NCBI GenBank assembly: GCA_027623235.1
Contig: JAQBVJ010000025.1
Span: 1 to 64,000, forward strand
Direction of reading: 5' to 3'
Length of the DNA stretch: 64,000 nucleotides
Source of the DNA: Planctomycetota bacterium
GTDB lineage: Bacteria > Planctomycetota > Planctomycetia > Planctomycetales > Planctomycetaceae
Shown: piece by piece, positions 1 through 64,000 of the stretch
How the letters are laid out: every line of letters starts with the position of its first letter
How positions within the stretch are numbered: the first letter of the stretch is position 1
Program-made: the position numbers and the translations under genes
Notes under the pieces: model-generated
What the model was told of the DNA's origin: nothing
The model's input: only the letters and a program-made list of their open reading frames with translations
Databases searched by the model: none

Positions 1-160
1 CCACGTCGATTCTGGACCAGCTTCCGCGCATGGGATCGGCCTGACAACGAGACGGCAGAAGAGACCGCTTAATGCGGATGTGAAGATCGATATTGGATAG
101 GAGCTTGCGGCTCGGCAGGAGCCTCGCCCTCCCATTTTGGCCTTACGAGACCGAACCAGA

Positions 161-958
161 CTAGAACGAGTGGCCTTCCTGAGGTCCGTTCTGAGTCAGC
201 GTGAGGATCTCCGGTCCGTCGTCGCCCATCAGGATGGTGTGCTCGAACTGAGCCGACAGCTTTCCGTCGAGAGTGCGGACGGTCCAGTTGTCAAACTTGT
301 CGAGATTCGTTTTCCAGGTGCCGATGTTGAGCATCGGCTCGATCGTGAAACACATTCCCGGTCGAATCACCTGACCTCCAGCCTTTGTGCCGCGGAACCA
401 GAAGTGAGGAATGCCTGGTTCCTGGTGAAAGCTGCGTCCGATGCCGTGGCCTTGGTACTCGCGCACGATTTCGAAGTCTCTCTCACGCGCGTACTTGTAG
501 ATGGCCGCCCCGATGTCGCGGACTTTGCCGTAGGGCTCGATCCTTCGAATGGCAACCCACAGGGATTCGAATGTGACCTGGACAAGCCGCCGGGCCTCAT
601 CCGAAACCTGGCCGATCAGAAAGGTCTCTGACTGATCGCCGTACCAGCCGTTGACGATCGTGGTGAGATCGACGTTGACAATGTCGCCGTCATCCAGCTC
701 GCGATCGTCGGGAATTCCGTGACAGACGACCTCGTTAATGCTGATGCACGAGCACGCGGGGTACCCGTTGTAGCCGAGGCAGGCCGGTGTGTGGCCGTGC
801 TCCAGCGTGTACTCCCTCACAAGGTCGTCCAGCTCGCGGGTTTTAACGCCTGCAGTCACGTGCGGTCGCACGTGGTCCATCAGCTGCGCGTTGAACTTCG
901 AGGCGACCCGCAGGCCCTCCCGCTCTTCCACGTTGTAAATCGGTGGCTGCCTGCCCAA
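161..958 (-). CDS. map: Methionine aminopeptidase, type I
   Basis: This cytosolic metalloprotease removes the initiator methionine from nascent proteins. The 265-residue protein covers the whole pita-bread fold. All five expected metal ligands are visible: D97 (NVDLTT), D108 (YGDQSE), H171 (QGHGIG), E207 (TIEPM) and E239 (FEHT), with the substrate-site H80. The length is that of the compact bacterial type I enzyme, without the N-terminal zinc-finger linker of some actinobacterial and eukaryotic forms. The start is a TTG preceded by GAGG at about 9 nt; an in-frame GTG at 931 has no ribosome-binding site. It is not linked to secY or adk as in many bacteria. The product is near certain; the start is less so. 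Confidence 0.95.
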   Translation of the reverse strand: MGRQPPIYNVEEREGLRVASKFNAQLMDHVRPHVTAGVKTRELDDLVREYTLEHGHTPACLGYNGYPACSCISINEVVCHGIPDDRELDDGDIVNVDLTTIVNGWYGDQSETFLIGQVSDEARRLVQVTFESLWVAIRRIEPYGKVRDIGAAIYKYARERDFEIVREYQGHGIGRSFHQEPGIPHFWFRGTKAGGQVIRPGMCFTIEPMLNIGTWKTNLDKFDNWTVRTLDGKLSAQFEHTILMGDDGPEILTLTQNGPQEGHSF

Positions 959-1229
959 CGGAGTGCCTCATCGGTGTGAAACTTTGCGGGAATCGGCGTC
1001 CGGCAGATCAGATTTTGATTACTCAAAAAGTCGGATTGAATGGCCTGCTTGAGCCAGTTCTGCCGAAAAGGAGTCAATACGCGAAGATGCGATTTATAGC
1101 ACTTTTGCGTGAGGAATCGAATCAAGCCTTCGCAGGGAAAGCTCCTGGCGGAGACGACGAATCTGACCGGCGGCCGACAACCAGCGAGCGGTATCGACGA
1201 GTTCAGACAACTCCTGGAAGGAGGCTGCC

Positions 1230-2189
1230 ATGCGGCTCTCAACAATGATTGCGTTTGGCGTCCTGGCTGGCGTTTCGAGTTTTGTCAGATCAACGGCGCA
1301 GGCCGACGAACTCACAGCGGTGACTTCCGACCTGTTGGGTCAGGTCGCGTCGCCTGTCCATGACTGGGTCCAGGCTCCGGCTCAAAACAACTTCTGTCTG
1401 ACCGACAGCCCGGGCACGCTCTTTCAATGGAGCTACGGTGGCGCGACGGGCGGGCCGGATCTCAACGAGCCGCTGATCACGGACCGGCCGGACTTTACCG
1501 AAGCGTCGAGCACTGTCGGCCAGGGCGTCGCGCAGCTCGAATTCGGGTACACCTACACCGAAAACCGCGACGACGGAGATTCCGAACGCTCGCACAGTTA
1601 TGGCGAGCCACTGTTGCGTTACGGCGTCCTTGCCAACTGGCTCGAATTTCGTGTGGCTCTGTTCCCGGTTCAGAACAAGTCGACGATCGGGGGAGTCCGC
1701 ACCAACACGGGTGGCACCGAGGATCTTTACCTCGGCTTCAAAATCGGTCTGACTCCGCAGGATGGCTTCCTGCCGGAGATGGCACTCGTACCGCAGATGA
1801 CCGTCCCGACCGGTAGCAACGCCTTCACCACTCAAGAAACTCTGCCGGGCCTTAACTGGCTCTACAGTTGGGGAATCTCCGATAAACTGGCAATCGGAGG
1901 CAGCACACAGTTCAACCGCTCCATCGACGACACGGGTGAGGGCTACATTGAGTTTGCTCAGTCCGCGACAGTCGTGCTCACCCTGACCGACGAACTGGGA
2001 GCCTACACCGAGTGGTACGCACGATTCCCCTCGGGAGCCGATTCGGCCCGCGTCGAGCACTACCTCAACGGCGGCTTCACTTATCTGTTGAGCAACGATG
2101 TGCAGTGGGACATCCGCGCTGGAACGGGACTCACCGCGGCTTCCGACGATTTCTTCGCCGGCACCGGCCTCTCGATTCGGTTTCATTAG
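1230..2189 (+). CDS. Outer-membrane beta-barrel protein, Phenol_MetA_deg-like (transporter family)
   Basis: This 319-residue secreted protein has a signal peptide (about residues 1-25, ending STAQA). The mature part carries the planctomycete version of the MetA-type barrel signature, LITDRPDFTE followed by an alternating polar and aromatic pattern (QLEFGYTYTE, LRYGVLANWLEFRV). The C-terminus, LSIRFH, resembles an outer-membrane barrel signal. ATG 1230 is preceded by a strong AGGAGG. The family is annotated as putative transporter, but substrates are unknown and the family's name comes from a phenol degradation cluster absent here. It stands alone with its own leader. The barrel call is good; the function is not known. 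Confidence 0.7.
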   Translation: MRLSTMIAFGVLAGVSSFVRSTAQADELTAVTSDLLGQVASPVHDWVQAPAQNNFCLTDSPGTLFQWSYGGATGGPDLNEPLITDRPDFTEASSTVGQGVAQLEFGYTYTENRDDGDSERSHSYGEPLLRYGVLANWLEFRVALFPVQNKSTIGGVRTNTGGTEDLYLGFKIGLTPQDGFLPEMALVPQMTVPTGSNAFTTQETLPGLNWLYSWGISDKLAIGGSTQFNRSIDDTGEGYIEFAQSATVVLTLTDELGAYTEWYARFPSGADSARVEHYLNGGFTYLLSNDVQWDIRAGTGLTAASDDFFAGTGLSIRFH

Positions 2190-2709
2190 ACCGGATTTCG
2201 TCGTCGTTCGTCGCCGGAAAGTCGTGGTCGCAATCCCGGAAACGTTGCCGTCCTGGCAGGCAGGTGGCTGACCGGATATCGACCAGCCAGGCCACTTTCC
2301 GCGAGTTCACGGCTTGTTGACTCAGGCAGATCACTCCGACGATCGCCTCTACGCCGTCGCGCTGGTTCGCTGATCGATCAGGCGATCAGGCGATCACATG
2401 ACGTGCCGCCGCCGATACGCCATCGAACGATCCATTGGTCGGCTTGAGCACTGCCGGCGAATCGCCGCCCGATTTGAGACGACGGCAACAACTTTCTGCC
2501 CATGCTCAAGGTGGCCTTTCTCCAGCAATCCGCCAGAAGACTCTGACAAGTCGGGACCGAGTCAAAGTTTGACGGTTAGGTCGCCGATACCTGTTGTAGC
2601 GGTTGCGATCCGTTTGCGGCTGCGTGCGCTCATTGTGTCGCGGGACAGATTGATACGAGTTAACTCGTTTCCCTGGCACATCTTATGAGTGATCTGCGGA
2701 GAATCTCTC
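2190..2709. other. 520-bp intergenic region upstream of the TolC-type gene
   Basis: No open frame here looks like a gene. The segment holds short direct repeats around 2375-2395 (GATCAGGCGATCAGGCGATCA) and, close to the next gene, a 14-bp perfect palindrome at 2655-2668. It probably contains the promoter of the gene at 2710, but no convincing -35/-10 pair was identified. Confidence 0.4.
2655..2668. promoter_or_regulatory. 14-bp palindrome, candidate operator
   Basis: The sequence ACGAGTTAACTCGT is a perfect inverted repeat 41 bp upstream of the ATG at 2710. Its position fits an operator for a TetR- or MarR-type dimer controlling the TolC-type efflux gene. No such regulator is encoded nearby, so this is inference from symmetry and position only. 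Confidence 0.3.
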
Positions 2710-5028
<2,319 letters not shown>

Positions 5029-5321
5029 CATCTTTCAGAAAGTTGCCCGCGCACAGGCTGCCCTGAGAAAACCCAATCTGTCTGAGCCAGGTGCGGCACG
5101 GCCGACGATCGGTCCATCCGTCTGGCGATCTGTCAGCAGAAAGTCGCTGTAGCCCGAACAGGCCGCAGATTTTAACAGTCGATCTATCCCGCAAAGTCTC
5201 GCTGACTGGAATGATGAGTCACGGCACCGACCAGAAATCTCGTCGAGTTGTTCTGAACCCAGTCCCGCCGTAGCCCCGCCGATATTGGTGGAGTATTCCG
5301 AATAACCGGCGGAGACGTCTT

Positions 5322-6245
5322 ATGCGCATGCGACATCACTTTCCAACGAAGCTGGTCTACGCGATCACGCTCGCCGCATTCCTGGTGGGAGCCGGTTCGG
5401 CCACCGCGCAGGACGCTGACGACGATCCCGTTTCGATCGGCGACAGCGGTGCCGGTTACATCGACACCGCCGTGATCGGTAACAACGTTCGATTCCGGTA
5501 CGATGCTGCCTACGACAGCAACAAACCCAACCGCGGCGAGTTCATCTGGGCCTGGACTCCCCCCAGCGGCAACGGGCCGGGGCGAGCGGAATCGCGGGTC
5601 GACTACCAGCGGTTTTCCTCGTACGTCGAGTGGGCACCGAATGACGATTTCTCTGTCTTCGTCGACGCCCCTCTCGTTCTATCGAACCCCACAATCAACG
5701 ATAACACCGCCGGGTTCGGCGACCTGGAAGCCGGCTTCAAAGTGGCGTTGTGCCGCGAGCCCAACACGCTCGTCACGTTTCAGATGAAAGGGTACTTCCC
5801 AACCGGCGACGAAAAATCCGGCATGGGGACCGGCCATGTCAGCCTGGAACCCGGACTGCTCTTTCTGCATCGCCAGGACTGGGTCACCTTCGAGGGCGAA
5901 CTGCGACACTGGATATCGATTGACGGAACACCAAACGACCAGGCCAACGTCACACGGTACGGACTCGGAGCGAGCTCGAACCTGGCTCCGATCGGATTGC
6001 CGAAAATCACGCCCGTCGTTGAAGTTGTCGGCTGGTCGTTCCTGGACGGCCGGGTGCGATACATCTCCGCCGAAGGAATCGACGTTCGAGAGGATTCCGG
6101 AGGCGACACGATCGTCAACCTGAAGATCGGCTCGCGGTACAAACTGACCGAGTGCAGCGACGTCTACGTCGGCTACGGTCGAGCCCTCACGGGTGACCGC
6201 CTTTACCAGGACATCTTCCGCCTGGAACTGCGTCACAAGTTCTAA
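5322..6245 (+). CDS. Putative outer-membrane beta-barrel protein
   Basis: This 307-residue secreted protein has a signal peptide (about 1-29, ending SATAQD). The body has alternating-residue beta strands (VRFRYDAAYD, FSSYVEWAPN, TLVTFQMKGYF, CSDVYVGYGRAL) and ends in LRLELRHKF. The terminal Phe and alternating hydrophobics are typical of outer-membrane barrels. The ATG at 5322 follows GGAG by 7 nt. It resembles the gene at 1230 in architecture but not clearly in sequence. The function is unknown; transport or solute permeation is a guess from the fold. Confidence 0.6.
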   Translation: MRMRHHFPTKLVYAITLAAFLVGAGSATAQDADDDPVSIGDSGAGYIDTAVIGNNVRFRYDAAYDSNKPNRGEFIWAWTPPSGNGPGRAESRVDYQRFSSYVEWAPNDDFSVFVDAPLVLSNPTINDNTAGFGDLEAGFKVALCREPNTLVTFQMKGYFPTGDEKSGMGTGHVSLEPGLLFLHRQDWVTFEGELRHWISIDGTPNDQANVTRYGLGASSNLAPIGLPKITPVVEVVGWSFLDGRVRYISAEGIDVREDSGGDTIVNLKIGSRYKLTECSDVYVGYGRALTGDRLYQDIFRLELRHKF

Positions 6246-6250
6246 CCTGA

Positions 6251-6348
6251 AAGCCTGTTGAAAATCTAAAGTGGCACGGCCTTCCAGGCCGTGATTCAAT
6301 CGGGATCCCGCATGGTCAGGATGCCCATGCCGCTTTTTCAACAGCTTG
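6251..6348. repeat. MITE-like element with CTGTTGAAAA termini
   Basis: The element opens with AAGCCTGTTGAAAA and closes with TTTTTCAACAGCTT, which are inverted copies. Inside is a second inverted pair, AAGTGGCACGGCCTTCCAGG and GGATGCCCATGCCGCTTTTT. Related termini occur at 9742-9850 and 41149-41268; the inner module recurs at 14359-14527 and 39049-39113. It lies between two convergent genes and encodes nothing. Confidence 0.65.
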
Positions 6349-6362
6349 CTCAGCGAGGCAAC

Positions 6363-7115
6363 TCACCCGCGCCCGATGAACGGCATTTTTGTCGCCATCA
6401 CGGTCATGAACTGAACGTTGGCGTCGAGCGTCAGGCTGGCCATATAGACGACCGCCCGCGCGACATTGTTGACGTCCATCGTCGGTTCAACGGCCATTGA
6501 GCCGTCCGCCTGCGGGACACCGTTCGACATTCGAGCCGTCATCTCCGTGCCCGCGTTGCCGATGTCGATCTGACTGCAGGCGATGTTGAAGTTCCGTCCG
6601 TCGAGCGACGTCGAACGTGTCAGACCAGTAATCGCATGCTTCGTTGCCGTGTACGGAGCGGACATCGGGCGCGGCACGTACGCCGAAATCGACCCATTGT
6701 TGATGATGCGGCCGCCCTGCGGGTCCTGACTTTTCATCATTCGGATTGCCGATTGCGTGCACAGGAACGCGCCGGTCAGGTTGACGCTGACGACGGCCTG
6801 CCACTGCTCGAAAGTCAGCTCCTCCATCGGCACCGCGGGGGCTCCCATGCCGGCATTGTTGAACAGCACGTCGAGCCGTCCGAATTCACTTTTGATTTTT
6901 GAGAACAGATTCTCGACGGACGCCGGATCACCGACGTCGGTGGCGAAGGCGAGTGTCGCCGCATCCCCGGCCAGCTTTGCCGTTTCATCAAGAGCCTCCT
7001 GCCGCCGGCCGGCGAGGACAATTGCGTAGCCTTCCTTCGCCAGAGCGAGGGCCGAAGCCCGGCCGATTCCGGAACCAGATCCGGTAACCAGTGCGACTTT
7101 TCCAGGAGTGCTCAT
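6363..7115 (-). CDS. Short-chain dehydrogenase/reductase (classical SDR)
   Basis: This is a 250-residue NAD(P)-dependent oxidoreductase. Visible are the Rossmann glycine motif TGSGSGIG, the NNAG motif, the catalytic Ser in NNGSISA and the catalytic YTATK. The ATG at 7115 is preferred to the in-frame TTG at 7127 because [12 protein letters not shown] is the usual SDR N-terminus. The next gene, at 7180, encodes an FAA hydrolase-family protein in the same orientation 64 bp upstream, so the two probably share a transcript and may act in one catabolic route for a sugar acid or aromatic acid. The substrate cannot be read from sequence. Confidence 0.88.
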
Positions 7116-7179
7116 CGCGGATTCCAATAAGAGTGAACTCTGTTTTCGGAGCGTGCCCGAGCAGGACGGAGGCGGGCCA

Positions 7180-7980
7180 TCAAACCTCGTCGATAACCGG
7201 GTTGGTCAGATCGCCGATGCCGTCGATGCTGATCGTGATCACATCGCCTTCTTTCAAAAACAGCGGCGGTTTCTGAGCGAAGCCGACTCCGTGCGGTGTG
7301 CCGGTCAGAATCACCGTGCCCGGCTCAAGGCGAGTGCTCCCGCTGAGAAACTCGATCAGCGTCGGCACGTCGAAAATCATGTCGTCCGTATTCCAGTCCT
7401 GCATCGTTTTGCCGTTCAGGATCGTGCGGATGCCGAGCGAATTCGGATTCGGAATCTCGTCGGCCGTCACAAGGACCGGCCCGAGCGGACAGAACGTGTC
7501 GAACGTCTTGCCGCGACACCACTGACTGCCGCCGAACTTCGACTGCCAGTCACGGGCACTCACATCATTCGCACACGTGTACCCGAGGACGTAGTCGAGG
7601 GCGTTTTCCTTCGACACATTTTTGCACGACTTTCCGATGACGACCGCCAGTTCGCACTCGTAGTCAACCGAGTTGCTCTTCAAGTGAGTTGGCAGAAGGA
7701 TCGGGTCGCCCGGGTTCTGCACCGTGCTGGGCATTTTCATGAACAGCACGGGAAATTCCGGCTCCGGCTGCCCGCCTTCGGCCGCGTGTTTTCGATAGTT
7801 CAGGCCAATGCACGGAATGGCTTTCGGTTCGACCGGGGCGAGGAGTTTTTTGACGTCGACACTCTCGCCGGTGTCAGAGAACTCGCCGAAGATGCAGCCG
7901 TCAATTCGAGTGACTCCGGTCGCGTGCTGAACCCCGTAGCCGGTGCTGCCGGCCGAGTCGATAAAGCGGACAATTTTCAT
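7180..7980 (-). CDS. Fumarylacetoacetate hydrolase-family protein
   Basis: This 266-residue soluble enzyme has an FAH C-terminal fold. The metal-binding signature [11 protein letters not shown], the [14 protein letters not shown] block and the TGTPHGVGF loop are all present. Members cleave or hydrate 2-oxo acids such as acylpyruvates, 2-oxo-4-pentenoate or 2,4-diketo-3-deoxy sugar acids with Mg2+. The ATG follows GGGGA by 6 nt. The linkage with an SDR dehydrogenase downstream fits the 2,4-diketo-3-deoxy-fuconate/rhamnonate type of sugar catabolism, but this is inference. The family assignment is firm; the substrate is open. Confidence 0.9.
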
Positions 7981-8066
7981 GGTGAATCCCCGATGTGTCA
8001 GTCGTCAGGCCCGACTCGCGGACCATGAATTTTCCTGCCGTTCAGAAAGCGAACGGTACTCAGATC

Positions 8067-8951
8067 TCAGTCCGAGTGGCAGCCACCGCCGCCTCCGCCG
8101 CAACCTTCGGCGCCGCATCCGCCGCCGCCTTCCGGTTCGATCAGCGTTGCCCACTCGACAGCCTCGAGCCGGGCGGCCTGGCTCAATGGCTCGCGGAGAT
8201 CGGTCAGCACCGGCGACGCCTCGCCGAGGTAATACAGGATGGCCTTTTTCCGGTCGAGCAGCAGTTCCGCGTCGACCACCTGCGCGTTCACCGAAGCGGC
8301 ATCCAGCTTCGACTGAGCAGACTCGATCAGCTCATCGAGCATCGCCACGGATTGCTCGCCGTGTTCAGACTGCTCCTCAGCGGAAGCGAGTCGCAGGACT
8401 TCTCCCGTCGGCTTCGAATCGCCAGTCTGAGCCACAGTCTCACCCGGGCCGGCGAGGACTTCGCCCAGTTCCTCACCCCGAGTTGTCTGCACGACGACGC
8501 GCGATCCGCGCGGGCAGTCGAGCTCGTGGACCGTGCCGAACAGACCGATCCAGCCGGGTGAGGCGTACCGGATCAGGTAGCGATGGACCCCGTCCTCGCC
8601 CGCCGTCTTCGCGACCGGAACGGGGATCGAGTCGCGGTCGATCCACAAGCCGCCCTCGTCTTCTTTCACGCAGAGCACACCGACCGACTGCCCCGGATGC
8701 GTCGGCGACTCGCCCGTCGTCGTGTCGAAAACCCACGAGTGCCACGGACACGCGATGCAATCGCCCTGCAGTTTTCCGCCGGCCAGCGAAGCGCCCTTGT
8801 GAGGACACTTGCCCTCGATCGCACGCGGTTTCCCATCGACTCGAAACACGGCCACTTCGTGATCGTCGACAAAAAACGTCACCCCCGCGGATTCAGACTC
8901 CACGGAGTCGGCAACGGCAGTGGAATCGGCTACTCGGACCCAGTCGGACAT
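8067..8951 (-). CDS. Rieske ferredoxin domain fused to a PSP1-like domain with Cys/Gly-rich tail
   Basis: Residues 1-115 form a Rieske [2Fe-2S] ferredoxin with cluster ligands C49 and H51 (CPHKG) and C68 and H71 (CPWHSW), of the NirD/dioxygenase ferredoxin type. Residues about 135-272 resemble the PSP1/YaaT C-terminal domain: VVVQTTRGEELGEVLA at the front, LLDRKKAILYYLG and a DLREPLSQAARLEAVEW block at the end. The last 20 residues are Gly-rich with Cys 279, 284 and 291. PSP1 proteins in other bacteria associate with phosphorelay or mRNA-decay factors. A Rieske fusion is unusual and suggests redox input to whatever the PSP1 part does. The Rieske call is certain; PSP1 is probable by motif recognition. 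Confidence 0.8.
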   Translation of the reverse strand: MSDWVRVADSTAVADSVESESAGVTFFVDDHEVAVFRVDGKPRAIEGKCPHKGASLAGGKLQGDCIACPWHSWVFDTTTGESPTHPGQSVGVLCVKEDEGGLWIDRDSIPVPVAKTAGEDGVHRYLIRYASPGWIGLFGTVHELDCPRGSRVVVQTTRGEELGEVLAGPGETVAQTGDSKPTGEVLRLASAEEQSEHGEQSVAMLDELIESAQSKLDAASVNAQVVDAELLLDRKKAILYYLGEASPVLTDLREPLSQAARLEAVEWATLIEPEGGGGCGAEGCGGGGGGCHSD

Positions 8952-9264
8952 CGTCAGTATTTCTTTCCGGCGGCAGCGTGTCTCCGCCCGGCTGTTTCAG
9001 TCAGATTTTTGTTTTGTAGTGGAGCAGGCCGCCCGGTCTTTGCGGACAACTCTGGATTCACCAGTACCGATCGTGAATAACCGTCGTCGGGTATGATTGC
9101 AACCTGGCCGAGGCTGCGGTATCGACCAGGTTCGGAAGAAGCCCGGAGCGACCTCTTCACGTTTCGCTGCCTCCCTCTCAAATCCCGACGTCGCTCTTCG
9201 CTGAATCCGGTTTCCTCACCCCCTGTTTTCCTTATTCCAATCCGTCCCGAATCGGAATCCGCTC

Positions 9265-9741
9265 GTGTCAGACCCGGTGTTCAAAGTTCACTGCGAATCC
9301 GAAGACGCGACACGGCGTTTTGCCCGATCGCTTGGCGAGGCCGCGCTGCCGGGTCTCGTCGTGGCGCTCGTCGGTGATCTTGGAGCCGGGAAAACGCGGC
9401 TCGTTCAGTCGGCGGCCGAGGGACTGGGAGTCGACTCGTCCGTCGTCAACAGCCCGACGTTTGTCCTCATTCAGGAGTACGAAGGCCGACTGCCGGTTTA
9501 CCACTTCGACACGTACCGCCTCAAAGATATGGACGAGTTCCTGGAACTGGGTGCCGACGAATATCTCTCATCGGACGGAGTCTGCTTTGTCGAGTGGGCG
9601 GACCGGATGGAAGAAGTCCTGCCGCGCGACCGCCTGACGATCGAGTTCGAAATCACGGGCGAGTTCTCGCGGACGCTGCATCTGTCGGCAGGCGGCAAGG
9701 TGTCAAGAGTTGTGCTGGCTCGGCTGGAAGACAGCCTCTGA
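9265..9741 (+). CDS. tsaE: tRNA threonylcarbamoyladenosine biosynthesis ATPase TsaE
   Basis: TsaE is the ATPase partner of TsaB and TsaD in forming t6A at position 37 of ANN-decoding tRNAs. The 158-residue protein carries the Walker A motif GDLGAGKT (37-44), the SPTFVLIQEY switch and the YHFDTYRL and FVEWADRMEE motifs characteristic of the family. The GTG start at 9265 fits the family length. No other t6A gene is in the window; single-gene placement is common for tsaE. Confidence 0.95.
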   Translation: MSDPVFKVHCESEDATRRFARSLGEAALPGLVVALVGDLGAGKTRLVQSAAEGLGVDSSVVNSPTFVLIQEYEGRLPVYHFDTYRLKDMDEFLELGADEYLSSDGVCFVEWADRMEEVLPRDRLTIEFEITGEFSRTLHLSAGGKVSRVVLARLEDSL

Positions 9742-9850
9742 CTGCCCGTTGAAAAGTCGAATCGACTGAGCGGCGCGAGCCGCGCGGTTTGCGCGGGAAG
9801 TTGCGCTCGGACCGGGCAGCTTGCGCCGTGACGCTGCTTTTTTAACGGCA
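9742..9850. repeat. MITE-like element with TGCCCGTTGAAAA termini
   Basis: It begins just after the tsaE stop with CTGCCCGTTGAAAAG and ends TTTTTTAACGGCA, imperfect inverted termini resembling those at 6251 and 41149. The interior, rich in CGCGAG and GCGCGG, is partly shared with the element at 41149 (the CTTGCGCCG stretch). No coding content. Confidence 0.45.
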
Positions 9851-9905
9851 CTCAACTCACGTCCTTTCCGGAACGGAGCCAGTGCTCGAGAAAGAGACAT
9901 CGGGC

Positions 9906-10832
9906 TCACTTCGCACTCAGTTCCTCCAGCTTTTTCGCGGCCGGTTTCTGATAAACACCTTTGGCTTTGCCAAGCTCAGTCAAAACTTCGATCGCCTCGG
10001 CCAGCAATTCCGCGCGTTCCTCGTCCGACGTCGAATCCTGTTGTGCGAGCAGTTCGAGTCCGCGAGCGAATTCCCACCGGATACCTTGCCCGGTCTGAGA
10101 GTCCTTGCGTTGAGCCGGCGTCAGTTCGCTCCATTCCCGGCCTTCCTCAACGACAAGAGCGTGGTCTCGCCGCGATGGCGAATTCAGGCACACGAACCGC
10201 AATGACAGAGCCTGATCCTGCAGCGCCTGTAGCTGCGCACTTTTCGAAGGATGGCCCAGAATCTCGTTGTAGATCCCCAGGGCTCGCCGTACATCGCCCA
10301 GTTCCTGGAAGCAGCGTCCCTGCAACACCCGCGCGAACAGACCGGCAAGCAGCGAACGATATTTCTGATGGATCTCTTCGTACTCCGTTGCGGCCTTTTT
10401 CAAAAGATCGACGCGAGTTTCATCACTCTGGTCGTAAGTCTGAGCCTGCTGATAAGTGCAGCCTGCAATTTCCAGTTTAGCCTTCAGATAGGACGCCTCC
10501 GCCTTTGCCTTTTCCGCAAACCTTTTCGGCTCCGCATTTCGGTCGACGAACGGGCCGTACGATTTAAATTTCTCACCGATTCCGTCGACCGCCTCTCCGT
10601 AGATCGTCTTCGCGTCCCCAAGCAGACTGCGTGCCGATTCCAGGGCAACGGTTCGGCGAGCTTCATCTTCTATTTCCCTCGCGGCAGTCATTTCAGCGAT
10701 CGCAGCCGACTTCAGTTTTTCGGCCCGCTTCATCAACGCTGCCGTGTCGGTTTCTGGTTTATCAACCTGAGCAACGGCCGGCAGGAGAAATGCCAGAACC
10801 AGCCACGCGGTGAAGCAGAGAGAACGTGTCAC
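9906..10832 (-). CDS. Secreted helical-repeat (TPR-like) protein downstream of the PSCyt1 gene
   Basis: This exported protein of 308 residues is of unknown function. GTG 10832 is chosen because AAGGAG lies 9 nt upstream and it opens directly with a signal peptide (TRSLCFTAWLVLAFLLPAVAQ); the longer ATG frame from 10874 would place 14 charged residues before it. The mature part is alpha-helical with several helix-turn-helix pairs, including FARVLQGRCFQELGDVRRALGIYNEIL, which looks like a TPR. It lies just downstream of the PSCyt1/DUF1549/DUF1553 gene and is probably cotranscribed. The usual partner of such genes is DUF1501, so this pairing is unusual. Confidence 0.65.
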   Translation of the reverse strand: MTRSLCFTAWLVLAFLLPAVAQVDKPETDTAALMKRAEKLKSAAIAEMTAAREIEDEARRTVALESARSLLGDAKTIYGEAVDGIGEKFKSYGPFVDRNAEPKRFAEKAKAEASYLKAKLEIAGCTYQQAQTYDQSDETRVDLLKKAATEYEEIHQKYRSLLAGLFARVLQGRCFQELGDVRRALGIYNEILGHPSKSAQLQALQDQALSLRFVCLNSPSRRDHALVVEEGREWSELTPAQRKDSQTGQGIRWEFARGLELLAQQDSTSDEERAELLAEAIEVLTELGKAKGVYQKPAAKKLEELSAK

Positions 10833-10880
10833 TTTGAAAAACTCCTTGCCCTTTTTGAACTCAGGATCCGACATCGGCAG

Positions 10881-13800
10881 TCACCGCACCGTCACAAACT
10901 CATTGTGGCAGAACAAAACGTGAACGAAGTTCTCGCGAGCTCGCTGATGCGCGACGGTCGACGCGGCTGGCTGTACGGCGAGTGAGCCGGAAAACGCTTT
11001 CAGTCCGCCCGCCTCAATCAGCTTTGTCTGCTTCTCCAGAAAGTTCAGCGACAACCGCAGAGATTTGTCGTCAGGCCGCTGGCTGAGAATCCGTTCGAAC
11101 GAGGCCTGCACAAACGCCGCAAGAGATTCCGGCGAGTTCTCCTCGCCGGTCTGCCGGGAAATCTCCGCGGCCAGGCGGCGTGACAGGCCCAAAGCCAGAG
11201 GGCTGTTCGAAAGGGCGAGAGCCTGTTGCGGCACGACGCTCGGCTTGCGGCGGTAGCAGCCGTTCGGGTCGGCCTGATCGAACAGCTTCAGAAACTCCAT
11301 CTGATCGTCAGGCGTCGTGCGGAAGTAGAGGCTCCGGCGAAACACCGATTGTCCCTCGGCCTGCGGAAGTTCCGCACCACCTCGGGCGAGGTCCAGGTGA
11401 CCGGCCGCGGCGAGCATGCAGTCCCGCACGGCTTCCGCTTCAAGCCGTCGCGAGTTTGCTCGCCACAGCAGCCGGTTGCCGGCATCAATCTTCCCGTTCG
11501 GGTCGTCGCTCTTCGTGACGGAACTCAGGCGATAAGTCGAGCTCAGCACGATGAGCCGGTGAAGATGCTTCGTCGACCAGCCGTTTTCGACCAGCTCACT
11601 GGCGAGCCAGTCGAGCAGTTGCGGGTGCGACGGCTCTTTGCCGTGCGGCCCGAAATCGGCAACGGACTCGACAATCGCCTCGCCGAAATGCCGCAGCCAG
11701 ATGTGATTGGCCGCGACACGCGCCGTCCTCGGGTTCTGCCGATCCGTCACCCAGCGAGCCAGTGCGAGCCGTCGTCCGGTGCTCGTCGTCGGAAACGTCG
11801 TGCCGACCGGTTCGTACATGCCGTCCGGTTTGTCGAAGTCGGCGAGAGTCTGTTCTACTTTCTTCTGCGCCGCTTCGATTTTCGAAACCGCGTTTTTCAT
11901 CGCGGTTTCGGCCGCGCCGGTTTTCGGTTCGAGACTCGATGTCGGCTGCGATTCGGCAATCGCCTGGCGCGACATCAGCAACGTGAGTTCCTGCTCGGCC
12001 GCAAACAGATCTTTCTGAGCAGCAAGCAAGGCGACCTGCCGCTCGGCCTTGTCCGCGTTCAACGCGGCCGACTTTGTCTGCACTTCCGGCGTGCCGGAGT
12101 GCTTTGCCCGCTCGGCTTCGAGGCGAGCTCGCAGTGAATCGACTTCAGCCTTCGCGATCTCGACAAGCAGTTTCTGCAGGTCACGCTGCTGTTTCGCCTG
12201 GACGGCCTGCAGTTGCAGGTCGTAGTAATTCTCCTTGAGTTCCGTGATCTCCAGGTCGAGGAACTCCGCGGCCCCCGAGTGGACCCACAAGGCAAACTTC
12301 CCGTCCTGCCGCGCTTCGGGCATCACGTACCGAAGTTTCTCCTCACCGTTGAGGATGATGGTGAGGAGCGATTCGCGGGCCGTGACCTCAACGGTGATTT
12401 CCTCGCCGACCTTTAAAGGCGTCCGCACGATGCCCGCGGCCGGGTACGACTGCTGCCCTTTGACACGATGAAACGCCTGGACCGAACCGCCGGCGTCGCC
12501 ACAGCTCGTGTAGACGTCCTGCGAGCTGCCATCCGCCGTCGCGTCGAAGCTGAAACCGACTGAGCGGTACGTACCGCCCGGCAGAGTCCGGTAGCGAACC
12601 TTTGCCTGGAAATTGCGAGGATGATTTTCCTTCATCGAGATCGTCAGAAAAGTTCCCACCGTTTTCTGTGCCAGCACGCCGTCCTCCCACGTCCAGTTGC
12701 CGCTCTTAACCTGCCACACGTCATCGCGTTTCTTTGAGAAATCGTCGGCAAGAAACGGCTGCGAATTGGTTGCCGGCTCCGCCGTCCCGCCGTCGCTCAA
12801 CGCGCGCTTCGCCTCGCCGGCTTTCGCTTCCGCCTGGACGGCGGCTGCGGCGAGTTCCTTTTGCTGGACTCGGGTCGTGTCGACTTTGGCCTGGGCGTCT
12901 TTGAGCAGACTCTCGGCAACCGGCTTTCTGAGCGCGGGATAAAAAGCCTCGACCGGAAGTGAGACCGTTTGAATTTCGACAGACGACTCAACGGCCTTCG
13001 CGAGGATCGCGGGCACGCCGGGAGCGAGCACCTTTGACTTGTCCGGGTGGCGATCGTTGCCTCGCTCAAAGAGGTAGGTCGGAACGTCGAGCTCCTTGTC
13101 GAACACGCGTGAAACGCCATCGGCCGGGATCTCGCCCAGCGTCGAGTCCTTGACGAAGCCGGCCCCGATGGAAAGCGCATCCGTGCGGACGTCGTGCGGC
13201 TCGAAGAACGCTCGAAACTGGTAGTACTCCTGCTGAGTCACCGCGTCGAACTTGTGGTCGTGGCAGCGGCAGCACTTCAGGGTGAGGCCGAGGAATGCCT
13301 GGCTGGTCTGCTCGACGGTTTCAAACAGCCACACGTTCCGGTCGAACTTGTACCAGTTGCGGCCGAGGAATCCCGTCGCCCGCAGCACGTCGGGATCCGT
13401 CGGTGCGATTTCGTCGCCGGCCAGCATTTCGCGCAGCATCGCGTCGTAGCCTTTGTCCTCGTTCAGTGACTCGACAATCCAGTCCCGCCATCGCCAGATG
13501 TGCCGCTGGCTGTACCGCATCTCGCTCGACGCCCGACGGCCGTACCAGTCGCTGTACCGCCACACGTCCATCCAGTGCCGCCCCCATCGCTCGCCATACT
13601 GCGGCCGGGCGAGCAGATCATCGACGACCTTTTCATAAGCCTCGTCCGAGGGATCCTTGAGAAACTGGTTGAGCTCTTCGCGTGTCGGCGGCAGACCGAT
13701 CAGGTCGAGGTAGACTCGCCGCAGCAGCACCTCCGGCATCGCCATCTCGACCGGCTTGAGCCCCGCCTCTTTGTGCTGCTTCGAAACAAACGCGTCGATC

Positions 13801-14261
13801 GGATTCCGGACCCACAAACCGTTTGTCACTTTCGGCATCGGCGGTCGCACGACCGGCTGGTACGACCAGTACGCACGCGGATCGGCCTGCGGCTTCTCGT
13901 CGGCCGGTGCGCTCGCCCCTTCGTCGATCCATCGGGAAAGGACGGCGATCTCGTCGTCGGTCAGCGGCGTGCCTTCTCCTTCGGGCGGCATCACAAAGCC
14001 AGCCGTCCCCTTGACCGCCTGAATCAGAAGACTGTCGACCGACTTCCCGGGAACAATCGTCGTTCCGTTGTCGCCTCCGGCCCTCATCGAAGCCGCCGTA
14101 TCGAGCCGCAACGACGACTGCTGCTTCAGCGCCGCGTGACACACGAAACAGTGCTGAGCGAGAATCGGCTTGACCTGGCGGACATAGTCGACATCCGCCG
14201 TCGCCGACTGATTTGAGTCGGCAAGAAGCAGAACGGAGACAACAAGAAGTCGAGCCGGCAT
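10881..14261 (-). CDS. PSCyt1/DUF1549/DUF1553 planctomycete protein with embedded lectin-like domain
   Basis: This secreted 1126-residue protein has four parts. A signal peptide is followed by a PSCyt1 cytochrome-type domain with heme-binding C38-x2-C41-H42 (HCFVCH) and the MPPEGEGTPL motif. A DUF1549 block follows (WGRHWMDVWRYSDWYGRR). The middle has a jelly-roll resembling 3-keto-disaccharide hydrolase or concanavalin domains (FLADDFSKKRDDVWQVKSG through GAAEFLDLEI), then a coiled coil rich in Ala, Gln and Glu. DUF1553 closes the protein (ARVAANHIWLRHFG, HRLIVLSSTYRLSS). The ATG at 14261 follows GAGGAAG and starts the signal peptide. Such proteins abound in planctomycetes and are suspected to act on polysaccharides; no activity is proven. 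Confidence 0.9.
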   Translation of the reverse strand: MPARLLVVSVLLLADSNQSATADVDYVRQVKPILAQHCFVCHAALKQQSSLRLDTAASMRAGGDNGTTIVPGKSVDSLLIQAVKGTAGFVMPPEGEGTPLTDDEIAVLSRWIDEGASAPADEKPQADPRAYWSYQPVVRPPMPKVTNGLWVRNPIDAFVSKQHKEAGLKPVEMAMPEVLLRRVYLDLIGLPPTREELNQFLKDPSDEAYEKVVDDLLARPQYGERWGRHWMDVWRYSDWYGRRASSEMRYSQRHIWRWRDWIVESLNEDKGYDAMLREMLAGDEIAPTDPDVLRATGFLGRNWYKFDRNVWLFETVEQTSQAFLGLTLKCCRCHDHKFDAVTQQEYYQFRAFFEPHDVRTDALSIGAGFVKDSTLGEIPADGVSRVFDKELDVPTYLFERGNDRHPDKSKVLAPGVPAILAKAVESSVEIQTVSLPVEAFYPALRKPVAESLLKDAQAKVDTTRVQQKELAAAAVQAEAKAGEAKRALSDGGTAEPATNSQPFLADDFSKKRDDVWQVKSGNWTWEDGVLAQKTVGTFLTISMKENHPRNFQAKVRYRTLPGGTYRSVGFSFDATADGSSQDVYTSCGDAGGSVQAFHRVKGQQSYPAAGIVRTPLKVGEEITVEVTARESLLTIILNGEEKLRYVMPEARQDGKFALWVHSGAAEFLDLEITELKENYYDLQLQAVQAKQQRDLQKLLVEIAKAEVDSLRARLEAERAKHSGTPEVQTKSAALNADKAERQVALLAAQKDLFAAEQELTLLMSRQAIAESQPTSSLEPKTGAAETAMKNAVSKIEAAQKKVEQTLADFDKPDGMYEPVGTTFPTTSTGRRLALARWVTDRQNPRTARVAANHIWLRHFGEAIVESVADFGPHGKEPSHPQLLDWLASELVENGWSTKHLHRLIVLSSTYRLSSVTKSDDPNGKIDAGNRLLWRANSRRLEAEAVRDCMLAAAGHLDLARGGAELPQAEGQSVFRRSLYFRTTPDDQMEFLKLFDQADPNGCYRRKPSVVPQQALALSNSPLALGLSRRLAAEISRQTGEENSPESLAAFVQASFERILSQRPDDKSLRLSLNFLEKQTKLIEAGGLKAFSGSLAVQPAASTVAHQRARENFVHVLFCHNEFVTVR

Positions 14262-14358
14262 GACGTCTTCCTCACGGAACGAAACGAGCCCGACAGGATA
14301 CCCCATTTGGCGTGAGGGAACACGAATTGCGATCTCTCGACAGTGCGTTGAACCTGAG

Positions 14359-14527
14359 AAGTGGCACGGCCTTCCAGGCCGTGATCCCTGCAGGAGTCCG
14401 CACGGGCAGGATGCCAATCGTGTTCGGCACGGTTCCTGCCTGACGATGCGATACACAGCTTTATGACACAGAGTCGTTTAACGTTGAGCTGCAGAGTATT
14501 GGCAGGATGCCCATGCCACTTTTCGAT
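14359..14527. repeat. Dispersed palindromic repeat (GTGGCACGGCCTTCCAGG family), interrupted copy
   Basis: The left half AAGTGGCACGGCCTTCCAGG and the right half GGCAGGATGCCCATGCCACTTTT match the compact copies at 6269-6337 and 39049-39113. Here the halves are separated by roughly 100 extra bases, including a partial second right end at 14405, suggesting a nested or duplicated copy. It lies in the gap between two genes on the minus strand. Confidence 0.65.
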
Positions 14528-14549
14528 AGGCCGCCGGACGCACCCCGCG

Positions 14550-15407
14550 TCACCACCGGAGCGACTCGCGCCGGCGCAGCCACTCATCCGGAATCGATTT
14601 CGAACCGACGGCCAGAGAGACAATGCTGCCGACAATGGCGCAGGTTGTGTCGACGTCACCACCGACCCGGCCGGTCGTCAGAATGGCCTCGCAGTAGTCA
14701 TCCAGATGGGCAGCCACCATCCACAAACTGAACGCGACCGTGTCTTGAGCTGTCACGCTGTGCCCGCAACCCAGTTCGGCAGCGACGTCGAACTGCCAGG
14801 CGTCAGCGGGGATCTCTGCAGCTCGCCGGACGGACGCGGCGACTTCCGATTCCGGCAGCCGTTCGGCGACCCGGCTGAGCATGTTTCGGGCTGGCTCGAC
14901 TCGCCCTGTCTGTGACCATCGCCACGCCCAGCCGGCGGCCAGCGCGACCGCGATCGCTCCGGCCTGACCTTCGATGTGAGCATGCGTGACCTCGGCCGAC
15001 CGACGGGCGTGCTCGATCGTCGCGTTCTCGTCGTCGGCAAACCACGCACCGACCGGCCCGGCCCGCATCGCTCCGCCGTTTCCGAATGAGCCCTCACCGC
15101 CAAACAATTCCCGGCAGGCGACCTTCCAGTCGGCTCCATTGGAGATCTGCCCGAGTAGCTGATGAGCTCCTGGGCCGTAGCAGCGATTGGGCTCGGCGGC
15201 GTGTCGATCGGCAAACACTTGAGCGAGAGCGTCCTGATCGATCCCGCCGTGAGTCTCCAGGACCTGAACGATCCCGATCCCCATTTCCGTATCGTCCGTG
15301 TAGTGCCACGTCGCTTCCGGTAATTCCTCACGCGTTGCCGTTTCCGCCACCCACGGAAGAAAAAAGAGTTGACCGAACGCGTCTCCGATGGACAGCCCTT
15401 TGAGCAC
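14550..15407 (-). CDS. ADP-ribosylglycohydrolase family protein
   Basis: This enzyme family removes ADP-ribose from proteins or small molecules with two Mg2+ ions. The 285-residue frame opens with KGLSIGDAFGQ, the family start, followed by the metal-binding YTDDTEM motif. It ends with GGDVDTTCAIVGSIVSLAVG, the second metal-binding motif. A substrate loop GSFGNGGAMRAGPVG lies between. The start codon is uncertain: GTG 15407 has no clear ribosome site, and only non-ATG codons precede it before a stop at 15470. The upstream gene ends 49 bp away on the same strand, so co-transcription is likely. Family assignment is strong. Confidence 0.85.
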   Translation of the reverse strand: MLKGLSIGDAFGQLFFLPWVAETATREELPEATWHYTDDTEMGIGIVQVLETHGGIDQDALAQVFADRHAAEPNRCYGPGAHQLLGQISNGADWKVACRELFGGEGSFGNGGAMRAGPVGAWFADDENATIEHARRSAEVTHAHIEGQAGAIAVALAAGWAWRWSQTGRVEPARNMLSRVAERLPESEVAASVRRAAEIPADAWQFDVAAELGCGHSVTAQDTVAFSLWMVAAHLDDYCEAILTTGRVGGDVDTTCAIVGSIVSLAVGSKSIPDEWLRRRESLRW

Positions 15408-15456
15408 AGCCGCGCGCGCGTTCGCTGCGCACAGGATCGACTGAGACTTCAGACAT

Positions 15457-16368
15457 CTATTCGGCCTTCAATGTCGCGACGGCCTTGCGGACTTTGGCCG
15501 CCTGTTTTGCGTCGACGTAATCCCAGCACGCCATGCCGTTGCCGACGAGCTCGAACTCGTTGAACTCCCAGACGACTTTTCGGTTTTTGTCGAGCTCAAA
15601 AATCTGCGGACTGTCGGGACCGGCGTGACAGTTGCCGATGAGCAGATGCCCGTTCGGAAGCTCCTTCAGACAGGCGGTCCATTTGAGTTCGATCTTCGTG
15701 TCCGGAACCTGGTTTTTCATTTCCCAGACGACTTTCTTTTCCGGCGAGACCTCGACCACCGAATTCCCGGAACCCGAACAGATCAGCGTGTTGCCATTCT
15801 TCAATCGGATCGCCCCGTAGACGCGGGTTTTGATTTCGTACTCCCAGACGATGTTTCCTTTGGCGTCGTACTCCGTCACCGTGCCAGGCTGCTCGGCACA
15901 GACCAGGTAGTTCCCGCTGGCGAGGACTTCCGCCTGGCGAGTGCTGCCCCGCCCGTCATTTCCCAGCGGCGTTTCGCTGACAAGTTTGCCGTCTTTGTCG
16001 ACGACGATGATCCGTCCCCTGCCGGACTCGGCAATCATGGTGTTGCCATCGGCCAGTCGAGTGAACGCGTGAACGTTGGAGCTTTTGTAGCTCCACACGA
16101 CCGTTCCATCGAGCTTCAATTCCTTGACGGTCTCCCAGTCGTCATGAAAGAGGATGTTGCCGTTTTCGAGCATTTGAATTTCGTGATGTCCGGTGTGGCC
16201 ACGCTCGGGTCCACCCGTTTTGAACTGCCACAGGACGGCCCCGTCCCGCTCGCAAAGAGCGATCACGTTCTTGCCGTACGACGCGCTGACCAGAAACAGA
16301 TCCTCGGCTTGAGCAGTTCCTGCAACAACCGAGACCAGCACCGCAAAGCTGAAACACAACGATCTCAT
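15457..16368 (-). CDS. Secreted PQQ-like beta-propeller protein
   Basis: This 303-residue exported protein has a signal peptide ending GTAQA at about residue 21. About six repeats of a short propeller blade are visible, each with an NG(N/H)-hydrophobic turn (LENGNILFHDD, LADGNTMIAES, LASGNYLVCAE, LKNGNTLICSG, LPNGHLLIGNC) next to a VVW(E/S/Q) strand. This is the pattern of PQQ-like or arylsulfotransferase-type propellers. No catalytic residues are obvious, so a scaffold or ligand-binding role is likely. The ATG lies 9 nt behind GGTGAGA. It is probably the first gene of a pair with the ADP-ribosylglycohydrolase. Confidence 0.75.
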   Translation of the reverse strand: MRSLCFSFAVLVSVVAGTAQAEDLFLVSASYGKNVIALCERDGAVLWQFKTGGPERGHTGHHEIQMLENGNILFHDDWETVKELKLDGTVVWSYKSSNVHAFTRLADGNTMIAESGRGRIIVVDKDGKLVSETPLGNDGRGSTRQAEVLASGNYLVCAEQPGTVTEYDAKGNIVWEYEIKTRVYGAIRLKNGNTLICSGSGNSVVEVSPEKKVVWEMKNQVPDTKIELKWTACLKELPNGHLLIGNCHAGPDSPQIFELDKNRKVVWEFNEFELVGNGMACWDYVDAKQAAKVRKAVATLKAE

Positions 16369-16649
16369 GGCAGATTCTCACCGTCTTGAATTTGGTTGAG
16401 GGGCTCAGTCAGGCAGCGTTTGTAACGACCTGATTCTCCGATTTCATTCAGCATGAGATTTTTTTCCGTCTACCAGCTCGATCGATCAAGGTATCCACGA
16501 CCGGCAGCGTGATCACCGTGGCGATACCAGAAACCGGGTAAACGGTGCTCACAATAAACGCGAAATCACGTCATCATCCTCATGAAAAGATTGCTACCCT
16601 TGGGTGCCTGGAATTTTCGATCGCCAATCTGGTCCAATCCGGCTCAACC
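16369..16649. other. Divergent intergenic region before the sigma factor gene
   Basis: About 280 bp separate the propeller gene (leftward) and the sigma factor gene (rightward). The segment must hold both promoters, but no consensus -35/-10 pair was clear. In-frame codons extend the sigma frame up to 16545, so its true start may be inside this stretch. Confidence 0.35.
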
Positions 16650-18326
16650 GTGCCCGACTCACCCCGCTACAAAAACCCCGCCGTGAAGCAGCTGGCCGAC
16701 CAGCAGGTCCGCTTCTCGCCAGTGCCGGTTCGCGTTGAGCAGATTGAGCGGGCGGAGCGACTGCTTGTCGAAGTGGATCGTCATCAACTCTACGACTATC
16801 CCGAACTTTGCGAGCGGATTACGAAATTTCGATCCGACAAATACCCCGACCTGGAAATCGCCGGCGACGATCTGCTCCACGATCTGCGATGCTTCATTGA
16901 GGACCTCTCGAAGAGTGCCCATCTGGACCTGGACAAGTCGCCGGAACCGGTCCTCACCGTGCAGGACATCAGCGAGCGGTTCAACGTGTCAACCAGAACC
17001 GTCCGGCGTTGGCGCGATCGCGGGCTCGCCAATCGTCTTTACCGATCCGGCAAACGTCTGCGAGTCGGGTTTCCCGAGTCCGTCGTCGAGCGTTTTGCTG
17101 AGGCACGCGGCGAGAGAATCGACCGCAGCGCGAAGTTTTCGCAACTGAGCGAGGCCGACCGAGAGCTCATTATTCGACGGGCCCGACGGCTCGCCCGGTA
17201 CGGCGCGTCGCTCACTGAAGTGACCGCGCGGGTCGCAAAGAAAACCGGCCGAGCTCAGGAGACGATCCGCTACACGGTCAAGCAGTTTGATGAGCGTTAC
17301 CCCGAATCGGCCGTCTTTCCGAATCGACCGGTCACGCTCACCGATGAAGACCGGCGGAACATTTTTCGCGCGATTCGCGGTGGCGCTTCCGCGACGAGGC
17401 TTGCCGAACGCTACGGTCGAACACGGTCGAGCATTTATCGGATTGCCACAGAGCATCGCGTCAAAACGCTGCTCAATCAGGCCATCGAATTCATGCCGTC
17501 CGACGAGTTCGCTGAGCCCGAGGCCGACGAGCAGATCCTCAATACGGACATTGAGCTCGACCTTCCGGACCACTCGGACCTCGATCCGTCGTCGGAAATT
17601 CCCGCGTACCTGGCGGACCTCTACGTCACGCCGCTGCTGACTCGCGAGCAGGAGCAGTTTCTGTTTCGCAAAATGAACTACCTGAAATTCAAAGCGGCGG
17701 CGATTCGCGATGCACTTCCCGCGTCGCGGCAGAAGTCAGAGGACATGGATCACCTGGAACAGTTACTCGAACAAAGCCTCGACGTTAAGAACATTCTGAT
17801 TCGCTGCAACCTGAGGCTGGTCGTTTCGATCGCCAGAAAGCACCGACGGTCGTCTTCCAACTTCTTCGAAATGGTCAGTGACGGAAACATGGTCCTCATT
17901 CGAGCCATCGAAAAGTTCGACTACTCACGCGGCAACAAGTTCTCAACGTACGCGACCTGGGCCGTGATGAGATCGTACGCAAGGTCGATCCCGGCAGAGG
18001 GCGTGCAGCTTGACCGTTTCCGGACTGGCAGCGAGTCGCTGATTTCCGACGAGACCGACGATCGCTCGACCGTCCGTGAAGACGAGCGGCGAGCCAACCG
18101 TCAGCTTGAGACGATTGAGTCCATCCTCGACCAGCTGACTGAACGCGAGCAGGAAGCCATCAGCCTGCGGTTCGCGCTGCAGGGCCTTCGCAAGCCGATG
18201 ACGCTGGAGCAGATCGGCGAACGACTCGGCGTCTCTCGCGAGCGAACGCGGCAGATCATCAATACCGGTCTGGAGAAGCTGCGGGCGATTGCGGATGAGG
18301 CGGGAATGGAATTGCCTGCCGAGTAA
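16650..18326 (+). CDS. Planctomycete-type sigma-70 family RNA polymerase sigma factor with N-terminal HTH
   Basis: The C-terminal half is a sigma-70 core: region 2 ([35 protein letters not shown]) and region 4 ([34 protein letters not shown]). The first half is unusual. After about 100 residues comes a MerR-like helix-turn-helix ([20 protein letters not shown], about residues 102-121), then two further HTH-like units ([41 protein letters not shown]). Region 3 is very short. GTG 16650 is preferred because [17 protein letters not shown] matches the N-terminus I recall for this planctomycete group; the frame stays open to 16545. It is 558 residues and convergent with ftsK. Confidence 0.85.
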
Positions 18327-18358
18327 CGCGACGTAGTCGCAAGCCCGCAGGACGGACG

Positions 18359-20680
18359 CTATGCGAACGCCGCCTCGTCCGCGGTACACATGCCCTCTTT
18401 GGCTTTGAACTCGGCCCACTGCTCGGGTGTGAACAGCACATCTCTTGCCTGGGAGCCGTTGTAGTCTCCGACGATTCCGTCTTCCGCCATGAAGTCGACG
18501 AGTCGGGCGGCCCGGCCATAGCCGATTCCGAGGACTCGCTGCAGGAGCGACACGCTGCCTCGACCTTCGCGGACGACGATGTCGATCGCCGGCTCGTAGA
18601 GGTCGTCGCGGTTTTTCAGATCCTCAGCGCGGGTTTCCCCACTGCGGGCGGATGCTGCGACGGCGATCTCAGCGCTGTATTCCGGTTCGTACTCAGAGAA
18701 GTAATCGATGATCCCGTTGACCTCGTCGTCGCTGACGTAGGTTCCCTGAGCGCGGGTCAGATGGCTCGTTCCCGGCGCGAGGTACAGCATGTCGCCGTTG
18801 CCGAGCAGCCGATCGGCACCGCCTTCGTCCAGCACCACTCGGCTGTCCGTCTTGCTGGCGACCTGAAATGAAATTCGTGCGGGAAGGTTCGACTTGATGA
18901 GTCCCGTAATGACGTCGACCGTCGGTTTCTGAGTGGCCAGCACCAGATGAATGCCGACGGCCCGCGACTTCTGTGCGAGGCGAATGATGTGCCCCTCCAC
19001 GTCTTTGCCCGACGTCATCATCATGTCTGCCATTTCGTCGGCGACGATCACGATGTACGGCATCCGGTCCGGAACGTCGTCGGCGTCGGGCGATTCCGGA
19101 TCGATTCCCAGTCGCTCCAGCCGTTTCGAATGGTCGAGCTTGTTGTAGCTGTCCAGGTGTCGGACTCCGCAACGGGCCAGCAGGTCGTACCGCTCCTCCA
19201 TCTTGTCGACGGCCCACGCCAGCACAGCCTCGGCCTTTTTCATATCCGTGATGACAGGATGCATGAGGTGCGGAATCCGCTTGTACGGACTCAGCTCAAC
19301 CATCTTCGGATCGATCATCAACATGCGAACCTGGTCCGGCGTTCGCGTGGCGAGGATCGACAGAATGAGCGTGTTGAGACAGACGCTCTTACCCGTGCCT
19401 GTTCGGCCGGCGATCAGCAGGTGCGGCATCGCCGCCAGGTCGACCGCTATCGCTCGACCGCTGACATCTTTGCCCAGGAACAGCGGAATCCGCATCGACT
19501 TGGCTTCTTTCGGGCAGCTTTCGATCAGCTCCCTCAGCCGCACCATAACGCGGTCCTCGTTCGGCACTTCAACGCCAACCGTGTTCTTTCCGGGGATCGG
19601 CGCGACAACTCGAACGGCCGGCACCCGCAGTGCGATCGCCAGGTCATCGGCAAGGCTCGTCACTTTGGAAAGACGAAGACCTGCTTCGAGCTCCAGTTCG
19701 AACTGCGTAATCACCGGTCCCGTATCGACCTCGACGACCTTCACGTTGAGACCGAATTCGCCGAACGTCTTCTCAAGCGTGACCGCGGCCACACGAGCCT
19801 TCTTCGCGAGAAGCTCGTACGGAAATTCCTCCGCGTCTTCGAACAGGTCGAGCGGAGGCAGCTCATAACGCGCCCCCTTTCCCGACCAGCTTGCCGCTTC
19901 GAGCCGCGCGACAACCTGGTCCCGCTGCGACCGCACCGTGACGGGCGGGTTGACTTTGATTTCGCCGGAATCTGATTCTTCCTCGACGACTTCTGCAGAC
20001 TCGTCCTCATCCAGTTCGTCTGCGACTGGTTCTTCTTCTTTTTCTTCGACGACGGTCTCGCGACGGCTGAGAGCGCCGCGATGGTCGATTTCTTCTTCAG
20101 GCTCCCGGCTGGCAAACCACGACGAAGCGACCTGAAAAATCGTTGCCGGGAAGAACACGAGCTTCAGACCGGCCGCAATCAACGAGACGTCAGTCGCAAG
20201 GACAAAACCAGCCGCAAAGGTTGAGCCCAGCAGAATCAGCAACCCTGTTGTGGCAAAATAACTTTCAAAACCGGCGACACCCCACGCACCCAGGTAACCA
20301 CCACTGCCTGCGATCTGGCCTCCGCCAAGTCCCGGCGCGAGCAGGTGCATTGTGACGCAAAGGGAGCTCAGCATCAGTACGCCGCCGGCGAGCCTCTGCC
20401 GGAACGTCTCGTCCGGACCTTTTGTCAGCAGCCGGAAATCGACAACCGCGATCGCTGCGACCAGAGCCCAGGCACCGAGACCAAAAGTGGCTCGCAATCC
20501 CCACGCGAGCCTTGCACCGAGCTCTCCACAAAGATTGGAGACTTCCTTGTGGACAGGGAACACCGTCGCCCCCGGCGAGTCGGCCGGATCGAAACTCAAC
20601 ATGGCAAGGCCGACAAACAGAGTCGCACCAAGCAATGCCAGCGCGAAGAGGTCGGATTTGAGTTTACGGAAGTCCCACAT
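18359..20680 (-). CDS. ftsK: DNA translocase FtsK/SpoIIIE
   Basis: FtsK pumps chromosomal DNA through the division septum and directs dimer resolution. The 773-residue protein has an N-terminal block of hydrophobic helices, then an acidic linker (EEKEEEPVADELDEDESAE). The motor domain includes Walker A GRTGTGKS and Walker B IVIVADEMADMMM. A C-terminal winged-helix gamma domain (residues about 700-760, RVLGIGYGRAARLVDFMAEDG) recognises KOPS-type polar sequences. The ATG at 20680 lies behind AGGAGAAGG. The linker is short compared with E. coli FtsK, so the protein is closer in size to SpoIIIE. Planctomycetales lack FtsZ as a rule, which makes the division context unusual. Confidence 0.95.
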   Translation of the reverse strand: MWDFRKLKSDLFALALLGATLFVGLAMLSFDPADSPGATVFPVHKEVSNLCGELGARLAWGLRATFGLGAWALVAAIAVVDFRLLTKGPDETFRQRLAGGVLMLSSLCVTMHLLAPGLGGGQIAGSGGYLGAWGVAGFESYFATTGLLILLGSTFAAGFVLATDVSLIAAGLKLVFFPATIFQVASSWFASREPEEEIDHRGALSRRETVVEEKEEEPVADELDEDESAEVVEEESDSGEIKVNPPVTVRSQRDQVVARLEAASWSGKGARYELPPLDLFEDAEEFPYELLAKKARVAAVTLEKTFGEFGLNVKVVEVDTGPVITQFELELEAGLRLSKVTSLADDLAIALRVPAVRVVAPIPGKNTVGVEVPNEDRVMVRLRELIESCPKEAKSMRIPLFLGKDVSGRAIAVDLAAMPHLLIAGRTGTGKSVCLNTLILSILATRTPDQVRMLMIDPKMVELSPYKRIPHLMHPVITDMKKAEAVLAWAVDKMEERYDLLARCGVRHLDSYNKLDHSKRLERLGIDPESPDADDVPDRMPYIVIVADEMADMMMTSGKDVEGHIIRLAQKSRAVGIHLVLATQKPTVDVITGLIKSNLPARISFQVASKTDSRVVLDEGGADRLLGNGDMLYLAPGTSHLTRAQGTYVSDDEVNGIIDYFSEYEPEYSAEIAVAASARSGETRAEDLKNRDDLYEPAIDIVVREGRGSVSLLQRVLGIGYGRAARLVDFMAEDGIVGDYNGSQARDVLFTPEQWAEFKAKEGMCTADEAAFA

Positions 20681-21076
20681 CAATAACCGACCTTCTCCTG
20701 TAATGAGTCGCTCTGCAGAAAATGACCAATGTGCAACGCGGCCGCCACGAGCAACCGCGCTGCTGGCCACTCAGCTTTGAACGAAATGGAATCTGCCGTT
20801 TAACCCGTCGCCGCAGGCAAGGCCCAGGTCGCCGCCTTGCCTGCGGCGACGGATTAAACAATGGGTTTCGATGAGGACCTGGTGTCCCGCATGGGAACCG
20901 GCGTTTCTCAAACATAGCACGAGAATTCCGGCCTGGCAGGAATTGCGGGTTTGAGATCAACGAAGAACGATGCGACGTGTCCGGCTGGCGCGGCTGGCTG
21001 GATCTGGCGAGCCAGGCAGAACGTGCGGCCTGGATGGATGGATGCCGGCAGAACAAACTCACGCTCTCACACAATC
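20681..21076. other. Gap between coaB and ftsK, apart from the hairpin element
   Basis: About 400 bp lie downstream of coaB and upstream of ftsK on the minus strand. Apart from the inverted repeat at 20798-20859, nothing resembling a gene was found. It should contain the ftsK promoter, not recognisable by eye. Confidence 0.4.
20798..20859. repeat. 25-bp inverted repeat with 12-bp loop
   Basis: Arm GTTTAACCCGTCGCCGCAGG... (20798-20822) pairs with 20835-20859 with one mismatch in 25. The hairpin lies 118 bp upstream of the ftsK start. There is no T-run, so it is not a simple terminator. It resembles a MITE-like element or REP sequence. Confidence 0.8.
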
Positions 21077-21706
21077 TCAAGTGGGGCTGGCGAGGTTCTC
21101 GTCGATCCATCGAATGAGCGAGCTGGCGATGCCGGTTTTACTCCCCGACCACTCCTGAAGCGTCTCGCCCTGCGGGCCGAGCAACTGGACTTCGTTGGTC
21201 TCGGAGCCGATTGCCGAGGGGCCGTTAAGAACCACGGCATCGCAGTTTTTGGCTCGAAGTTTTTGCAGGGCGTTCTCTCGAGCATTTTCCGCTTCCAGCG
21301 CAAAGCCAATCACCCAGCGATGCCCGCGCGTCGCGCCGAGCTGTGCGAGCACGTCGTCGGTTTCGATGAGCTCGATTGTGATCGGCTCTCCGGTCTTCGT
21401 CATTTTGCCGGTTGTGCGGACTCGCGGTGTGTAATCGCAGACAGCGGCCGCAGCGATGACCCCATCGCAATCGGGAAAGAGCTCAACGGCGGCGGCCCTC
21501 ATCTCTGCCGTTGTTACCACCGGCCGGAAGTCGCAGCCTTCCGGAGGAACGAGGTCGACTGGACCACTGAGGAGAACAACCTCATGCCCGGCATCGAGTC
21601 CGGCCTGGGCCAGCGCATAACCCATCCGCCCGCTGCTCGCGTTGGAGAGGTAGCGGACATCGTCAAGGTACTCGCGCGTCGGACCGGCGGTGAGGAGGAT
21701 TTTCAT
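21077..21706 (-). CDS. coaB: Phosphopantothenate-cysteine ligase (stand-alone CoaB)
   Basis: CoaB joins 4'-phosphopantothenate and cysteine in coenzyme A synthesis. The protein begins KILLTAGPTREYLDDVRYLSNASSGRMG, the nucleotide-binding start of the CoaB domain, and has AAVCDYTPR and the lysine-bearing GKMTKTGEPITIEL segment. At 209 residues it contains only the CoaB half; the flavoprotein decarboxylase half (CoaC), usually fused N-terminally as CoaBC, is absent. The ATG at 21706 is chosen by homology; the open frame runs upstream to 21943 but that part is not conserved sequence. CoaC must be encoded elsewhere. Confidence 0.92.
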   Translation of the reverse strand: MKILLTAGPTREYLDDVRYLSNASSGRMGYALAQAGLDAGHEVVLLSGPVDLVPPEGCDFRPVVTTAEMRAAAVELFPDCDGVIAAAAVCDYTPRVRTTGKMTKTGEPITIELIETDDVLAQLGATRGHRWVIGFALEAENARENALQKLRAKNCDAVVLNGPSAIGSETNEVQLLGPQGETLQEWSGSKTGIASSLIRWIDENLASPT

Positions 21707-21820
21707 GTGAAAGAGGACGCTGAGTGACGATGGGCGGTTCGCAGTGGAGCAACGTCGTGTCGCTGCCGGAACCGAAAGTCCTTCGCCCCTTGCTTGCACT
21801 TCGAGTTTGTAAATGAAGTC

Positions 21821-21853
21821 CACAAAAAACGCCGCAGCAGATGCTGCGGCGTT
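21821..21853 (-). terminator. Rho-independent terminator of the sigma factor gene
   Basis: On the minus strand a perfect 12-bp stem (AACGCCGCAGCA with its complement, 2-nt loop) is followed immediately by TTTTTTG. It lies 26 bp after the stop of the RpoD-like gene and separates it from coaB. Confidence 0.92.
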
Positions 21854-21878
21854 CGAATGGCGGTTTCGAAAGCGAAAA

Positions 21879-23594
21879 TTACTCCACGCCAGCTTCGACT
21901 GCTTCGACAGCTTCTGCCATCTGTTCGGGAACGGAGTCGACAAAGCCCTGGAGATGTACAGCTCGTGTGGCGTGCTGCAGTTTTTTGAGGGCCTTCGATT
22001 CGATCTGCCGGATTCGTTCGCGAGTGACTTTGAAAATACGGCCGGTTTCTTCCAGCGTGTAGCTGTAACCGTCGCCCAGTCCGTAACGCAGGCGGATAAT
22101 CTCGCGTTCGCGATACGTGAGGCTCTTCAGGACGTGATCGATCTTGTCCTTGAGCATTTTGTGCATCGCGTTTTCGGAGGGTGCCTGGTGGTGCGAGTCC
22201 TCCAGAAAGTCACCGAAGCTGCTGTCTTCGCTCTCGCCCACAGGTGTGTCGAGGCTGACCGGATGCTTCCACGTCTTCATGATCCGCTCGGTCTCTTCGA
22301 TGCTCAGGCCGACGGCTTCTGACAGTTCTTCGATCGTCGGTTCGCGTCCGGTTTCCTGGCGAATCTGTTCGCTCTTTGCTTTGAGCGTCGAAATGCTCTG
22401 GAACATGTGGACGGGAATTCGAATCGTTCGAGCATGGTCCGCGACCGCTCGTGTGATCGCCTGTCGAATCCACCAGGTGGCGTATGTCGAGAATTTGTAA
22501 CCGCGTCGGTATTCGTATTTCTCGACACCCCGCATCAGGCCGGCGTTGCCTTCCTGAATGAGGTCCAGAAAGCTCAGGCCGCGGTTGCGGTACTTCTTGG
22601 CAATCGAGACCACCAGCCGCAGGTTTCCGCCGGAGAGTTTCTGTTTGGCTTTCGTCCAGGCGTCGAAGCGGCGGCGAATCTCTTTGCTGCGGGCGATGAA
22701 TTCCTGGGGGAACTCCTTGGTCTTCTCGACGAGGTCCTTCAGTTCGACCTCCAGTATATTGAGGTCCCGCGTGACGCTGGAGTTACGACGTCGTTTGAGG
22801 ACCGCAATCTGCTTCACCAGAACTTCCATTCGATCGGCGATCTGGTGCATCCGCTTCATGACCGGCTGTAGACGCTGCGTCCGGATGCTGAGCTCTTCGC
22901 AAAGCGTACACAGACGTCGTCGTCGTCGCTGAACTCGAATCAGTGCCTCGGCCTTCTGTTTATCAGAAGCCTTCGGCGACTTGCGGACTTCCCAGTCCTC
23001 AAAGTTTTTCGAGAGCAGTTCCCGCAGAGTCGGCAGGTTGATCGGCATGCGGCCTTCAATCTGCTCCTTCATCGCGTTTTCGGTATCCGACGTTCGCAAA
23101 GTTCGTTCGAACGGCAGTTGTCGAGCGGCGACTTTTTCGAGTGTCTCAACGGCGATCTCGATTGCGAAGTCCGACTCCATCGTCGTTCGCCGAAAACGCT
23201 TTCGAGTGATCTCGATCGTCTTGGCAAGGAAGATTTCCTTGTGCCGCGTCAGCAGTGGAATGTTCCCCATCTGCGAGAGGTACATCCGAATCGGATCACG
23301 GGACGACAGCGAAGACTCAGGACCGATCAGCGGTTTGAGGGCCGGGTTGATTTCGTTCGGCGGAGTTTTCGGATGGTCGTCTTCGAGATGCTCGAGAAGT
23401 TCGTCATCGTCGGGCACGTTGGGATCAATACGCAGATCCATGCCGAGCTCATCCAGCAGCTGGATGAGGTCATCAACCATGCGAGGGTCGCCGCCCTCGT
23501 CCGGCAGGTAGTTATCAACCTGCTGGTAGGTGATGTAGCCAATCTTGCGTGCTCCCTCAATCATTGAGGCAAGCGAAGGTACAAATCGATGCAC
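21879..23594 (-). CDS. RNA polymerase primary-type sigma factor, RpoD-like (copy 1)
   Basis: This is a housekeeping-class sigma-70 of 571 residues. Region 1.1 begins near [16 protein letters not shown]. Region 1.2 reads [17 protein letters not shown], region 2 [26 protein letters not shown] and [15 protein letters not shown], region 3 [11 protein letters not shown], and region 4 [15 protein letters not shown] and [12 protein letters not shown] 23594 is favoured by AAAGGG upstream and by analogy with the paralogue at 55459, which also starts VH; the frame remains open to 23666. A terminator follows. A second RpoD-like gene lies at 53801-55459. This copy is not next to dnaG, so it may be an alternative group 2 factor; which is essential cannot be told. 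Confidence 0.9.
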
Positions 23595-24545
23595 AGGACA
23601 CCCTTTCCAGAAGTCGTCTTCGCACTCCGTGCACGTTTCAGCCAGCGGCTTCGTCGTCGCGGGCACGCGCGTTCCAGTGCGGAACGGCTCATTTCTCTAC
23701 GTCGATTGTTCGATTTCAGACGGGTTTCGCAACACTGCAAGCCCCGCGATTCCACACTCTTGGCGAATTGCCCCGAATTTCTATCACAGCCACTCAAGTC
23801 AACCGCGGGAACAGCATGCTCCAATCGGGATTGACCGATGCTTCTCTTCCTCCTTGTTGAGGCATCAAACTTGAGACGTCAAATTCCGGACTCAATCAGA
23901 ATCGGTCCAGTGAAACCGACCGAGCGCCTCACTCCACCACTTTCCTGAGCCGCTCGAACAGAGCGTTCAGAAAGTCTTCCGGTAACAGAGTTCCCACAAA
24001 GCCCGGCTTGCACGAGAGAAGGCGGACTGTCCTGCGCGTCATTTGGCCGGTCAGGCATTTCTGTGTGTCGCAGGTCGGTCGCGTCGCAGTGCGACGAAAA
24101 AAACGACCTGGAAAGCACACCAGAAGACAGACGTTCGCGGGTGGGAGTTCGCAGACGGAGAACCGCCAGCGATCTGCGTGGAAAACAAAATGGGAGGGGT
24201 CGAGGCAAGTAGGTTCTCATCAGCCAGAGTCCGTTCAAATGCAGCGAGAACCGACATTTGCGGGGTTGGAAAAATGCGATCCTACCATAGGCCACCGACG
24301 CGCCTACGCACTTTCTTCACAGAAAATCAAATTGCTCAAATTCGGCAGGAGCAACGATTTCGTCCGCCGGACAACCGCCACGACGCATGAGCGAGCTCGT
24401 TCAGGCTGAAGGCTTCCGCCGGCCGGAGGCGGCTCGCTACGATGATGCTCCCGCCCGTTTCTCAACACAGTCGATTCCCCATCGCAAACCTGTTCCAGGC
24501 GAACAGTGTCTGCCGCCGAATCGACCTCCACCAGGAGAACACGAC
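23595..24545. other. About 950 bp without recognisable genes
   Basis: This region lies between two divergent genes. Frames on both strands up to about 140 codons are open, but their residue composition (Arg, Thr and Pro runs) is that of random GC-rich sequence. No hit to a known small gene such as rpsU was seen. It should contain the promoters of the sigma factor and of the small secreted protein gene. Confidence 0.4.
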
Positions 24546-25115
24546 ATGAAACCGATTCGTCAGTTGTTCGCTGTTTCCCTCACCATTCTGGCTTTGTCCG
24601 CTCCGTGTTCTGCTCAGGATGATGATGCAAAAGCAGACGCAGAAGCCAAAGCGAAGGCGGCTGCCGAAGCGAAGGCGGCGGAAGATCGCACCGAGGCGAT
24701 CAAGAAATTCACGAAACAACTCAGCGGTTCAACTCTTGTCGGCCAGTTTACGCTCGATGACGCTCCTGCCGAACAATCCATGAAGCCGGACCGCTACCAG
24801 ATTGCAACGGTCAACCACATCAGCGGCGACACCTACCTCTTCGTGTATCTCCACAAAGGCGTGCCGATCCCGCTGTCGCTGAAGGTCCTGTGGGCGGGGG
24901 ATACCCCGATGATCGTGCTCGACGATTTCACGATCGCCGGAATGGGAACATTTTCGTCTCGAGTCATGTTCCACGGAGACCGGTACGCCGGCACCTGGCA
25001 GCACGGCAAAAAAGGCGGATTGATGTTTGGGAAAATCGAGAAGCCGAAAGCTCCCCAGGAGCCCGCCGAAAAGGCAAAGCCGGACGCGAAACCAGCCGGA
25101 AAGTCTGCAGAGTAG
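24546..25115 (+). CDS. Small secreted protein of unknown function
   Basis: This is a 189-residue exported protein. The ATG at 24546 follows AGGAGA by 6 nt and starts a signal peptide (IRQLFAVSLTILALSAPCSAQD). The next 35 residues are a charged helix of alternating Ala, Lys and Glu. A compact beta-rich domain follows (STLVGQFTLDD, YQIATVNHISGDTYLFVYLH, DTPMIVLDDFTIAGMGTF, YAGTWQHGKKGGLMFGKIE). The tail is Lys/Pro/Ala rich. I recognise the style from planctomycete genomes but no characterised relative. The GTWQH element could be part of a lipocalin-like or ligand-binding fold; that is speculation. Confidence 0.7.
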   Translation: MKPIRQLFAVSLTILALSAPCSAQDDDAKADAEAKAKAAAEAKAAEDRTEAIKKFTKQLSGSTLVGQFTLDDAPAEQSMKPDRYQIATVNHISGDTYLFVYLHKGVPIPLSLKVLWAGDTPMIVLDDFTIAGMGTFSSRVMFHGDRYAGTWQHGKKGGLMFGKIEKPKAPQEPAEKAKPDAKPAGKSAE

Positions 25116-25204
25116 CCCTGTCTTTGCCGAAGCCCGGTCGGCGTGAATGAGAGACACGAGCCGCATTCGCGGCTGCCGGCAGGCAGGCCCGAAATCTACT
25201 CGGA

Positions 25205-26194
25205 TCAAACTGCCGCCCAGGTATCCGTCTCAGCACTTCTGAAGACGGCCTCGATCACCTGCATGTTGAGGACCGCGTCTTCGATCGGCGTCGTCACGTC
25301 GGTGTCGTCCAGAATCGCTCGAGAAAACGCGTCGCCCTGAAGTGTGTACTGGTCGACGGGATCGCAGACGATTTCTTCGATGTCCAGATCCCGCTGCACC
25401 CAGATGTGGCACGGCTGATCCGGCCACGCCGTGTACGGGATGTCGAGCGAAATGCGGCCGGTCGTGCCAACGATGTTCATCCACTGAAAACGGTTCATCT
25501 GAGTCGCACAAGTCAGAGTCGCTCGGCCCGAATCAAAATCAAGGATCGCCGAGCTGAACCGGTCGGTTCCGAAATTCGGATCGCGTTCGACGAGGCTCAG
25601 CGCACGGGACGGTTCCGAACCGAACAGCCAGCGCGAGGCCGAGATCGGGTAACACCCGATGTCCATCAAAGCTCCGCCACCGACGTCGACCTGGTTGCGG
25701 ATATTCTGCGGGTCCATATTGATGTAGGAAAAGTGAGACTCGACAACGCGCAGTTGACCGATCTCGCCCGCCGCCAGAAGTTTCCGCACCTGATGCCAGC
25801 GAGGATGGTGGCGATACATGAACGCCTCCATCAGTTTCAGATTCGGATGCCGCGCGCCCGCTTCGACGAGGCGCAGGCCTTCATCGGCCGTGAGGGCGAT
25901 TGGCTTTTCGCAGAGGACATGTTTGCCGGCATCGAGCGCCTTGATCGACCACTCGACGTGAAGATGGTTCGGCAGCGGATTGTAAATTGCGTCGATGTCC
26001 GGGTCGGCAAGGACTTCTTCATAGGAGCCGTACGATTTCGGAATCCCGAGTTTCTCCGCAGCGACTTTCGCCCGCCCGGCGTCCCGGGAAGAGATCGCTG
26101 TAATTTCGCAGAGCTCGCTCTGCTGCATCGCGGGCAGGACTTTGTCCGTGCCGATTTTCGCGGTGCTGAGTACTCCCCATCGGACTTTGGACAT
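25205..26194 (-). CDS. Gfo/Idh/MocA-family oxidoreductase
   Basis: This 329-residue NAD(P)-dependent sugar or polyol dehydrogenase starts at ATG 26194 behind AGGAG. It has a Rossmann N-terminus (RWGVLSTAKIGTDKVLPAM), the NPLPNHLH segment, the family's conserved CEKPIALT, and a catalytic region with MEAFMYRHHPRW and GGGALMDIGCYPI. These are typical of the subgroup related to glucose-fructose oxidoreductase and dimeric dihydrodiol or xylose dehydrogenases. There is no signal peptide, so it is cytosolic. No functionally related neighbours are evident, and the substrate is unknown. Confidence 0.9.
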   Translation of the reverse strand: MSKVRWGVLSTAKIGTDKVLPAMQQSELCEITAISSRDAGRAKVAAEKLGIPKSYGSYEEVLADPDIDAIYNPLPNHLHVEWSIKALDAGKHVLCEKPIALTADEGLRLVEAGARHPNLKLMEAFMYRHHPRWHQVRKLLAAGEIGQLRVVESHFSYINMDPQNIRNQVDVGGGALMDIGCYPISASRWLFGSEPSRALSLVERDPNFGTDRFSSAILDFDSGRATLTCATQMNRFQWMNIVGTTGRISLDIPYTAWPDQPCHIWVQRDLDIEEIVCDPVDQYTLQGDAFSRAILDDTDVTTPIEDAVLNMQVIEAVFRSAETDTWAAV

Positions 26195-26865
26195 GAGTGA
26201 CTCCTGGTGGTCGCCTCGCCGACGTTCGATCGTCAACGGGGATAAAAACAAGTCTGGTAGTAACCCGCAGCGTGAGCGCGGGCGAAAGTCGATCGGTCTT
26301 CGTCCCGACCTCACGCCGGGCGGCCCGACCGCTCGCGGTCGGGCGCCGATAGCACAGGACGCCGCGCCATCGACGCACGGGAAATCTGTCACGTTTCTAT
26401 TGAATAGGGACGCGAACGACGAAACACCCTGTCGCTACGCGACCCGACCATTCTGGCCGCGTCAGAGTGACTGTAAGTGTATCTGGTCAGAGAGGTGCAA
26501 GTCCTTGTTCGGGGATGCGTTCTCCGGCCTGTATCTGAACTGGCTGCCACGCAGCCAGATATCGCTGGACAGTTGCAGTCGCCGCCGTCACGACGGCGTC
26601 CCGCGAGCTGGTAGTCCGATTTTTCGAGAGCGTGAAAACCTGGGGACGATAGGGGGTTTGTTTCGCACGAGACGGCCAGCTCCTGGTGGGGGGTGAGGCA
26701 AACTTTTCCGGAATTGCGGGTTGTGCCGGTCGAAACGCCTGTATCGATTCCGGTGAACTGCCGAATAAACGAGGAGAGTCTCTGCCGACCAGGCTTGTGT
26801 GCAGGTCAACCTCGGGACTCTACGGGTCGCTAAAAAAGTTTTGAGTCTCGTTGACAGGCAATTTT
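26195..26865. other. Divergent intergenic region with a 9-bp hairpin
   Basis: No gene is recognisable in about 670 bp. A hairpin GCCCGACCG-CTCG-CGGTCGGGC lies at 26323-26344, next to CCCGCAGCGTGAGCGCGGG at 26266, which looks like a worn dispersed repeat. The right half precedes the export locus and must hold its promoter. TTGACA at 26851 lies at the start codons and is not a likely -35. Confidence 0.4.
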
Positions 26866-29298
26866 GTGCAGCGAATTTGTGTCACCACTGCGATGTGCGT
26901 TTCCGCGCTCGCCGGGTTGCTCTACTTGAGCGGTTCGGGTCGCGATGCGTCGTCGCAGGAATGGAGTCAACCCGTTGCATCGCGCCCGGATTCGGTACGT
27001 GCCGCGTCAGCCAGCGCGAATTCACTGCTTCCAGACTGGCCGCACAGTCCACAGTCAGAAGGCTCCCGGTCACGAGGCCCGCAGTCACCAGACGCGTTCG
27101 CGCAGAGTCAAGGGCCGTTTACTCAAACGCAGACTCCTTCCGGTGACCAAGCACAGCCGACCGCTCCGCGACAGATCCAACCGGCGACTGCCTGGGACTC
27201 CGCCGCGCGAGACGCAAACCAGCCGGCCACACATCGAGTCGCTTCGAATCACGGCTCCGTGCAGCCGGCGTTTCAAAATGGTGCTTCGGCGCAACGGCAG
27301 TCGCAGAACGGCGCGCCGCTCCCGCCGCTTTACTCGGCAAATCGACACCGATCTTCGGCGGCACCGCCCGCGCAGGTGGATCACGAGGCAGACCTGGCTG
27401 CTTACGCCGTCACGGCGATCACTCCCACAGGGCGAGTCACTGCGAACGAGTGGGCGGGTCCGCAGTCGCGACCGCTCCAGCCGATCCAGCAGACCAGCTA
27501 CGCTCACCCGCCGGCCGAATTTGAATTCGAAAACACAACCGGCGAACAGCTGCTCAGACCGTTCGGAGAGCGAGCGGGTGGCTACCCGGCGAACATTCAG
27601 CTGCCAGTCTTCGCCGGTCAGTTGCGAGCTCTCCCAAAGAACTACACGCCGTGGTGGAACGCCGTCGTCAATCGACCGATGCGAGCGGACCTGCCGTCCC
27701 TCACTGTCAACGTTGAGTCGCTCATTCTGAACGCGATTGAGCATTCGCCTCAGGTCACGGCGATGCGGATCGATCCGGTTCTGCGCGAGACAGTCATCGT
27801 CGAAGAAGAAGCCGAGTTCGACTGGACGACATTCGTTGAGGCGACTTATGACGACAAGAATGATCCGGTCGGAAACACTTTGACGCTTGGTCCGAGCGGT
27901 GACACTCGCTTCGAAGACCGAAACCTGTACGGCAGCGCGGGGCTTCGCAAGAGAATGGGACAGGGAGGTGAGCTCGACGTCACCAGCCGAGCCGGATACC
28001 AGAGAACCAACTCGTCGTTCTTCGTACCGGGTCAGCAGGGCACGACACGGCTGGAAGTGAATTTCACTCAGCCACTGCTGCGTGGTGCCGGGCAGATTTA
28101 CAACGAAAGCCGCATCGTTCTGGCGTCGATCGATCGAAACGTCTCCGAAGACGAGCTCTCCGGAAAAATGCAGGATCACCTGGTCGAAGTCTACAAGTCT
28201 TACTGGACGCTCTATCGAGCCCGCGCTGTCAAGCTGCAGAAACAGCGTCTGCTGCAACGAGCCATCGAAATTGAGCAGCACCTGGAAGCCCGCCAGGGGA
28301 TCGACGCGATTCGCCGTCAGGTTCTGCGAGCCAACGCGGCCGTCGCCAGTCGACGATCGGAAATCGTGCGAGCGGACATGGCGATTCGTAATGCCGAGTC
28401 GCGGCTGCGGCTGCTGGTGAACTCGCCGGACCTCAAGAAACAGGCTCAGATGGAGATGCTTCCCGAAGAGCTGCCTCTGACCGAACACCTCGATATCTCA
28501 CTGAAGGCGTCCATCGAAACCGCACTGCAGCATCGTCCGGAAATCGCCCAGGCGATCCGAAAAATGAAAGCCACCAGCGTTCGGCTGGGCATCGCCCGCA
28601 ACGAGATGCTGCCGAAACTGGACGTCGTTCTGGGTGCCTACGTCGCCGGGCTGAAGGGCAGCGGCGAAGTCGGTCAGGCGTGGGTCAGGCAGTATTCGGA
28701 AGGCCGTCCCGGTTACACCGTCGGGCTGATGTTTGAGTTCCCGCTTGGCAACCGAGCGGCCCGCGCCCGCAACGAGCGGCGGCAGTGGGAAGTCGCCAAA
28801 GCTTTCCGCGAATTCGAAGCGGCCGTCGAATCCGGCATGACCGATGTCGAGCTCGCCGTCCGAGAACTCGAAACCTCGTACCAGGAAATGCTCAGCCGGT
28901 TTCAGGCAATGATCGCTGCGGAAACCGAAGCCAACTATCTGCTCGAACGCTGGCGGCTGCTGCCGGGCAACGATCAGACCATCAGCTTCCTGCTCGAAGA
29001 TCTGCTCGACGCCCAGGAACGCGTGGCCGACGAAGAATCCTCATTCGTAAATGCTCAGTCGGCTTACGTCCTGTCGATCGTCGAACTGAAACGAGCGACC
29101 GGAGTTCTCCTCGACTGCAGCTGCGACACCGGAACGATCGGCGCACCAGGCATCGAGGCGACGACCCTCCCGACCCCGGCAGCCGCCAGGCCGCTCGCAC
29201 CGGAACCGCGTCCGCGAGAACCGCGTCCGCGAGAACCCCTTCCGCGAGAACCACTGGCGCCGCTGCCGGATGCACCATTTCCAACCATCAACAACTGA
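26866..29298 (+). CDS. TolC-family outer-membrane channel with long disordered N-terminus
   Basis: This is the first gene of the export locus, 810 residues. The N-terminal stretch (about 4-30, ICVTTAMCVSALAGLLYLSGSG) is a signal or anchor. Around 230 residues rich in Gln, Pro, Ser and Ala follow, probably disordered. The TolC/OEP core starts near LTVNVESLILNAIEHSPQVTAMR and contains the second repeat DISLKASIETALQHRPEIAQAI, with long coiled-coil helices. The tail is a Pro/Arg repeat (PREP). GTG 26866 is preferred over the TTG at 26851, neither with a strong ribosome site. The SecA-like gene begins 99 bp downstream, so one transcript is likely. Outer-membrane conduit is the likely role. Confidence 0.85.
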   Translation: MQRICVTTAMCVSALAGLLYLSGSGRDASSQEWSQPVASRPDSVRAASASANSLLPDWPHSPQSEGSRSRGPQSPDAFAQSQGPFTQTQTPSGDQAQPTAPRQIQPATAWDSAARDANQPATHRVASNHGSVQPAFQNGASAQRQSQNGAPLPPLYSANRHRSSAAPPAQVDHEADLAAYAVTAITPTGRVTANEWAGPQSRPLQPIQQTSYAHPPAEFEFENTTGEQLLRPFGERAGGYPANIQLPVFAGQLRALPKNYTPWWNAVVNRPMRADLPSLTVNVESLILNAIEHSPQVTAMRIDPVLRETVIVEEEAEFDWTTFVEATYDDKNDPVGNTLTLGPSGDTRFEDRNLYGSAGLRKRMGQGGELDVTSRAGYQRTNSSFFVPGQQGTTRLEVNFTQPLLRGAGQIYNESRIVLASIDRNVSEDELSGKMQDHLVEVYKSYWTLYRARAVKLQKQRLLQRAIEIEQHLEARQGIDAIRRQVLRANAAVASRRSEIVRADMAIRNAESRLRLLVNSPDLKKQAQMEMLPEELPLTEHLDISLKASIETALQHRPEIAQAIRKMKATSVRLGIARNEMLPKLDVVLGAYVAGLKGSGEVGQAWVRQYSEGRPGYTVGLMFEFPLGNRAARARNERRQWEVAKAFREFEAAVESGMTDVELAVRELETSYQEMLSRFQAMIAAETEANYLLERWRLLPGNDQTISFLLEDLLDAQERVADEESSFVNAQSAYVLSIVELKRATGVLLDCSCDTGTIGAPGIEATTLPTPAAARPLAPEPRPREPRPREPLPREPLAPLPDAPFPTINN

Positions 29299-29397
29299 TC
29301 GACAGACAAAACCCGTCAGGTATTTCGACCTGGCACCCCGAAGTCGCCCTCTTCCGATTGGGAGAGGGCGATTCTTTCACACGGACTGTGCGTAAAA

Positions 29398-31317
29398 ATG
29401 CTCAGCATTCTTCGTCGAAAGCGGCCGGCATCCGCCTCGCCCTTGCGAGGCCAGGCGGATGCTGCGCTCATCGCGAAGATTCACGAGACCCGGGCCGCGC
29501 TGCGGTCGACCGACGACCGCGAACTGCAATGCCGTGCCGAACAGTTGCGGGACGCGACGCTCATTCGCAGAGACCGATTCAACGAACAAACACTTCAGTC
29601 CGCGTTTGCCCTCACCGCGGAATCGATCCGCCGTTCGCTCAACATCGAGCCGTTCGATGTGCAATTGCAGGCCGGGCTCGCGCTGGTGCGGGGTGAGGTG
29701 GCGGAGATGCAGACGGGCGAGGGCAAGACCATCGCCGCCGCGTTCCCTGCGCTCGCGCTGTCGCTGGCCGGGCGAGGCGTTCATGTGGTCACGGCGAATG
29801 CTTATCTCGCTCAGCGCGACTGTGCTGAGCTTCGTCCGATCTTCGAGCGGCTGGGAGTTTCGTGCGGGCTGATCGACTCCAGATTGTCGCCCGCAGAGAA
29901 AACGGCGTCGTACCGCTGCGACATCACCTACGGGCCCGGATACGAATTCGGCTTCGACTACCTGCGCGATCAGGTCGCGCTGCACGCCGCGCCCGAGTCG
30001 CGACCTGGTGAGGACTTTCTGCGAGTTCTGCGCGGTCAGCCGGATCCGAAACACGACACGGCCCAGCGCGGCCTGCCGTTTGCCGTGATCGACGAGGTCG
30101 ACAATGTTCTCATCGATGACGCGAGCTCGCCGCTGCTGCTGAGCGGACCTGGCGGAGACACCGCTGAGGACGCGGTCGTCCACCTCGCCGCTCGCGATCT
30201 GGCAAGCCGGCTCACCCCCGACATCGATTACCGGGTCACCGCATCGACCGGCCAGGTCCGCCTGACCCAGGCGGGTCACGCGCGAATCTGGGATGACGAA
30301 GCAACGCTGCCTCTCAAGCAGCTCATCCGGCCGTGGCATGTCTATGTCGAACAGGCCGTGCGAGCGAGAGCTCTCTACCGGCGCGATGTGCAGTACGTTG
30401 TCCGCGACGACAAAGTCTGCATCGTCGACGAATCGACAGGGCGGATTTTTGATGAGCGGGTCTGGCGTGACGGGCTTCATCAGGCCGTCGAAGCTCGCGA
30501 AAATGTGCCGATCACCGCAGAAAAACAGACGCTCGCCACGATCACGCGGCAGCGCTTCTATCGACTTTACACCGGGCTGTCCGGCATGACCGGCACGGCG
30601 ACCGGCAGTGAATCTGAATTCGAATCGTTTTACCGACTGAGCGTGACGGCGATTCCGACCCGGCGACCGTGTCAACGAATGATCCTGCCGACGCGGTTTT
30701 TCGGATCGGCAGCGGCGAAATGGTCAGCCATCGCGGCCGACATTCAGACTCGCCACAAGAACGCGCAGCCGGTCCTCGTCGGCACGAAATCGATCGCTCA
30801 CAGCGAGGTGCTCGCCGCGAAGCTGGAATCGCTTGGCGTGTCGTTCGAGCTGCTCAACGGAAAACAGGACGAGGACGAAGCCGAGATCGTCTCGCGAGCA
30901 GGCGCGTCCGGCGCGGTTACGATTGCCACAAACATGGCCGGACGCGGCACAGACATCAGCCCGGACGAGACGGCGCTCAATCGCGGTGGACTGCACGTCA
31001 TCGCGGCCGAGCATCACGACTCCAGCCGGATCGACCGACAACTGGTCGGCCGAGCGGCGCGGCAGGGCAATCCTGGGTCCGCTCAGTTTTTTGTGTCGGG
31101 CGACGACGAACTCATCGTCCGTCATGCCGACTGGCTTCGGCGACAGATGCAGCACTCAGCGGGTAAAGGCGGCGAGCTGCGGCTCGACTTGACCCGGCCT
31201 GTGCGAAAACTTCAACAACAGGTTGAGCGGCAAAGCTACCTGGCTCGCCGCAGCCTGTTTCACCAGGACAAATATCGCGACGACGTGATGGCAAAACTTA
31301 CGGGAGAGCAATCATGA
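29398..31317 (+). CDS. Truncated SecA-like translocase ATPase in the export locus
   Basis: This 639-residue SecA paralogue has the DEAD motor nearly intact. Walker A is MQTGEGKT (104-111), motif II IDEVDNVLIDD (231-241), the NBD2 motif ATNMAGRGTDI, and arginine finger GRAARQGNPGS (about 552-561). A preprotein-crosslinking domain is present, with the CIVDESTGRIF and WRDGLHQAVEA joint. It stops about 80 residues after the motor, so the helical wing, most of the scaffold and the zinc-binding tail of a roughly 900-residue SecA are missing. The segment after motif II (DDASSPLLL) departs from the usual DEARTPLII. Its stop overlaps the next ATG (ATGA), implying coupled translation with the HlyD gene. 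It is probably a dedicated export motor. Confidence 0.88.
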   Translation: MLSILRRKRPASASPLRGQADAALIAKIHETRAALRSTDDRELQCRAEQLRDATLIRRDRFNEQTLQSAFALTAESIRRSLNIEPFDVQLQAGLALVRGEVAEMQTGEGKTIAAAFPALALSLAGRGVHVVTANAYLAQRDCAELRPIFERLGVSCGLIDSRLSPAEKTASYRCDITYGPGYEFGFDYLRDQVALHAAPESRPGEDFLRVLRGQPDPKHDTAQRGLPFAVIDEVDNVLIDDASSPLLLSGPGGDTAEDAVVHLAARDLASRLTPDIDYRVTASTGQVRLTQAGHARIWDDEATLPLKQLIRPWHVYVEQAVRARALYRRDVQYVVRDDKVCIVDESTGRIFDERVWRDGLHQAVEARENVPITAEKQTLATITRQRFYRLYTGLSGMTGTATGSESEFESFYRLSVTAIPTRRPCQRMILPTRFFGSAAAKWSAIAADIQTRHKNAQPVLVGTKSIAHSEVLAAKLESLGVSFELLNGKQDEDEAEIVSRAGASGAVTIATNMAGRGTDISPDETALNRGGLHVIAAEHHDSSRIDRQLVGRAARQGNPGSAQFFVSGDDELIVRHADWLRRQMQHSAGKGGELRLDLTRPVRKLQQQVERQSYLARRSLFHQDKYRDDVMAKLTGEQS

Positions 31318-32192
31318 AGCTCGGCAGACAACACGTTCGATTCGGAATTCCCTTCTGCGCGGTGCTGGCCCTGGCCGGCCTGACGACGTCGTCCCGCGCG
31401 GGGGACATTGAGAGTTTCACCGAGCCGTACCGCACGATCGATGTCGCAGCGGTCGAGACCGGCCTGATCATCGCCGTTCACATCAAGGAAGGCGACAAGG
31501 TTGAGACCCATCAGTCCCTCGCCGACCTTAATCAGGACGTCCTGCGAGCGACCCTGGAAATCGCGCGCGTTCAGCGGGACGCGACCAGCGCGCTGACATC
31601 CGCCGAGGCGGAACTGCGGCTGCGAACAACGCGGCTTGAGAAACTTGAGCAACTGCGACTGAACGAAAACTCCAGCGAAGAAGAAGTCAACCGCGCTGCT
31701 CTTGAGAAGGAAATCGCCGCCGCGCGAGTTCTCTCGGCGAAGGAAACTCTCGAAACCAAACGGCTCGAATTTGAGCGGACCCGCATCCAGTTGGAGCAGC
31801 GGACACTTCGCTCGCCGATCAACGGCTTCGTCACGGAGATTTACAAAGACATCGGCGAGTTCGTGGCTCTGACAGATCCGGTCGTCGTCACGGTCGTCCA
31901 GCTTGACCCACTGATGGTCACGTTTTCCGTTCCGGTCAAGTCGGCTAAGTCGCTGAAATCAGGACAGACCGTGCCGGTCAAGATCGACGGACACAAAAAG
32001 AACGCAGAGGCGTCCATTGAGCTCGTCTCTCCGGTCATCAATGCCGGCAGCCAGACGGTTCGCGTGAAAGTGCTGCTGCCGAACTCCGGCTACACATTTC
32101 AGAGCGGCTCGAAATGCTGGCTGGTTCTGCCAGGCCACGAACCACAACTGACAAGCAAATCGGAGACACCAGACACGGCGAAGCGGAACTGA
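31314..32192 (+). CDS. HlyD/MFP-type periplasmic adaptor
   Basis: This 292-residue protein bridges an inner-membrane component to TolC. The signal peptide (about 1-28) ends SSRAGD. A lipoyl-like half-domain (VETGLIIAVHIKEGDKVETHQSLADLN) opens an alpha-helical hairpin of about 90 residues (EAELRLRTTRLEKLEQLR). The second lipoyl half (LRSPINGFVTEIYKDIGEFV) and a beta barrel (LMVTFSVPVKSAKSLKSGQTV) follow. This is RND-type adaptor architecture, without a transmembrane anchor beyond the signal. The start overlaps the SecA-like stop by 4 nt. Its neighbours are the TolC and SecA-like genes upstream and the GAF-HlyD gene 47 bp downstream. Confidence 0.9.
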   Translation: MKLGRQHVRFGIPFCAVLALAGLTTSSRAGDIESFTEPYRTIDVAAVETGLIIAVHIKEGDKVETHQSLADLNQDVLRATLEIARVQRDATSALTSAEAELRLRTTRLEKLEQLRLNENSSEEEVNRAALEKEIAAARVLSAKETLETKRLEFERTRIQLEQRTLRSPINGFVTEIYKDIGEFVALTDPVVVTVVQLDPLMVTFSVPVKSAKSLKSGQTVPVKIDGHKKNAEASIELVSPVINAGSQTVRVKVLLPNSGYTFQSGSKCWLVLPGHEPQLTSKSETPDTAKRN

Positions 32193-32239
32193 ACCCGGCC
32201 GAAGTTGCGATCACGACACGACCCCATGCGGACCTCACC

Positions 32240-34180
32240 ATGACTGGCATTCAGTCGGGCTTCTCTGAATTCATCGTCGAAACCGTTCATGGCGAATCGC
32301 GTCGCCAGAACTGGTCGGCGATTGCGCAGCAACTGCAGTCCGTGCAGAAAGGTCTCAGCGAAGCCGTCCTCAATCACAACGACAGTCAGTCGTGCCTGGA
32401 GCAGATTGCTCAGGTTCTTGGCAGCGCGGCACCGGTCGTGGCGCTGGCGTGGTTCGAGGTCGGCACCGATCGGGAGCTCAGCCAGCCCGCGCTGATCATG
32501 AGCGATTCTCAGCCCGGCCGGAAACAACTTGCCGAAGCGCTGATTGCTGTTTCGCAGACCGCAACGGAAGAATGGAAAAGCCGTTCGATGCAGGTGGCCG
32601 TACCTGTCGAGGCTGCGGGAACGGGCGAGACTTCGAAGACGCTTCGCGCGATCGCGGCTCCAGCGACCGGAAGTGGTGGCGGGGTCGGCATACTCGCCGG
32701 ATGCTTCGATGCCGACGGATTGCCTCCCGACTGGCTGACCGCACTTGTCGAGTCCGCGGCCTCGTGGATCGTTTTCAGTCGAGCCTCAAAACGCATTTTC
32801 GAGCTCGAACGAGAGCTCGAAGCGACGGCGGCGGTTGTCGATCTCGCCACGCGAATTGAGTCATCCGACTCACGTGACAAAGCGTGCCGCATTCTGGCCG
32901 AACAGATTTCGAAGTTCACAAACTGTGCCACCGTCGCGATCGGAGTCTGCCGGCCGGGTCAGGGGCCGGTGAAACTGCAGTCCGTTTCCGACGGTCGGGA
33001 AATTCACGCCAGTTCCGATTCGACGCGCGACTTCTCGACGCGCGACTTCGAAGCGGCGTTTGACGAAGTCGCGATCCACGAATCCGTCTGCCTCTGGCCG
33101 GCCGAACAGGCGACCGAGCGACACGGACTGCTCACGCTGAGGCAGGTCGCGACGCGGGAGAAAGCGGAGTGCGTCATCGGCACTCCGATTCAGGACCGCG
33201 AAGGACGAACGGTCGGAGCGTGTCTGCTTGTCGGAGATCTTTCGCTGCACGACTCGGCCGAGACGCGACAGTTTGTTGAGGCGTGTGCTCACCGGATCGG
33301 CGGTTCGCTGGAACTCGTGCGGCGTGCCGAGCGGTCTTTGTGGCGGCGTCTCATTGGAAAACTGACAGGGTCCGAAGAAGACCGCACGCCCGCGCGAACG
33401 CTCGCCACAGTGTGCCTCATCCTGACCGGACTGATGGCGATTCCGGTTCCGTACAAAGTGAAATGCGACAGCGAATTGCAGCCGGTCATCCGCCGATTTG
33501 TGGCGGCTCCGTTTGACGGGACGCTCGAAAAGTCTTCCGTGGAACCTGGCGACCTGGTGAGCCGGAATCAGTTGCTGGCGAGGCTTGACGATCGCGAGAT
33601 CAACTGGGAACTGGCCGGCCTGGAAGCCGAGTACAGTCGCGCGTCAAAAGAGCGCGACGCGCACATGGCAACGCAGGACATCGCCGCCGCACAACTGTCA
33701 AAGTTCGACATGCAGCGGGTGGCACAACGGCAGAAACTGCTGACGCACCGCAGCGAGCACCTGGAAATCCGCAGCCCGGTCGCGGGACTTGTGATCGCGG
33801 GTGACCTGGAAAAATCGGAAGGTGTGCCGCTCGAAACAGGGCAAACGCTCTTCGAGATCGCGCCGCTTGATCACATGCTCGTCGAAGTCGCGATCCCCGA
33901 AGCGGACATCGCGTACGTCGAGAAAGGTCAGATCGTCACGCTGAAACTCGAAGCGTTTCCGAACCAGACCTGGACCGGCACGCTCAAACGGATTCATCCC
34001 CGTTCGGAAGTTCGCAACCAGCAGCACGTCTTTATCGGCGAGGTCGAACTGCGAAACGAGAACGGCAATCTTCGACCGGGCATGCAGGGCACCGCTCGTG
34101 TGGAAACCAGTACGTGGCCGCTCGGCTGGGTCGTCCTGCACGGTCCGTGGGAATCGTTCCTGCTCTGGATGGGCTGGTAA
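32240..34180 (+). CDS. GAF-like sensor region fused to a HlyD-type adaptor
   Basis: This 646-residue membrane protein begins with a cytoplasmic region of about 370 residues. A helical N-terminus and a coiled coil (SRASKRIFELERELEATAAVVDLA) flank a GAF-like domain (CRILAEQISKFTNCATVAIGV, ECVIGTPIQDREGRTVGACLLVGD). One transmembrane helix (ATVCLILTGLMAIPV) follows. The periplasmic part is HlyD-like: two lipoyl halves (FDGTLEKSSVEPGDLVSRNQLLA, IRSPVAGLVIAGDLEKSEGV) around a helical hairpin, then a barrel. The start at ATG 32240 is the first after the previous gene; the frame is open from 32114. Cytoplasmic sensing coupled to a periplasmic adaptor is the inference. Confidence 0.85.
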   Translation: MTGIQSGFSEFIVETVHGESRRQNWSAIAQQLQSVQKGLSEAVLNHNDSQSCLEQIAQVLGSAAPVVALAWFEVGTDRELSQPALIMSDSQPGRKQLAEALIAVSQTATEEWKSRSMQVAVPVEAAGTGETSKTLRAIAAPATGSGGGVGILAGCFDADGLPPDWLTALVESAASWIVFSRASKRIFELERELEATAAVVDLATRIESSDSRDKACRILAEQISKFTNCATVAIGVCRPGQGPVKLQSVSDGREIHASSDSTRDFSTRDFEAAFDEVAIHESVCLWPAEQATERHGLLTLRQVATREKAECVIGTPIQDREGRTVGACLLVGDLSLHDSAETRQFVEACAHRIGGSLELVRRAERSLWRRLIGKLTGSEEDRTPARTLATVCLILTGLMAIPVPYKVKCDSELQPVIRRFVAAPFDGTLEKSSVEPGDLVSRNQLLARLDDREINWELAGLEAEYSRASKERDAHMATQDIAAAQLSKFDMQRVAQRQKLLTHRSEHLEIRSPVAGLVIAGDLEKSEGVPLETGQTLFEIAPLDHMLVEVAIPEADIAYVEKGQIVTLKLEAFPNQTWTGTLKRIHPRSEVRNQQHVFIGEVELRNENGNLRPGMQGTARVETSTWPLGWVVLHGPWESFLLWMGW

Positions 34181-34189
34181 TCCCAGCCA

Positions 34190-34277
34190 GTAGGACGGAC
34201 GCCCACGTCCGTCCGTCCGTCTGTTTGTCCGTCTGTCTACTGCCGGTGACTCGAACGGACGTGGGCGTCCGTTCTAC
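34190..34277. repeat. Inverted repeat, TAGGACGGACGCCCACGTCC family, copy 1
   Basis: Arms 34190-34213 and 34253-34277 are imperfect inverted copies around about 40 bp that contain GTCCGTCCGTCCGTC runs. A second copy with a perfect 25-bp inverted repeat lies at 62248-62333. It falls between two genes of the export locus and could form a transcript hairpin. Confidence 0.85.
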
Positions 34278-34304
34278 GACGACTGAAAATTCTGGAGCCC
34301 GAAC

Positions 34305-36470
34305 GTGAACCGGACCCGCCGTGATGACTCGACCCGCGACCTGCTTCGCTCACGGCTGAAGCTGCGCGAGGACGTGCGCTTCTGGCCGGAGCGTTACGGC
34401 CAGCGGATCTGGTACCACATCGAGCATCGCGAAGCCGGCCGTTTCTTCCGCGTCGGCCAGGCCGAGTACACGTTCATCTCGCTGCTCGATGGCGAGACCT
34501 CTCTGGGTGAGGCCATCAGCCTGACCGCGCGATCGCTGGGACCCGACGCTCTGACCGAACAACAGGCGACCACGATCGCGCTGTGGCTGCTCGATTCGAA
34601 CCTCGCCAGCCCGGCCGACGCGCCGGCGAAGGCCACTGACGGCGACGCCTCACGGCGATTGACGGAGAAGCTTAACCCGTTCTGGATCAAGCTGCCGATC
34701 GGAAATCCGGACCGGCTGCTCGACGCGCTGGCGCCGTGTCTCGGCTGGATTCACTCCGGCCCGGCTGTGGTGGTTTCGTTTTGTTTGTGGATCGCGGCAG
34801 CGATTTCTCTGGCCAGCCACTGGGGCAGTTTCGCGGCCGCCTCAAGCTCGATCTTCGCACCAGGAAACTGGCTCTCCCTGACAGCCGCCTGGATCGGCCT
34901 GAAGATCGTTCACGAGCTGGCTCATGCGCTCGCCTGTAAACGACACGGCGGGTCCGTTCGCGAGACCGGTCTGATTTTTATCCTGCTCGCGCCGATGGCC
35001 TTTGTCGATGTCACTTCGTCGATTCGATTCCGCTCGAAGTGGCAGCGGATCCAGGTTTCGGCCGGAGGGATGTACGTTGAGCTGACTCTCGCCGCGGTCG
35101 CGATTCTTCTGTGGGGACAGGTTGAGTCACCAGTGCTCCGTCACCTGCTGCACAACATCGTCGTCATGGCCACGTTCTCGACAATCCTCTTCAACGCGAA
35201 CCCGCTGATGAAGTTTGACGGGTACTACATCCTGTCCGACCTGCTGGAGATTCCGAACCTTTATCAGCGCGGGTCGGAGTTTTTGAAGCGGCTTGGCAAA
35301 AGTCAGATTCTGGGGATTCCGCAACCGAGCGTGCAGGAACGCGGACTGCGGGCTCATTTCGTTCGCGTCTACGGACTCGCTGCATTCTTCTGGAGAATGC
35401 TGGTCTGTGCGGGCTTGTTGATCGCGGCCTCGGCAATGTTTGAAGGCCTGGGAATTGTTCTCGCTCTGGCCGGCATCGTCGCCTGGTTCGGCAAGCCGGC
35501 CTGGGCGATGCTCAAACTGCTGGCCAACCTGAGGCAACTGAACCCGCGCATGTTTTTCCGAACGGCCACGATGAGCACGCTGACCGCCGGGCTGTTTGCT
35601 GGAATCTTTTACTTCACGCCCTGGCCTGGCGGGCGAGTCGCACCGGGTTACGTCGAGTTCCGCGACTCGGCAATCATCCGTGCCGGCAGTCCGGGTTTCG
35701 TGAAATTCATCCACGTGATCGACGGTCAGCAGGTGAACGAGGGAGACACGCTGGTCGAGCTGTCGAACCCGGAACTCGTATCCGAGGTGGCCGATTTGGA
35801 GGTCGCTCTCGAACAGTCGCGCATCCGCCAGCAGCAGCACCATCAGAAACAGGACGCCGTCGCTTCGCAGGTCGAAACGGAGAACCGCAAGGCGATCCTG
35901 AAGCGGCTGGCCGAGAAACAGAAACAACGGGACTCGCTGCAGATTCGAGCTCCGCAGTCAGGACGTGTCATGGCGCGTGGCCTGACCTGGAAACACGGCA
36001 CGTACCTGAAGGAAGGCGACGAGGTCGGGCTGATCGGCGACGACACTCACAAAGAATTTCGCGCGAGCCTGTCACAGGAAGACGCCGACGCGCTGGCGGG
36101 AGCAGCCGAGTCACTGGCGATCCGCATTCACGCGAGAAGCCCGGTCGAGGCCACTCTGAAACGCATGACGCCTCGGGCCACTGTTGAACCGCTTCACGAG
36201 GCGCTCACCGCAGCAGCCGGCGGCCGGCTTGCCGTCCGCGAGCGACGGACGTCGAAGGGCGAGTCCGAATACGAACTCGTCGAGGCTCGCTTCATCGCCG
36301 AGTTCACTCTGCCCGCCGGTTCAGTCGACCGCTTCCCGACGGGAGCCGTCGGCGAAGTCACACTGCGACCTCGCAAATACGGATCGCTGGGCGAGGGACT
36401 TTACCGCTCTGTGTCCGAATGGATCGACGATCAGATTGCCGTCGCCTTCGACGGAAACCGCCGGTCGTAA
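34305..36470 (+). CDS. PqqD-like/M50 site-2 metalloprotease/HlyD fusion protein
   Basis: This 721-residue fusion has three parts. Residues about 20-100 resemble a PqqD-type peptide-recognition domain (REDVRFWPERYGQRIWYHIEHREAGRFFRVG, LDGETSLGEAI). A polytopic M50 peptidase follows, with zinc-binding HELAH (203-207) and the third-ligand motif NPLMKFDGYY (D305). The C-terminal 290 residues are HlyD-like, with lipoyl halves (IIRAGSPGFVKFIHVIDGQQVNEGD, IRAPQSGRVMARGLTWKHGTYLKEGD) around a helical hairpin. GTG 34305 lies behind GGAG. M50-HlyD proteins accompany peptide export systems elsewhere. With PqqD as a RiPP-recognition-like element this suggests a peptide or leader-bearing substrate, processed during export. 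Confidence 0.88.
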   Translation: MNRTRRDDSTRDLLRSRLKLREDVRFWPERYGQRIWYHIEHREAGRFFRVGQAEYTFISLLDGETSLGEAISLTARSLGPDALTEQQATTIALWLLDSNLASPADAPAKATDGDASRRLTEKLNPFWIKLPIGNPDRLLDALAPCLGWIHSGPAVVVSFCLWIAAAISLASHWGSFAAASSSIFAPGNWLSLTAAWIGLKIVHELAHALACKRHGGSVRETGLIFILLAPMAFVDVTSSIRFRSKWQRIQVSAGGMYVELTLAAVAILLWGQVESPVLRHLLHNIVVMATFSTILFNANPLMKFDGYYILSDLLEIPNLYQRGSEFLKRLGKSQILGIPQPSVQERGLRAHFVRVYGLAAFFWRMLVCAGLLIAASAMFEGLGIVLALAGIVAWFGKPAWAMLKLLANLRQLNPRMFFRTATMSTLTAGLFAGIFYFTPWPGGRVAPGYVEFRDSAIIRAGSPGFVKFIHVIDGQQVNEGDTLVELSNPELVSEVADLEVALEQSRIRQQQHHQKQDAVASQVETENRKAILKRLAEKQKQRDSLQIRAPQSGRVMARGLTWKHGTYLKEGDEVGLIGDDTHKEFRASLSQEDADALAGAAESLAIRIHARSPVEATLKRMTPRATVEPLHEALTAAAGGRLAVRERRTSKGESEYELVEARFIAEFTLPAGSVDRFPTGAVGEVTLRPRKYGSLGEGLYRSVSEWIDDQIAVAFDGNRRS

Positions 36471-36495
36471 TACGTGCCTCGCCCTCCCGGAACGT

Positions 36496-37761
36496 TCATC
36501 GCAGATACCACTGAACGAGCCGCTGCAGATCACCCATCTGCGCGAGGATGCGGACTCGACGGCGGAAACTGCGGGTCCCCAGGGCGGGCGAGTAGCCGTG
36601 GTGGTGATCGGCGATCGTCATCGCCTGGCGGATGTCCTCAACGCGGAGCGACTTGCGGTTGTCGCTCACTGCGAGCCAGCGGGCCAGCCACAGGATGGAG
36701 GGGATGATCAGAAGGAGACTCTGCAGTCCCTCGACGAAGGGCGCGTCGTAATAAGCGCGGCCACAGAAGTGCAGGCCCTGAATTTTGACTCGCAGGTAGC
36801 GGGTGAAAATCTCGTCGGCTTCTGGCGGGATCGCGCCGAACGGTTGTTCGATATCCGAAAACGGAACCGGCTTGAAGCAGTCCTGCAAAGCTGCCGTCTC
36901 ACCCTTGCCCGTTGTAAAACTGAGGGCGGCCTTCAGTAGATTGAGCTTCGCCGCAAAGCCGCCGGACAGGTCCGCGACCGTGTCCTTTCGCGCGTACTGA
37001 GCGACCAGAAGTCGAAACTGCATCTGGCCAATTCCGCTCACTGGCTGCGGCTCGTCGGGGAAGTCTTCGTCCTCGGCCGCCTCGGTGATGATGCCAAGAA
37101 ATTCGCTGAGCTGCTCACCGCGGATCAGTCGAAATCGCGATTGATCAACGACACCCAGCACGAAGAGCACTCGATGCAGTCGCTCGGCCAGCGAGTCTTC
37201 CGTGTCTGCGATAATCCCGTCAAAGGCCTCGGCAAAACGCAGGATGTCGTCCCAGTCGACTTTCTGACCGGGCGTGACGAGTGGCGGCGGAATCTGATCG
37301 GCTCCGTCCGGCACGACGAGCCGCCCGATCGCCTTAATCTCGTCGCGGTTTTCGACGACGCTCTTGCCGAGGTTCGCGACGACGGACGGGCAACTGAACC
37401 GCAGGCTGACTGTGACTTTCTTTCCGGCCGGGTGAAACGCGTACGGATAGATCCGGCAGGCGAGCGGCTTGGCTGGCTCACCAAACTTCGCGTGGATGCG
37501 GCACAGGCCTTTTTCATTCAGGAAGACGCACGAGCCATCGTCGGTGTGGGCGAGCCGGTAGCGGCGGTTCCACGGGGGGCCGGCGTGAGGCTCGACGACC
37601 GGCTGCGATTCGGGGATGCCGTCTTTCGGCTTCCAGTTCTGATCGACGATGCGCTGCCGTTCCTCTTCGGTGATTTCGATGAGGTGCTGTCGACAGCAGT
37701 CGGAACAGTTATGACAGCTCCAGTTCTGAATCGTCGGCAGTCGGAGAGGTAACATCGCCAT
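36496..37761 (-). CDS. YkgJ-family cysteine-cluster protein
   Basis: This 421-residue protein has the N-terminal cysteine pattern of the YkgJ/FliB family: C16, C19, C22 and C23 (CHNCSDCC), and further Cys in SCVFLNEKGLCRIH and LACRIYPYAF. These likely bind a metal or iron-sulfur cluster; the related FliB methylates flagellin lysines, but most members are uncharacterised. The C-terminal 250 residues are helical, without a known domain. The start lies 3 bp after the stop of the PQQ-propeller gene, so the two form an operon. Function beyond cofactor binding is unknown. Confidence 0.85.
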   Translation of the reverse strand: MAMLPLRLPTIQNWSCHNCSDCCRQHLIEITEEERQRIVDQNWKPKDGIPESQPVVEPHAGPPWNRRYRLAHTDDGSCVFLNEKGLCRIHAKFGEPAKPLACRIYPYAFHPAGKKVTVSLRFSCPSVVANLGKSVVENRDEIKAIGRLVVPDGADQIPPPLVTPGQKVDWDDILRFAEAFDGIIADTEDSLAERLHRVLFVLGVVDQSRFRLIRGEQLSEFLGIITEAAEDEDFPDEPQPVSGIGQMQFRLLVAQYARKDTVADLSGGFAAKLNLLKAALSFTTGKGETAALQDCFKPVPFSDIEQPFGAIPPEADEIFTRYLRVKIQGLHFCGRAYYDAPFVEGLQSLLLIIPSILWLARWLAVSDNRKSLRVEDIRQAMTIADHHHGYSPALGTRSFRRRVRILAQMGDLQRLVQWYLR

Positions 37762-37764
37762 GGG

Positions 37765-39027
37765 TCAGCGGCCCACGGAAACGCATTTCAACGTTCGTTC
37801 GTCGCGAACGAACAGACGTCCGTTTGACAGCGCCGGCAGAGCTCGCGTCGTTGGCCGGGTCGCGTCGATGAACAGACTGGCCGATGCAATCGGCTCAAAC
37901 ATTTTCGTACTGAGCTTCGCGAGAACCGCCTCACCATTGGTCTTAATAATCAGCAGTTTGCCGTCGGCTTTGATGAATGTGGCATAGCCAAAGTCGCGTT
38001 CTTCCCAGTGAATGGTTTTCGTTTTCGGGTCGATGCACCGCAGCGAAGCCGGGCTCGAATCCTGGCGGCCGTGGACACCGAACATCGCTCCCTCATGCAG
38101 AATCGACGTTGTGTACTGACTCGAAAGAACCTCATCGCTGGACCAGACCGGGATCGAACCGGTGCGGCCAACGCGGGCGAGGATGGCTCCGAAGTTGTAG
38201 CTGCCCGTGATGAAGACGAGATCGTCGAACACGACCGGCGTGGCTCCGGTCGCGGCCGGGCCGAGCTCGCCAAATGGAAACTCAAACAGGACCCGCCCGT
38301 TCTTCGGGTCGACAGAAACGACGTTTAACCGTGTTGCAAAAATGACGTGACGTTGCCCGCCGAATGTCGCGGCGACGGGCGATGAGTATGTCGCCTTTTC
38401 CTCGGTCTTCGCCCAGACCGTTTTGCCGGTCAGCTTGTTGAACGCGACGATGCCCGCTTCTTTGGAATACCCGCCCGCGTTCAGGAGCAGCAGGTCGCCT
38501 TCGACGATCGGAGTGGTGCCGTATCCGAAGTAGCCCTCGGCCGGTTCGCCGCGCGACGGGCGCTTGCTGCTGTAGTCCTCGTAGATGTCCCGCGACCAGA
38601 CTTTCTCACCATCGGCCAGTTTGACGGAGTGAAGTCCGCCGCGGGCTCCGTAAAGGTAAACATGGTCACCGTCGATCAGCGGAACAGCTCGCGGCCCGCG
38701 GTCAGACGTGAACGAGGGCACGTAAGCTGTCGGGAAGGCGGTCTTCCAGATCGGCTTGCCGGTCTCCGGGTCGAGGCACTCGGCGACTTCCTCATCGCCG
38801 ATCCGGTGAAAGAGGATTGCTTTTCCGCCTTTGACGGCGACTCCGGAAAACCCGTCGCCGACCTTCATTGACCAGAGTTCCTTCGGACCGTCAGCCGGCC
38901 AGGTTTCGGCAAGTTTCTCTCCGGTCGCGGTGGCATTCCGATCCGGGCCGAGGATCTGAGGCCAGTCGCCGGCACTCGCCGCCGAGAGGCACGTGAGAAT
39001 CAGGCAGCTTGCGAGAGTCAATCTCAT
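37765..39027 (-). CDS. Secreted PQQ-binding-like beta-propeller protein
   Basis: This 420-residue exported protein has a signal peptide (RLTLASCLILTCLSAASAGD). Blades carry the PQQ/BamB repeat pattern (GKPIWKTAFP, GEKVWSRDI, LTGKTVWAKTE, PKTKTIHWEE) around an eight-bladed propeller. The N-terminus DWPQILGPDRNATATGEKLAETWP is the planctomycete version of quinoprotein-like propellers. ATG 39027 starts the signal peptide; upstream codons run into a dispersed repeat and are not coding. Such proteins lack clear PQQ ligands and may be scaffolds like BamB. Next gene: YkgJ-type, 3 bp downstream. Confidence 0.85.
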   Translation of the reverse strand: MRLTLASCLILTCLSAASAGDWPQILGPDRNATATGEKLAETWPADGPKELWSMKVGDGFSGVAVKGGKAILFHRIGDEEVAECLDPETGKPIWKTAFPTAYVPSFTSDRGPRAVPLIDGDHVYLYGARGGLHSVKLADGEKVWSRDIYEDYSSKRPSRGEPAEGYFGYGTTPIVEGDLLLLNAGGYSKEAGIVAFNKLTGKTVWAKTEEKATYSSPVAATFGGQRHVIFATRLNVVSVDPKNGRVLFEFPFGELGPAATGATPVVFDDLVFITGSYNFGAILARVGRTGSIPVWSSDEVLSSQYTTSILHEGAMFGVHGRQDSSPASLRCIDPKTKTIHWEERDFGYATFIKADGKLLIIKTNGEAVLAKLSTKMFEPIASASLFIDATRPTTRALPALSNGRLFVRDERTLKCVSVGR

Positions 39028-39048
39028 TCTGGTTTTCCAATCTCCGTT

Positions 39049-39113
39049 GTGGCACGGCCTTCCAGGCCGTGATTCGCGACAGACTTCATGGGCAGGATGC
39101 CCATGCCACTTTT
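39049..39113. repeat. Dispersed palindromic repeat (GTGGCACGGCCTTCCAGG family), compact copy
   Basis: GTGGCACGGCCTTCCAGGCC opens and GGCAGGATGCCCATGCCACTTTT closes this 65-bp unit, with inverted GTGGCA/TGCCAC ends. Other copies lie at 6269-6337 and 14359-14527. It lies 21 bp upstream of a start codon, so it may shape the leader of that mRNA. Confidence 0.75.
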
Positions 39114-39290
39114 CAGTACGCCGTTGAGTCCGGACCAGCCGGAGTGTCCGTCGTGCCGGGATCGTAGCCGCGCGGGGTGCCGCAAGAAACAAAGCGGGCG
39201 AGCGAACCCTGCCGGGCGACTCGACAGTCAGTACACTCCGCGTTTCCGTGAGGCGTTCTGACGGGAACACAACCTCGGTAACTTCGAAGC

Positions 39291-39800
39291 GTGAGCAGTG
39301 AGATGAACGCCACCGCAAAGACGGCTGTCGCCACCTCGTTTCTTGTGACGTCACTGCTGGGAGTCTGCTTCATTTACTCCTTCTGGGCTTCAAGCAGCCT
39401 CGCGATGGCCTGGCAGCGATCCGGGCTTTTTGTGGTGGCGATCGCTGGTGTGCACTTCCTCGGCTTCGTGCTGGACACGAACCAGGCACCGAGCGTTGCA
39501 ACCAACCCCGTGCTGACACAATCCGGGACAGAGGAAGAGACGTCAAAACTGACTCTGCTACCGTTTCTTCCAGCGATCCTGATTCAGCAGATTTCCGTAC
39601 TTGTTCTGACCGCACTTCTGCTTGACGGAGGAATGGCCTTTCACCGCAGCTGCCTGGGTGCGATCGGCCACTGGACGTGCATAGCCGCTATCTTGATCGG
39701 GCGGCGGAACTGTGCGACGAGGATTGACGAGTTCATCGTGAAATGGGGATTCATCCCTCTGACGATGCTCATCAGAGTCTTTGATGACGCAATTCATTGA
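39291..39800 (+). CDS. Small membrane protein of unknown function
   Basis: This is a 169-residue hydrophobic protein with about four transmembrane segments (AVATSFLVTSLLGVCFIYSFWA, SGLFVVAIAGVHFLGFVL, LLPFLPAILIQQISVLVLTALLL, IGHWTCIAAILIG). It begins with GTG 39291 or ATG 39303; neither has a strong ribosome site. The hydrophobic pattern and the position, end to end with a convergent gene, support a real gene, but I recognise no family. It may act with none of its neighbours. Confidence 0.5.
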   Translation: MSSEMNATAKTAVATSFLVTSLLGVCFIYSFWASSSLAMAWQRSGLFVVAIAGVHFLGFVLDTNQAPSVATNPVLTQSGTEEETSKLTLLPFLPAILIQQISVLVLTALLLDGGMAFHRSCLGAIGHWTCIAAILIGRRNCATRIDEFIVKWGFIPLTMLIRVFDDAIH

Positions 39801-39805
39801 AGCGG

Positions 39806-41002
39806 CTACGGGATGATCCGAAACTGCCCGTTGTGCTTCGCGGCCAGCTTTTTCAAGAGCTGGTGAGACCGCCACACGGCGCGTGTCTTGCGGAACTCGG
39901 TCAGCGTGACCAGTTTTCTCGCCTTCGGTCCATCGTTCGTGTCGAACAGCGAGTACACCTCGCGCATTTCATCGGTGAGGTGTTCCTTGAAGGCAAACGT
40001 GTGAACCGCCGCTCGTGTTTGAGGGAACTCAAGCAGTTCCTGTTCGATGCGGTAATCGAACGTACCGTCCGTCAGAAAGTAGATCACGTCCGGTTGAAGG
40101 CTCATCGCCAGGTGCAGAGCGCCTTTCGGTTCGGTGTTTCCGTCGGCCTGCAGGTGAGCCATCCAGGTGAGGTATTTCACTTTGTGATCGTGAGTCGCCA
40201 GCGTCAGGCTTCGAGACGGCATCCGGATCACGTAGTCGTTGAAGAAGATGAAATAAAACTCCTGCTCGGCAGACATGCTCTTCACCGAGTTGACCAGTTC
40301 GATCTGCATTCGCTTGAACCGGGTTTTCGCTTCACTATTGTGCGGATGGTTCATGCTTTTGGAGCAGTCGAGGACGTAGACAAATCGCCTGCCAACCGGC
40401 CGCAGCCCGAACATCCCGCCTGTCCCGTCGCCGTCTCCATCGCCCGTACCGTTCCCGTTTCCGTCGCTGGCAATATTGGCGAGGGCCGAGCCGACCAGAT
40501 CGATCGTCTGAGTGATGTCGGTGCCGGTCCATTCGGAATGAGTCGCCGCTGTTGTGAGAAACGTCCGGTCGCGCGGTGAGACATCGAGTTCCGGAGCCGG
40601 CTGCACAAGATGCGCTCGCGACTCGCCGCCAGACGTCAATTCGACATCCGCAGAAACGGGCTGAGTCGCGACTTCCGTCAGCTCGACCGGTTCCGGCGGC
40701 TCGACAATCGCTGACTCAAGCAGCTGCGAGTCGACTCCCGCTCCGACCGGTCCGTGCGGAATCAGAAACCAGATCAACCCGCAAACCGCCAGCATGGCGG
40801 CATGAACGACCGTTGACACGCTGCAGGAGACGAGGAGAGGCTGAGCATACCACGGAGAATTCGGCGGCTCCGTCGTCGCTGGTTCGCCTGAGTCAATCGA
40901 GTCAGCCGGATCGAAAAGCGGAACGGAACTGTCAGCAACGCGAGGCGGACCAATGTCCCCCGCGGCTGGCAGAATCGCGACGCCTGCTTCAATCTGACTC
41001 AT
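39806..41002 (-). CDS. Membrane-anchored von Willebrand factor A (vWA) domain protein
   Basis: This 398-residue protein has a Pro-rich cytoplasmic N-terminus, one transmembrane helix (about residues 55-82, LLVSCSVSTVVHAAMLAVCGLIWFLI) and a Gly/Asp-rich linker (SDGNGNGTGDGDGDGTGG). A vWA domain follows, with the MIDAS motif DCSKSM (D212) and the second MIDAS parts TEPKGAL and FLTDGTFD. ATG 41002 is chosen because AGGAT lies 10 nt upstream and an in-frame earlier GTG (41050) would add a poorly conserved stretch. TonB- or ExbD-like membrane fusions of this kind are common in planctomycetes. The ligand is unknown. Confidence 0.8.
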   Translation of the reverse strand: MSQIEAGVAILPAAGDIGPPRVADSSVPLFDPADSIDSGEPATTEPPNSPWYAQPLLVSCSVSTVVHAAMLAVCGLIWFLIPHGPVGAGVDSQLLESAIVEPPEPVELTEVATQPVSADVELTSGGESRAHLVQPAPELDVSPRDRTFLTTAATHSEWTGTDITQTIDLVGSALANIASDGNGNGTGDGDGDGTGGMFGLRPVGRRFVYVLDCSKSMNHPHNSEAKTRFKRMQIELVNSVKSMSAEQEFYFIFFNDYVIRMPSRSLTLATHDHKVKYLTWMAHLQADGNTEPKGALHLAMSLQPDVIYFLTDGTFDYRIEQELLEFPQTRAAVHTFAFKEHLTDEMREVYSLFDTNDGPKARKLVTLTEFRKTRAVWRSHQLLKKLAAKHNGQFRIIP

Positions 41003-41148
41003 CCGGCTGATCCTGAGAACCCGCTCAAAAGGTTGCGAAACAACTCTCACTGGCTATCCGCAAGCCTATCTGGCGGAAGCGGACCGTGCCAAACGGAATG
41101 CGGATTCGCGAGCCCGAATTCGCCGGCTGGTGTAAATTCTCCGGTCGA

Positions 41149-41268
41149 CAGCCTGTTGAAAAGTAGCGGCACGGCGCGACCCGTCTGGTCAGATCGCGTT
41201 TTTCCATGCAAAACCGGGCGACTTGCGCCGCTCCGCTAAATGAAGTCAACTTTTTCACCCGGCTGTTA
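41149..41268. repeat. MITE-like element with AGCCTGTTGAAAA termini
   Basis: It opens with CAGCCTGTTGAAAAGT and ends with ACTTTTTCACCCGGCTGTT, an inverted pair. The interior is GC-rich. It belongs to the family of 6251-6348 and 9742-9850, each with a different core. The remaining bases of 41003-41350 hold no gene. Confidence 0.5.
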
Positions 41269-41350
41269 ATGTCGCCGTGGGAATCCAGTAATGTCCCTGC
41301 CAGTCGAGCAGCCGTAGCGAGCTCGACAAATCCGAATCCGGACGACGACG

Positions 41351-41755
41351 ATGAGCGAGCTCGAAAAACCGATCCTGTTTTTTGACGGAGTCTGCGGACT
41401 CTGCAACCGCTGCGTCGACTTCTCGCTCAAACACGACCCGCATGGAAAGGTCCTCTTTGCGCCACTGCAGGGAAAAACGGCCGGAGAGATTCTGTCGGAA
41501 TCCGACGTCGAGAATCTCGACACGGTCATTTTTTACGAGAACGGGATTCTTCACCGTCGCTCAACAGCCATCGTGAAACTGCTGTCCGCCGTCGGTGGAT
41601 TCTGGAGCGTGCTGGCCTGGCTGCTGTGGCTCATCCCACGGCCATTGCGTAACTTCGGCTATCGAATGACCGCGAAGAACCGCTACCGGTTTTTCGGCCA
41701 GAAGGAAACCTGCCGACTCCCGACGCCCCCAGAACGCGAACGGTTTCTGAATTAG
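41351..41755 (+). CDS. DCC-family thiol-disulfide oxidoreductase-like protein (DUF393)
   Basis: This 134-residue protein starts with the family's FFDGVCGLCNRC (C15, C18, C21), the DxxCxxC motif that names the DCC family. The C-terminal GYRMTAKNRYRFFGQKETCRLPTP is also typical. A central hydrophobic segment (FWSVLAWLLWLIPRP) suggests membrane association. The fold is thioredoxin-like and a redox role is assumed, though few members have been tested. It stands alone between two intergenic gaps. The family is clear, the function open. Confidence 0.9.
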   Translation: MSELEKPILFFDGVCGLCNRCVDFSLKHDPHGKVLFAPLQGKTAGEILSESDVENLDTVIFYENGILHRRSTAIVKLLSAVGGFWSVLAWLLWLIPRPLRNFGYRMTAKNRYRFFGQKETCRLPTPPERERFLN

Positions 41756-42057
41756 CAGGGAGAGCTAGCCCGGATTATTCACGAACCACACTGAACACGA
41801 AACACGTTGAATTTGTAGTTGCTCATGAATTCGGTCGAGACGTCCGGCCGCCGTCACAAGTCTGTTCGAATACTTCACAAAGCCTTACGGTATCGCTGTG
41901 TGACATGGACGGGCTTCCTGTGCAAGCCTCGCCACTTCGCATATTATTCCGCACACCTGACTTACGACATTTATCCCGCTTGTCTGGCCGGCTGTTTTCA
42001 GGCCGTCCACGGATTTGAGCGGGCTGACTTTTAAGACGCAGAGCGAAGGAATTTCCG
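41756..42057. other. Intergenic gap before the SEC-C/TPR gene
   Basis: About 300 bp with no coding pattern. It is AT-richer than its neighbours (GCATATTATTCC near 41938) and probably carries the promoter of the gene at 42058. No clear repeat was seen. Confidence 0.35.
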
Positions 42058-44196
42058 ATGGCCTCGAAGATGGATGTCTACGCGCTTTGCCCCTGCGGCA
42101 GCGGCAAGAAAATCAAGTTCTGCTGCCAGGACGCTCTTAAGGAGATGGACCGGATTGCCCGTCTTCATGAAGGGCGGCAGACCGAGAAAGCTCTGGAGGC
42201 TCTGGATGAGCTCGCCGCGGAATATCCGTCGGCCCCGATCCTGCCGATCACGAGAGCCCAGCTGCTGATGGAAGAAGAGCGGTTCGACGAAGCCGCTTCG
42301 GTCATGCGCGAGTTCCTCAACAAAAACGCGAACAACGCGAACGGGACCGGGCTTTACGCGCTGGCGAGGTTCATGGATGTCGGGTTTCACGAAGCCCGGG
42401 CGGACGTGCATCGCGCGTTTCAGGTGTGTGCTCAGACGTCGCCCGAAATCGTCGCTTCGCTGGCGGCACAGATTGCTGAGGACGTGCTCCAGTCAAACAG
42501 CATGGCTGCGCGGGAACACCTCGCCTTGGCGCTGCGGTTGACTCGCGACCCGGAGGAACGACAGGCGCTCTTTCAGCGGCTGATGCAGATTGACGGAGCT
42601 CAGGAGATTCCATACCCGATGCGCGGTGCGCATCAGCTTGAGCCGGTCGAATCAACCGAAGAAACAGAAAAGGATCTCAAGACCGCCCTGCGGCTCACCA
42701 TGATGGGGTGCTGGGAAATCGCCGCGAAGCTCTACGCGCGGGCCGCCGAACAGCTCGGCGACAACTGGGCCATCTGGAAGAACATTGCGTTGTGTCGAGT
42801 CTGGGACACGAATCACGCAGGTGCGGCCGAGGCGTTTCATAAAGCCGCCGAGCTGGCTCCGAATTTCGACGACGGCGTCGAGTGCGAGACGCTCGCACAG
42901 CTGCTGGAATTGCCGGTTATTGAGGAACAGGTCGACATCATCGCCACGCGATTCAAGCTGAAGTCGATGGGCAAAGTGCTGACCATGCTCGACGAGGCCC
43001 CGCGGTTTCACCGGCTCGTCGATCAGCAACAGGACCCGAAGCAGAACCCGCGAGTCGTCGCGCGATACCTCCTGCTCGACCGCGATGAGCCGGGCGAAAA
43101 TGATGAAGTGACCGAAGAAAATGTCCCGGTCGTGCTCTCTGAGATTTGCGTTTTCGAACTCACAATGCCGGTCGCCAGGCAAAGCGTTCTCTCCATGATG
43201 GCTCCCGAGAGTGACGATCGTGAAGCCGGCGTCGAGCTGGTTGAGTCGCTCATCAAAGACGAAATCGAACCGCCTGATGAAGGCGAGGGCGAAGAAAATG
43301 GTCGGATCGAGAATCCGGTTCGACAGATTCTTAAGGAACTGGTCCCGAGTCAGAATCGCAAATACTACGGCTTGCGAGTGGACGTGAATCACCGCCGCGA
43401 GATTGCCAAACGCGACGCACGGGTTTTCGTCGGCGAGACATGGGCCAACATTCCGCTCAATCGGCTGGACGGAAAGTCGCCGAAAGAAGCAGCGGCCGAT
43501 GACGGGCTCAAACAGAAAGTCGCCGCGGCCGTGCATGTGCTGGAGGCAGTCAGCGATCAGGCTGTCCTCTTTGTCGATCTCGACGAGGTTCGCAGTTCGC
43601 TCGGCCTGCCGGCGGCGGCTCCCGTCGAGATCACCGAAGAAACATCGATGAATGCCCTGACGTCGATGCAGCTCAGTCGGCTCAGCCTGAGTACTCTGTC
43701 CGACGAACAACTGGCGCAGATCGTCAAGCGAGCCATGCTGACGCGGCACGTCCCGTTTGTGTACGACGTGCTCACCGAAGTCGCGTCACGCGGAATCGAA
43801 AAAGTTCGCGGCCTCGACAAGTCGACCTTCATCCGCAGTTTCGCTCAGACGTGCCAGGAAATGGGACGTCGCGATGAGGCCCTGAAATGGATTCAGGCAG
43901 GCCGTCAGAACGCGGAAGACGAAGACAACTTTGAAGAGAAACTCAACTGGGCGATGCGCGAATTTCAGTTCCGCATCGAGGACCGCAGTGACCCGGAACT
44001 GCCGGGCCTTGTCGGGCACATCTGGAAATACTTCGGCGGCAAGCTCCCGCAGATTCGAGACGCGATGCGGCCGGTTCTGAAAGAGCTGGAGATTCCGATT
44101 CCTGGCGAGACAGCCGGCGGCCTCGTCCTGCCCGAATCCGCCGCTGCGGCCAGTTCCGGCGGTGAATCAAAGCTGTGGCTGCCCGGCCAGAGTTGA
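42058..44196 (+). CDS. SEC-C zinc motif protein with TPR-like repeats
   Basis: This large cytosolic protein of 712 residues begins with a SEC-C zinc-binding motif, CPCGSGKKIKFCC (C11, C13, C22, C23), as at the C-terminus of SecA. Helical repeats with TPR character follow (EALDELAAEYPSAPILPITRAQLLMEEERFDEAASVM, WEIAAKLYARAAEQLGDNWAIWKNIALC). The middle holds a region without a recognised family. The ATG lies 6 nt behind AAGGAA. In SecA the motif contacts SecB or ribosomes. An N-terminal SEC-C could target this protein to ribosomes or chaperones; I infer this from the motif only. The two SecA-like proteins in the window both lack the motif. Confidence 0.8.
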   Translation: MASKMDVYALCPCGSGKKIKFCCQDALKEMDRIARLHEGRQTEKALEALDELAAEYPSAPILPITRAQLLMEEERFDEAASVMREFLNKNANNANGTGLYALARFMDVGFHEARADVHRAFQVCAQTSPEIVASLAAQIAEDVLQSNSMAAREHLALALRLTRDPEERQALFQRLMQIDGAQEIPYPMRGAHQLEPVESTEETEKDLKTALRLTMMGCWEIAAKLYARAAEQLGDNWAIWKNIALCRVWDTNHAGAAEAFHKAAELAPNFDDGVECETLAQLLELPVIEEQVDIIATRFKLKSMGKVLTMLDEAPRFHRLVDQQQDPKQNPRVVARYLLLDRDEPGENDEVTEENVPVVLSEICVFELTMPVARQSVLSMMAPESDDREAGVELVESLIKDEIEPPDEGEGEENGRIENPVRQILKELVPSQNRKYYGLRVDVNHRREIAKRDARVFVGETWANIPLNRLDGKSPKEAAADDGLKQKVAAAVHVLEAVSDQAVLFVDLDEVRSSLGLPAAAPVEITEETSMNALTSMQLSRLSLSTLSDEQLAQIVKRAMLTRHVPFVYDVLTEVASRGIEKVRGLDKSTFIRSFAQTCQEMGRRDEALKWIQAGRQNAEDEDNFEEKLNWAMREFQFRIEDRSDPELPGLVGHIWKYFGGKLPQIRDAMRPVLKELEIPIPGETAGGLVLPESAAAASSGGESKLWLPGQS

Positions 44197-44614
44197 GCGG
44201 GCACGATTGATCTGCGTCGATACCGCATGCTGAAATATGCAGCCCGAGTTTTCGTCCCTTCTCCCCTCGGGGAAGAAAGTGGCCGAAGGCCGGATGAGGC
44301 GGTCGCTCAATCGAGAGTGGGTGAGCTGAAGTCAGATTGGACCGCCCCCTCACCCGCCCTGCGGGCACCCTCTATCCGAGTGGAGAGTGGAACCTGAATG
44401 CCAACGCCCTCCCGCTTCAATCGGGTCACGTCGCGCCTCCTGCCTTTCCTCGTCGCCGGGCTGATTCTGGTTCTCATTTCAGGCACCCCGCACGCCGCTT
44501 TTGAAGTTGCGCCGGAGGACGCCGGGGGCCCATGCTACTTTGGTTGCAGCCTTCGGCCGCGTCAGGCAAGCTGCTTCAGGAGGCGGTGATGCGAACCTCA
44601 ATTCAGGAGCCATG
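44197..44614. other. Intergenic gap with a dispersed-repeat-like stretch and a signal-peptide-like ORF
   Basis: The stretch 44258-44395 (CTCCCCTCGGGGAAG, then GTGGCCGAAGGCCGGATGAGG and CCCCTCACCCGCCCTGCGGG) has the look of a dispersed repeat I recall from planctomycetes, with short hairpins. At 44398-44589 is a 63-codon frame whose first 34 residues look like a signal peptide (LLPFLVAGLILVLISGTPHA); the rest is not conserved-looking. It may be a gene remnant. Confidence 0.4.
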
Positions 44615-45664
44615 ATGCACGACCCATGGAGTTCTGCCTGGTCAAGAGCGGCCTCGTTGATCTGCTGGACCGGGTTACTTGCCTTGCCGTTTCTGCTCCC
44701 GTCAGGTGCCCGCAGCGAGGACGGAAAACACGACCCACCGGTTCTTGTCGAGTCTCGACGGATCTGGGACAAGGCGCCGCACAACGCGTTTACGGATCTT
44801 CTGCGATATCGCGATCGCTGGTACTGCGTGTTTCGAGAAGGAAAGGCTCACGTTTCTCCGGACGGTGCGTTGCGTGTGATCACGTCGCCGGATGGCGGAA
44901 ACTGGGAATCGCTGGCGCTGATTGAGTCGTCGAAATACGACCTGCGGGATGCCAAGCTCACGGTCACGCCGAATGATGAGCTGATGCTGAACGGTGCCGG
45001 GATGATCGCGGACGCGGACATCCGGTATTTCTCGCACTCGTGGTTTTCATCGGACGGCGGCCGCACCTGGGACTCAGGGCACCAGATTGGCGATCCGGGG
45101 TTCTGGCTGTGGCGAACTCAGTGGCACGGGCCGATGGCGTACAGCTTCGGGTACAGCACGGAACGGGATCGCACGAAACGCACACTGCGACTTTACCGTT
45201 CACAGGACGGCCGCACGTTTGAAACTCATGTCAAACAGCTCACTGCGCCGGCCGGTTGCGGTGAGGACACGATTCTGTACCTGAAAGACGGGACGGCGAT
45301 CTGTCTGCTGCGTCACGAGACGGGCGACAAGATGGCTCAGCTGGGAACCTCAAAGCCGCCGTACAAAGACTGGACGTGGCGCGATCTGAATCTCCGGATC
45401 GGCGGCCCGAACATGATTCAGTTACCGGACGGACGCATCCTGGCCACAACCCGGCTGTACGCCGGCGGAGCGCGAACATCGCTTTCCTGGCTCGACATCG
45501 AAAAGGGGACGCTGACAGAAGTGCTGAAGCTCCCCTCCGGCGGCGACACGAGCTACGCCGGACTGGTGCTGCACGAAGGCCTTCTCTGGATCAGCTACTA
45601 CTCGTCCCACGAAGAACGAACCAGTATCTATCTGGCGAAGGTAAAGATCCCCAAAGTTGAGTAG
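44615..45664 (+). CDS. Secreted sialidase-like (BNR repeat) beta-propeller protein
   Basis: This 349-residue protein has a signal peptide (SLICWTGLLALPFLLPSGARSED). The body has the six-bladed sialidase fold. Asp-box-like elements are SPDGGNWES and SSDGGRTWDSG; SQDGRTFE is a weaker copy. An early Arg-rich YRDRWYCVFREG strand resembles the arginine-triad region. ATG 44615 is preferred over 44612 because AGGAG lies 5 nt upstream; the frame opens at 44501. Members of this planctomycete group act on unknown glycans and may be non-catalytic lectins. It is convergent with the NHL gene. Confidence 0.75.
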   Translation: MHDPWSSAWSRAASLICWTGLLALPFLLPSGARSEDGKHDPPVLVESRRIWDKAPHNAFTDLLRYRDRWYCVFREGKAHVSPDGALRVITSPDGGNWESLALIESSKYDLRDAKLTVTPNDELMLNGAGMIADADIRYFSHSWFSSDGGRTWDSGHQIGDPGFWLWRTQWHGPMAYSFGYSTERDRTKRTLRLYRSQDGRTFETHVKQLTAPAGCGEDTILYLKDGTAICLLRHETGDKMAQLGTSKPPYKDWTWRDLNLRIGGPNMIQLPDGRILATTRLYAGGARTSLSWLDIEKGTLTEVLKLPSGGDTSYAGLVLHEGLLWISYYSSHEERTSIYLAKVKIPKVE

Positions 45665-45673
45665 GCAGTCCCG

Positions 45674-46759
45674 TCAGCCCACGTGCTTCAGCAGGCTCAC
45701 ACGGCCGATCGCCACCCATTCCGCGAGGTAAATGTTGCCACTGTGGTCGAAGCAGGCGTCGTGCGGATGAACGAAGCGGTCGGCCTTCCAGCGGTCGGGG
45801 CTTCGTCGCATGGCGAAATCGTTGGCCAGCACTTCTTTGAGCCACGCCGGGTCGTGTCCCAGGTGCGCGATCACTTTGTTGTCCGCATCGAGCAGCGTGA
45901 TCCTCGCGTGAAGATCGGGGACGAGCATCACGTCTCCTCGGATATCAATGTCCGCCGGAAAGAGCATGTCCTCGAAGAAGCTGAGATGCCTGCCCTCGGC
46001 AGAAAAATACTGCAGCCGCGCGTTGGCTCGATCGGCGACGACCAGCGCGGGCTCGCGTCCCTTGCGGTCGTCCCACCACAGCCCGTGCGGAGTCTGCAGT
46101 TGTCCCGGCCCGCTGCCCGCTCCGCCGAAATGGCCGACGACCTTTGCGTGTTTGTCGTACCGGATGACGTAGTGCGAGCCGTATCCGTCACCGACCCAGA
46201 ACCCGCCGTCCGGGGCAAACGCGATATTGGTCGGGCTGAAGAGATGCCCTTTGCCATACTTGCCAGGCGTCTTCACCTCGAACGGTCTGGCGTTTTTGTA
46301 CGGTGCGATGTCCGGCGCGGCCTGCTTCCAGACAATCTCGCCCTTCAGGGTGCTTTTGGCAATGTGCCCTTTGTTGTCACAGAGGTAGAGGAACTCCTCG
46401 CCGTCGTCGCGTCGAATGTCGATCCCATGTCCGCCTCCGTGGAATTCCTTGCCGAACGATCGGACAAATTTTCCCTTCTCATCGAAGACGACCACCGCGT
46501 CCTGCCGGTCGGCCGTCATCGTGCGGTGTTTCACGTAGATGAGTCCGGCCGCGTCGACGGCGACCCCGTGCGTGTCCTGCCAGCGAATGTGTTTCGGAAT
46601 CTGCATGCAGTCGGGATGGACCTCGTACCGGTGCCCCTCCGGCCCGATGACCGGTGGCTTCGATCCGGCTTTATCCTGAGCTCCAAGAATCGCGGGCGCA
46701 GAGCCGGCCAGAGCCAGGCCACCGGTCGTCTTCAGAAATTCGCGGCGAGATTGCGACAT
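45674..46759 (-). CDS. Tat-exported NHL-repeat beta-propeller protein
   Basis: This 361-residue protein has a twin-arginine signal (SRREFLKTTGGLALAGSAPA). The mature part has NHL-type six-bladed repeats, such as DTHGVAVDAAGLIYVKHR, GHGIDIRRDDGEEFLYLCD, SPTNIAFAPDGGFWVGDGYG and HPHDACFDHSGNIYLAEW. Each blade places His, Asn or Asp near GxxV. Tat export suggests that it folds or takes up a cofactor before export. Similarly built proteins are common in planctomycetes; substrates are unknown. The esterase gene lies 77 bp upstream on the same strand. Confidence 0.85.
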   Translation of the reverse strand: MSQSRREFLKTTGGLALAGSAPAILGAQDKAGSKPPVIGPEGHRYEVHPDCMQIPKHIRWQDTHGVAVDAAGLIYVKHRTMTADRQDAVVVFDEKGKFVRSFGKEFHGGGHGIDIRRDDGEEFLYLCDNKGHIAKSTLKGEIVWKQAAPDIAPYKNARPFEVKTPGKYGKGHLFSPTNIAFAPDGGFWVGDGYGSHYVIRYDKHAKVVGHFGGAGSGPGQLQTPHGLWWDDRKGREPALVVADRANARLQYFSAEGRHLSFFEDMLFPADIDIRGDVMLVPDLHARITLLDADNKVIAHLGHDPAWLKEVLANDFAMRRSPDRWKADRFVHPHDACFDHSGNIYLAEWVAIGRVSLLKHVG

Positions 46760-46836
46760 GTTTGTTGTCCTGTCTTCAGCGGACGAGCCGGTATGAGGGT
46801 GAGTCTGAAATCAGAAGCGGTCTCGCAGGACATCCA

Positions 46837-47901
46837 TCAGTCCGCGTGATAGCCACGCCACGTCCAGACGAGAGTGTCGGCCAGCGTCTGCTCAAACACT
46901 TTTCCGTCGCAGTGACGAGTCGCCCGGCTGAACACGAACCGATAATCGTAACCCTTGGCCTTCAGCGCTGCTGCCGTTCGTCGATTGGCCATCACCCAGT
47001 TGTGGTAGGTGCTTTCCGGATCCCCGGCGCGATTGTCGTTCTCAGAGACGTGCGTGAAAATTCGCAGCGGTTTCTTCTCGGTGGTCTCAATCAGCTTCAT
47101 GCTGGAGTGGTACTCCCAGGCGCCGAGCGGGTATTTCTTTTCCTCCGCCGCGTCATCGTCCTGTTGATCGACGAAGGTCCCCGAGTAGGTGATCATTCGG
47201 CGAAACAGGTCAGGCCGAAACCAGCCCATGCTGAGAGCCGCGGCTCCGCCCGAGCTGCACCCCATCGCGGCCCGTCCCCAGGGGTTATCCGTAAAGGCGA
47301 TCTTCGGATAAGCCGCTTTGATTTCTGGATTGTTGAGCACGGCGGGCAGGACCTCGTCATTGATAAATCGCGCGAGCCGGTCTGACATCGTGTCGTACTC
47401 AAGGCCACGCTGGCTGCCGTAGCTGTCGTTGCCGCCGTTCTGAACAGCGATCGCGATAAACGCCGGCAGCCGTCGGTTGGGGTCTTTGGAAATCGTCAGA
47501 TTGTCCAGCGCGTTCCGCACAAGATTCAGCCGGCTCGGTCCGTCATGTGACACCAGAATGGGAGCCTTCGTGCCGTCTTTGTAAGCAGCCGGCACATAGA
47601 CGAAAATCTTTCTCTCTGTCCGCACGGGCTTTTTGGGGTCGAGCGTCGAGTCGTCGCCGCGAAAGATTTTGCTGTCAGCAAGCTGCATCGAGAACTCGAA
47701 GTATTTTCCTTTGGGGTTGCCTCGATCGGTGAGATCCGGATCGACCTTGTAGTCCGGGCCGATCGTGTGATCTCCGTTGCCTTCGGATCCAGGCGTTTCC
47801 GTGTAGCCATCCTCGGCAGTTGCAGTCGCCACGGAAACGGCGAGGAAGATCGATAGAATGCAGAAGCTGACGCTGGCCCGGGTTTCTGATCTGAACAGCA
47901 T
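46837..47901 (-). CDS. Secreted esterase, alpha/beta-hydrolase (esterase D/enterochelin esterase-like)
   Basis: This 354-residue exported hydrolase has a signal peptide (SVSFCILSIFLAVSVATATAED). The nucleophile elbow is GCSSGG (AAMGCSSGGAAAL). The family's RKIFVYVPAAYKDGTKAPILVSHDG strand and FVFSRATRHCDGKVF, which carries the catalytic His, are present. This matches the putative esterase family of feruloyl, acetylxylan and enterochelin esterases. ATG 47901 is the likely start; the frame is open to 48138. Likely substrates are plant or algal polysaccharide esters. It may share a transcript with the NHL propeller gene. Confidence 0.85.
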   Translation of the reverse strand: MLFRSETRASVSFCILSIFLAVSVATATAEDGYTETPGSEGNGDHTIGPDYKVDPDLTDRGNPKGKYFEFSMQLADSKIFRGDDSTLDPKKPVRTERKIFVYVPAAYKDGTKAPILVSHDGPSRLNLVRNALDNLTISKDPNRRLPAFIAIAVQNGGNDSYGSQRGLEYDTMSDRLARFINDEVLPAVLNNPEIKAAYPKIAFTDNPWGRAAMGCSSGGAAALSMGWFRPDLFRRMITYSGTFVDQQDDDAAEEKKYPLGAWEYHSSMKLIETTEKKPLRIFTHVSENDNRAGDPESTYHNWVMANRRTAAALKAKGYDYRFVFSRATRHCDGKVFEQTLADTLVWTWRGYHAD

Positions 47902-48227
47902 GATGGCGGTCGCTCGAAGGAAGGGAATCGATGATGGCACGCTGCCAGATGCTGGCATGTTGCCAATGGTACCTGGTCCTGTTGGGGCGACAACCGCACG
48001 GTGAAAGTCGGGGTTGCGACTGCCGGGCCTGAGCGCGTTTCTCGCCAGCCAGAGAGTCCCGGAAAGACAGATTGATTTGCGACTCGCTTTGGCACCGCGA
48101 CCAGGAAAACTGGTCGGTGCCAACTCGGCCGGACGCAATTTGAATTTTTAATATCGAACAAGGAATGTCCACATAGGAAGTTCCCATCCACACGGATCCT
48201 TCGTCCTTCGAAGTTTTTGATCGACAT
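47902..48227. other. Gap upstream of the esterase gene and the pseudogene
   Basis: About 330 bp; no gene is evident. The right end adjoins the remnant of the PSCyt1 gene, whose first codons lack a normal start. Confidence 0.35.
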
Positions 48228-49161
48228 TCGATATTCATCGTCCTGATCGGACTCGCCTCATCCGCGGCGACGGATTGTCGGGCCGAGCCGACTCAGCCGA
48301 CTCAGCCGACTCTTGATCGTGCAGCCGCGAACCGTCTCTTCACGCTGAAGGTGCTGCCACTGCTGAAGGTCAAGTGCTTCGGCTGTCATGGCAACGACCC
48401 GAAGGACCTGCGCGGCGATTACAACCTGCTCACGCGGGAGGGAATGCTCAAAGGCGGTGAGTCGGGCGAGACATCACTCGTCCCCGGTAAACCCAACGAG
48501 AGTTCGCTCTATCAGGCCGTTCTGTGGGATGGCCTTGAGATGCCGCCCAAGGAAAACGACCGCGTATCGCATGCAGACGTCGGTGCCGGGGCTCATCGAT
48601 CTCAGCAGCGAACCCGAGCATCTGCAGAAAGCCTACGGTCTGGACCGGAAAGAGACTGCGGCGTTCGGTCAGCAGTGCCTGATGGCCCGGCGGCTTGTCG
48701 AAGAGGGCGTGAGGTGCGTGCAGATCTTCTCAGGCGGATGGGACAGCCACGATTATCTTGAACGAGGTCACGGGTCCCGAATTGCCAGCGTCGACCAGCC
48801 AATCGCGGCACTCATCAAAGACCTCAAGGCACGAGGAATGCTCGAAGACACGCTTGTCGTCTGGACGGGAGAATTCGGCCGCACCCCCGACAACAACTAT
48901 CGCGGCGGAGTCACAGCGCTCGGCCGCGGTCACAACGTCGATGCCATGACCATGTGGTTTGCGGGAGGGGGTGTAAAACGGGGAGCCACCGACGACATTG
49001 CCGCGGAAGCCGTCGAAGTCGTACACCCGATCCGTGACGTCCACATCACGATGCTGCATCTGCTCGGACTGGACGACAACAAGCTGACCTATCTCCACGC
49101 GGGGCGGTATATGCAGCTCTCTCAATTCGGCGGAGAGTTGATTCCGGAGCTGCTCGCTTAA
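48228..49161 (+). pseudogene. Chimeric pseudogene: PSCyt1 N-terminus joined to DUF1501 C-terminus
   Basis: The first frame begins with a hydrophobic stretch (IFIVLIGLASSAA) and PTQPTQPT. It then reads LLKVKCFGCHGNDPKDLRG and LYQAVLWDGLEMPPKENDR, a PSCyt1 domain with CxGCH. At about 48561 the match shifts to the +1 frame, which reads YRMQTSVPGLIDLSSEP, RRLVEEGVRCVQIFSGGWDSHD, VVWTGEFGRTPDNN and HNVDAMTMWFAGGGVKRG, the C-terminal part of a DUF1501 protein. In planctomycetes these two genes are normally adjacent in this order. An internal deletion of perhaps 3-4 kb therefore fused them out of frame. No normal start codon is present in front. It is a dead gene pair. Confidence 0.85.
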
Positions 49162-49284
49162 CGAGGGCAGATTAATCGCCTGTTGATGTTCCGCTTCCGC
49201 TTTGCCAGACTGACCGAAGACTCACTCAGGAACTCACTGTTCGAGGCCTCCCGCGAGGCGGCCCGACTGCTGCGGAGGCCTCCC

Positions 49285-50271
49285 ATGAAACTGTCAGTCA
49301 TTGTTCCATTATTCAATGAAGAAGAGAGCCTCCTGGAGCTCTGTCGCGAAATTATCGATACCTGCGACAAGAACGACATCAGCTTTGAGGTCATCTTTAT
49401 CGACGATGGCTCAACAGATTCGTCCTGGATCGTCGTGAAAGAAGCCGGCAGGATTGACGACCGGATTTCCGGGATCCGCTTTCGGCGAAATTTCGGAAAA
49501 GCCGCCGCTCTGACGGCCGGGATGAGAGCGGCCGACGGCGACTACATCATGATGATGGACGCTGACCTGCAGGACGATCCGTCCGAGATTCCGAAGTTCA
49601 TCGCGAAGCTCGAAGACGGTTTCGACGTGGTCAACGGCTGGAAGCAGCGACGGCTTGACCCGTGGCACAAGACGAAGCCGAGCAAGGTTTTCAACTGGAT
49701 GGTTGGCCGGCTCACGGGACTCGTGCTGCACGATCACAACTGCGGACTGAAACTTTTCCGACGCGAGGTGACTCACGAAATCCGAATTTACGGCGAGCTG
49801 CATCGCTTCATCCCGGTGCTCGCCCACGCACGCGGATTCAAAGTCACCGAGCTGTCCGTCAACCATCGCGAACGTCAGTTCGGACACTCAAAGTACGGCA
49901 TGAAACGATTTCTGCGTGGCTTCCTTGATCTGTGCACGGTCAAGTTTCTGACCGGTTACGGACAGCGACCTCAGCACCTGATGGGCGGAATCGGCCTGAC
50001 GCTGTTCGGACTCGGGGGAGTCGGCATGACCTGGCTGGCGATGACGTGGCTTCGTACCAACGTGTTCGGCGTGACAGGCCTGGGAGATATCGGAGGCCGA
50101 CCGCTGCTGGCCTACTCGATCGCGTCGCTCCTGCTGGGAGCTCAAGCGATTTCGCTGGGCTTTGTCGCGGAACTACTGGTTTCGTACACGGGCAAAGATC
50201 TCGACACTTACAGCATCTCTGAGCGTGCCGAACCCCATTCCAAGTCGGAAGCGGAATCCGTTGCCGTGTGA
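49285..50271 (+). CDS. Family 2 glycosyltransferase with two membrane helices (GtrB/DPM-like)
   Basis: This 328-residue enzyme transfers sugars to undecaprenyl-phosphate or similar lipids. The GT-A fold starts with [15 protein letters not shown]. The nucleotide-binding [10 protein letters not shown], the metal-binding MMDADLQDD and the acceptor region [13 protein letters not shown] are all visible. Two C-terminal membrane helices ([46 protein letters not shown]) anchor it, as in GtrB and dolichol-phosphate mannose synthase relatives. ATG 49285 follows GGAGG; the frame opens at 49183. It likely acts in lipopolysaccharide or exopolysaccharide modification. Confidence 0.9.
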
Positions 50272-50291
50272 CTGGAATTGTCGGCAAGGCG

Positions 50292-50621
50292 TTACCGGCG
50301 CGGGATGATGAACGAGCCGGTCGTGTAGTAGAGGATGACCTTTCCGACGACGAAGATCATGAAGAAAATAAGGTAGCCCATCACTCCGCCGCCTTCGTCG
50401 TCGTCAACGACGGTGCTCGCAAGCAGTTGCTTCGCGTGGCGTTCTTCTTCTTTCTCCTGGCGGATCCGTTCGCGGCGGGCGTCTTCCTTGAGCTCGGCTT
50501 TCAGCTCGCGCAGATTTTCTCCACAGTGCGGACATTCTCTGGCCTTGCTGCCGACATCGCGTCCGCAGTTGAGGCACGCCTCAAGTTCGCCGACTCCCAG
50601 CGACTGTGAGCCAGCCGCCAT
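50292..50621 (-). CDS. Zinc-ribbon/coiled-coil/TM protein, downstream part after an in-frame TGA
   Basis: This 109-residue frame has a two-Cys-pair zinc ribbon (ACLNCGRDVGSKARECPHCG), a charged coiled coil (LKEDARRERIRQEKEEERHAKQL) and one C-terminal membrane helix (GYLIFFMIFVVGKVILYYTTG). It is in the same frame as the 58-codon zinc-ribbon gene just upstream, separated only by TGA at 50667-50669 and 15 sense codons (PDEDEGDLDFGALAS). The two are most simply one 182-codon gene broken by a nonsense change; alternatively, translation restarts at ATG 50621, which has GGAG 14 nt away. Confidence 0.65.
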   Translation of the reverse strand: MAAGSQSLGVGELEACLNCGRDVGSKARECPHCGENLRELKAELKEDARRERIRQEKEEERHAKQLLASTVVDDDEGGGVMGYLIFFMIFVVGKVILYYTTGSFIIPRR

Positions 50622-50666
50622 CGACGCGAGTGCTCCAAAATCCAGATCACCTTCATCTTCGTCCGG

Positions 50667-50843
50667 TCACCTGCGGCTGGTCGCTTTCTTCCGCCGTTCT
50701 GGTGCGGCAGCGACACTTACGGAAGGGGCATCGGGTATCCTGACGACCGATCCGCAGTCCGGGCATTTGATCCGGCTGCCGGCTGCTGCGTCTTTCACCT
50801 TCAGCTTCCGTCCGCAACCATTGCATTCTGCTCGAATCGGCAT
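50667..50843 (-). CDS. Small zinc-ribbon protein, N-terminal part before an in-frame TGA
   Basis: A 58-residue frame begins at ATG 50843. It contains CNGCGRKL and, 20 residues on, CPDCGSVV, a classic four-Cys zinc ribbon as in many planctomycete regulatory or membrane proteins. A basic low-complexity linker follows (ERRKKATSRR), then TGA. The reading continues in frame into the next zinc ribbon (50292-50621), so this is probably the N-terminal third of one protein. CGA (Arg) to TGA would be a single C-to-T change. Confidence 0.7.
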   Translation of the reverse strand: MPIRAECNGCGRKLKVKDAAAGSRIKCPDCGSVVRIPDAPSVSVAAAPERRKKATSRR

Positions 50844-51000
50844 CGATGCATCTCGCCTGTCGTGTGGTGTAACCTGTCGTGTGGTGTAAACTGACCTTCA
50901 GGCTCGGCAGAATATACTCAGATTTCGAGAATTGATTCCACGCATTTCTGATCCGACAGGCAACAACATTCGGACAGAGATCACAATTCCAGAGGGCGAC

Positions 51001-51051
51001 ATGTCGACTGAATCGAAAGATGCTTCGCAGACAGCCACCTCATCAAAATGA
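51001..51051 (+). other. Short leader frame ending in TGA in frame with the TPR gene
   Basis: ATG 51001, behind AGAGGGCGAC, opens a 16-codon frame ending TGA (51049-51051). The same frame continues with TLSPL into the membrane helix of the gene at 51067. This looks like the cytoplasmic N-terminus of that gene cut by a nonsense change, or an upstream peptide coupled to it. Confidence 0.5.
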
Positions 51052-51066
51052 ACTCTTTCGCCACTG

Positions 51067-53697
51067 ATGTTTATGTTTGTGGCGTTTGCGGGACTCACCG
51101 TTCTTCTCGGCGTCTTCGTCGGCCTGATGGCGGCGATCGAACCAGAGATTCCGACCGGAAGTTCTCTGCAGGAAGTGATGATGCCGGACGGGACGATCCT
51201 GGCTCTCGAAGCGGTGACCTGGGGAAAACTGCACGAATACGAAGTCGAGTTCCCCACCCAGGGGTTCGAGTTTTTCCCGAGCGGCAGGTCCCGCACGATC
51301 AACCAGGGAACGAGCAAGGACCAAATTGTTTTGTGGCTTTCACGCCGGGATGCGATCACAGGAAAAGCCCTCGACTTCGACTGGTGGGCTCATTCGACCG
51401 TGGTCGACTCGCACGGCTGCGAAATTGAAGACAGTGACAACGACGCGCGTCGACACGCTCACCACGCTCACGGGAGTTCCGGGTCCGGCGGAAGACCGTT
51501 TCAGTCCGTTTCCGCCCACAGTCATGGCGAGCAATACACATCAATCATCGTCACGTCGGGACTGCCCGCTTTCCGGCACGAAGGCGACACGTTCACCGTG
51601 AGGCTGTACGACCTGGCGGGTACGAAAGTCGGCGAGTTTCAGATCACGGATCCCAGCCCGACCAAGGGTAGCTATCCCGTCTGGAAACCCGAAGAACTGC
51701 CAGTCACGAAAACGATGAACGACCTGACGGTGACTCTGACAAGCGTGGCCGGCGAACTCAGCGAGTCGCAAAGTTCTCGCAACGGCCGTTCGTACATTCG
51801 CAAACGGACGCAACTTAACTACGACTTTCAGGTGAAAGAAAACGGCGAGTCGACGAATCGGTGGCAGTCCCGTTCAATGACCGTCAGCGACGCGCTCGGA
51901 AACTCGCTGAACCATTACGACATCAGCCAGCTTTGCGAGGAAGAACAGGCGTGGAAGCTCGCAACGAAGTTTTACCGGATCGAAAAGAGAGAGAACTTCG
52001 ACGAGTCCGAGCTGTGGACCGTCAAGGATCTCGAACTCCCGGCGGCGAACAAAACTCAATACCTGCGCAAAAAGGAGAAATGCCAGGGCGTTGAGTTTGA
52101 ACTGATCGCGGCGGGAGGGGGCGGAACGAAAGCGACCTACAATGGAGTGGTCCCGAAGAACTCCGGCGGTTACTCCCACAGCACCAGCATTGGCAACGTG
52201 CAGGTCGAAGTGAGTGTGGAAAGTGACAATCGCAAACCTGGCAGTCTCACCGTCGACTGCAAGCTGCCGCACATTGTCCTTCGCTGGTCCGGTCAAACGG
52301 CCAGCAGCCTTGTCGCGAAGATCGACGCCACCGACGGTCAGGGACGCCCGATCGAACTGAACGGCCCCTATCCTGGATACGGTGGTGACAGGCCGAACGT
52401 CTACATCTTCTCCCGGCCACGGAATTCCGAGGTGAAAGACCCCATCGAAAAAGTCAGCTTCACCTGGTCCGTCCAGGAAGGCCGGGAATTTGAATTTCTG
52501 GTCAAGCCTCCGAAAGCAGCGCCACCGAAGCCGCGGCAAAGAACTCCTTACACCTTGGAACGGCGGCTCGCTCGGGCGAAACAGGACATCGAGAACCACG
52601 AAAATAATCTGGCAAACAACCCGGGCCACAGCGGCGGCTACTACCACAACGCGATCGCCTGGGCGATTGTGACTGCTCCAGAAGAATTGCGCACATCCGA
52701 ACGACTGGCGACCGCCCTTGAGTACGCTCAGCTTGCCGACGACGAATCAGGAGGTTCACAGTCCTACGGCAACACCCTGGCGATGGCGTTGCTTCGATCC
52801 GGCAACGCGACGGGAGCGATCGTCAAGTTTGAAAACAACCTGGCATCAAGAATGGACAGCAACAACGCACTCTTCGATCTGTACGGTCTGGCGCTGGCTC
52901 AGTTTCAGAATGGCGATCCCGTTACGGCTCGGAAAACCTACGACAAAGCCGTCGCAAAACAGCAAGTCCGGGCTCCCTACATCCAGAACGACAGTCAGTG
53001 GCACGACCTGTACCACCTTCGCGAGGAACTGCAAACGCATTTCCTGGGAGCCAGCCCGCGAGACCTGATCGCGCAGGCGGATGAGTTGGTTGCCGGCGGA
53101 AAACTGAAGGAAGCAGCAGAAGTCTTTGACCGGTTGCTCGCCGTGTCAGAGGACGATGTCTGGCAGTGGTACCGCAGTGCCGTACTTCAACTTCACATCG
53201 GCAACCAGGATGCGTGGAAACGGCACTGCAAACGGATGCTGGAGTTATTCAGGAAAACTGATCATCCCGAGACAGCTGAGCGGGTCGGCAAGACCTGCCT
53301 GCTGTCGGCGGCGTCGGATGCAGCGACGCAAAGTCACGCCCATTGGCTCATCGAAACGGCACTTGCGAAAAATCTGGACAACATGTGGTTCCGGCTGGCC
53401 AGTGGCCTGTCTCAGTACCGTGCGGGAGAAGACGTGGCAGCCATCCCCTCACTCGAACAAGCACTGAATCTGAGCGGGCGAGCCAATTCCGCTGACGTTT
53501 GTATTTATGCCTTGCTCGCTTTATCACGGTTCCGCACAGGTGAGACGGAAGCCGCTAATGCCGCGCTGGCTCAGGCGGAAACGATCCGGACCGAAAAGCT
53601 GCCAGCGCTGACGGCCGGCAAACTGAAAGATGGATGGCACGATGTTCTGATCGCCGAAATCCTGCTGCGGGAAGCGCGGTCGGTTGTCAGTGAGTGA
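51067..53697 (+). CDS. Membrane-anchored TPR protein with beta-rich N-terminal region
   Basis: This 876-residue protein begins with a transmembrane helix (MFMFVAFAGLTVLLGVFVGLM), then about 460 residues of beta-rich sequence without a recognised domain. The C-terminal part has TPR-type helices (AWAIVTAPEELRTSERLATALEYAQLADDE, ALDLYGLALAQFQNGDPVTARKTYDKAV, LKEAAEVFDRLLAVSEDDVWQWYRSAVLQLHIGNQDAW). In the same frame, 51001-51048 reads MSTESKDASQTATSSK behind AGAGGG, followed by TGA and six sense codons to ATG 51067. The gene once probably started at 51001. The function is unknown. Confidence 0.75.
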   Translation: MFMFVAFAGLTVLLGVFVGLMAAIEPEIPTGSSLQEVMMPDGTILALEAVTWGKLHEYEVEFPTQGFEFFPSGRSRTINQGTSKDQIVLWLSRRDAITGKALDFDWWAHSTVVDSHGCEIEDSDNDARRHAHHAHGSSGSGGRPFQSVSAHSHGEQYTSIIVTSGLPAFRHEGDTFTVRLYDLAGTKVGEFQITDPSPTKGSYPVWKPEELPVTKTMNDLTVTLTSVAGELSESQSSRNGRSYIRKRTQLNYDFQVKENGESTNRWQSRSMTVSDALGNSLNHYDISQLCEEEQAWKLATKFYRIEKRENFDESELWTVKDLELPAANKTQYLRKKEKCQGVEFELIAAGGGGTKATYNGVVPKNSGGYSHSTSIGNVQVEVSVESDNRKPGSLTVDCKLPHIVLRWSGQTASSLVAKIDATDGQGRPIELNGPYPGYGGDRPNVYIFSRPRNSEVKDPIEKVSFTWSVQEGREFEFLVKPPKAAPPKPRQRTPYTLERRLARAKQDIENHENNLANNPGHSGGYYHNAIAWAIVTAPEELRTSERLATALEYAQLADDESGGSQSYGNTLAMALLRSGNATGAIVKFENNLASRMDSNNALFDLYGLALAQFQNGDPVTARKTYDKAVAKQQVRAPYIQNDSQWHDLYHLREELQTHFLGASPRDLIAQADELVAGGKLKEAAEVFDRLLAVSEDDVWQWYRSAVLQLHIGNQDAWKRHCKRMLELFRKTDHPETAERVGKTCLLSAASDAATQSHAHWLIETALAKNLDNMWFRLASGLSQYRAGEDVAAIPSLEQALNLSGRANSADVCIYALLALSRFRTGETEAANAALAQAETIRTEKLPALTAGKLKDGWHDVLIAEILLREARSVVSE

Positions 53698-53748
53698 GGG
53701 CGGTTCCGCGCGGCTTCCGCGGAAATCCAAAAGAGAATCTGCGCATAA

Positions 53749-53775
53749 GAAAGCCGCCTCAAATTGAGGCGGCTT
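53749..53775. terminator. Bidirectional rho-independent terminator
   Basis: AAGCCGCCTCA-AATT-type loop-TGAGGCGGCTT forms an 11-12 bp stem between the convergent TPR and sigma factor genes. On the minus strand TTTCTTATG follows the stem; on the plus strand the T-run is weaker. It can end both transcripts. Confidence 0.8.
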
Positions 53776-53800
53776 CGATTCGAACACTGAAAGGCGACTG

Positions 53801-55459
53801 TCAGTTCACAGCAGCGATCGCTTCCAGGAAACCCTTGAGCTGGCGACTTCGCACCGGGTGCTGGAGCTTCCGAACGGCTTTGGCTTCGATCTGCCGGACC
53901 CGTTCGCGAGTAACCTTGAAGATGCGGCCAACCTCTTCCAGCGTGTAGGTGTAGCCGTCTCCCAGACCATAGCGGAGCTTGATGATCTCCCGCTCGCGAT
54001 AGGTCAGCGTCTTCAGGACGGAGTCGATTTTTTCCTTGAGCATCTCCTGAGCCGCTGAGCTCACGGGATTGTCGGAGCTTTTATCTTCGACAAAATCGCC
54101 AAAGAAACTGTCGTCACCATCGCCGACCGGCCGATCGAGGCTGACCGGGTGGCGGGAAATCTTGAGAACCCGCTTGGCCTCTTCGACTGTCACGCAAGCC
54201 GCTTCGGCCGTCTCTTCGACCGTCGGTTCGCGGCCGAGTTCCTGCAGCAGGTCCTTGCTGACCCGACGCAACATCGACATCGTTTCGATCATGTGTACCG
54301 GGATGCGGATCGTGCGAGCCTGGTCTGCGATGGCTCGCGTGATTGCCTGGCGAATCCACCACGTGGCATAAGTCGAGAACTTGTAGCCACGTCGGTATTC
54401 GTACTTGTCGACGGCCCGCATCAGCCCCGAGTTTCCTTCCTGGATCAGGTCGAGAAAGCTCAAACCACGGTTGCGATATTTCTTGGCGATTGAGACGACC
54501 AGTCGCAGGTTTCCGCCGGAAAGATCCTGCATCGCCTTCTCATATTCGCTGAAGCGATGGTTGATCCTGCGAACCCGTTCGCGAAGTGACGCCGGTGTGT
54601 CGAGCGTGATCAACATCAGATCTTTCAGCTCGGCCTGGATCACTGCTTTCTCTTCTGAGGCCGATGGAGTCTCGATGCGGCGGATCCGGCTGAGCCGCTT
54701 TTCGAGCTCGGTCATGCGCTGTGAAATCTGGCCAAGTTTTTTCATGACCGGCTGTAGACGCTGCGTTCGAATCCCCAGTTCCTCAACGAGAGTCACCATT
54801 TTCAGGCGTCGGTTTTTCAGTCCAATTTCCCGTTCTTTGCGATCGGCCGTCGACGAGCCGGCGTCCAGCACGTGAGCTCGTGCGTCTTCAACGTACCGCT
54901 GCCGCATGTGCTGCACCGTGCGAAGATTGTGCGGCATCCGAGCAAGAATCTGTGTTTTCTCCAGACCTTCCGTGACCGACACTTTGATCGTGCGGTCGAA
55001 CGGGAGCTCGCTTGCGTGCACTCGAGCCAGCACCTCAATCGTCTGAGCCATCGCGTAGTCGCTTTCCAGCAACTCGCGTCGGAATCGCTTTCGCGTGACC
55101 TCGATCATTTTGGCGAGAGCAATTTCCTCGGGCCGCGTCAGCAAAGGAATCTCACCCATCTGCGTGAGGTACATGCGGATCGGGTCGTCGATCTTGCGCG
55201 AGCCCTCGTCCTGATCGAAGTCGACGCCGTCGATGGGTCGAACCTTCTGCTTCTGTCTCGGCTTCGCTTTGACGTTCGTGACTTTTTCGTCAGCGACGAT
55301 TTCCATGCCGAGGTCTTCGAGGGACATCAGCAGGTTGTCAAGTTTTTCAGCGCTGACCGCTTCGTTGGGCAGATAGTCGTTGACCTGAGAGAACGTCAGG
55401 TGGCCCTGTCGGCTGCCAATGCGGATCAGTTGGTTGAGTGTTTCGTCGACTTTGTGCAC
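53801..55459 (-). CDS. rpoD: RNA polymerase primary-type sigma factor, RpoD-like (copy 2, in dnaG operon)
   Basis: This group 1-like sigma-70 of 552 residues lies directly after dnaG, the classical place of rpoD. Region 1.1 starts [13 protein letters not shown]. Region 1.2 reads [17 protein letters not shown], region 2 SLSFLD-type [12 protein letters not shown] and [15 protein letters not shown], region 3 [11 protein letters not shown], and region 4 [15 protein letters not shown] and [16 protein letters not shown] 55459 ([14 protein letters not shown]) lies 7 nt behind AAGGA and is preferred to ATG 55486 and ATG 55516. It is closely related to copy 1 at 21879-23594, so two housekeeping-type sigmas coexist. 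A terminator follows. Confidence 0.9.
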
Positions 55460-55540
55460 AGCAGATTCCTTTGTCTGGATGGTCATCGTTCCGACGCTCC
55501 GCGCCGAACTTCGCATTTCGAACTGAGTGTTCGAAAGTGG

Positions 55541-57418
55541 TTACCGTTTTGCGGCTCGCTTCTGATGGAAGGCCGAAACCTGCTTCAGTCGAGCCAGAGC
55601 GTCCTGCTCACTCGAACCAGTCATCGACTGTTGTTCGAGCTGACTGCGGTGGGACATTTCCTCTCGTCGCCACTTCAGCCTGTCCAGGTTCTCTCGAAAA
55701 AGAACCGGCAGTCCGTCTTCGGATTTTTCGTCGAGGAGCTTTTTTTCGATCCCTTTCTGGCGAGCCTGCTCTGTCACCCAGATCGCCAGACCTTTGAGTT
55801 CGTTTCGCTCTGTCTCCAGCATCACCCGATCGAAGGTGGGGATTTCCCCAAGCTCGGACACGTCATAGACGAGTTGCGCGAGCAATTTCAGATGCGGGTT
55901 CTGGATGTCTCCGACTCCGATTTCCTGGCGAGCCTGCTCCATCAGATTCGGCTGAGTCAGCACGCACTCCAGGAATTCACTTTCCAGCTTGTCATCCTTT
56001 GACAATGGTCTGTTGTAAAAGTCGATCCTTTCTTCCTTCGGCCTCTCCTGTTCAGAGGCCGCTTCCTGATCCGCAGTATTGACTCGAACCACTCGCGTCG
56101 AACGTTCCTGCGACCGTGACTTTTTCAGATGACTGCGAATGCTGGACTCGTTGAGCCGCAGCCGTGTCGCCAGCCGTCCCAGTATCAAATCCTCGCGAGC
56201 TGTCCCCGCCAGACCCGGCACCCGGGCGAGCAGTGTCAGCATCTCTGTCAGCACCCGTTCCCGGGCATCGACTGTCGAGGCACCTTTCGTCTGTATCTCT
56301 CTTTGCAGTTTGAATTCCCAGGCTTCGGGCGCCTGGTCGGCAACTTTCTGAAACTCCTCGCCGCCGTGCTTCTCGACGAAGTCCGCCGGGTCTTCCTTTT
56401 CGCCGAGCGTCATGACCCGCAGATCAATCTGCTGAGCCAGCAATGTTGAAACCGCCTTATTGGCCGCGTCGAGTCCCGGTTTGTCTCCGTCGTAAACCAG
56501 TGTGACTCGCGGCGCGAACGCCTTAAGCCGAGTCACGTGACTTTCTGTGAGAGCCGTCCCGAGTGTCGCAACAGCATTCCGGACTCCTGCCTGATGAAGA
56601 GCAATGCAATCGGTATACCCCTCGACCACGATCGTCCCGACGGATTCCTTGATGGGATCTCGTGCGTGGTTCAAACCGAATAGCACACGGCTCTTATGAA
56701 AGACCGGCGACTCTCGGCTGTTGAGATACTTTCCGCCGAACTCCGGATGGCCCGGTATAAGACGTCCCCCAAAAGCCACAGTTCGAGCTCGCTCGTCGTG
56801 AATTGGAAACATCACGCGGTCGACAAAGAAGTCGGTGAATCCGGTTCCGTTTTTCCGTGGTGAAATCAGCTGAGCACTCTCCAGCAGCTTTCGATCAAAC
56901 TGCGTCGCGGCTTTTCGCTGCAACCAGTCAAACTCGCGCGGCTGGTATCCCAGACGAAACTGTTCGATCGTGTCATCCGTGAAGCCTCGACCCTGCACGT
57001 AGTCCCGAGCGTCCTTCGCTTCCGGGCTGTGGAGAAACGTGCGGTGATATTCTCCTTCTGCCCACTTCAGCACTTCGTAGACGTCGGATTTCTGTGCCGC
57101 CTGCTCGACCTCGTACTGAGACCGCTTCGGGATCTCGATGTGAGCCCGGTTGGCGAGCATTTCCAGGGCTTCTCGAAAGCCGACACTTTCCCGATTCATG
57201 ACCCAGCTGAACGCGTCCCCCCCTGTCTGGCACACCCAGCATCGGTAGGTCTGCCGATCCGGGTAGACCATCATCGAGGGGCTGTGATCATCATGAAACG
57301 GGCAGAGCGCCTTGTAGTCTGCTCCGGCCGGGATGAGCGTCAGCGACTCACTGATGAGTCCGACAATTTCGGTCCGGGAACGAACCTGTTCTTTGAAATC
57401 GGGGGAGAATTCAGCCAC
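55541..57418 (-). CDS. dnaG: DNA primase DnaG
   Basis: DnaG makes RNA primers for DNA replication. The 625-residue protein has an N-terminal zinc ribbon (C39, H42, C60, C63: CPFHDDHSPS and YRCWVCQTGG). The catalytic core starts near ARDYVQGRGFTDDTIEQFRLGY and includes the TOPRIM motifs VVEGYTD and YDGDKPG. The C-terminal domain (about 440-625) is weakly conserved and should bind DnaB. Its GTG start lies behind GAGGGG. It precedes the RpoD-like gene on the same strand, like the macromolecular synthesis operon, but rpsU is missing upstream. Confidence 0.96.
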   Translation of the reverse strand: MAEFSPDFKEQVRSRTEIVGLISESLTLIPAGADYKALCPFHDDHSPSMMVYPDRQTYRCWVCQTGGDAFSWVMNRESVGFREALEMLANRAHIEIPKRSQYEVEQAAQKSDVYEVLKWAEGEYHRTFLHSPEAKDARDYVQGRGFTDDTIEQFRLGYQPREFDWLQRKAATQFDRKLLESAQLISPRKNGTGFTDFFVDRVMFPIHDERARTVAFGGRLIPGHPEFGGKYLNSRESPVFHKSRVLFGLNHARDPIKESVGTIVVEGYTDCIALHQAGVRNAVATLGTALTESHVTRLKAFAPRVTLVYDGDKPGLDAANKAVSTLLAQQIDLRVMTLGEKEDPADFVEKHGGEEFQKVADQAPEAWEFKLQREIQTKGASTVDARERVLTEMLTLLARVPGLAGTAREDLILGRLATRLRLNESSIRSHLKKSRSQERSTRVVRVNTADQEAASEQERPKEERIDFYNRPLSKDDKLESEFLECVLTQPNLMEQARQEIGVGDIQNPHLKLLAQLVYDVSELGEIPTFDRVMLETERNELKGLAIWVTEQARQKGIEKKLLDEKSEDGLPVLFRENLDRLKWRREEMSHRSQLEQQSMTGSSEQDALARLKQVSAFHQKRAAKR

Positions 57419-58049
57419 CCGCGACCCCTCGTTCCCGTAAAGCAGCGGCCCGCATGCTGACTTCCAGCCAGCGAATCAGCGAACCGTCGCAGCCAAACCC
57501 AGAGTGAGATGCCTCACTCGCCAGAATCTTTCACCGGTGTTTTCACAGCCACTTCGTACTGCGAAAATCACCAGTTTTTTGTGGGTTCGGCGAGGATCCA
57601 GGTCCTCACTTGGTTGGGCGTCCCTGCCGCTGGGCCGAACTGAGCAATTCTACGCGCAGGACGCGTCCGGTCAAGCTGCCATCAGCAACGTTCGGCGAAC
57701 TTGTAGGAACGTCAACTCAAATACAGAAAAGACTTCAGACTTTCGCCAATTGCGCAACTCTCACTCGATTGAGAGACTCAACGTCACCACTCAAGTCAAC
57801 GGAAGTCCTGTAACCAGAACAGACTATGACGATTACGCGGATTGATGTGGACACTTAGGCGTGAACATAAACTGTACATCCTGACTGAGACGACGTGTTC
57901 GGAGTCTTCATAAAGGAGAATCACGCCGCAACAGGGCGGCTGATATTGTCGCCGTCTGATTCCATCCGTTATCTATGCACCGTTCCGCGTACTCGTAGAG
58001 AGTTTTCGGCCGAATTATCCAGCGACAGCGCGACTTCAGGAGTCACCCC
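57419..58049. other. About 630 bp divergent gap between dnaG and the second SecA-like gene
   Basis: No frame here looks coding. The dnaG promoter and the promoter of the SecA-like gene must lie in this region. The right side is AT-richer around 57720-57960. No clear consensus promoter or repeat was spotted. Confidence 0.4.
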
Positions 58050-59984
58050 TTGCTCGGCTCGGTATATCACCTTTCCAAATCGCTGGGTCGTCCACAAAAA
58101 GGGCGACTGTCGCGCTGGCGGGCACAGGCTAACCGCATCCTTCAGGACTCGAGGCAGTTGAAGGGCATTTCCGATCAGGAACTGCTCGACCGCGCGAAAG
58201 ACGTTCAGTGGCGAGCGAAGACCGGCATTCCGCTGCACACGATTCTTGAAGAGGTCTTCTGCCTGGGCATTGAGGCGTCGCGGCGCACACTCGGCATGGA
58301 GCATTACGCCGTGCAGATCATGGGCGGCATCGCGATGTTCGAAGGCGGCGTCGCTGAACTGCAGACCGGTGAGGGAAAAACGCTGTCCGCGACTTTGCCC
58401 GCTCTGCTGCGCGCCCTGGTGGGAAAAGGCAGTCACATCGTCACTGTCAACGACTACCTCGCCGAACGAGACGCGGCCGAGATGACTCCCCTGTACGGTG
58501 CCGTCGGTCTGACGACTGGCTGCATTCTGACTCCGATGGAAAGCGACGAACGGCGGGAAAACTACGCGCGCGACATCACCTACGGCACGGCAAAGGAATT
58601 CGGCTTCGATCTGCTGAGGGACCGCCTCAAGCAGGGTGTCGCGGCAGGCGGCCGGAAACGTCGGACATTGTTCAGCGTGGCGGCCGGCGGAGAAGCTCCG
58701 GTTCAGCGAGGTCACCATGCGGTCATCATTGACGAGGCGGACAGCATCCTTATCGATGAGGCGCGGACGCCGCTGATCATCGGCCTGACCATGCCGAATG
58801 ACGCATCAACAGTGAGCCTGTTTCGCTGGTGCCACCGGGCCGTGTCGCACCTGGAAGCCAACGTCGATTTTGTTTATGAGCCGGAACGCCGCTCGGCTTA
58901 CCTCACCGATCAGGGCTGCCGGAAAGTGCTGCTGCTCGGCAAGCCGGCCCTGATCGACTCGATCGATACCGAGCGGATCTACAAACATGTCGAGCAAGCC
59001 CTCACCGCAAAATTTGCTTTCGTCCTGGACCGGGACTACGTCGTGGTCGACAACGAGATCAGTATCGTCGACGAAGGCACCGGTCGGATTATGGAAGGAC
59101 GCAAGTGGCAGGACGGCCTCCACCAGTCGATCGAGGCGAAAGAACTTGTCCCGATCACGGCCGCGTCCGGTGAGGCAGCCCGGATCACAGTTCAGAACTT
59201 CTTTCGCCTTTACACGTACATTTCCGGGATGACTGGCACGGCAGTCCAGTGTTCCGGTGAGATCCGAAAGGTCTACGGCCTGAAAGTGACGGCCATCCCG
59301 ACTCATCGCCCGTGTATTCGTAAACAGCTGACTTCACGTGTGTTTGCCAATAACGAAGCCAAATGGCGAGCGATCATTGACGACATCGATCAGATGGTGA
59401 AAGACGGTCGAGCAATTCTTATCGGCACACCGTCCGTCGACGCCTCGGAAACGCTCGGACGAATGATGCGGGACCGCGAAATTCCTCACAACATCCTCAA
59501 CGCGAGATACCACGAGGAAGAAGCTGAAATCATTTCGAAGGCTGGCGAGTGTGGCAAAGTGACCGTGGCCACCAACATGGCGGGCCGCGGAACCGACATC
59601 AAACTGACCGAAGATCTGACCACTGCCGGCGGCCTCCATGTCATCGCCACAGAAATGCACTCTTCGAAGAGGATCGACAGGCAGCTGGTCGGCCGATCCG
59701 CGCGGCAGGGAGATCCCGGCAGCTGCCGGTTTTATCTGTCACTCGAAGACGAACTGCTGCGCGTGCTGACTCCGGAAAAGATGGCAAGCCTCCGCAAACA
59801 GGCGACGCCCAACAAGCACGGCGAGCTCATGAGTTCCTGGCTGTCGCTGTTTCAGAAGACCCAGCGCAAGCTGGAGAAGCTGCACTACAAACAGCGCAAG
59901 GACATGATGAAGCAGGACAAGCACCGCACAGAATCCTACCGCCGCATGGGTCTGGACCCGTGTCTGGAGCTGACGGAAAACTGA
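58050..59984 (+). CDS. Second truncated SecA-like translocase ATPase
   Basis: This 644-residue SecA paralogue has the full motor: Walker A LQTGEGKT (104-111), motif II IIDEADSILIDEARTPLII (about 227-245), NBD2 ATNMAGRGTDI and arginine finger GRSARQGDPGS. The joint IVDEGTGRIMEGRKWQDGLHQSIEAKE is canonical. Like the copy at 29398 it ends about 90 residues after the motor, without helical wing, full scaffold and zinc-binding tail. It retains motif II better than that copy. The start is TTG 58050, 7 nt behind AGGAG. It stands alone, with an ArsM-like gene convergent to it, so its partner is unclear. A canonical secA should exist elsewhere. Confidence 0.88.
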   Translation: MLGSVYHLSKSLGRPQKGRLSRWRAQANRILQDSRQLKGISDQELLDRAKDVQWRAKTGIPLHTILEEVFCLGIEASRRTLGMEHYAVQIMGGIAMFEGGVAELQTGEGKTLSATLPALLRALVGKGSHIVTVNDYLAERDAAEMTPLYGAVGLTTGCILTPMESDERRENYARDITYGTAKEFGFDLLRDRLKQGVAAGGRKRRTLFSVAAGGEAPVQRGHHAVIIDEADSILIDEARTPLIIGLTMPNDASTVSLFRWCHRAVSHLEANVDFVYEPERRSAYLTDQGCRKVLLLGKPALIDSIDTERIYKHVEQALTAKFAFVLDRDYVVVDNEISIVDEGTGRIMEGRKWQDGLHQSIEAKELVPITAASGEAARITVQNFFRLYTYISGMTGTAVQCSGEIRKVYGLKVTAIPTHRPCIRKQLTSRVFANNEAKWRAIIDDIDQMVKDGRAILIGTPSVDASETLGRMMRDREIPHNILNARYHEEEAEIISKAGECGKVTVATNMAGRGTDIKLTEDLTTAGGLHVIATEMHSSKRIDRQLVGRSARQGDPGSCRFYLSLEDELLRVLTPEKMASLRKQATPNKHGELMSSWLSLFQKTQRKLEKLHYKQRKDMMKQDKHRTESYRRMGLDPCLELTEN

Positions 59985-60013
59985 TCGCAGGACGGCTCGC
60001 GAGCCGCGAAACC

Positions 60014-61195
60014 TCAGCAGCAGCCTGAAGGGCCGCAGCAGTCTTCGTCGGGAAGCCGCGTCAAAGAGAGCGTCCCGTTTTTTGTCACTTTCGGATCCCG
60101 CACACCGAAATGCGAGCAGTCGAACGAGGCCGCTCCTTCGAGTGGAATCTCAAGCTGGGGCGGGACCGGGATGATTTGATCGCCGTACGGGCGTGAGGAA
60201 TAAATCTGGAACGTTTTATCGCAGACGGCCATGCGCTGACCTCGATTCAGGCGGTGTCCGTCGTCGTCAATCACCGCCTTCCACGGGCCGGTATAGATGA
60301 CGGCCTGGCTCCGCTCGATGCACGGCCCCTCTTTTCCCTTCCAAGCTCGCACGGTCATACTGCGAAATTCAATCCCGTCAACGACGGCCCACGGCTCTTG
60401 TTGCGTCGAGACGATTTCGATTCCGTAAAAACCGGCCTCTTCGAATGCCTGGAGAAATTCGTCTTCCCGGAACGCGCCGCTCATGCAGCCGCTCCAGAGT
60501 TTCGGATCGTTGCGGAGTCCATCGGGGACAGCCTCGTCGCAGACGATGTCGCTGATGACGGCTCGCCCGCCGCGGCGAAGGATGCGGTGCATCTCTGAGA
60601 ACAGTTGCTTCCTGTCCGAGTCGCGCACGAGGTTCAGCACGCAGTTTGACACGATGACGTCGACGCTCTCGTCCTCGATCATTGGCGAGCTGTCTCGCAG
60701 CCGCTGTGTCTGCGCTTCGACTTCCAGCCAGTCAGCACTCGATTGAACCGGGTTCCCGGCAAGGTAGCCGTCGAGCTGGTCGAGGCTCAGCTTGAGGTCC
60801 TGGATTCTGCCTTTGTGAAATTCAACGTTGGCATAGCCGAGCGTTTCGGCAATCTGGTCCTGGTACGATCGGGCGAGGCCCAGCATGTCGTCGTTGCAGT
60901 CAACTCCGATGACCCTGCCTTCGGCTCCAACCACCTGAGCAGCGATGTAACAGATCTTGCCGCCGCCGGAACCCAGGTCGAGAACTGTGTCGCCAGGCTC
61001 GACGTATTTCGAAGGATCGCCGCATCCGTAATCGCGATCGATGATTTCCTGCGGGATGATTTCAAGATACCGTGCATCGTAGTCGACAGGGCAGCACAGC
61101 GCGGCCTCCTGTGCCTGTGCAGCTCCGCTGTAACGATTTCGGACGGCTTCTTCGACGTTGAGCGGCGTGGCGGCAGTGGCCGTGGTTTCAGTCAC
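60014..61195 (-). CDS. ArsM-like SAM-dependent methyltransferase with Cys-rich C-terminus
   Basis: This 393-residue protein resembles arsenite methyltransferases. The SAM-binding motif is VLDLGSGGGK. Cysteine positions match ArsM: CC at 34-35 (ALCCPVDYD), the SNCVLNLV Cys, and Cys in LWSGCMSGAF. A C-terminal extension of about 110 residues ends in DEDCCGPSGCC, an added metal- or metalloid-binding candidate. GTG 61195 is chosen because GGAG lies 7 nt upstream; the TTG at 61243 gives an unrelated N-terminus. No ars operon genes are adjacent, so arsenic as substrate is inferred from residues only. Confidence 0.75.
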   Translation of the reverse strand: MTETTATAATPLNVEEAVRNRYSGAAQAQEAALCCPVDYDARYLEIIPQEIIDRDYGCGDPSKYVEPGDTVLDLGSGGGKICYIAAQVVGAEGRVIGVDCNDDMLGLARSYQDQIAETLGYANVEFHKGRIQDLKLSLDQLDGYLAGNPVQSSADWLEVEAQTQRLRDSSPMIEDESVDVIVSNCVLNLVRDSDRKQLFSEMHRILRRGGRAVISDIVCDEAVPDGLRNDPKLWSGCMSGAFREDEFLQAFEEAGFYGIEIVSTQQEPWAVVDGIEFRSMTVRAWKGKEGPCIERSQAVIYTGPWKAVIDDDGHRLNRGQRMAVCDKTFQIYSSRPYGDQIIPVPPQLEIPLEGAASFDCSHFGVRDPKVTKNGTLSLTRLPDEDCCGPSGCC

Positions 61196-61437
61196 CTCGG
61201 ATCTCCGTAAGTTCGGTGCTGCGTTGATTTCAGGAGTTCGCAAGCGAGAGGGAAGCCTGGATTCCTGCGAGGCTTCGTTCTGTGAATCGCTTCACGCATC
61301 GGTTAAGAATTGATGAATCCGAACCGGCGGGCGATTCTATGAGTGACCCGGGGAGAGCGTCAACGAGCGACGAGTGCGGGCCGCACTACCACGACTCGGT
61401 ATTGATCCCACCGGAAAGCAGATCAACGGAGATTCCA

Positions 61438-62238
61438 GTGACCGCTGCGGAATACGATCGAGACGAAACAAACAAGCCTCAATTTGCCAGCCTCATCGGA
61501 ATGAACGCGGTCGTGACCGGCTCGTCCAACGGGATCGGTCGCGCAATCGCGCTGGAACTGGCCCGAGCAGGCGCGGACGTCGTCGTACACTGCCGAGGTT
61601 CTCTCGATGCGGCTCACGAAGTCGCCGCGGATATCCGGTCGCTCGGTCGCCAGTCTGCGGTCATTCAGGGAGACATCCGCGATCGCGACGTCCTGCGCGA
61701 CCTGATCGATTCGGCATGGAGCTGCTTTTCGCCAATTGACGTGTGGGTGAACAATGCCGGCATCGACCTGCTGACCGGTGACGGGGCCCGGCTTCCGTAC
61801 GAAGAGAAGTTGGAACAGTTGCTCGACGGTGATGTGACTTCGACCGTGCTGTTGTCGAAGGCGGTTGGAAATCGGATGTCAAAAGCCGGCGGCGGCTGCA
61901 TTCTCAACATCGGCTGGGATCAGGCCGACCGCGGGATGGAGGGCGACAGCGGGGAACTGTTTGCTACTTCGAAGAATGCGATCATGGGATTCACACGGTC
62001 GCTGGCCGCGAGCCTTGCTCCCAGTGTCCGTGTTAACTGCATCGCCCCCGGCTGGATCCGCACGTCGTGGGGCGAGGAAGCCAGCGAGAGCTGGCAACAG
62101 CGTGTGCTCAACGAGACACCGCTCGGCCGCTGGGGAACTCCGGACGACATCGCGCGTCTGGCAAGATTCCTCGCAAGCCCCGACGCGTCGTACGTCACCG
62201 GCCAGGTCATCAACTGCAACGGCGGCGCCGTGCGGTGA
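61438..62238 (+). CDS. SDR-fold protein lacking the catalytic Tyr
   Basis: This 266-residue short-chain dehydrogenase-like protein keeps the cofactor motifs TGSSNGIG (27-34) and NNAG (105-108). The active site is altered: the YxxxK position reads FATSK (F175, K179), and the upstream Ser is replaced in NIGWDQADRG. The C-terminus (GQVINCNGG) is normal. GTG 61438 is preferred because GGAG lies 6 nt upstream and the extra N-terminal 52 codons look unconserved. With Phe at the catalytic site a different reaction or a non-catalytic role is likely. It is divergent from the ArsM-like gene. Confidence 0.8.
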   Translation: MTAAEYDRDETNKPQFASLIGMNAVVTGSSNGIGRAIALELARAGADVVVHCRGSLDAAHEVAADIRSLGRQSAVIQGDIRDRDVLRDLIDSAWSCFSPIDVWVNNAGIDLLTGDGARLPYEEKLEQLLDGDVTSTVLLSKAVGNRMSKAGGGCILNIGWDQADRGMEGDSGELFATSKNAIMGFTRSLAASLAPSVRVNCIAPGWIRTSWGEEASESWQQRVLNETPLGRWGTPDDIARLARFLASPDASYVTGQVINCNGGAVR

Positions 62239-62247
62239 CCGGCCCTC

Positions 62248-62333
62248 CGTAGGACGGACGCCCACGTCCGTCCGTCGAGCATTTGTTCAAAAACCAGGCA
62301 AGAGCGCTGACGGACGTGGGCGTCCGTCCTACG
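62248..62333. repeat. Inverted repeat, TAGGACGGACGCCCACGTCC family, copy 2
   Basis: A perfect 25-bp inverted repeat (62248-62272 with 62309-62333) flanks 36 bp of unrelated sequence. The arms are the same as those at 34190-34277. It lies between convergent genes and could end both transcripts or be a MITE relic. Confidence 0.9.
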
Positions 62334-62348
62334 GCGCTTTGCGTGATT

Positions 62349-63992
62349 TCAGCGGGGCCGGGGACGCGTGCCGCCCTGCTGACCGAATCTTCGTTCGACG
62401 GCTTCCGCTTCTTTGCGATCGACGAAGCCGTCGCCGTTTGTGTCCATGCGGCTCATCCGTTCCCGCATCTGAGGCGGCAGTTCCTCGCGACTGAGCTTGC
62501 CGTCTTTGTCCCGGTCCATCTGCATCAAACGGTCTGCGGTGAATCCGCCGGGTGGGCGGTTCCCTTGAGGCGGCCCACCTTCGCCGGGCCGACCTGCTTC
62601 AGGTCGTCCTGCTTCGGGCCGTCCTCCGCGACTGCCACCGCGGCGGGGGTTGCCCGCGTCGCGATCCTGGGCGAGGTGCACGACGTAGGTCTGCGTGACG
62701 GGAATGCAGAAGCCCTGCTCGTCGTTGCAGGCAAAATACTTGACGGTCAGCTCGAACGATTTGCCGGAGTCCGCTTCGATGTCGACAAGGAATTCGCGCG
62801 GGTCGATGTCCGCCTCCACTTCGACTTTCGGGCCGGTGCCTTCACCGGGAGAAACCTGAACACCCTCCGCGCCGGCAATCTCAAACGTCAGCGGCTTCGC
62901 CTGGTTGTTCCAGTGGACGTGGTACAACGGGTCAAGGTGGAAGCCGAGGTACATTTTTCCTTCGCGGCCGCGCAGGACGTGCTGATCGACCTCAGCACGC
63001 AGCTTCACGTAAAACGGGTGCTGACCTTCCTGAGGCACGACGTGAAGTGCCTGCATCGAACCGGGCGTCTTGACCCGCTCGACGACTCCGCTGGCCGCCG
63101 GCTTCGGCGTGGTTTCGATTTTCAGATCGAGATCGCTGATCTGCGTCGGGTTCTCAACTTTCCCGACAAGCTTTTCCAGATCCGCTCGCAGTTCGCTCGG
63201 TCGGCTCCAATCGCGCATGACGGCAATGTTCCCGTCCGGGTCGATGACGAATTCTGAGTTCGGTCGATCTCCCAGAGCGTGTTTCAGATCGTTGTCCATC
63301 GTGTCGACCAGCCAGGGCACGGTCGCGCCCAGCGTTTTTTTCGCCTCGGCCACATGCATCAGTCGCTCCTGCAGATTGACCGGGCGGATGTAGCTGTTGC
63401 TGCCTCCCTCGGGATGAGCGAGCGATTTATAAACGAAGAACACCTTGACACCTTTGTCCGCGAAATCGCGATGGATCGTCTCCAGACCGGGGACGTTTCT
63501 GATGAAAGGCGGTCAGGTGAGGCAGCCGAAGACGAGCACCGTGTGGCTGCCTCGCAGGCTGCTCAGTGAAAATTCCTTGCCCTGGGCATCGTAGATTTTC
63601 ACGTCGGGAGCCGGTCCGCCAATCTTCAGTCCCGACCGTTCGAGCGTGCTGGCGCCGGAACTTCCGGGTCCGCCGCTGCGGGCCGAGCCGGCATCTCCAC
63701 CAGGTCCACCTCCACCGGGTCGCCGAGCAGGCTGGCCACCGAATCGGCTCATCATGAAAGCGCGGATTTCATCGCGGACGATTTCTCCGTCTTCGTTCTG
63801 GTCTAGCACTTTGAGCGTTTTCGCCGCGTCTTTCAGCTCGGCTGCCGAGAGTTCCCCATCACCGTTCTGGTCGAGGACCGACATCAGCGGCTCGGACGGG
63901 CGAGCACGACCGGGGCCAGGCTGTGCGAATACTGACAGCGGAAGGGCTGCCAGCACCGGAAGGGTCATCAGCACTCGGCGGGAAAATCGCAT
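62349..63992 (-). CDS. Iodothyronine deiodinase-like selenoprotein with DsbD-like and EF-hand domains
   Basis: Two frames (63992-63516 and 63512-62349) join through TGA at 63513-63515, giving 547 residues with Sec160. A signal peptide (1-24) precedes two EF-hands (D41-E52, D64-E75), then a redoxin domain with the C157-L-T-U160 motif followed by PPF, as at the deiodinase active site. VDTMDN (229-234) is also deiodinase-like. A DsbD-alpha-like domain with C422NDEQGFC429 follows, then two further EF-hands (about 493-528). A bSECIS-like hairpin lies 18 nt after the TGA (63477-63495). The start is ATG 63992, close to the window end. Likely a periplasmic redox enzyme; the deiodinase reaction is not implied. 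The alternative, a pseudogene with a nonsense change, fits the motif and hairpin poorly. Confidence 0.85.
63477..63495 (-). promoter_or_regulatory. Candidate bacterial SECIS hairpin
   Basis: On the minus strand CGTCCCC-GGTCT-GGAGACG folds into a stem of seven positions with one C-A mismatch and a GGUCU loop. GGUCU is the apical loop sequence of the E. coli fdhF SECIS. The loop starts 24 nt after the TGA at 63513-63515, in the normal range for bacterial SECIS elements. Confidence 0.7.
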
Positions 63993-64000
63993 GGAATTCT

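Follow-up and report, generated by a model that had tools for sequence, protein, structure and literature searches.

A probable planctomycete selenoprotein joining a deiodinase-like thioredoxin fold to a domain with a second cysteine pair

Introduction

Is an in-frame TGA in a planctomycete gene read as selenocysteine (Sec) and, if so, what kind of redox protein would the gene encode? The gene in question lies in the window, the whole 64,000-nucleotide stretch of DNA that was analysed. A preliminary description of this stretch had proposed a selenoprotein with a CxxU active site in a deiodinase-like fold.

Knowledge of deiodinase-like selenoproteins in bacteria goes back to the Sargasso Sea study (PMC1088965), and two reviews, from 2022 and 2026, give the family with the motif UxxC (PMC13188914, PMC9312934). 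Sec use in planctomycetes is also known, from work on two of them (PMC4807772). In the papers and selenoprotein lists that we consulted, we came across neither the present family nor any fusion of a CxxU deiodinase-like domain with EF-hands and a second domain bearing a Cys pair.

Results

Reading frame and homologues

On the minus strand, an ORF starts with ATG at 63992..63990 and runs to a first TGA at 63515..63513, beyond which the frame is open to the TGA at 62351..62349. The first of these is the sole internal TGA, codon 160 of 547, and the joined product reads VLVFGCLT-U-PPFIRNVPG, as proposed beforehand. The features concerned are:

62349..63992, minus strand: whole gene of the putative selenoprotein, 547 codons with Sec as codon 160 (frame open if TGA is Sec; 31 aligned TGA homologues)
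63513..63515, minus strand: TGA codon 160, putative selenocysteine (open frame, homologues, co-occurrence with selA, Sec cassette in genome G433)
63477..63495, minus strand: putative SECIS hairpin with an apical GGUCU, at +18 to +36 from the UGA (compensatory changes and synonymous-codon control)

Genome-wide reassignment of TGA was ruled out because TGA is also the terminator of this gene and the genome has a complete Sec system.

A 327-residue two-domain core was used to search 170 genomes of the same order (E<=1e-25). The family was found in 34 of them (one match partial), 28 with one internal TGA and six without, and in 49 of the 398 genomes of a class-wide sample. We aligned 31 TGA sequences, 30 from the order and one from outside it. 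All have the TGA at the same codon, within GCLTUPP. The TGA homologues, 39 when further loci are counted, share 50-73% protein identity, and conservation is strong downstream of the TGA. Five close orthologues have TGC or TGT at the Sec codon (GCLTCPH, GC[LM]TCPPS) and a more distant homologue has GCNTCQI at the motif; no residue other than U or C occupies position 160 in the aligned set. In a maximum-likelihood tree, whose bootstrap support is not fully settled and which has some long branches, the Cys forms do not group together but branch at several points, next to Sec clades or within them. This scatter, with three forced label changes, suggests repeated Sec-to-Cys replacement in the family.

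In five loci (L044, L045, L047, L052, L110), the selenoprotein gene or its Cys orthologue has a deiodinase-like paralogue of the Cys type (GNFTCGPF or GCFSCGNY) a few kb away at most. The two proteins may act together, since their genes lie so close.

SECIS hairpin

The putative SECIS, the hairpin with a GGUCU loop that the preliminary description had placed 18 nt downstream, begins 17 nt past the UGA. By itself the window copy is inconspicuous: a single-sequence fold of the 72 nt after the UGA was not significant (z-score -0.27), an Rfam scan of the region returned nothing meaningful, and the stem contains one internal C/A mismatch that is common to about half of the family. Across homologues the picture is clearer. 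Over the 42 nt that follow the UGA, 31 sequences give a gapless alignment, in which columns 18-25 pair with 29-36. To the outermost pair, an Asn/Lys-type codon contributes its third base and a Thr/Ala codon its fourfold-degenerate third base; among the 39 sequences of the extended set, this pair was C-G in 24, G-C in seven, A-U in one, U-A in one and unpaired in six. Neither the covariation score nor the percentage paired was reached by any of 500 shuffles, and the true register exceeded all slid registers. Under synonymous recoding (1000 draws per gene), Sec genes had a mean energy z of -2.59, whereas that of Cys genes was +0.28. The sequences are related and do not count as independent trials in these statistics; the contrast between Sec and Cys genes is clear. 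Given this contrast, the comparison indicates that the hairpin is under selection beyond the protein sequence and is lost along with Sec: it was present wherever the site is U and gone in the Cys genes.

Sec machinery and linkage

The window's assembly (7.4 Mb, 94% complete) carries selA, selB and selD, all above curated cut-offs, and a tRNA-Sec with anticodon TCA (tRNA-Sec(UCA)), so the full set selA, selB, selC and selD expected of a working Sec system is present. The named relatives are planctomycete MAGs, several labelled Planctomycetaceae, in line with the host that had been named. In the 170 genomes of the order, TGA forms were confined to genomes with selA: selA was found in 28/28 genomes with a TGA homologue and in 42/142 others (Fisher P=3.2e-13, a value that overstates independence as the genomes are related). 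Three of the six genomes with a Cys form lacked selA.

A further line of evidence is the arrangement in G433, a planctomycete from outside the order that, by its taxonomic label, has only the phylum in common with the window's genome. On one strand and contiguously, it encodes selD (12649-11684), selB (11621-9660), selA (9730-8198) and selC (8182-8087), followed by a homologue of our gene that starts at about 7931 and has its TGA at 7685-7683. The selA, selB and selD genes were confirmed by NCBIfam equivalog models and selC by ARAGORN. Quite apart from the motif, this linkage argues strongly that the Sec machinery acts on the gene; seen in one lineage, it also suggests that the protein is valuable enough to help retain the Sec trait. 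The cassette and the selenoprotein gene together span L105:6690-12649 (G433:C9), a natural minimal Sec system.

Taken together, the sel genes of the genome, the conserved TGA with its Cys orthologues, the co-occurrence with selA, the selection on the hairpin and the G433 cassette bear out the earlier reading of the TGA, and the UGA at codon 160 is almost certainly decoded as Sec. That the TGA instead truly ends translation, or arose by sequencing error or as a lesion in a pseudogene, so that the product is a 159-residue fragment, can practically be dismissed: conventional gene calling would indeed give two ORFs (159 and 364 aa) and the window's hairpin is not significant alone, but this reading is refuted by the conservation of the same TGA, and of the sequence after it, in 31 aligned homologues (39 with further loci), by the way the TGA tracks selA and by the adjoining complete cassette in G433. 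Annotation would split the gene into two fragments with no relation to each other, so this planctomycete selenoprotein family is easily overlooked.

A separate observation concerns selC. A tyrosine-recombinase-like integrase ORF (L009:1501-2918, G000:C23) ends against the tRNA-Sec gene of the window's genome, as if an integrated element had used selC as its attachment site.

Protein architecture

Reading through codon 160 gives a protein with the following parts:

63924..63992, minus strand: signal-peptide-like N-terminus MRFSRRVLMTLPVLAALPLSVFA, judged by reading the sequence
63750..63881, minus strand: N-terminal EF-hand pair, residues 38-81 (Pfam EF-hand families above cut-off; motif scan)
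63171..63626, minus strand: thioredoxin-fold, deiodinase/AhpC-TSA-like domain, residues 123-274 (Pfam, NCBIfam deiodinase_rel, Dio3 profile match, model, fold search)
63522..63524, minus strand: Cys157, the -3 partner of Sec in CxxU (invariant, 35/35)
62664..63089, minus strand: C-terminal beta-sandwich domain, probably nDsbD-like, residues 302-443 (PF11412 in 17/35, profile comparison, confident all-beta model)
62706..62729, minus strand: putative second redox pair, Cys422 and Cys429 (both invariant, 35/35)
62388..62534, minus strand: C-terminal EF-hand pair, residues 487-535 (Pfam EF-hand; motif scan)

The protein is predicted to be exported, and its EF-hands are predicted to bind Ca2+.

The best-scoring Pfam families of the thioredoxin domain were AhpC-TSA and Redoxin. 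T4_deiodinase (PF00837) gave 26.8 bits for the whole protein and 28.1 bits for the core, around its gathering cut-off of 27, and all 35 aligned members matched AhpC-TSA, Redoxin and T4_deiodinase. The NCBIfam model NF038285 (deiodinase_rel) gave 66.7 bits, far under its curated 250-bit cut-off; all 35 members matched it at E<=1, none of the rest better than E 2.4e-18. No NCBIfam model covers the window protein at its cut-off. The best profile match in the PDB was mouse Dio3, in an alignment that covers the Sec motif as well as the AHP and DTMxN blocks; ResA came next. The AlphaFold model (pLDDT 89.8, pTM 0.85) matched DipZ C-terminal domains, ResA and mouse Dio2; in this fold search ResA and DipZ ranked above peroxiredoxins, which were also among the matches.

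The deiodinase-like character claimed in the preliminary description holds in part. The thioredoxin-like fold is related to deiodinases, and the VDTMDN block aligns with mouse Dio3 in the expected order; however, the model of the bacterial deiodinase family stays below its cut-off and AhpC-TSA/Redoxin score best. Likewise, CLTUPPF was said to mirror the deiodinase SCTUPPF, and CxxU and PPF do align, but the Cys is at -3 here and at -2 there. All 31 Sec members have GCLTUPPF with Cys at -3 of Sec; none of them has the deiodinase-type SCTUPPF. The description was right that both sides of the TGA belong to one thioredoxin-like domain and missed the C-terminal beta-sandwich with its second invariant Cys pair as well as the EF-hands, and it is these C-terminal and EF-hand segments that bear most on function.

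Across the 35 aligned sequences, invariance extends to the Cys at -3, to the Sec/Cys site (U/C exchange aside) and to two Cys of the C-terminal domain. Cys157, Sec160, Cys422 and Cys429 are the only redox residues of the window protein, with no further Cys in its mature form. The C-terminal part scored 22.3 bits against PF11412, the N-terminal domain of DsbD (cut-off 25), and 25.2 bits with neighbours; 17 of the 35 members matched at E<=0.1. In profile comparison the Cys pair was in register with the pairs of DsbDs, at hhalign probabilities of only 33-44%. The model of the domain is a confident all-beta sandwich. A fold search of the isolated domain against the PDB gave no clear relative, with no nDsbD chain in the top 50, and a profile search against PDB sequences gave no match. 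With weak sequence scores and a fold search that does not confirm them, the domain is probably nDsbD-like.

DsbD as a possible partner

The window's genome has a single DsbD_TM gene (L074:223-2715, G000:C132). It encodes a DsbD with two N-terminal Cys-pair segments and has an in-frame TGA of its own (L074:2404-2406) exactly where the gamma-domain CxxC would have its first Cys (VDFTADW-U-ATC), after which the thioredoxin domain continues in frame. Four more genomes of the order (L097-L100) show this replacement in their DsbDs, and in three of these a GGCGGUCGCC-type (GGUC-loop) hairpin folds downstream at SECIS distance. No canonical SECIS was seen in the window genome's own DsbD, and the closest DsbD relatives have Cys. 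The window genome's DsbD is likely a Sec protein.

Discussion

We propose that the gene encodes a thiol/selenol reductase with a two-pair relay, a reading to which we give a probability of roughly 0.6. On the comparative evidence, SelB with Sec-tRNA(Sec) almost certainly reads UGA codon 160 as Sec, directed by the SECIS hairpin 18-36 nt downstream. The steps after Sec insertion are all ones that we infer. Sec160, in its deiodinase-like thioredoxin fold, would attack an extracytoplasmic substrate (perhaps a disulfide, peroxide, sulfoxide or halogenated compound), and Cys157 would then resolve the Sec as a selenenylsulfide. Re-reduction of the selenenylsulfide would fall to Cys422 and Cys429 in the C-terminal, probably nDsbD-like, domain, a pair that could in turn receive electrons from the membrane reductase DsbD. 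The flanking EF-hands may bind Ca2+ for stability or anchoring.

That the mature protein has just four redox residues suggests an exported CxxU reductase fed by DsbD. DsbD as electron donor follows from domain logic and is a plausible candidate to which we give somewhat less than even odds. Many genomes with the selenoprotein had no close match in our DsbD search, so other donors must serve part of the family unless the search overlooked DsbDs that are more distant. Still more tentative, and in our view somewhat unlikely, is a selenium-based extracytoplasmic reductive chain of planctomycetes in which a DsbD with a gamma-domain UxxC passes electrons to the Sec-thioredoxin/Cys-pair protein, with some lineages keeping the whole Sec cassette and the protein together.

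Among the alternatives, a peroxiredoxin-like Sec peroxidase fares best. Sec160 would then reduce peroxides, its selenenic acid would be resolved by Cys157 and thiols, and the C-terminal domain would merely have a structural or substrate-binding role. The leading Pfam families and the peroxiredoxins among the fold matches agree with such an enzyme, but the nearest profile match is Dio3 and then ResA, both ResA and DipZ outrank peroxiredoxins by fold, and the C-terminal Cys pair is invariant even in the Cys forms; we therefore consider a peroxidase unlikely. Less probable again is a Sec reductive dehalogenase or deiodinase acting on halogenated organics of sea water or algal matter. Its attraction is that, among solved structures, the thioredoxin domain is by profile most like deiodinases, down to the AHP and DTMxN blocks of Dio3. 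The position of the Cys at -3 and the score under the bacterial deiodinase-family cut-off speak against it; moreover, deiodinase-like folds are related to general thiol oxidoreductases, as in the ResA match, and the gene offers no substrate context, since no conserved neighbours that hint at a substrate were seen by eye in five flanks. Deiodination activity is not supported by anything found here.

Like the bacterial deiodinase-like family, the protein has a putative Sec in a T4_deiodinase-type thioredoxin fold, a TUPPF-like motif, a bacterial SECIS and both Sec and Cys forms; it differs in its CxxU (Cys at -3), its EF-hands and an added C-terminal domain that brings a second, likewise invariant, pair of Cys. 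Animal iodothyronine deiodinases (PF00837; PDB 4tr3, 9h48) match it by profile in the Sec motif and in the AHP and DTMxN blocks, and the fold match to Dio2 reaches TM 0.77 by target length. Unlike these, it has Cys at -3 rather than -2, is bacterial, is predicted to be exported and has extra domains, and there is no reason to expect thyroid hormone as a substrate.

The best fold matches in the PDB are ResA/TlpA-type oxidoreductases and the C-terminal domains of M. tuberculosis DipZ (2hyx), which also joins a thioredoxin domain to a beta-sandwich domain. The window protein has CxxU and PPF instead of their CxxC and no attached membrane CcdA part, and its whole domain arrangement is not superposable on DipZ (TM about 0.4). 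The C-terminal domain scores close to the PF11412 cut-off and its Cys pair is in register with those of DsbDs, but the spacing is C-x6-C or C-x5-C as against C-x4-C in planctomycete DsbDs, the transmembrane part is lacking and the beta-sandwich is attached to a Sec thioredoxin domain. TsoB, a rhodanese/DsbD fusion-like selenoprotein (NF045694), likewise combines a thioredoxin-like redox part with a DsbD-related part (PMC13188914); the window protein has no match to NF045694, and the genome's DsbD scores 163.9 of 805 bits, far under the cut-off. By joining a deiodinase-like Sec site to a second redox-pair domain, the protein would allow the route of electrons to such a selenocysteine to be tested within a single bacterial polypeptide, from a family that is widespread in planctomycetes.

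Three other genomes of the order (G043, G110 and G082; loci L055, L057 and L058) encode a separate, more classical deiodinase-like selenoprotein with GSYTUPPF and no Cys at -3. It has its own CGUCGCCAGUCUGGCGAC-type hairpin after the UGA and looks closer to the bacterial deiodinase-like family. A further locus, L059, has FTUGPF.

Two observations were made in the vicinity of the gene. Directly upstream on the same strand, just past the window, a secreted-looking, EF-hand, Gly/Arg/Pro-rich protein is encoded (L073:4158-6238, G000:C248), preceded by a 316-aa ORF that looks ThuA-type by eye. An interspersed inverted repeat with 24-bp arms GTAGGACGGACGCCCACGTCCGTC occurs in two copies in the window (62249-62332 and 34190-34277). 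The copy at 62249-62332 sits between the convergent ends of an SDR gene and the selenoprotein gene and resembles a small palindromic repeat element or terminator.
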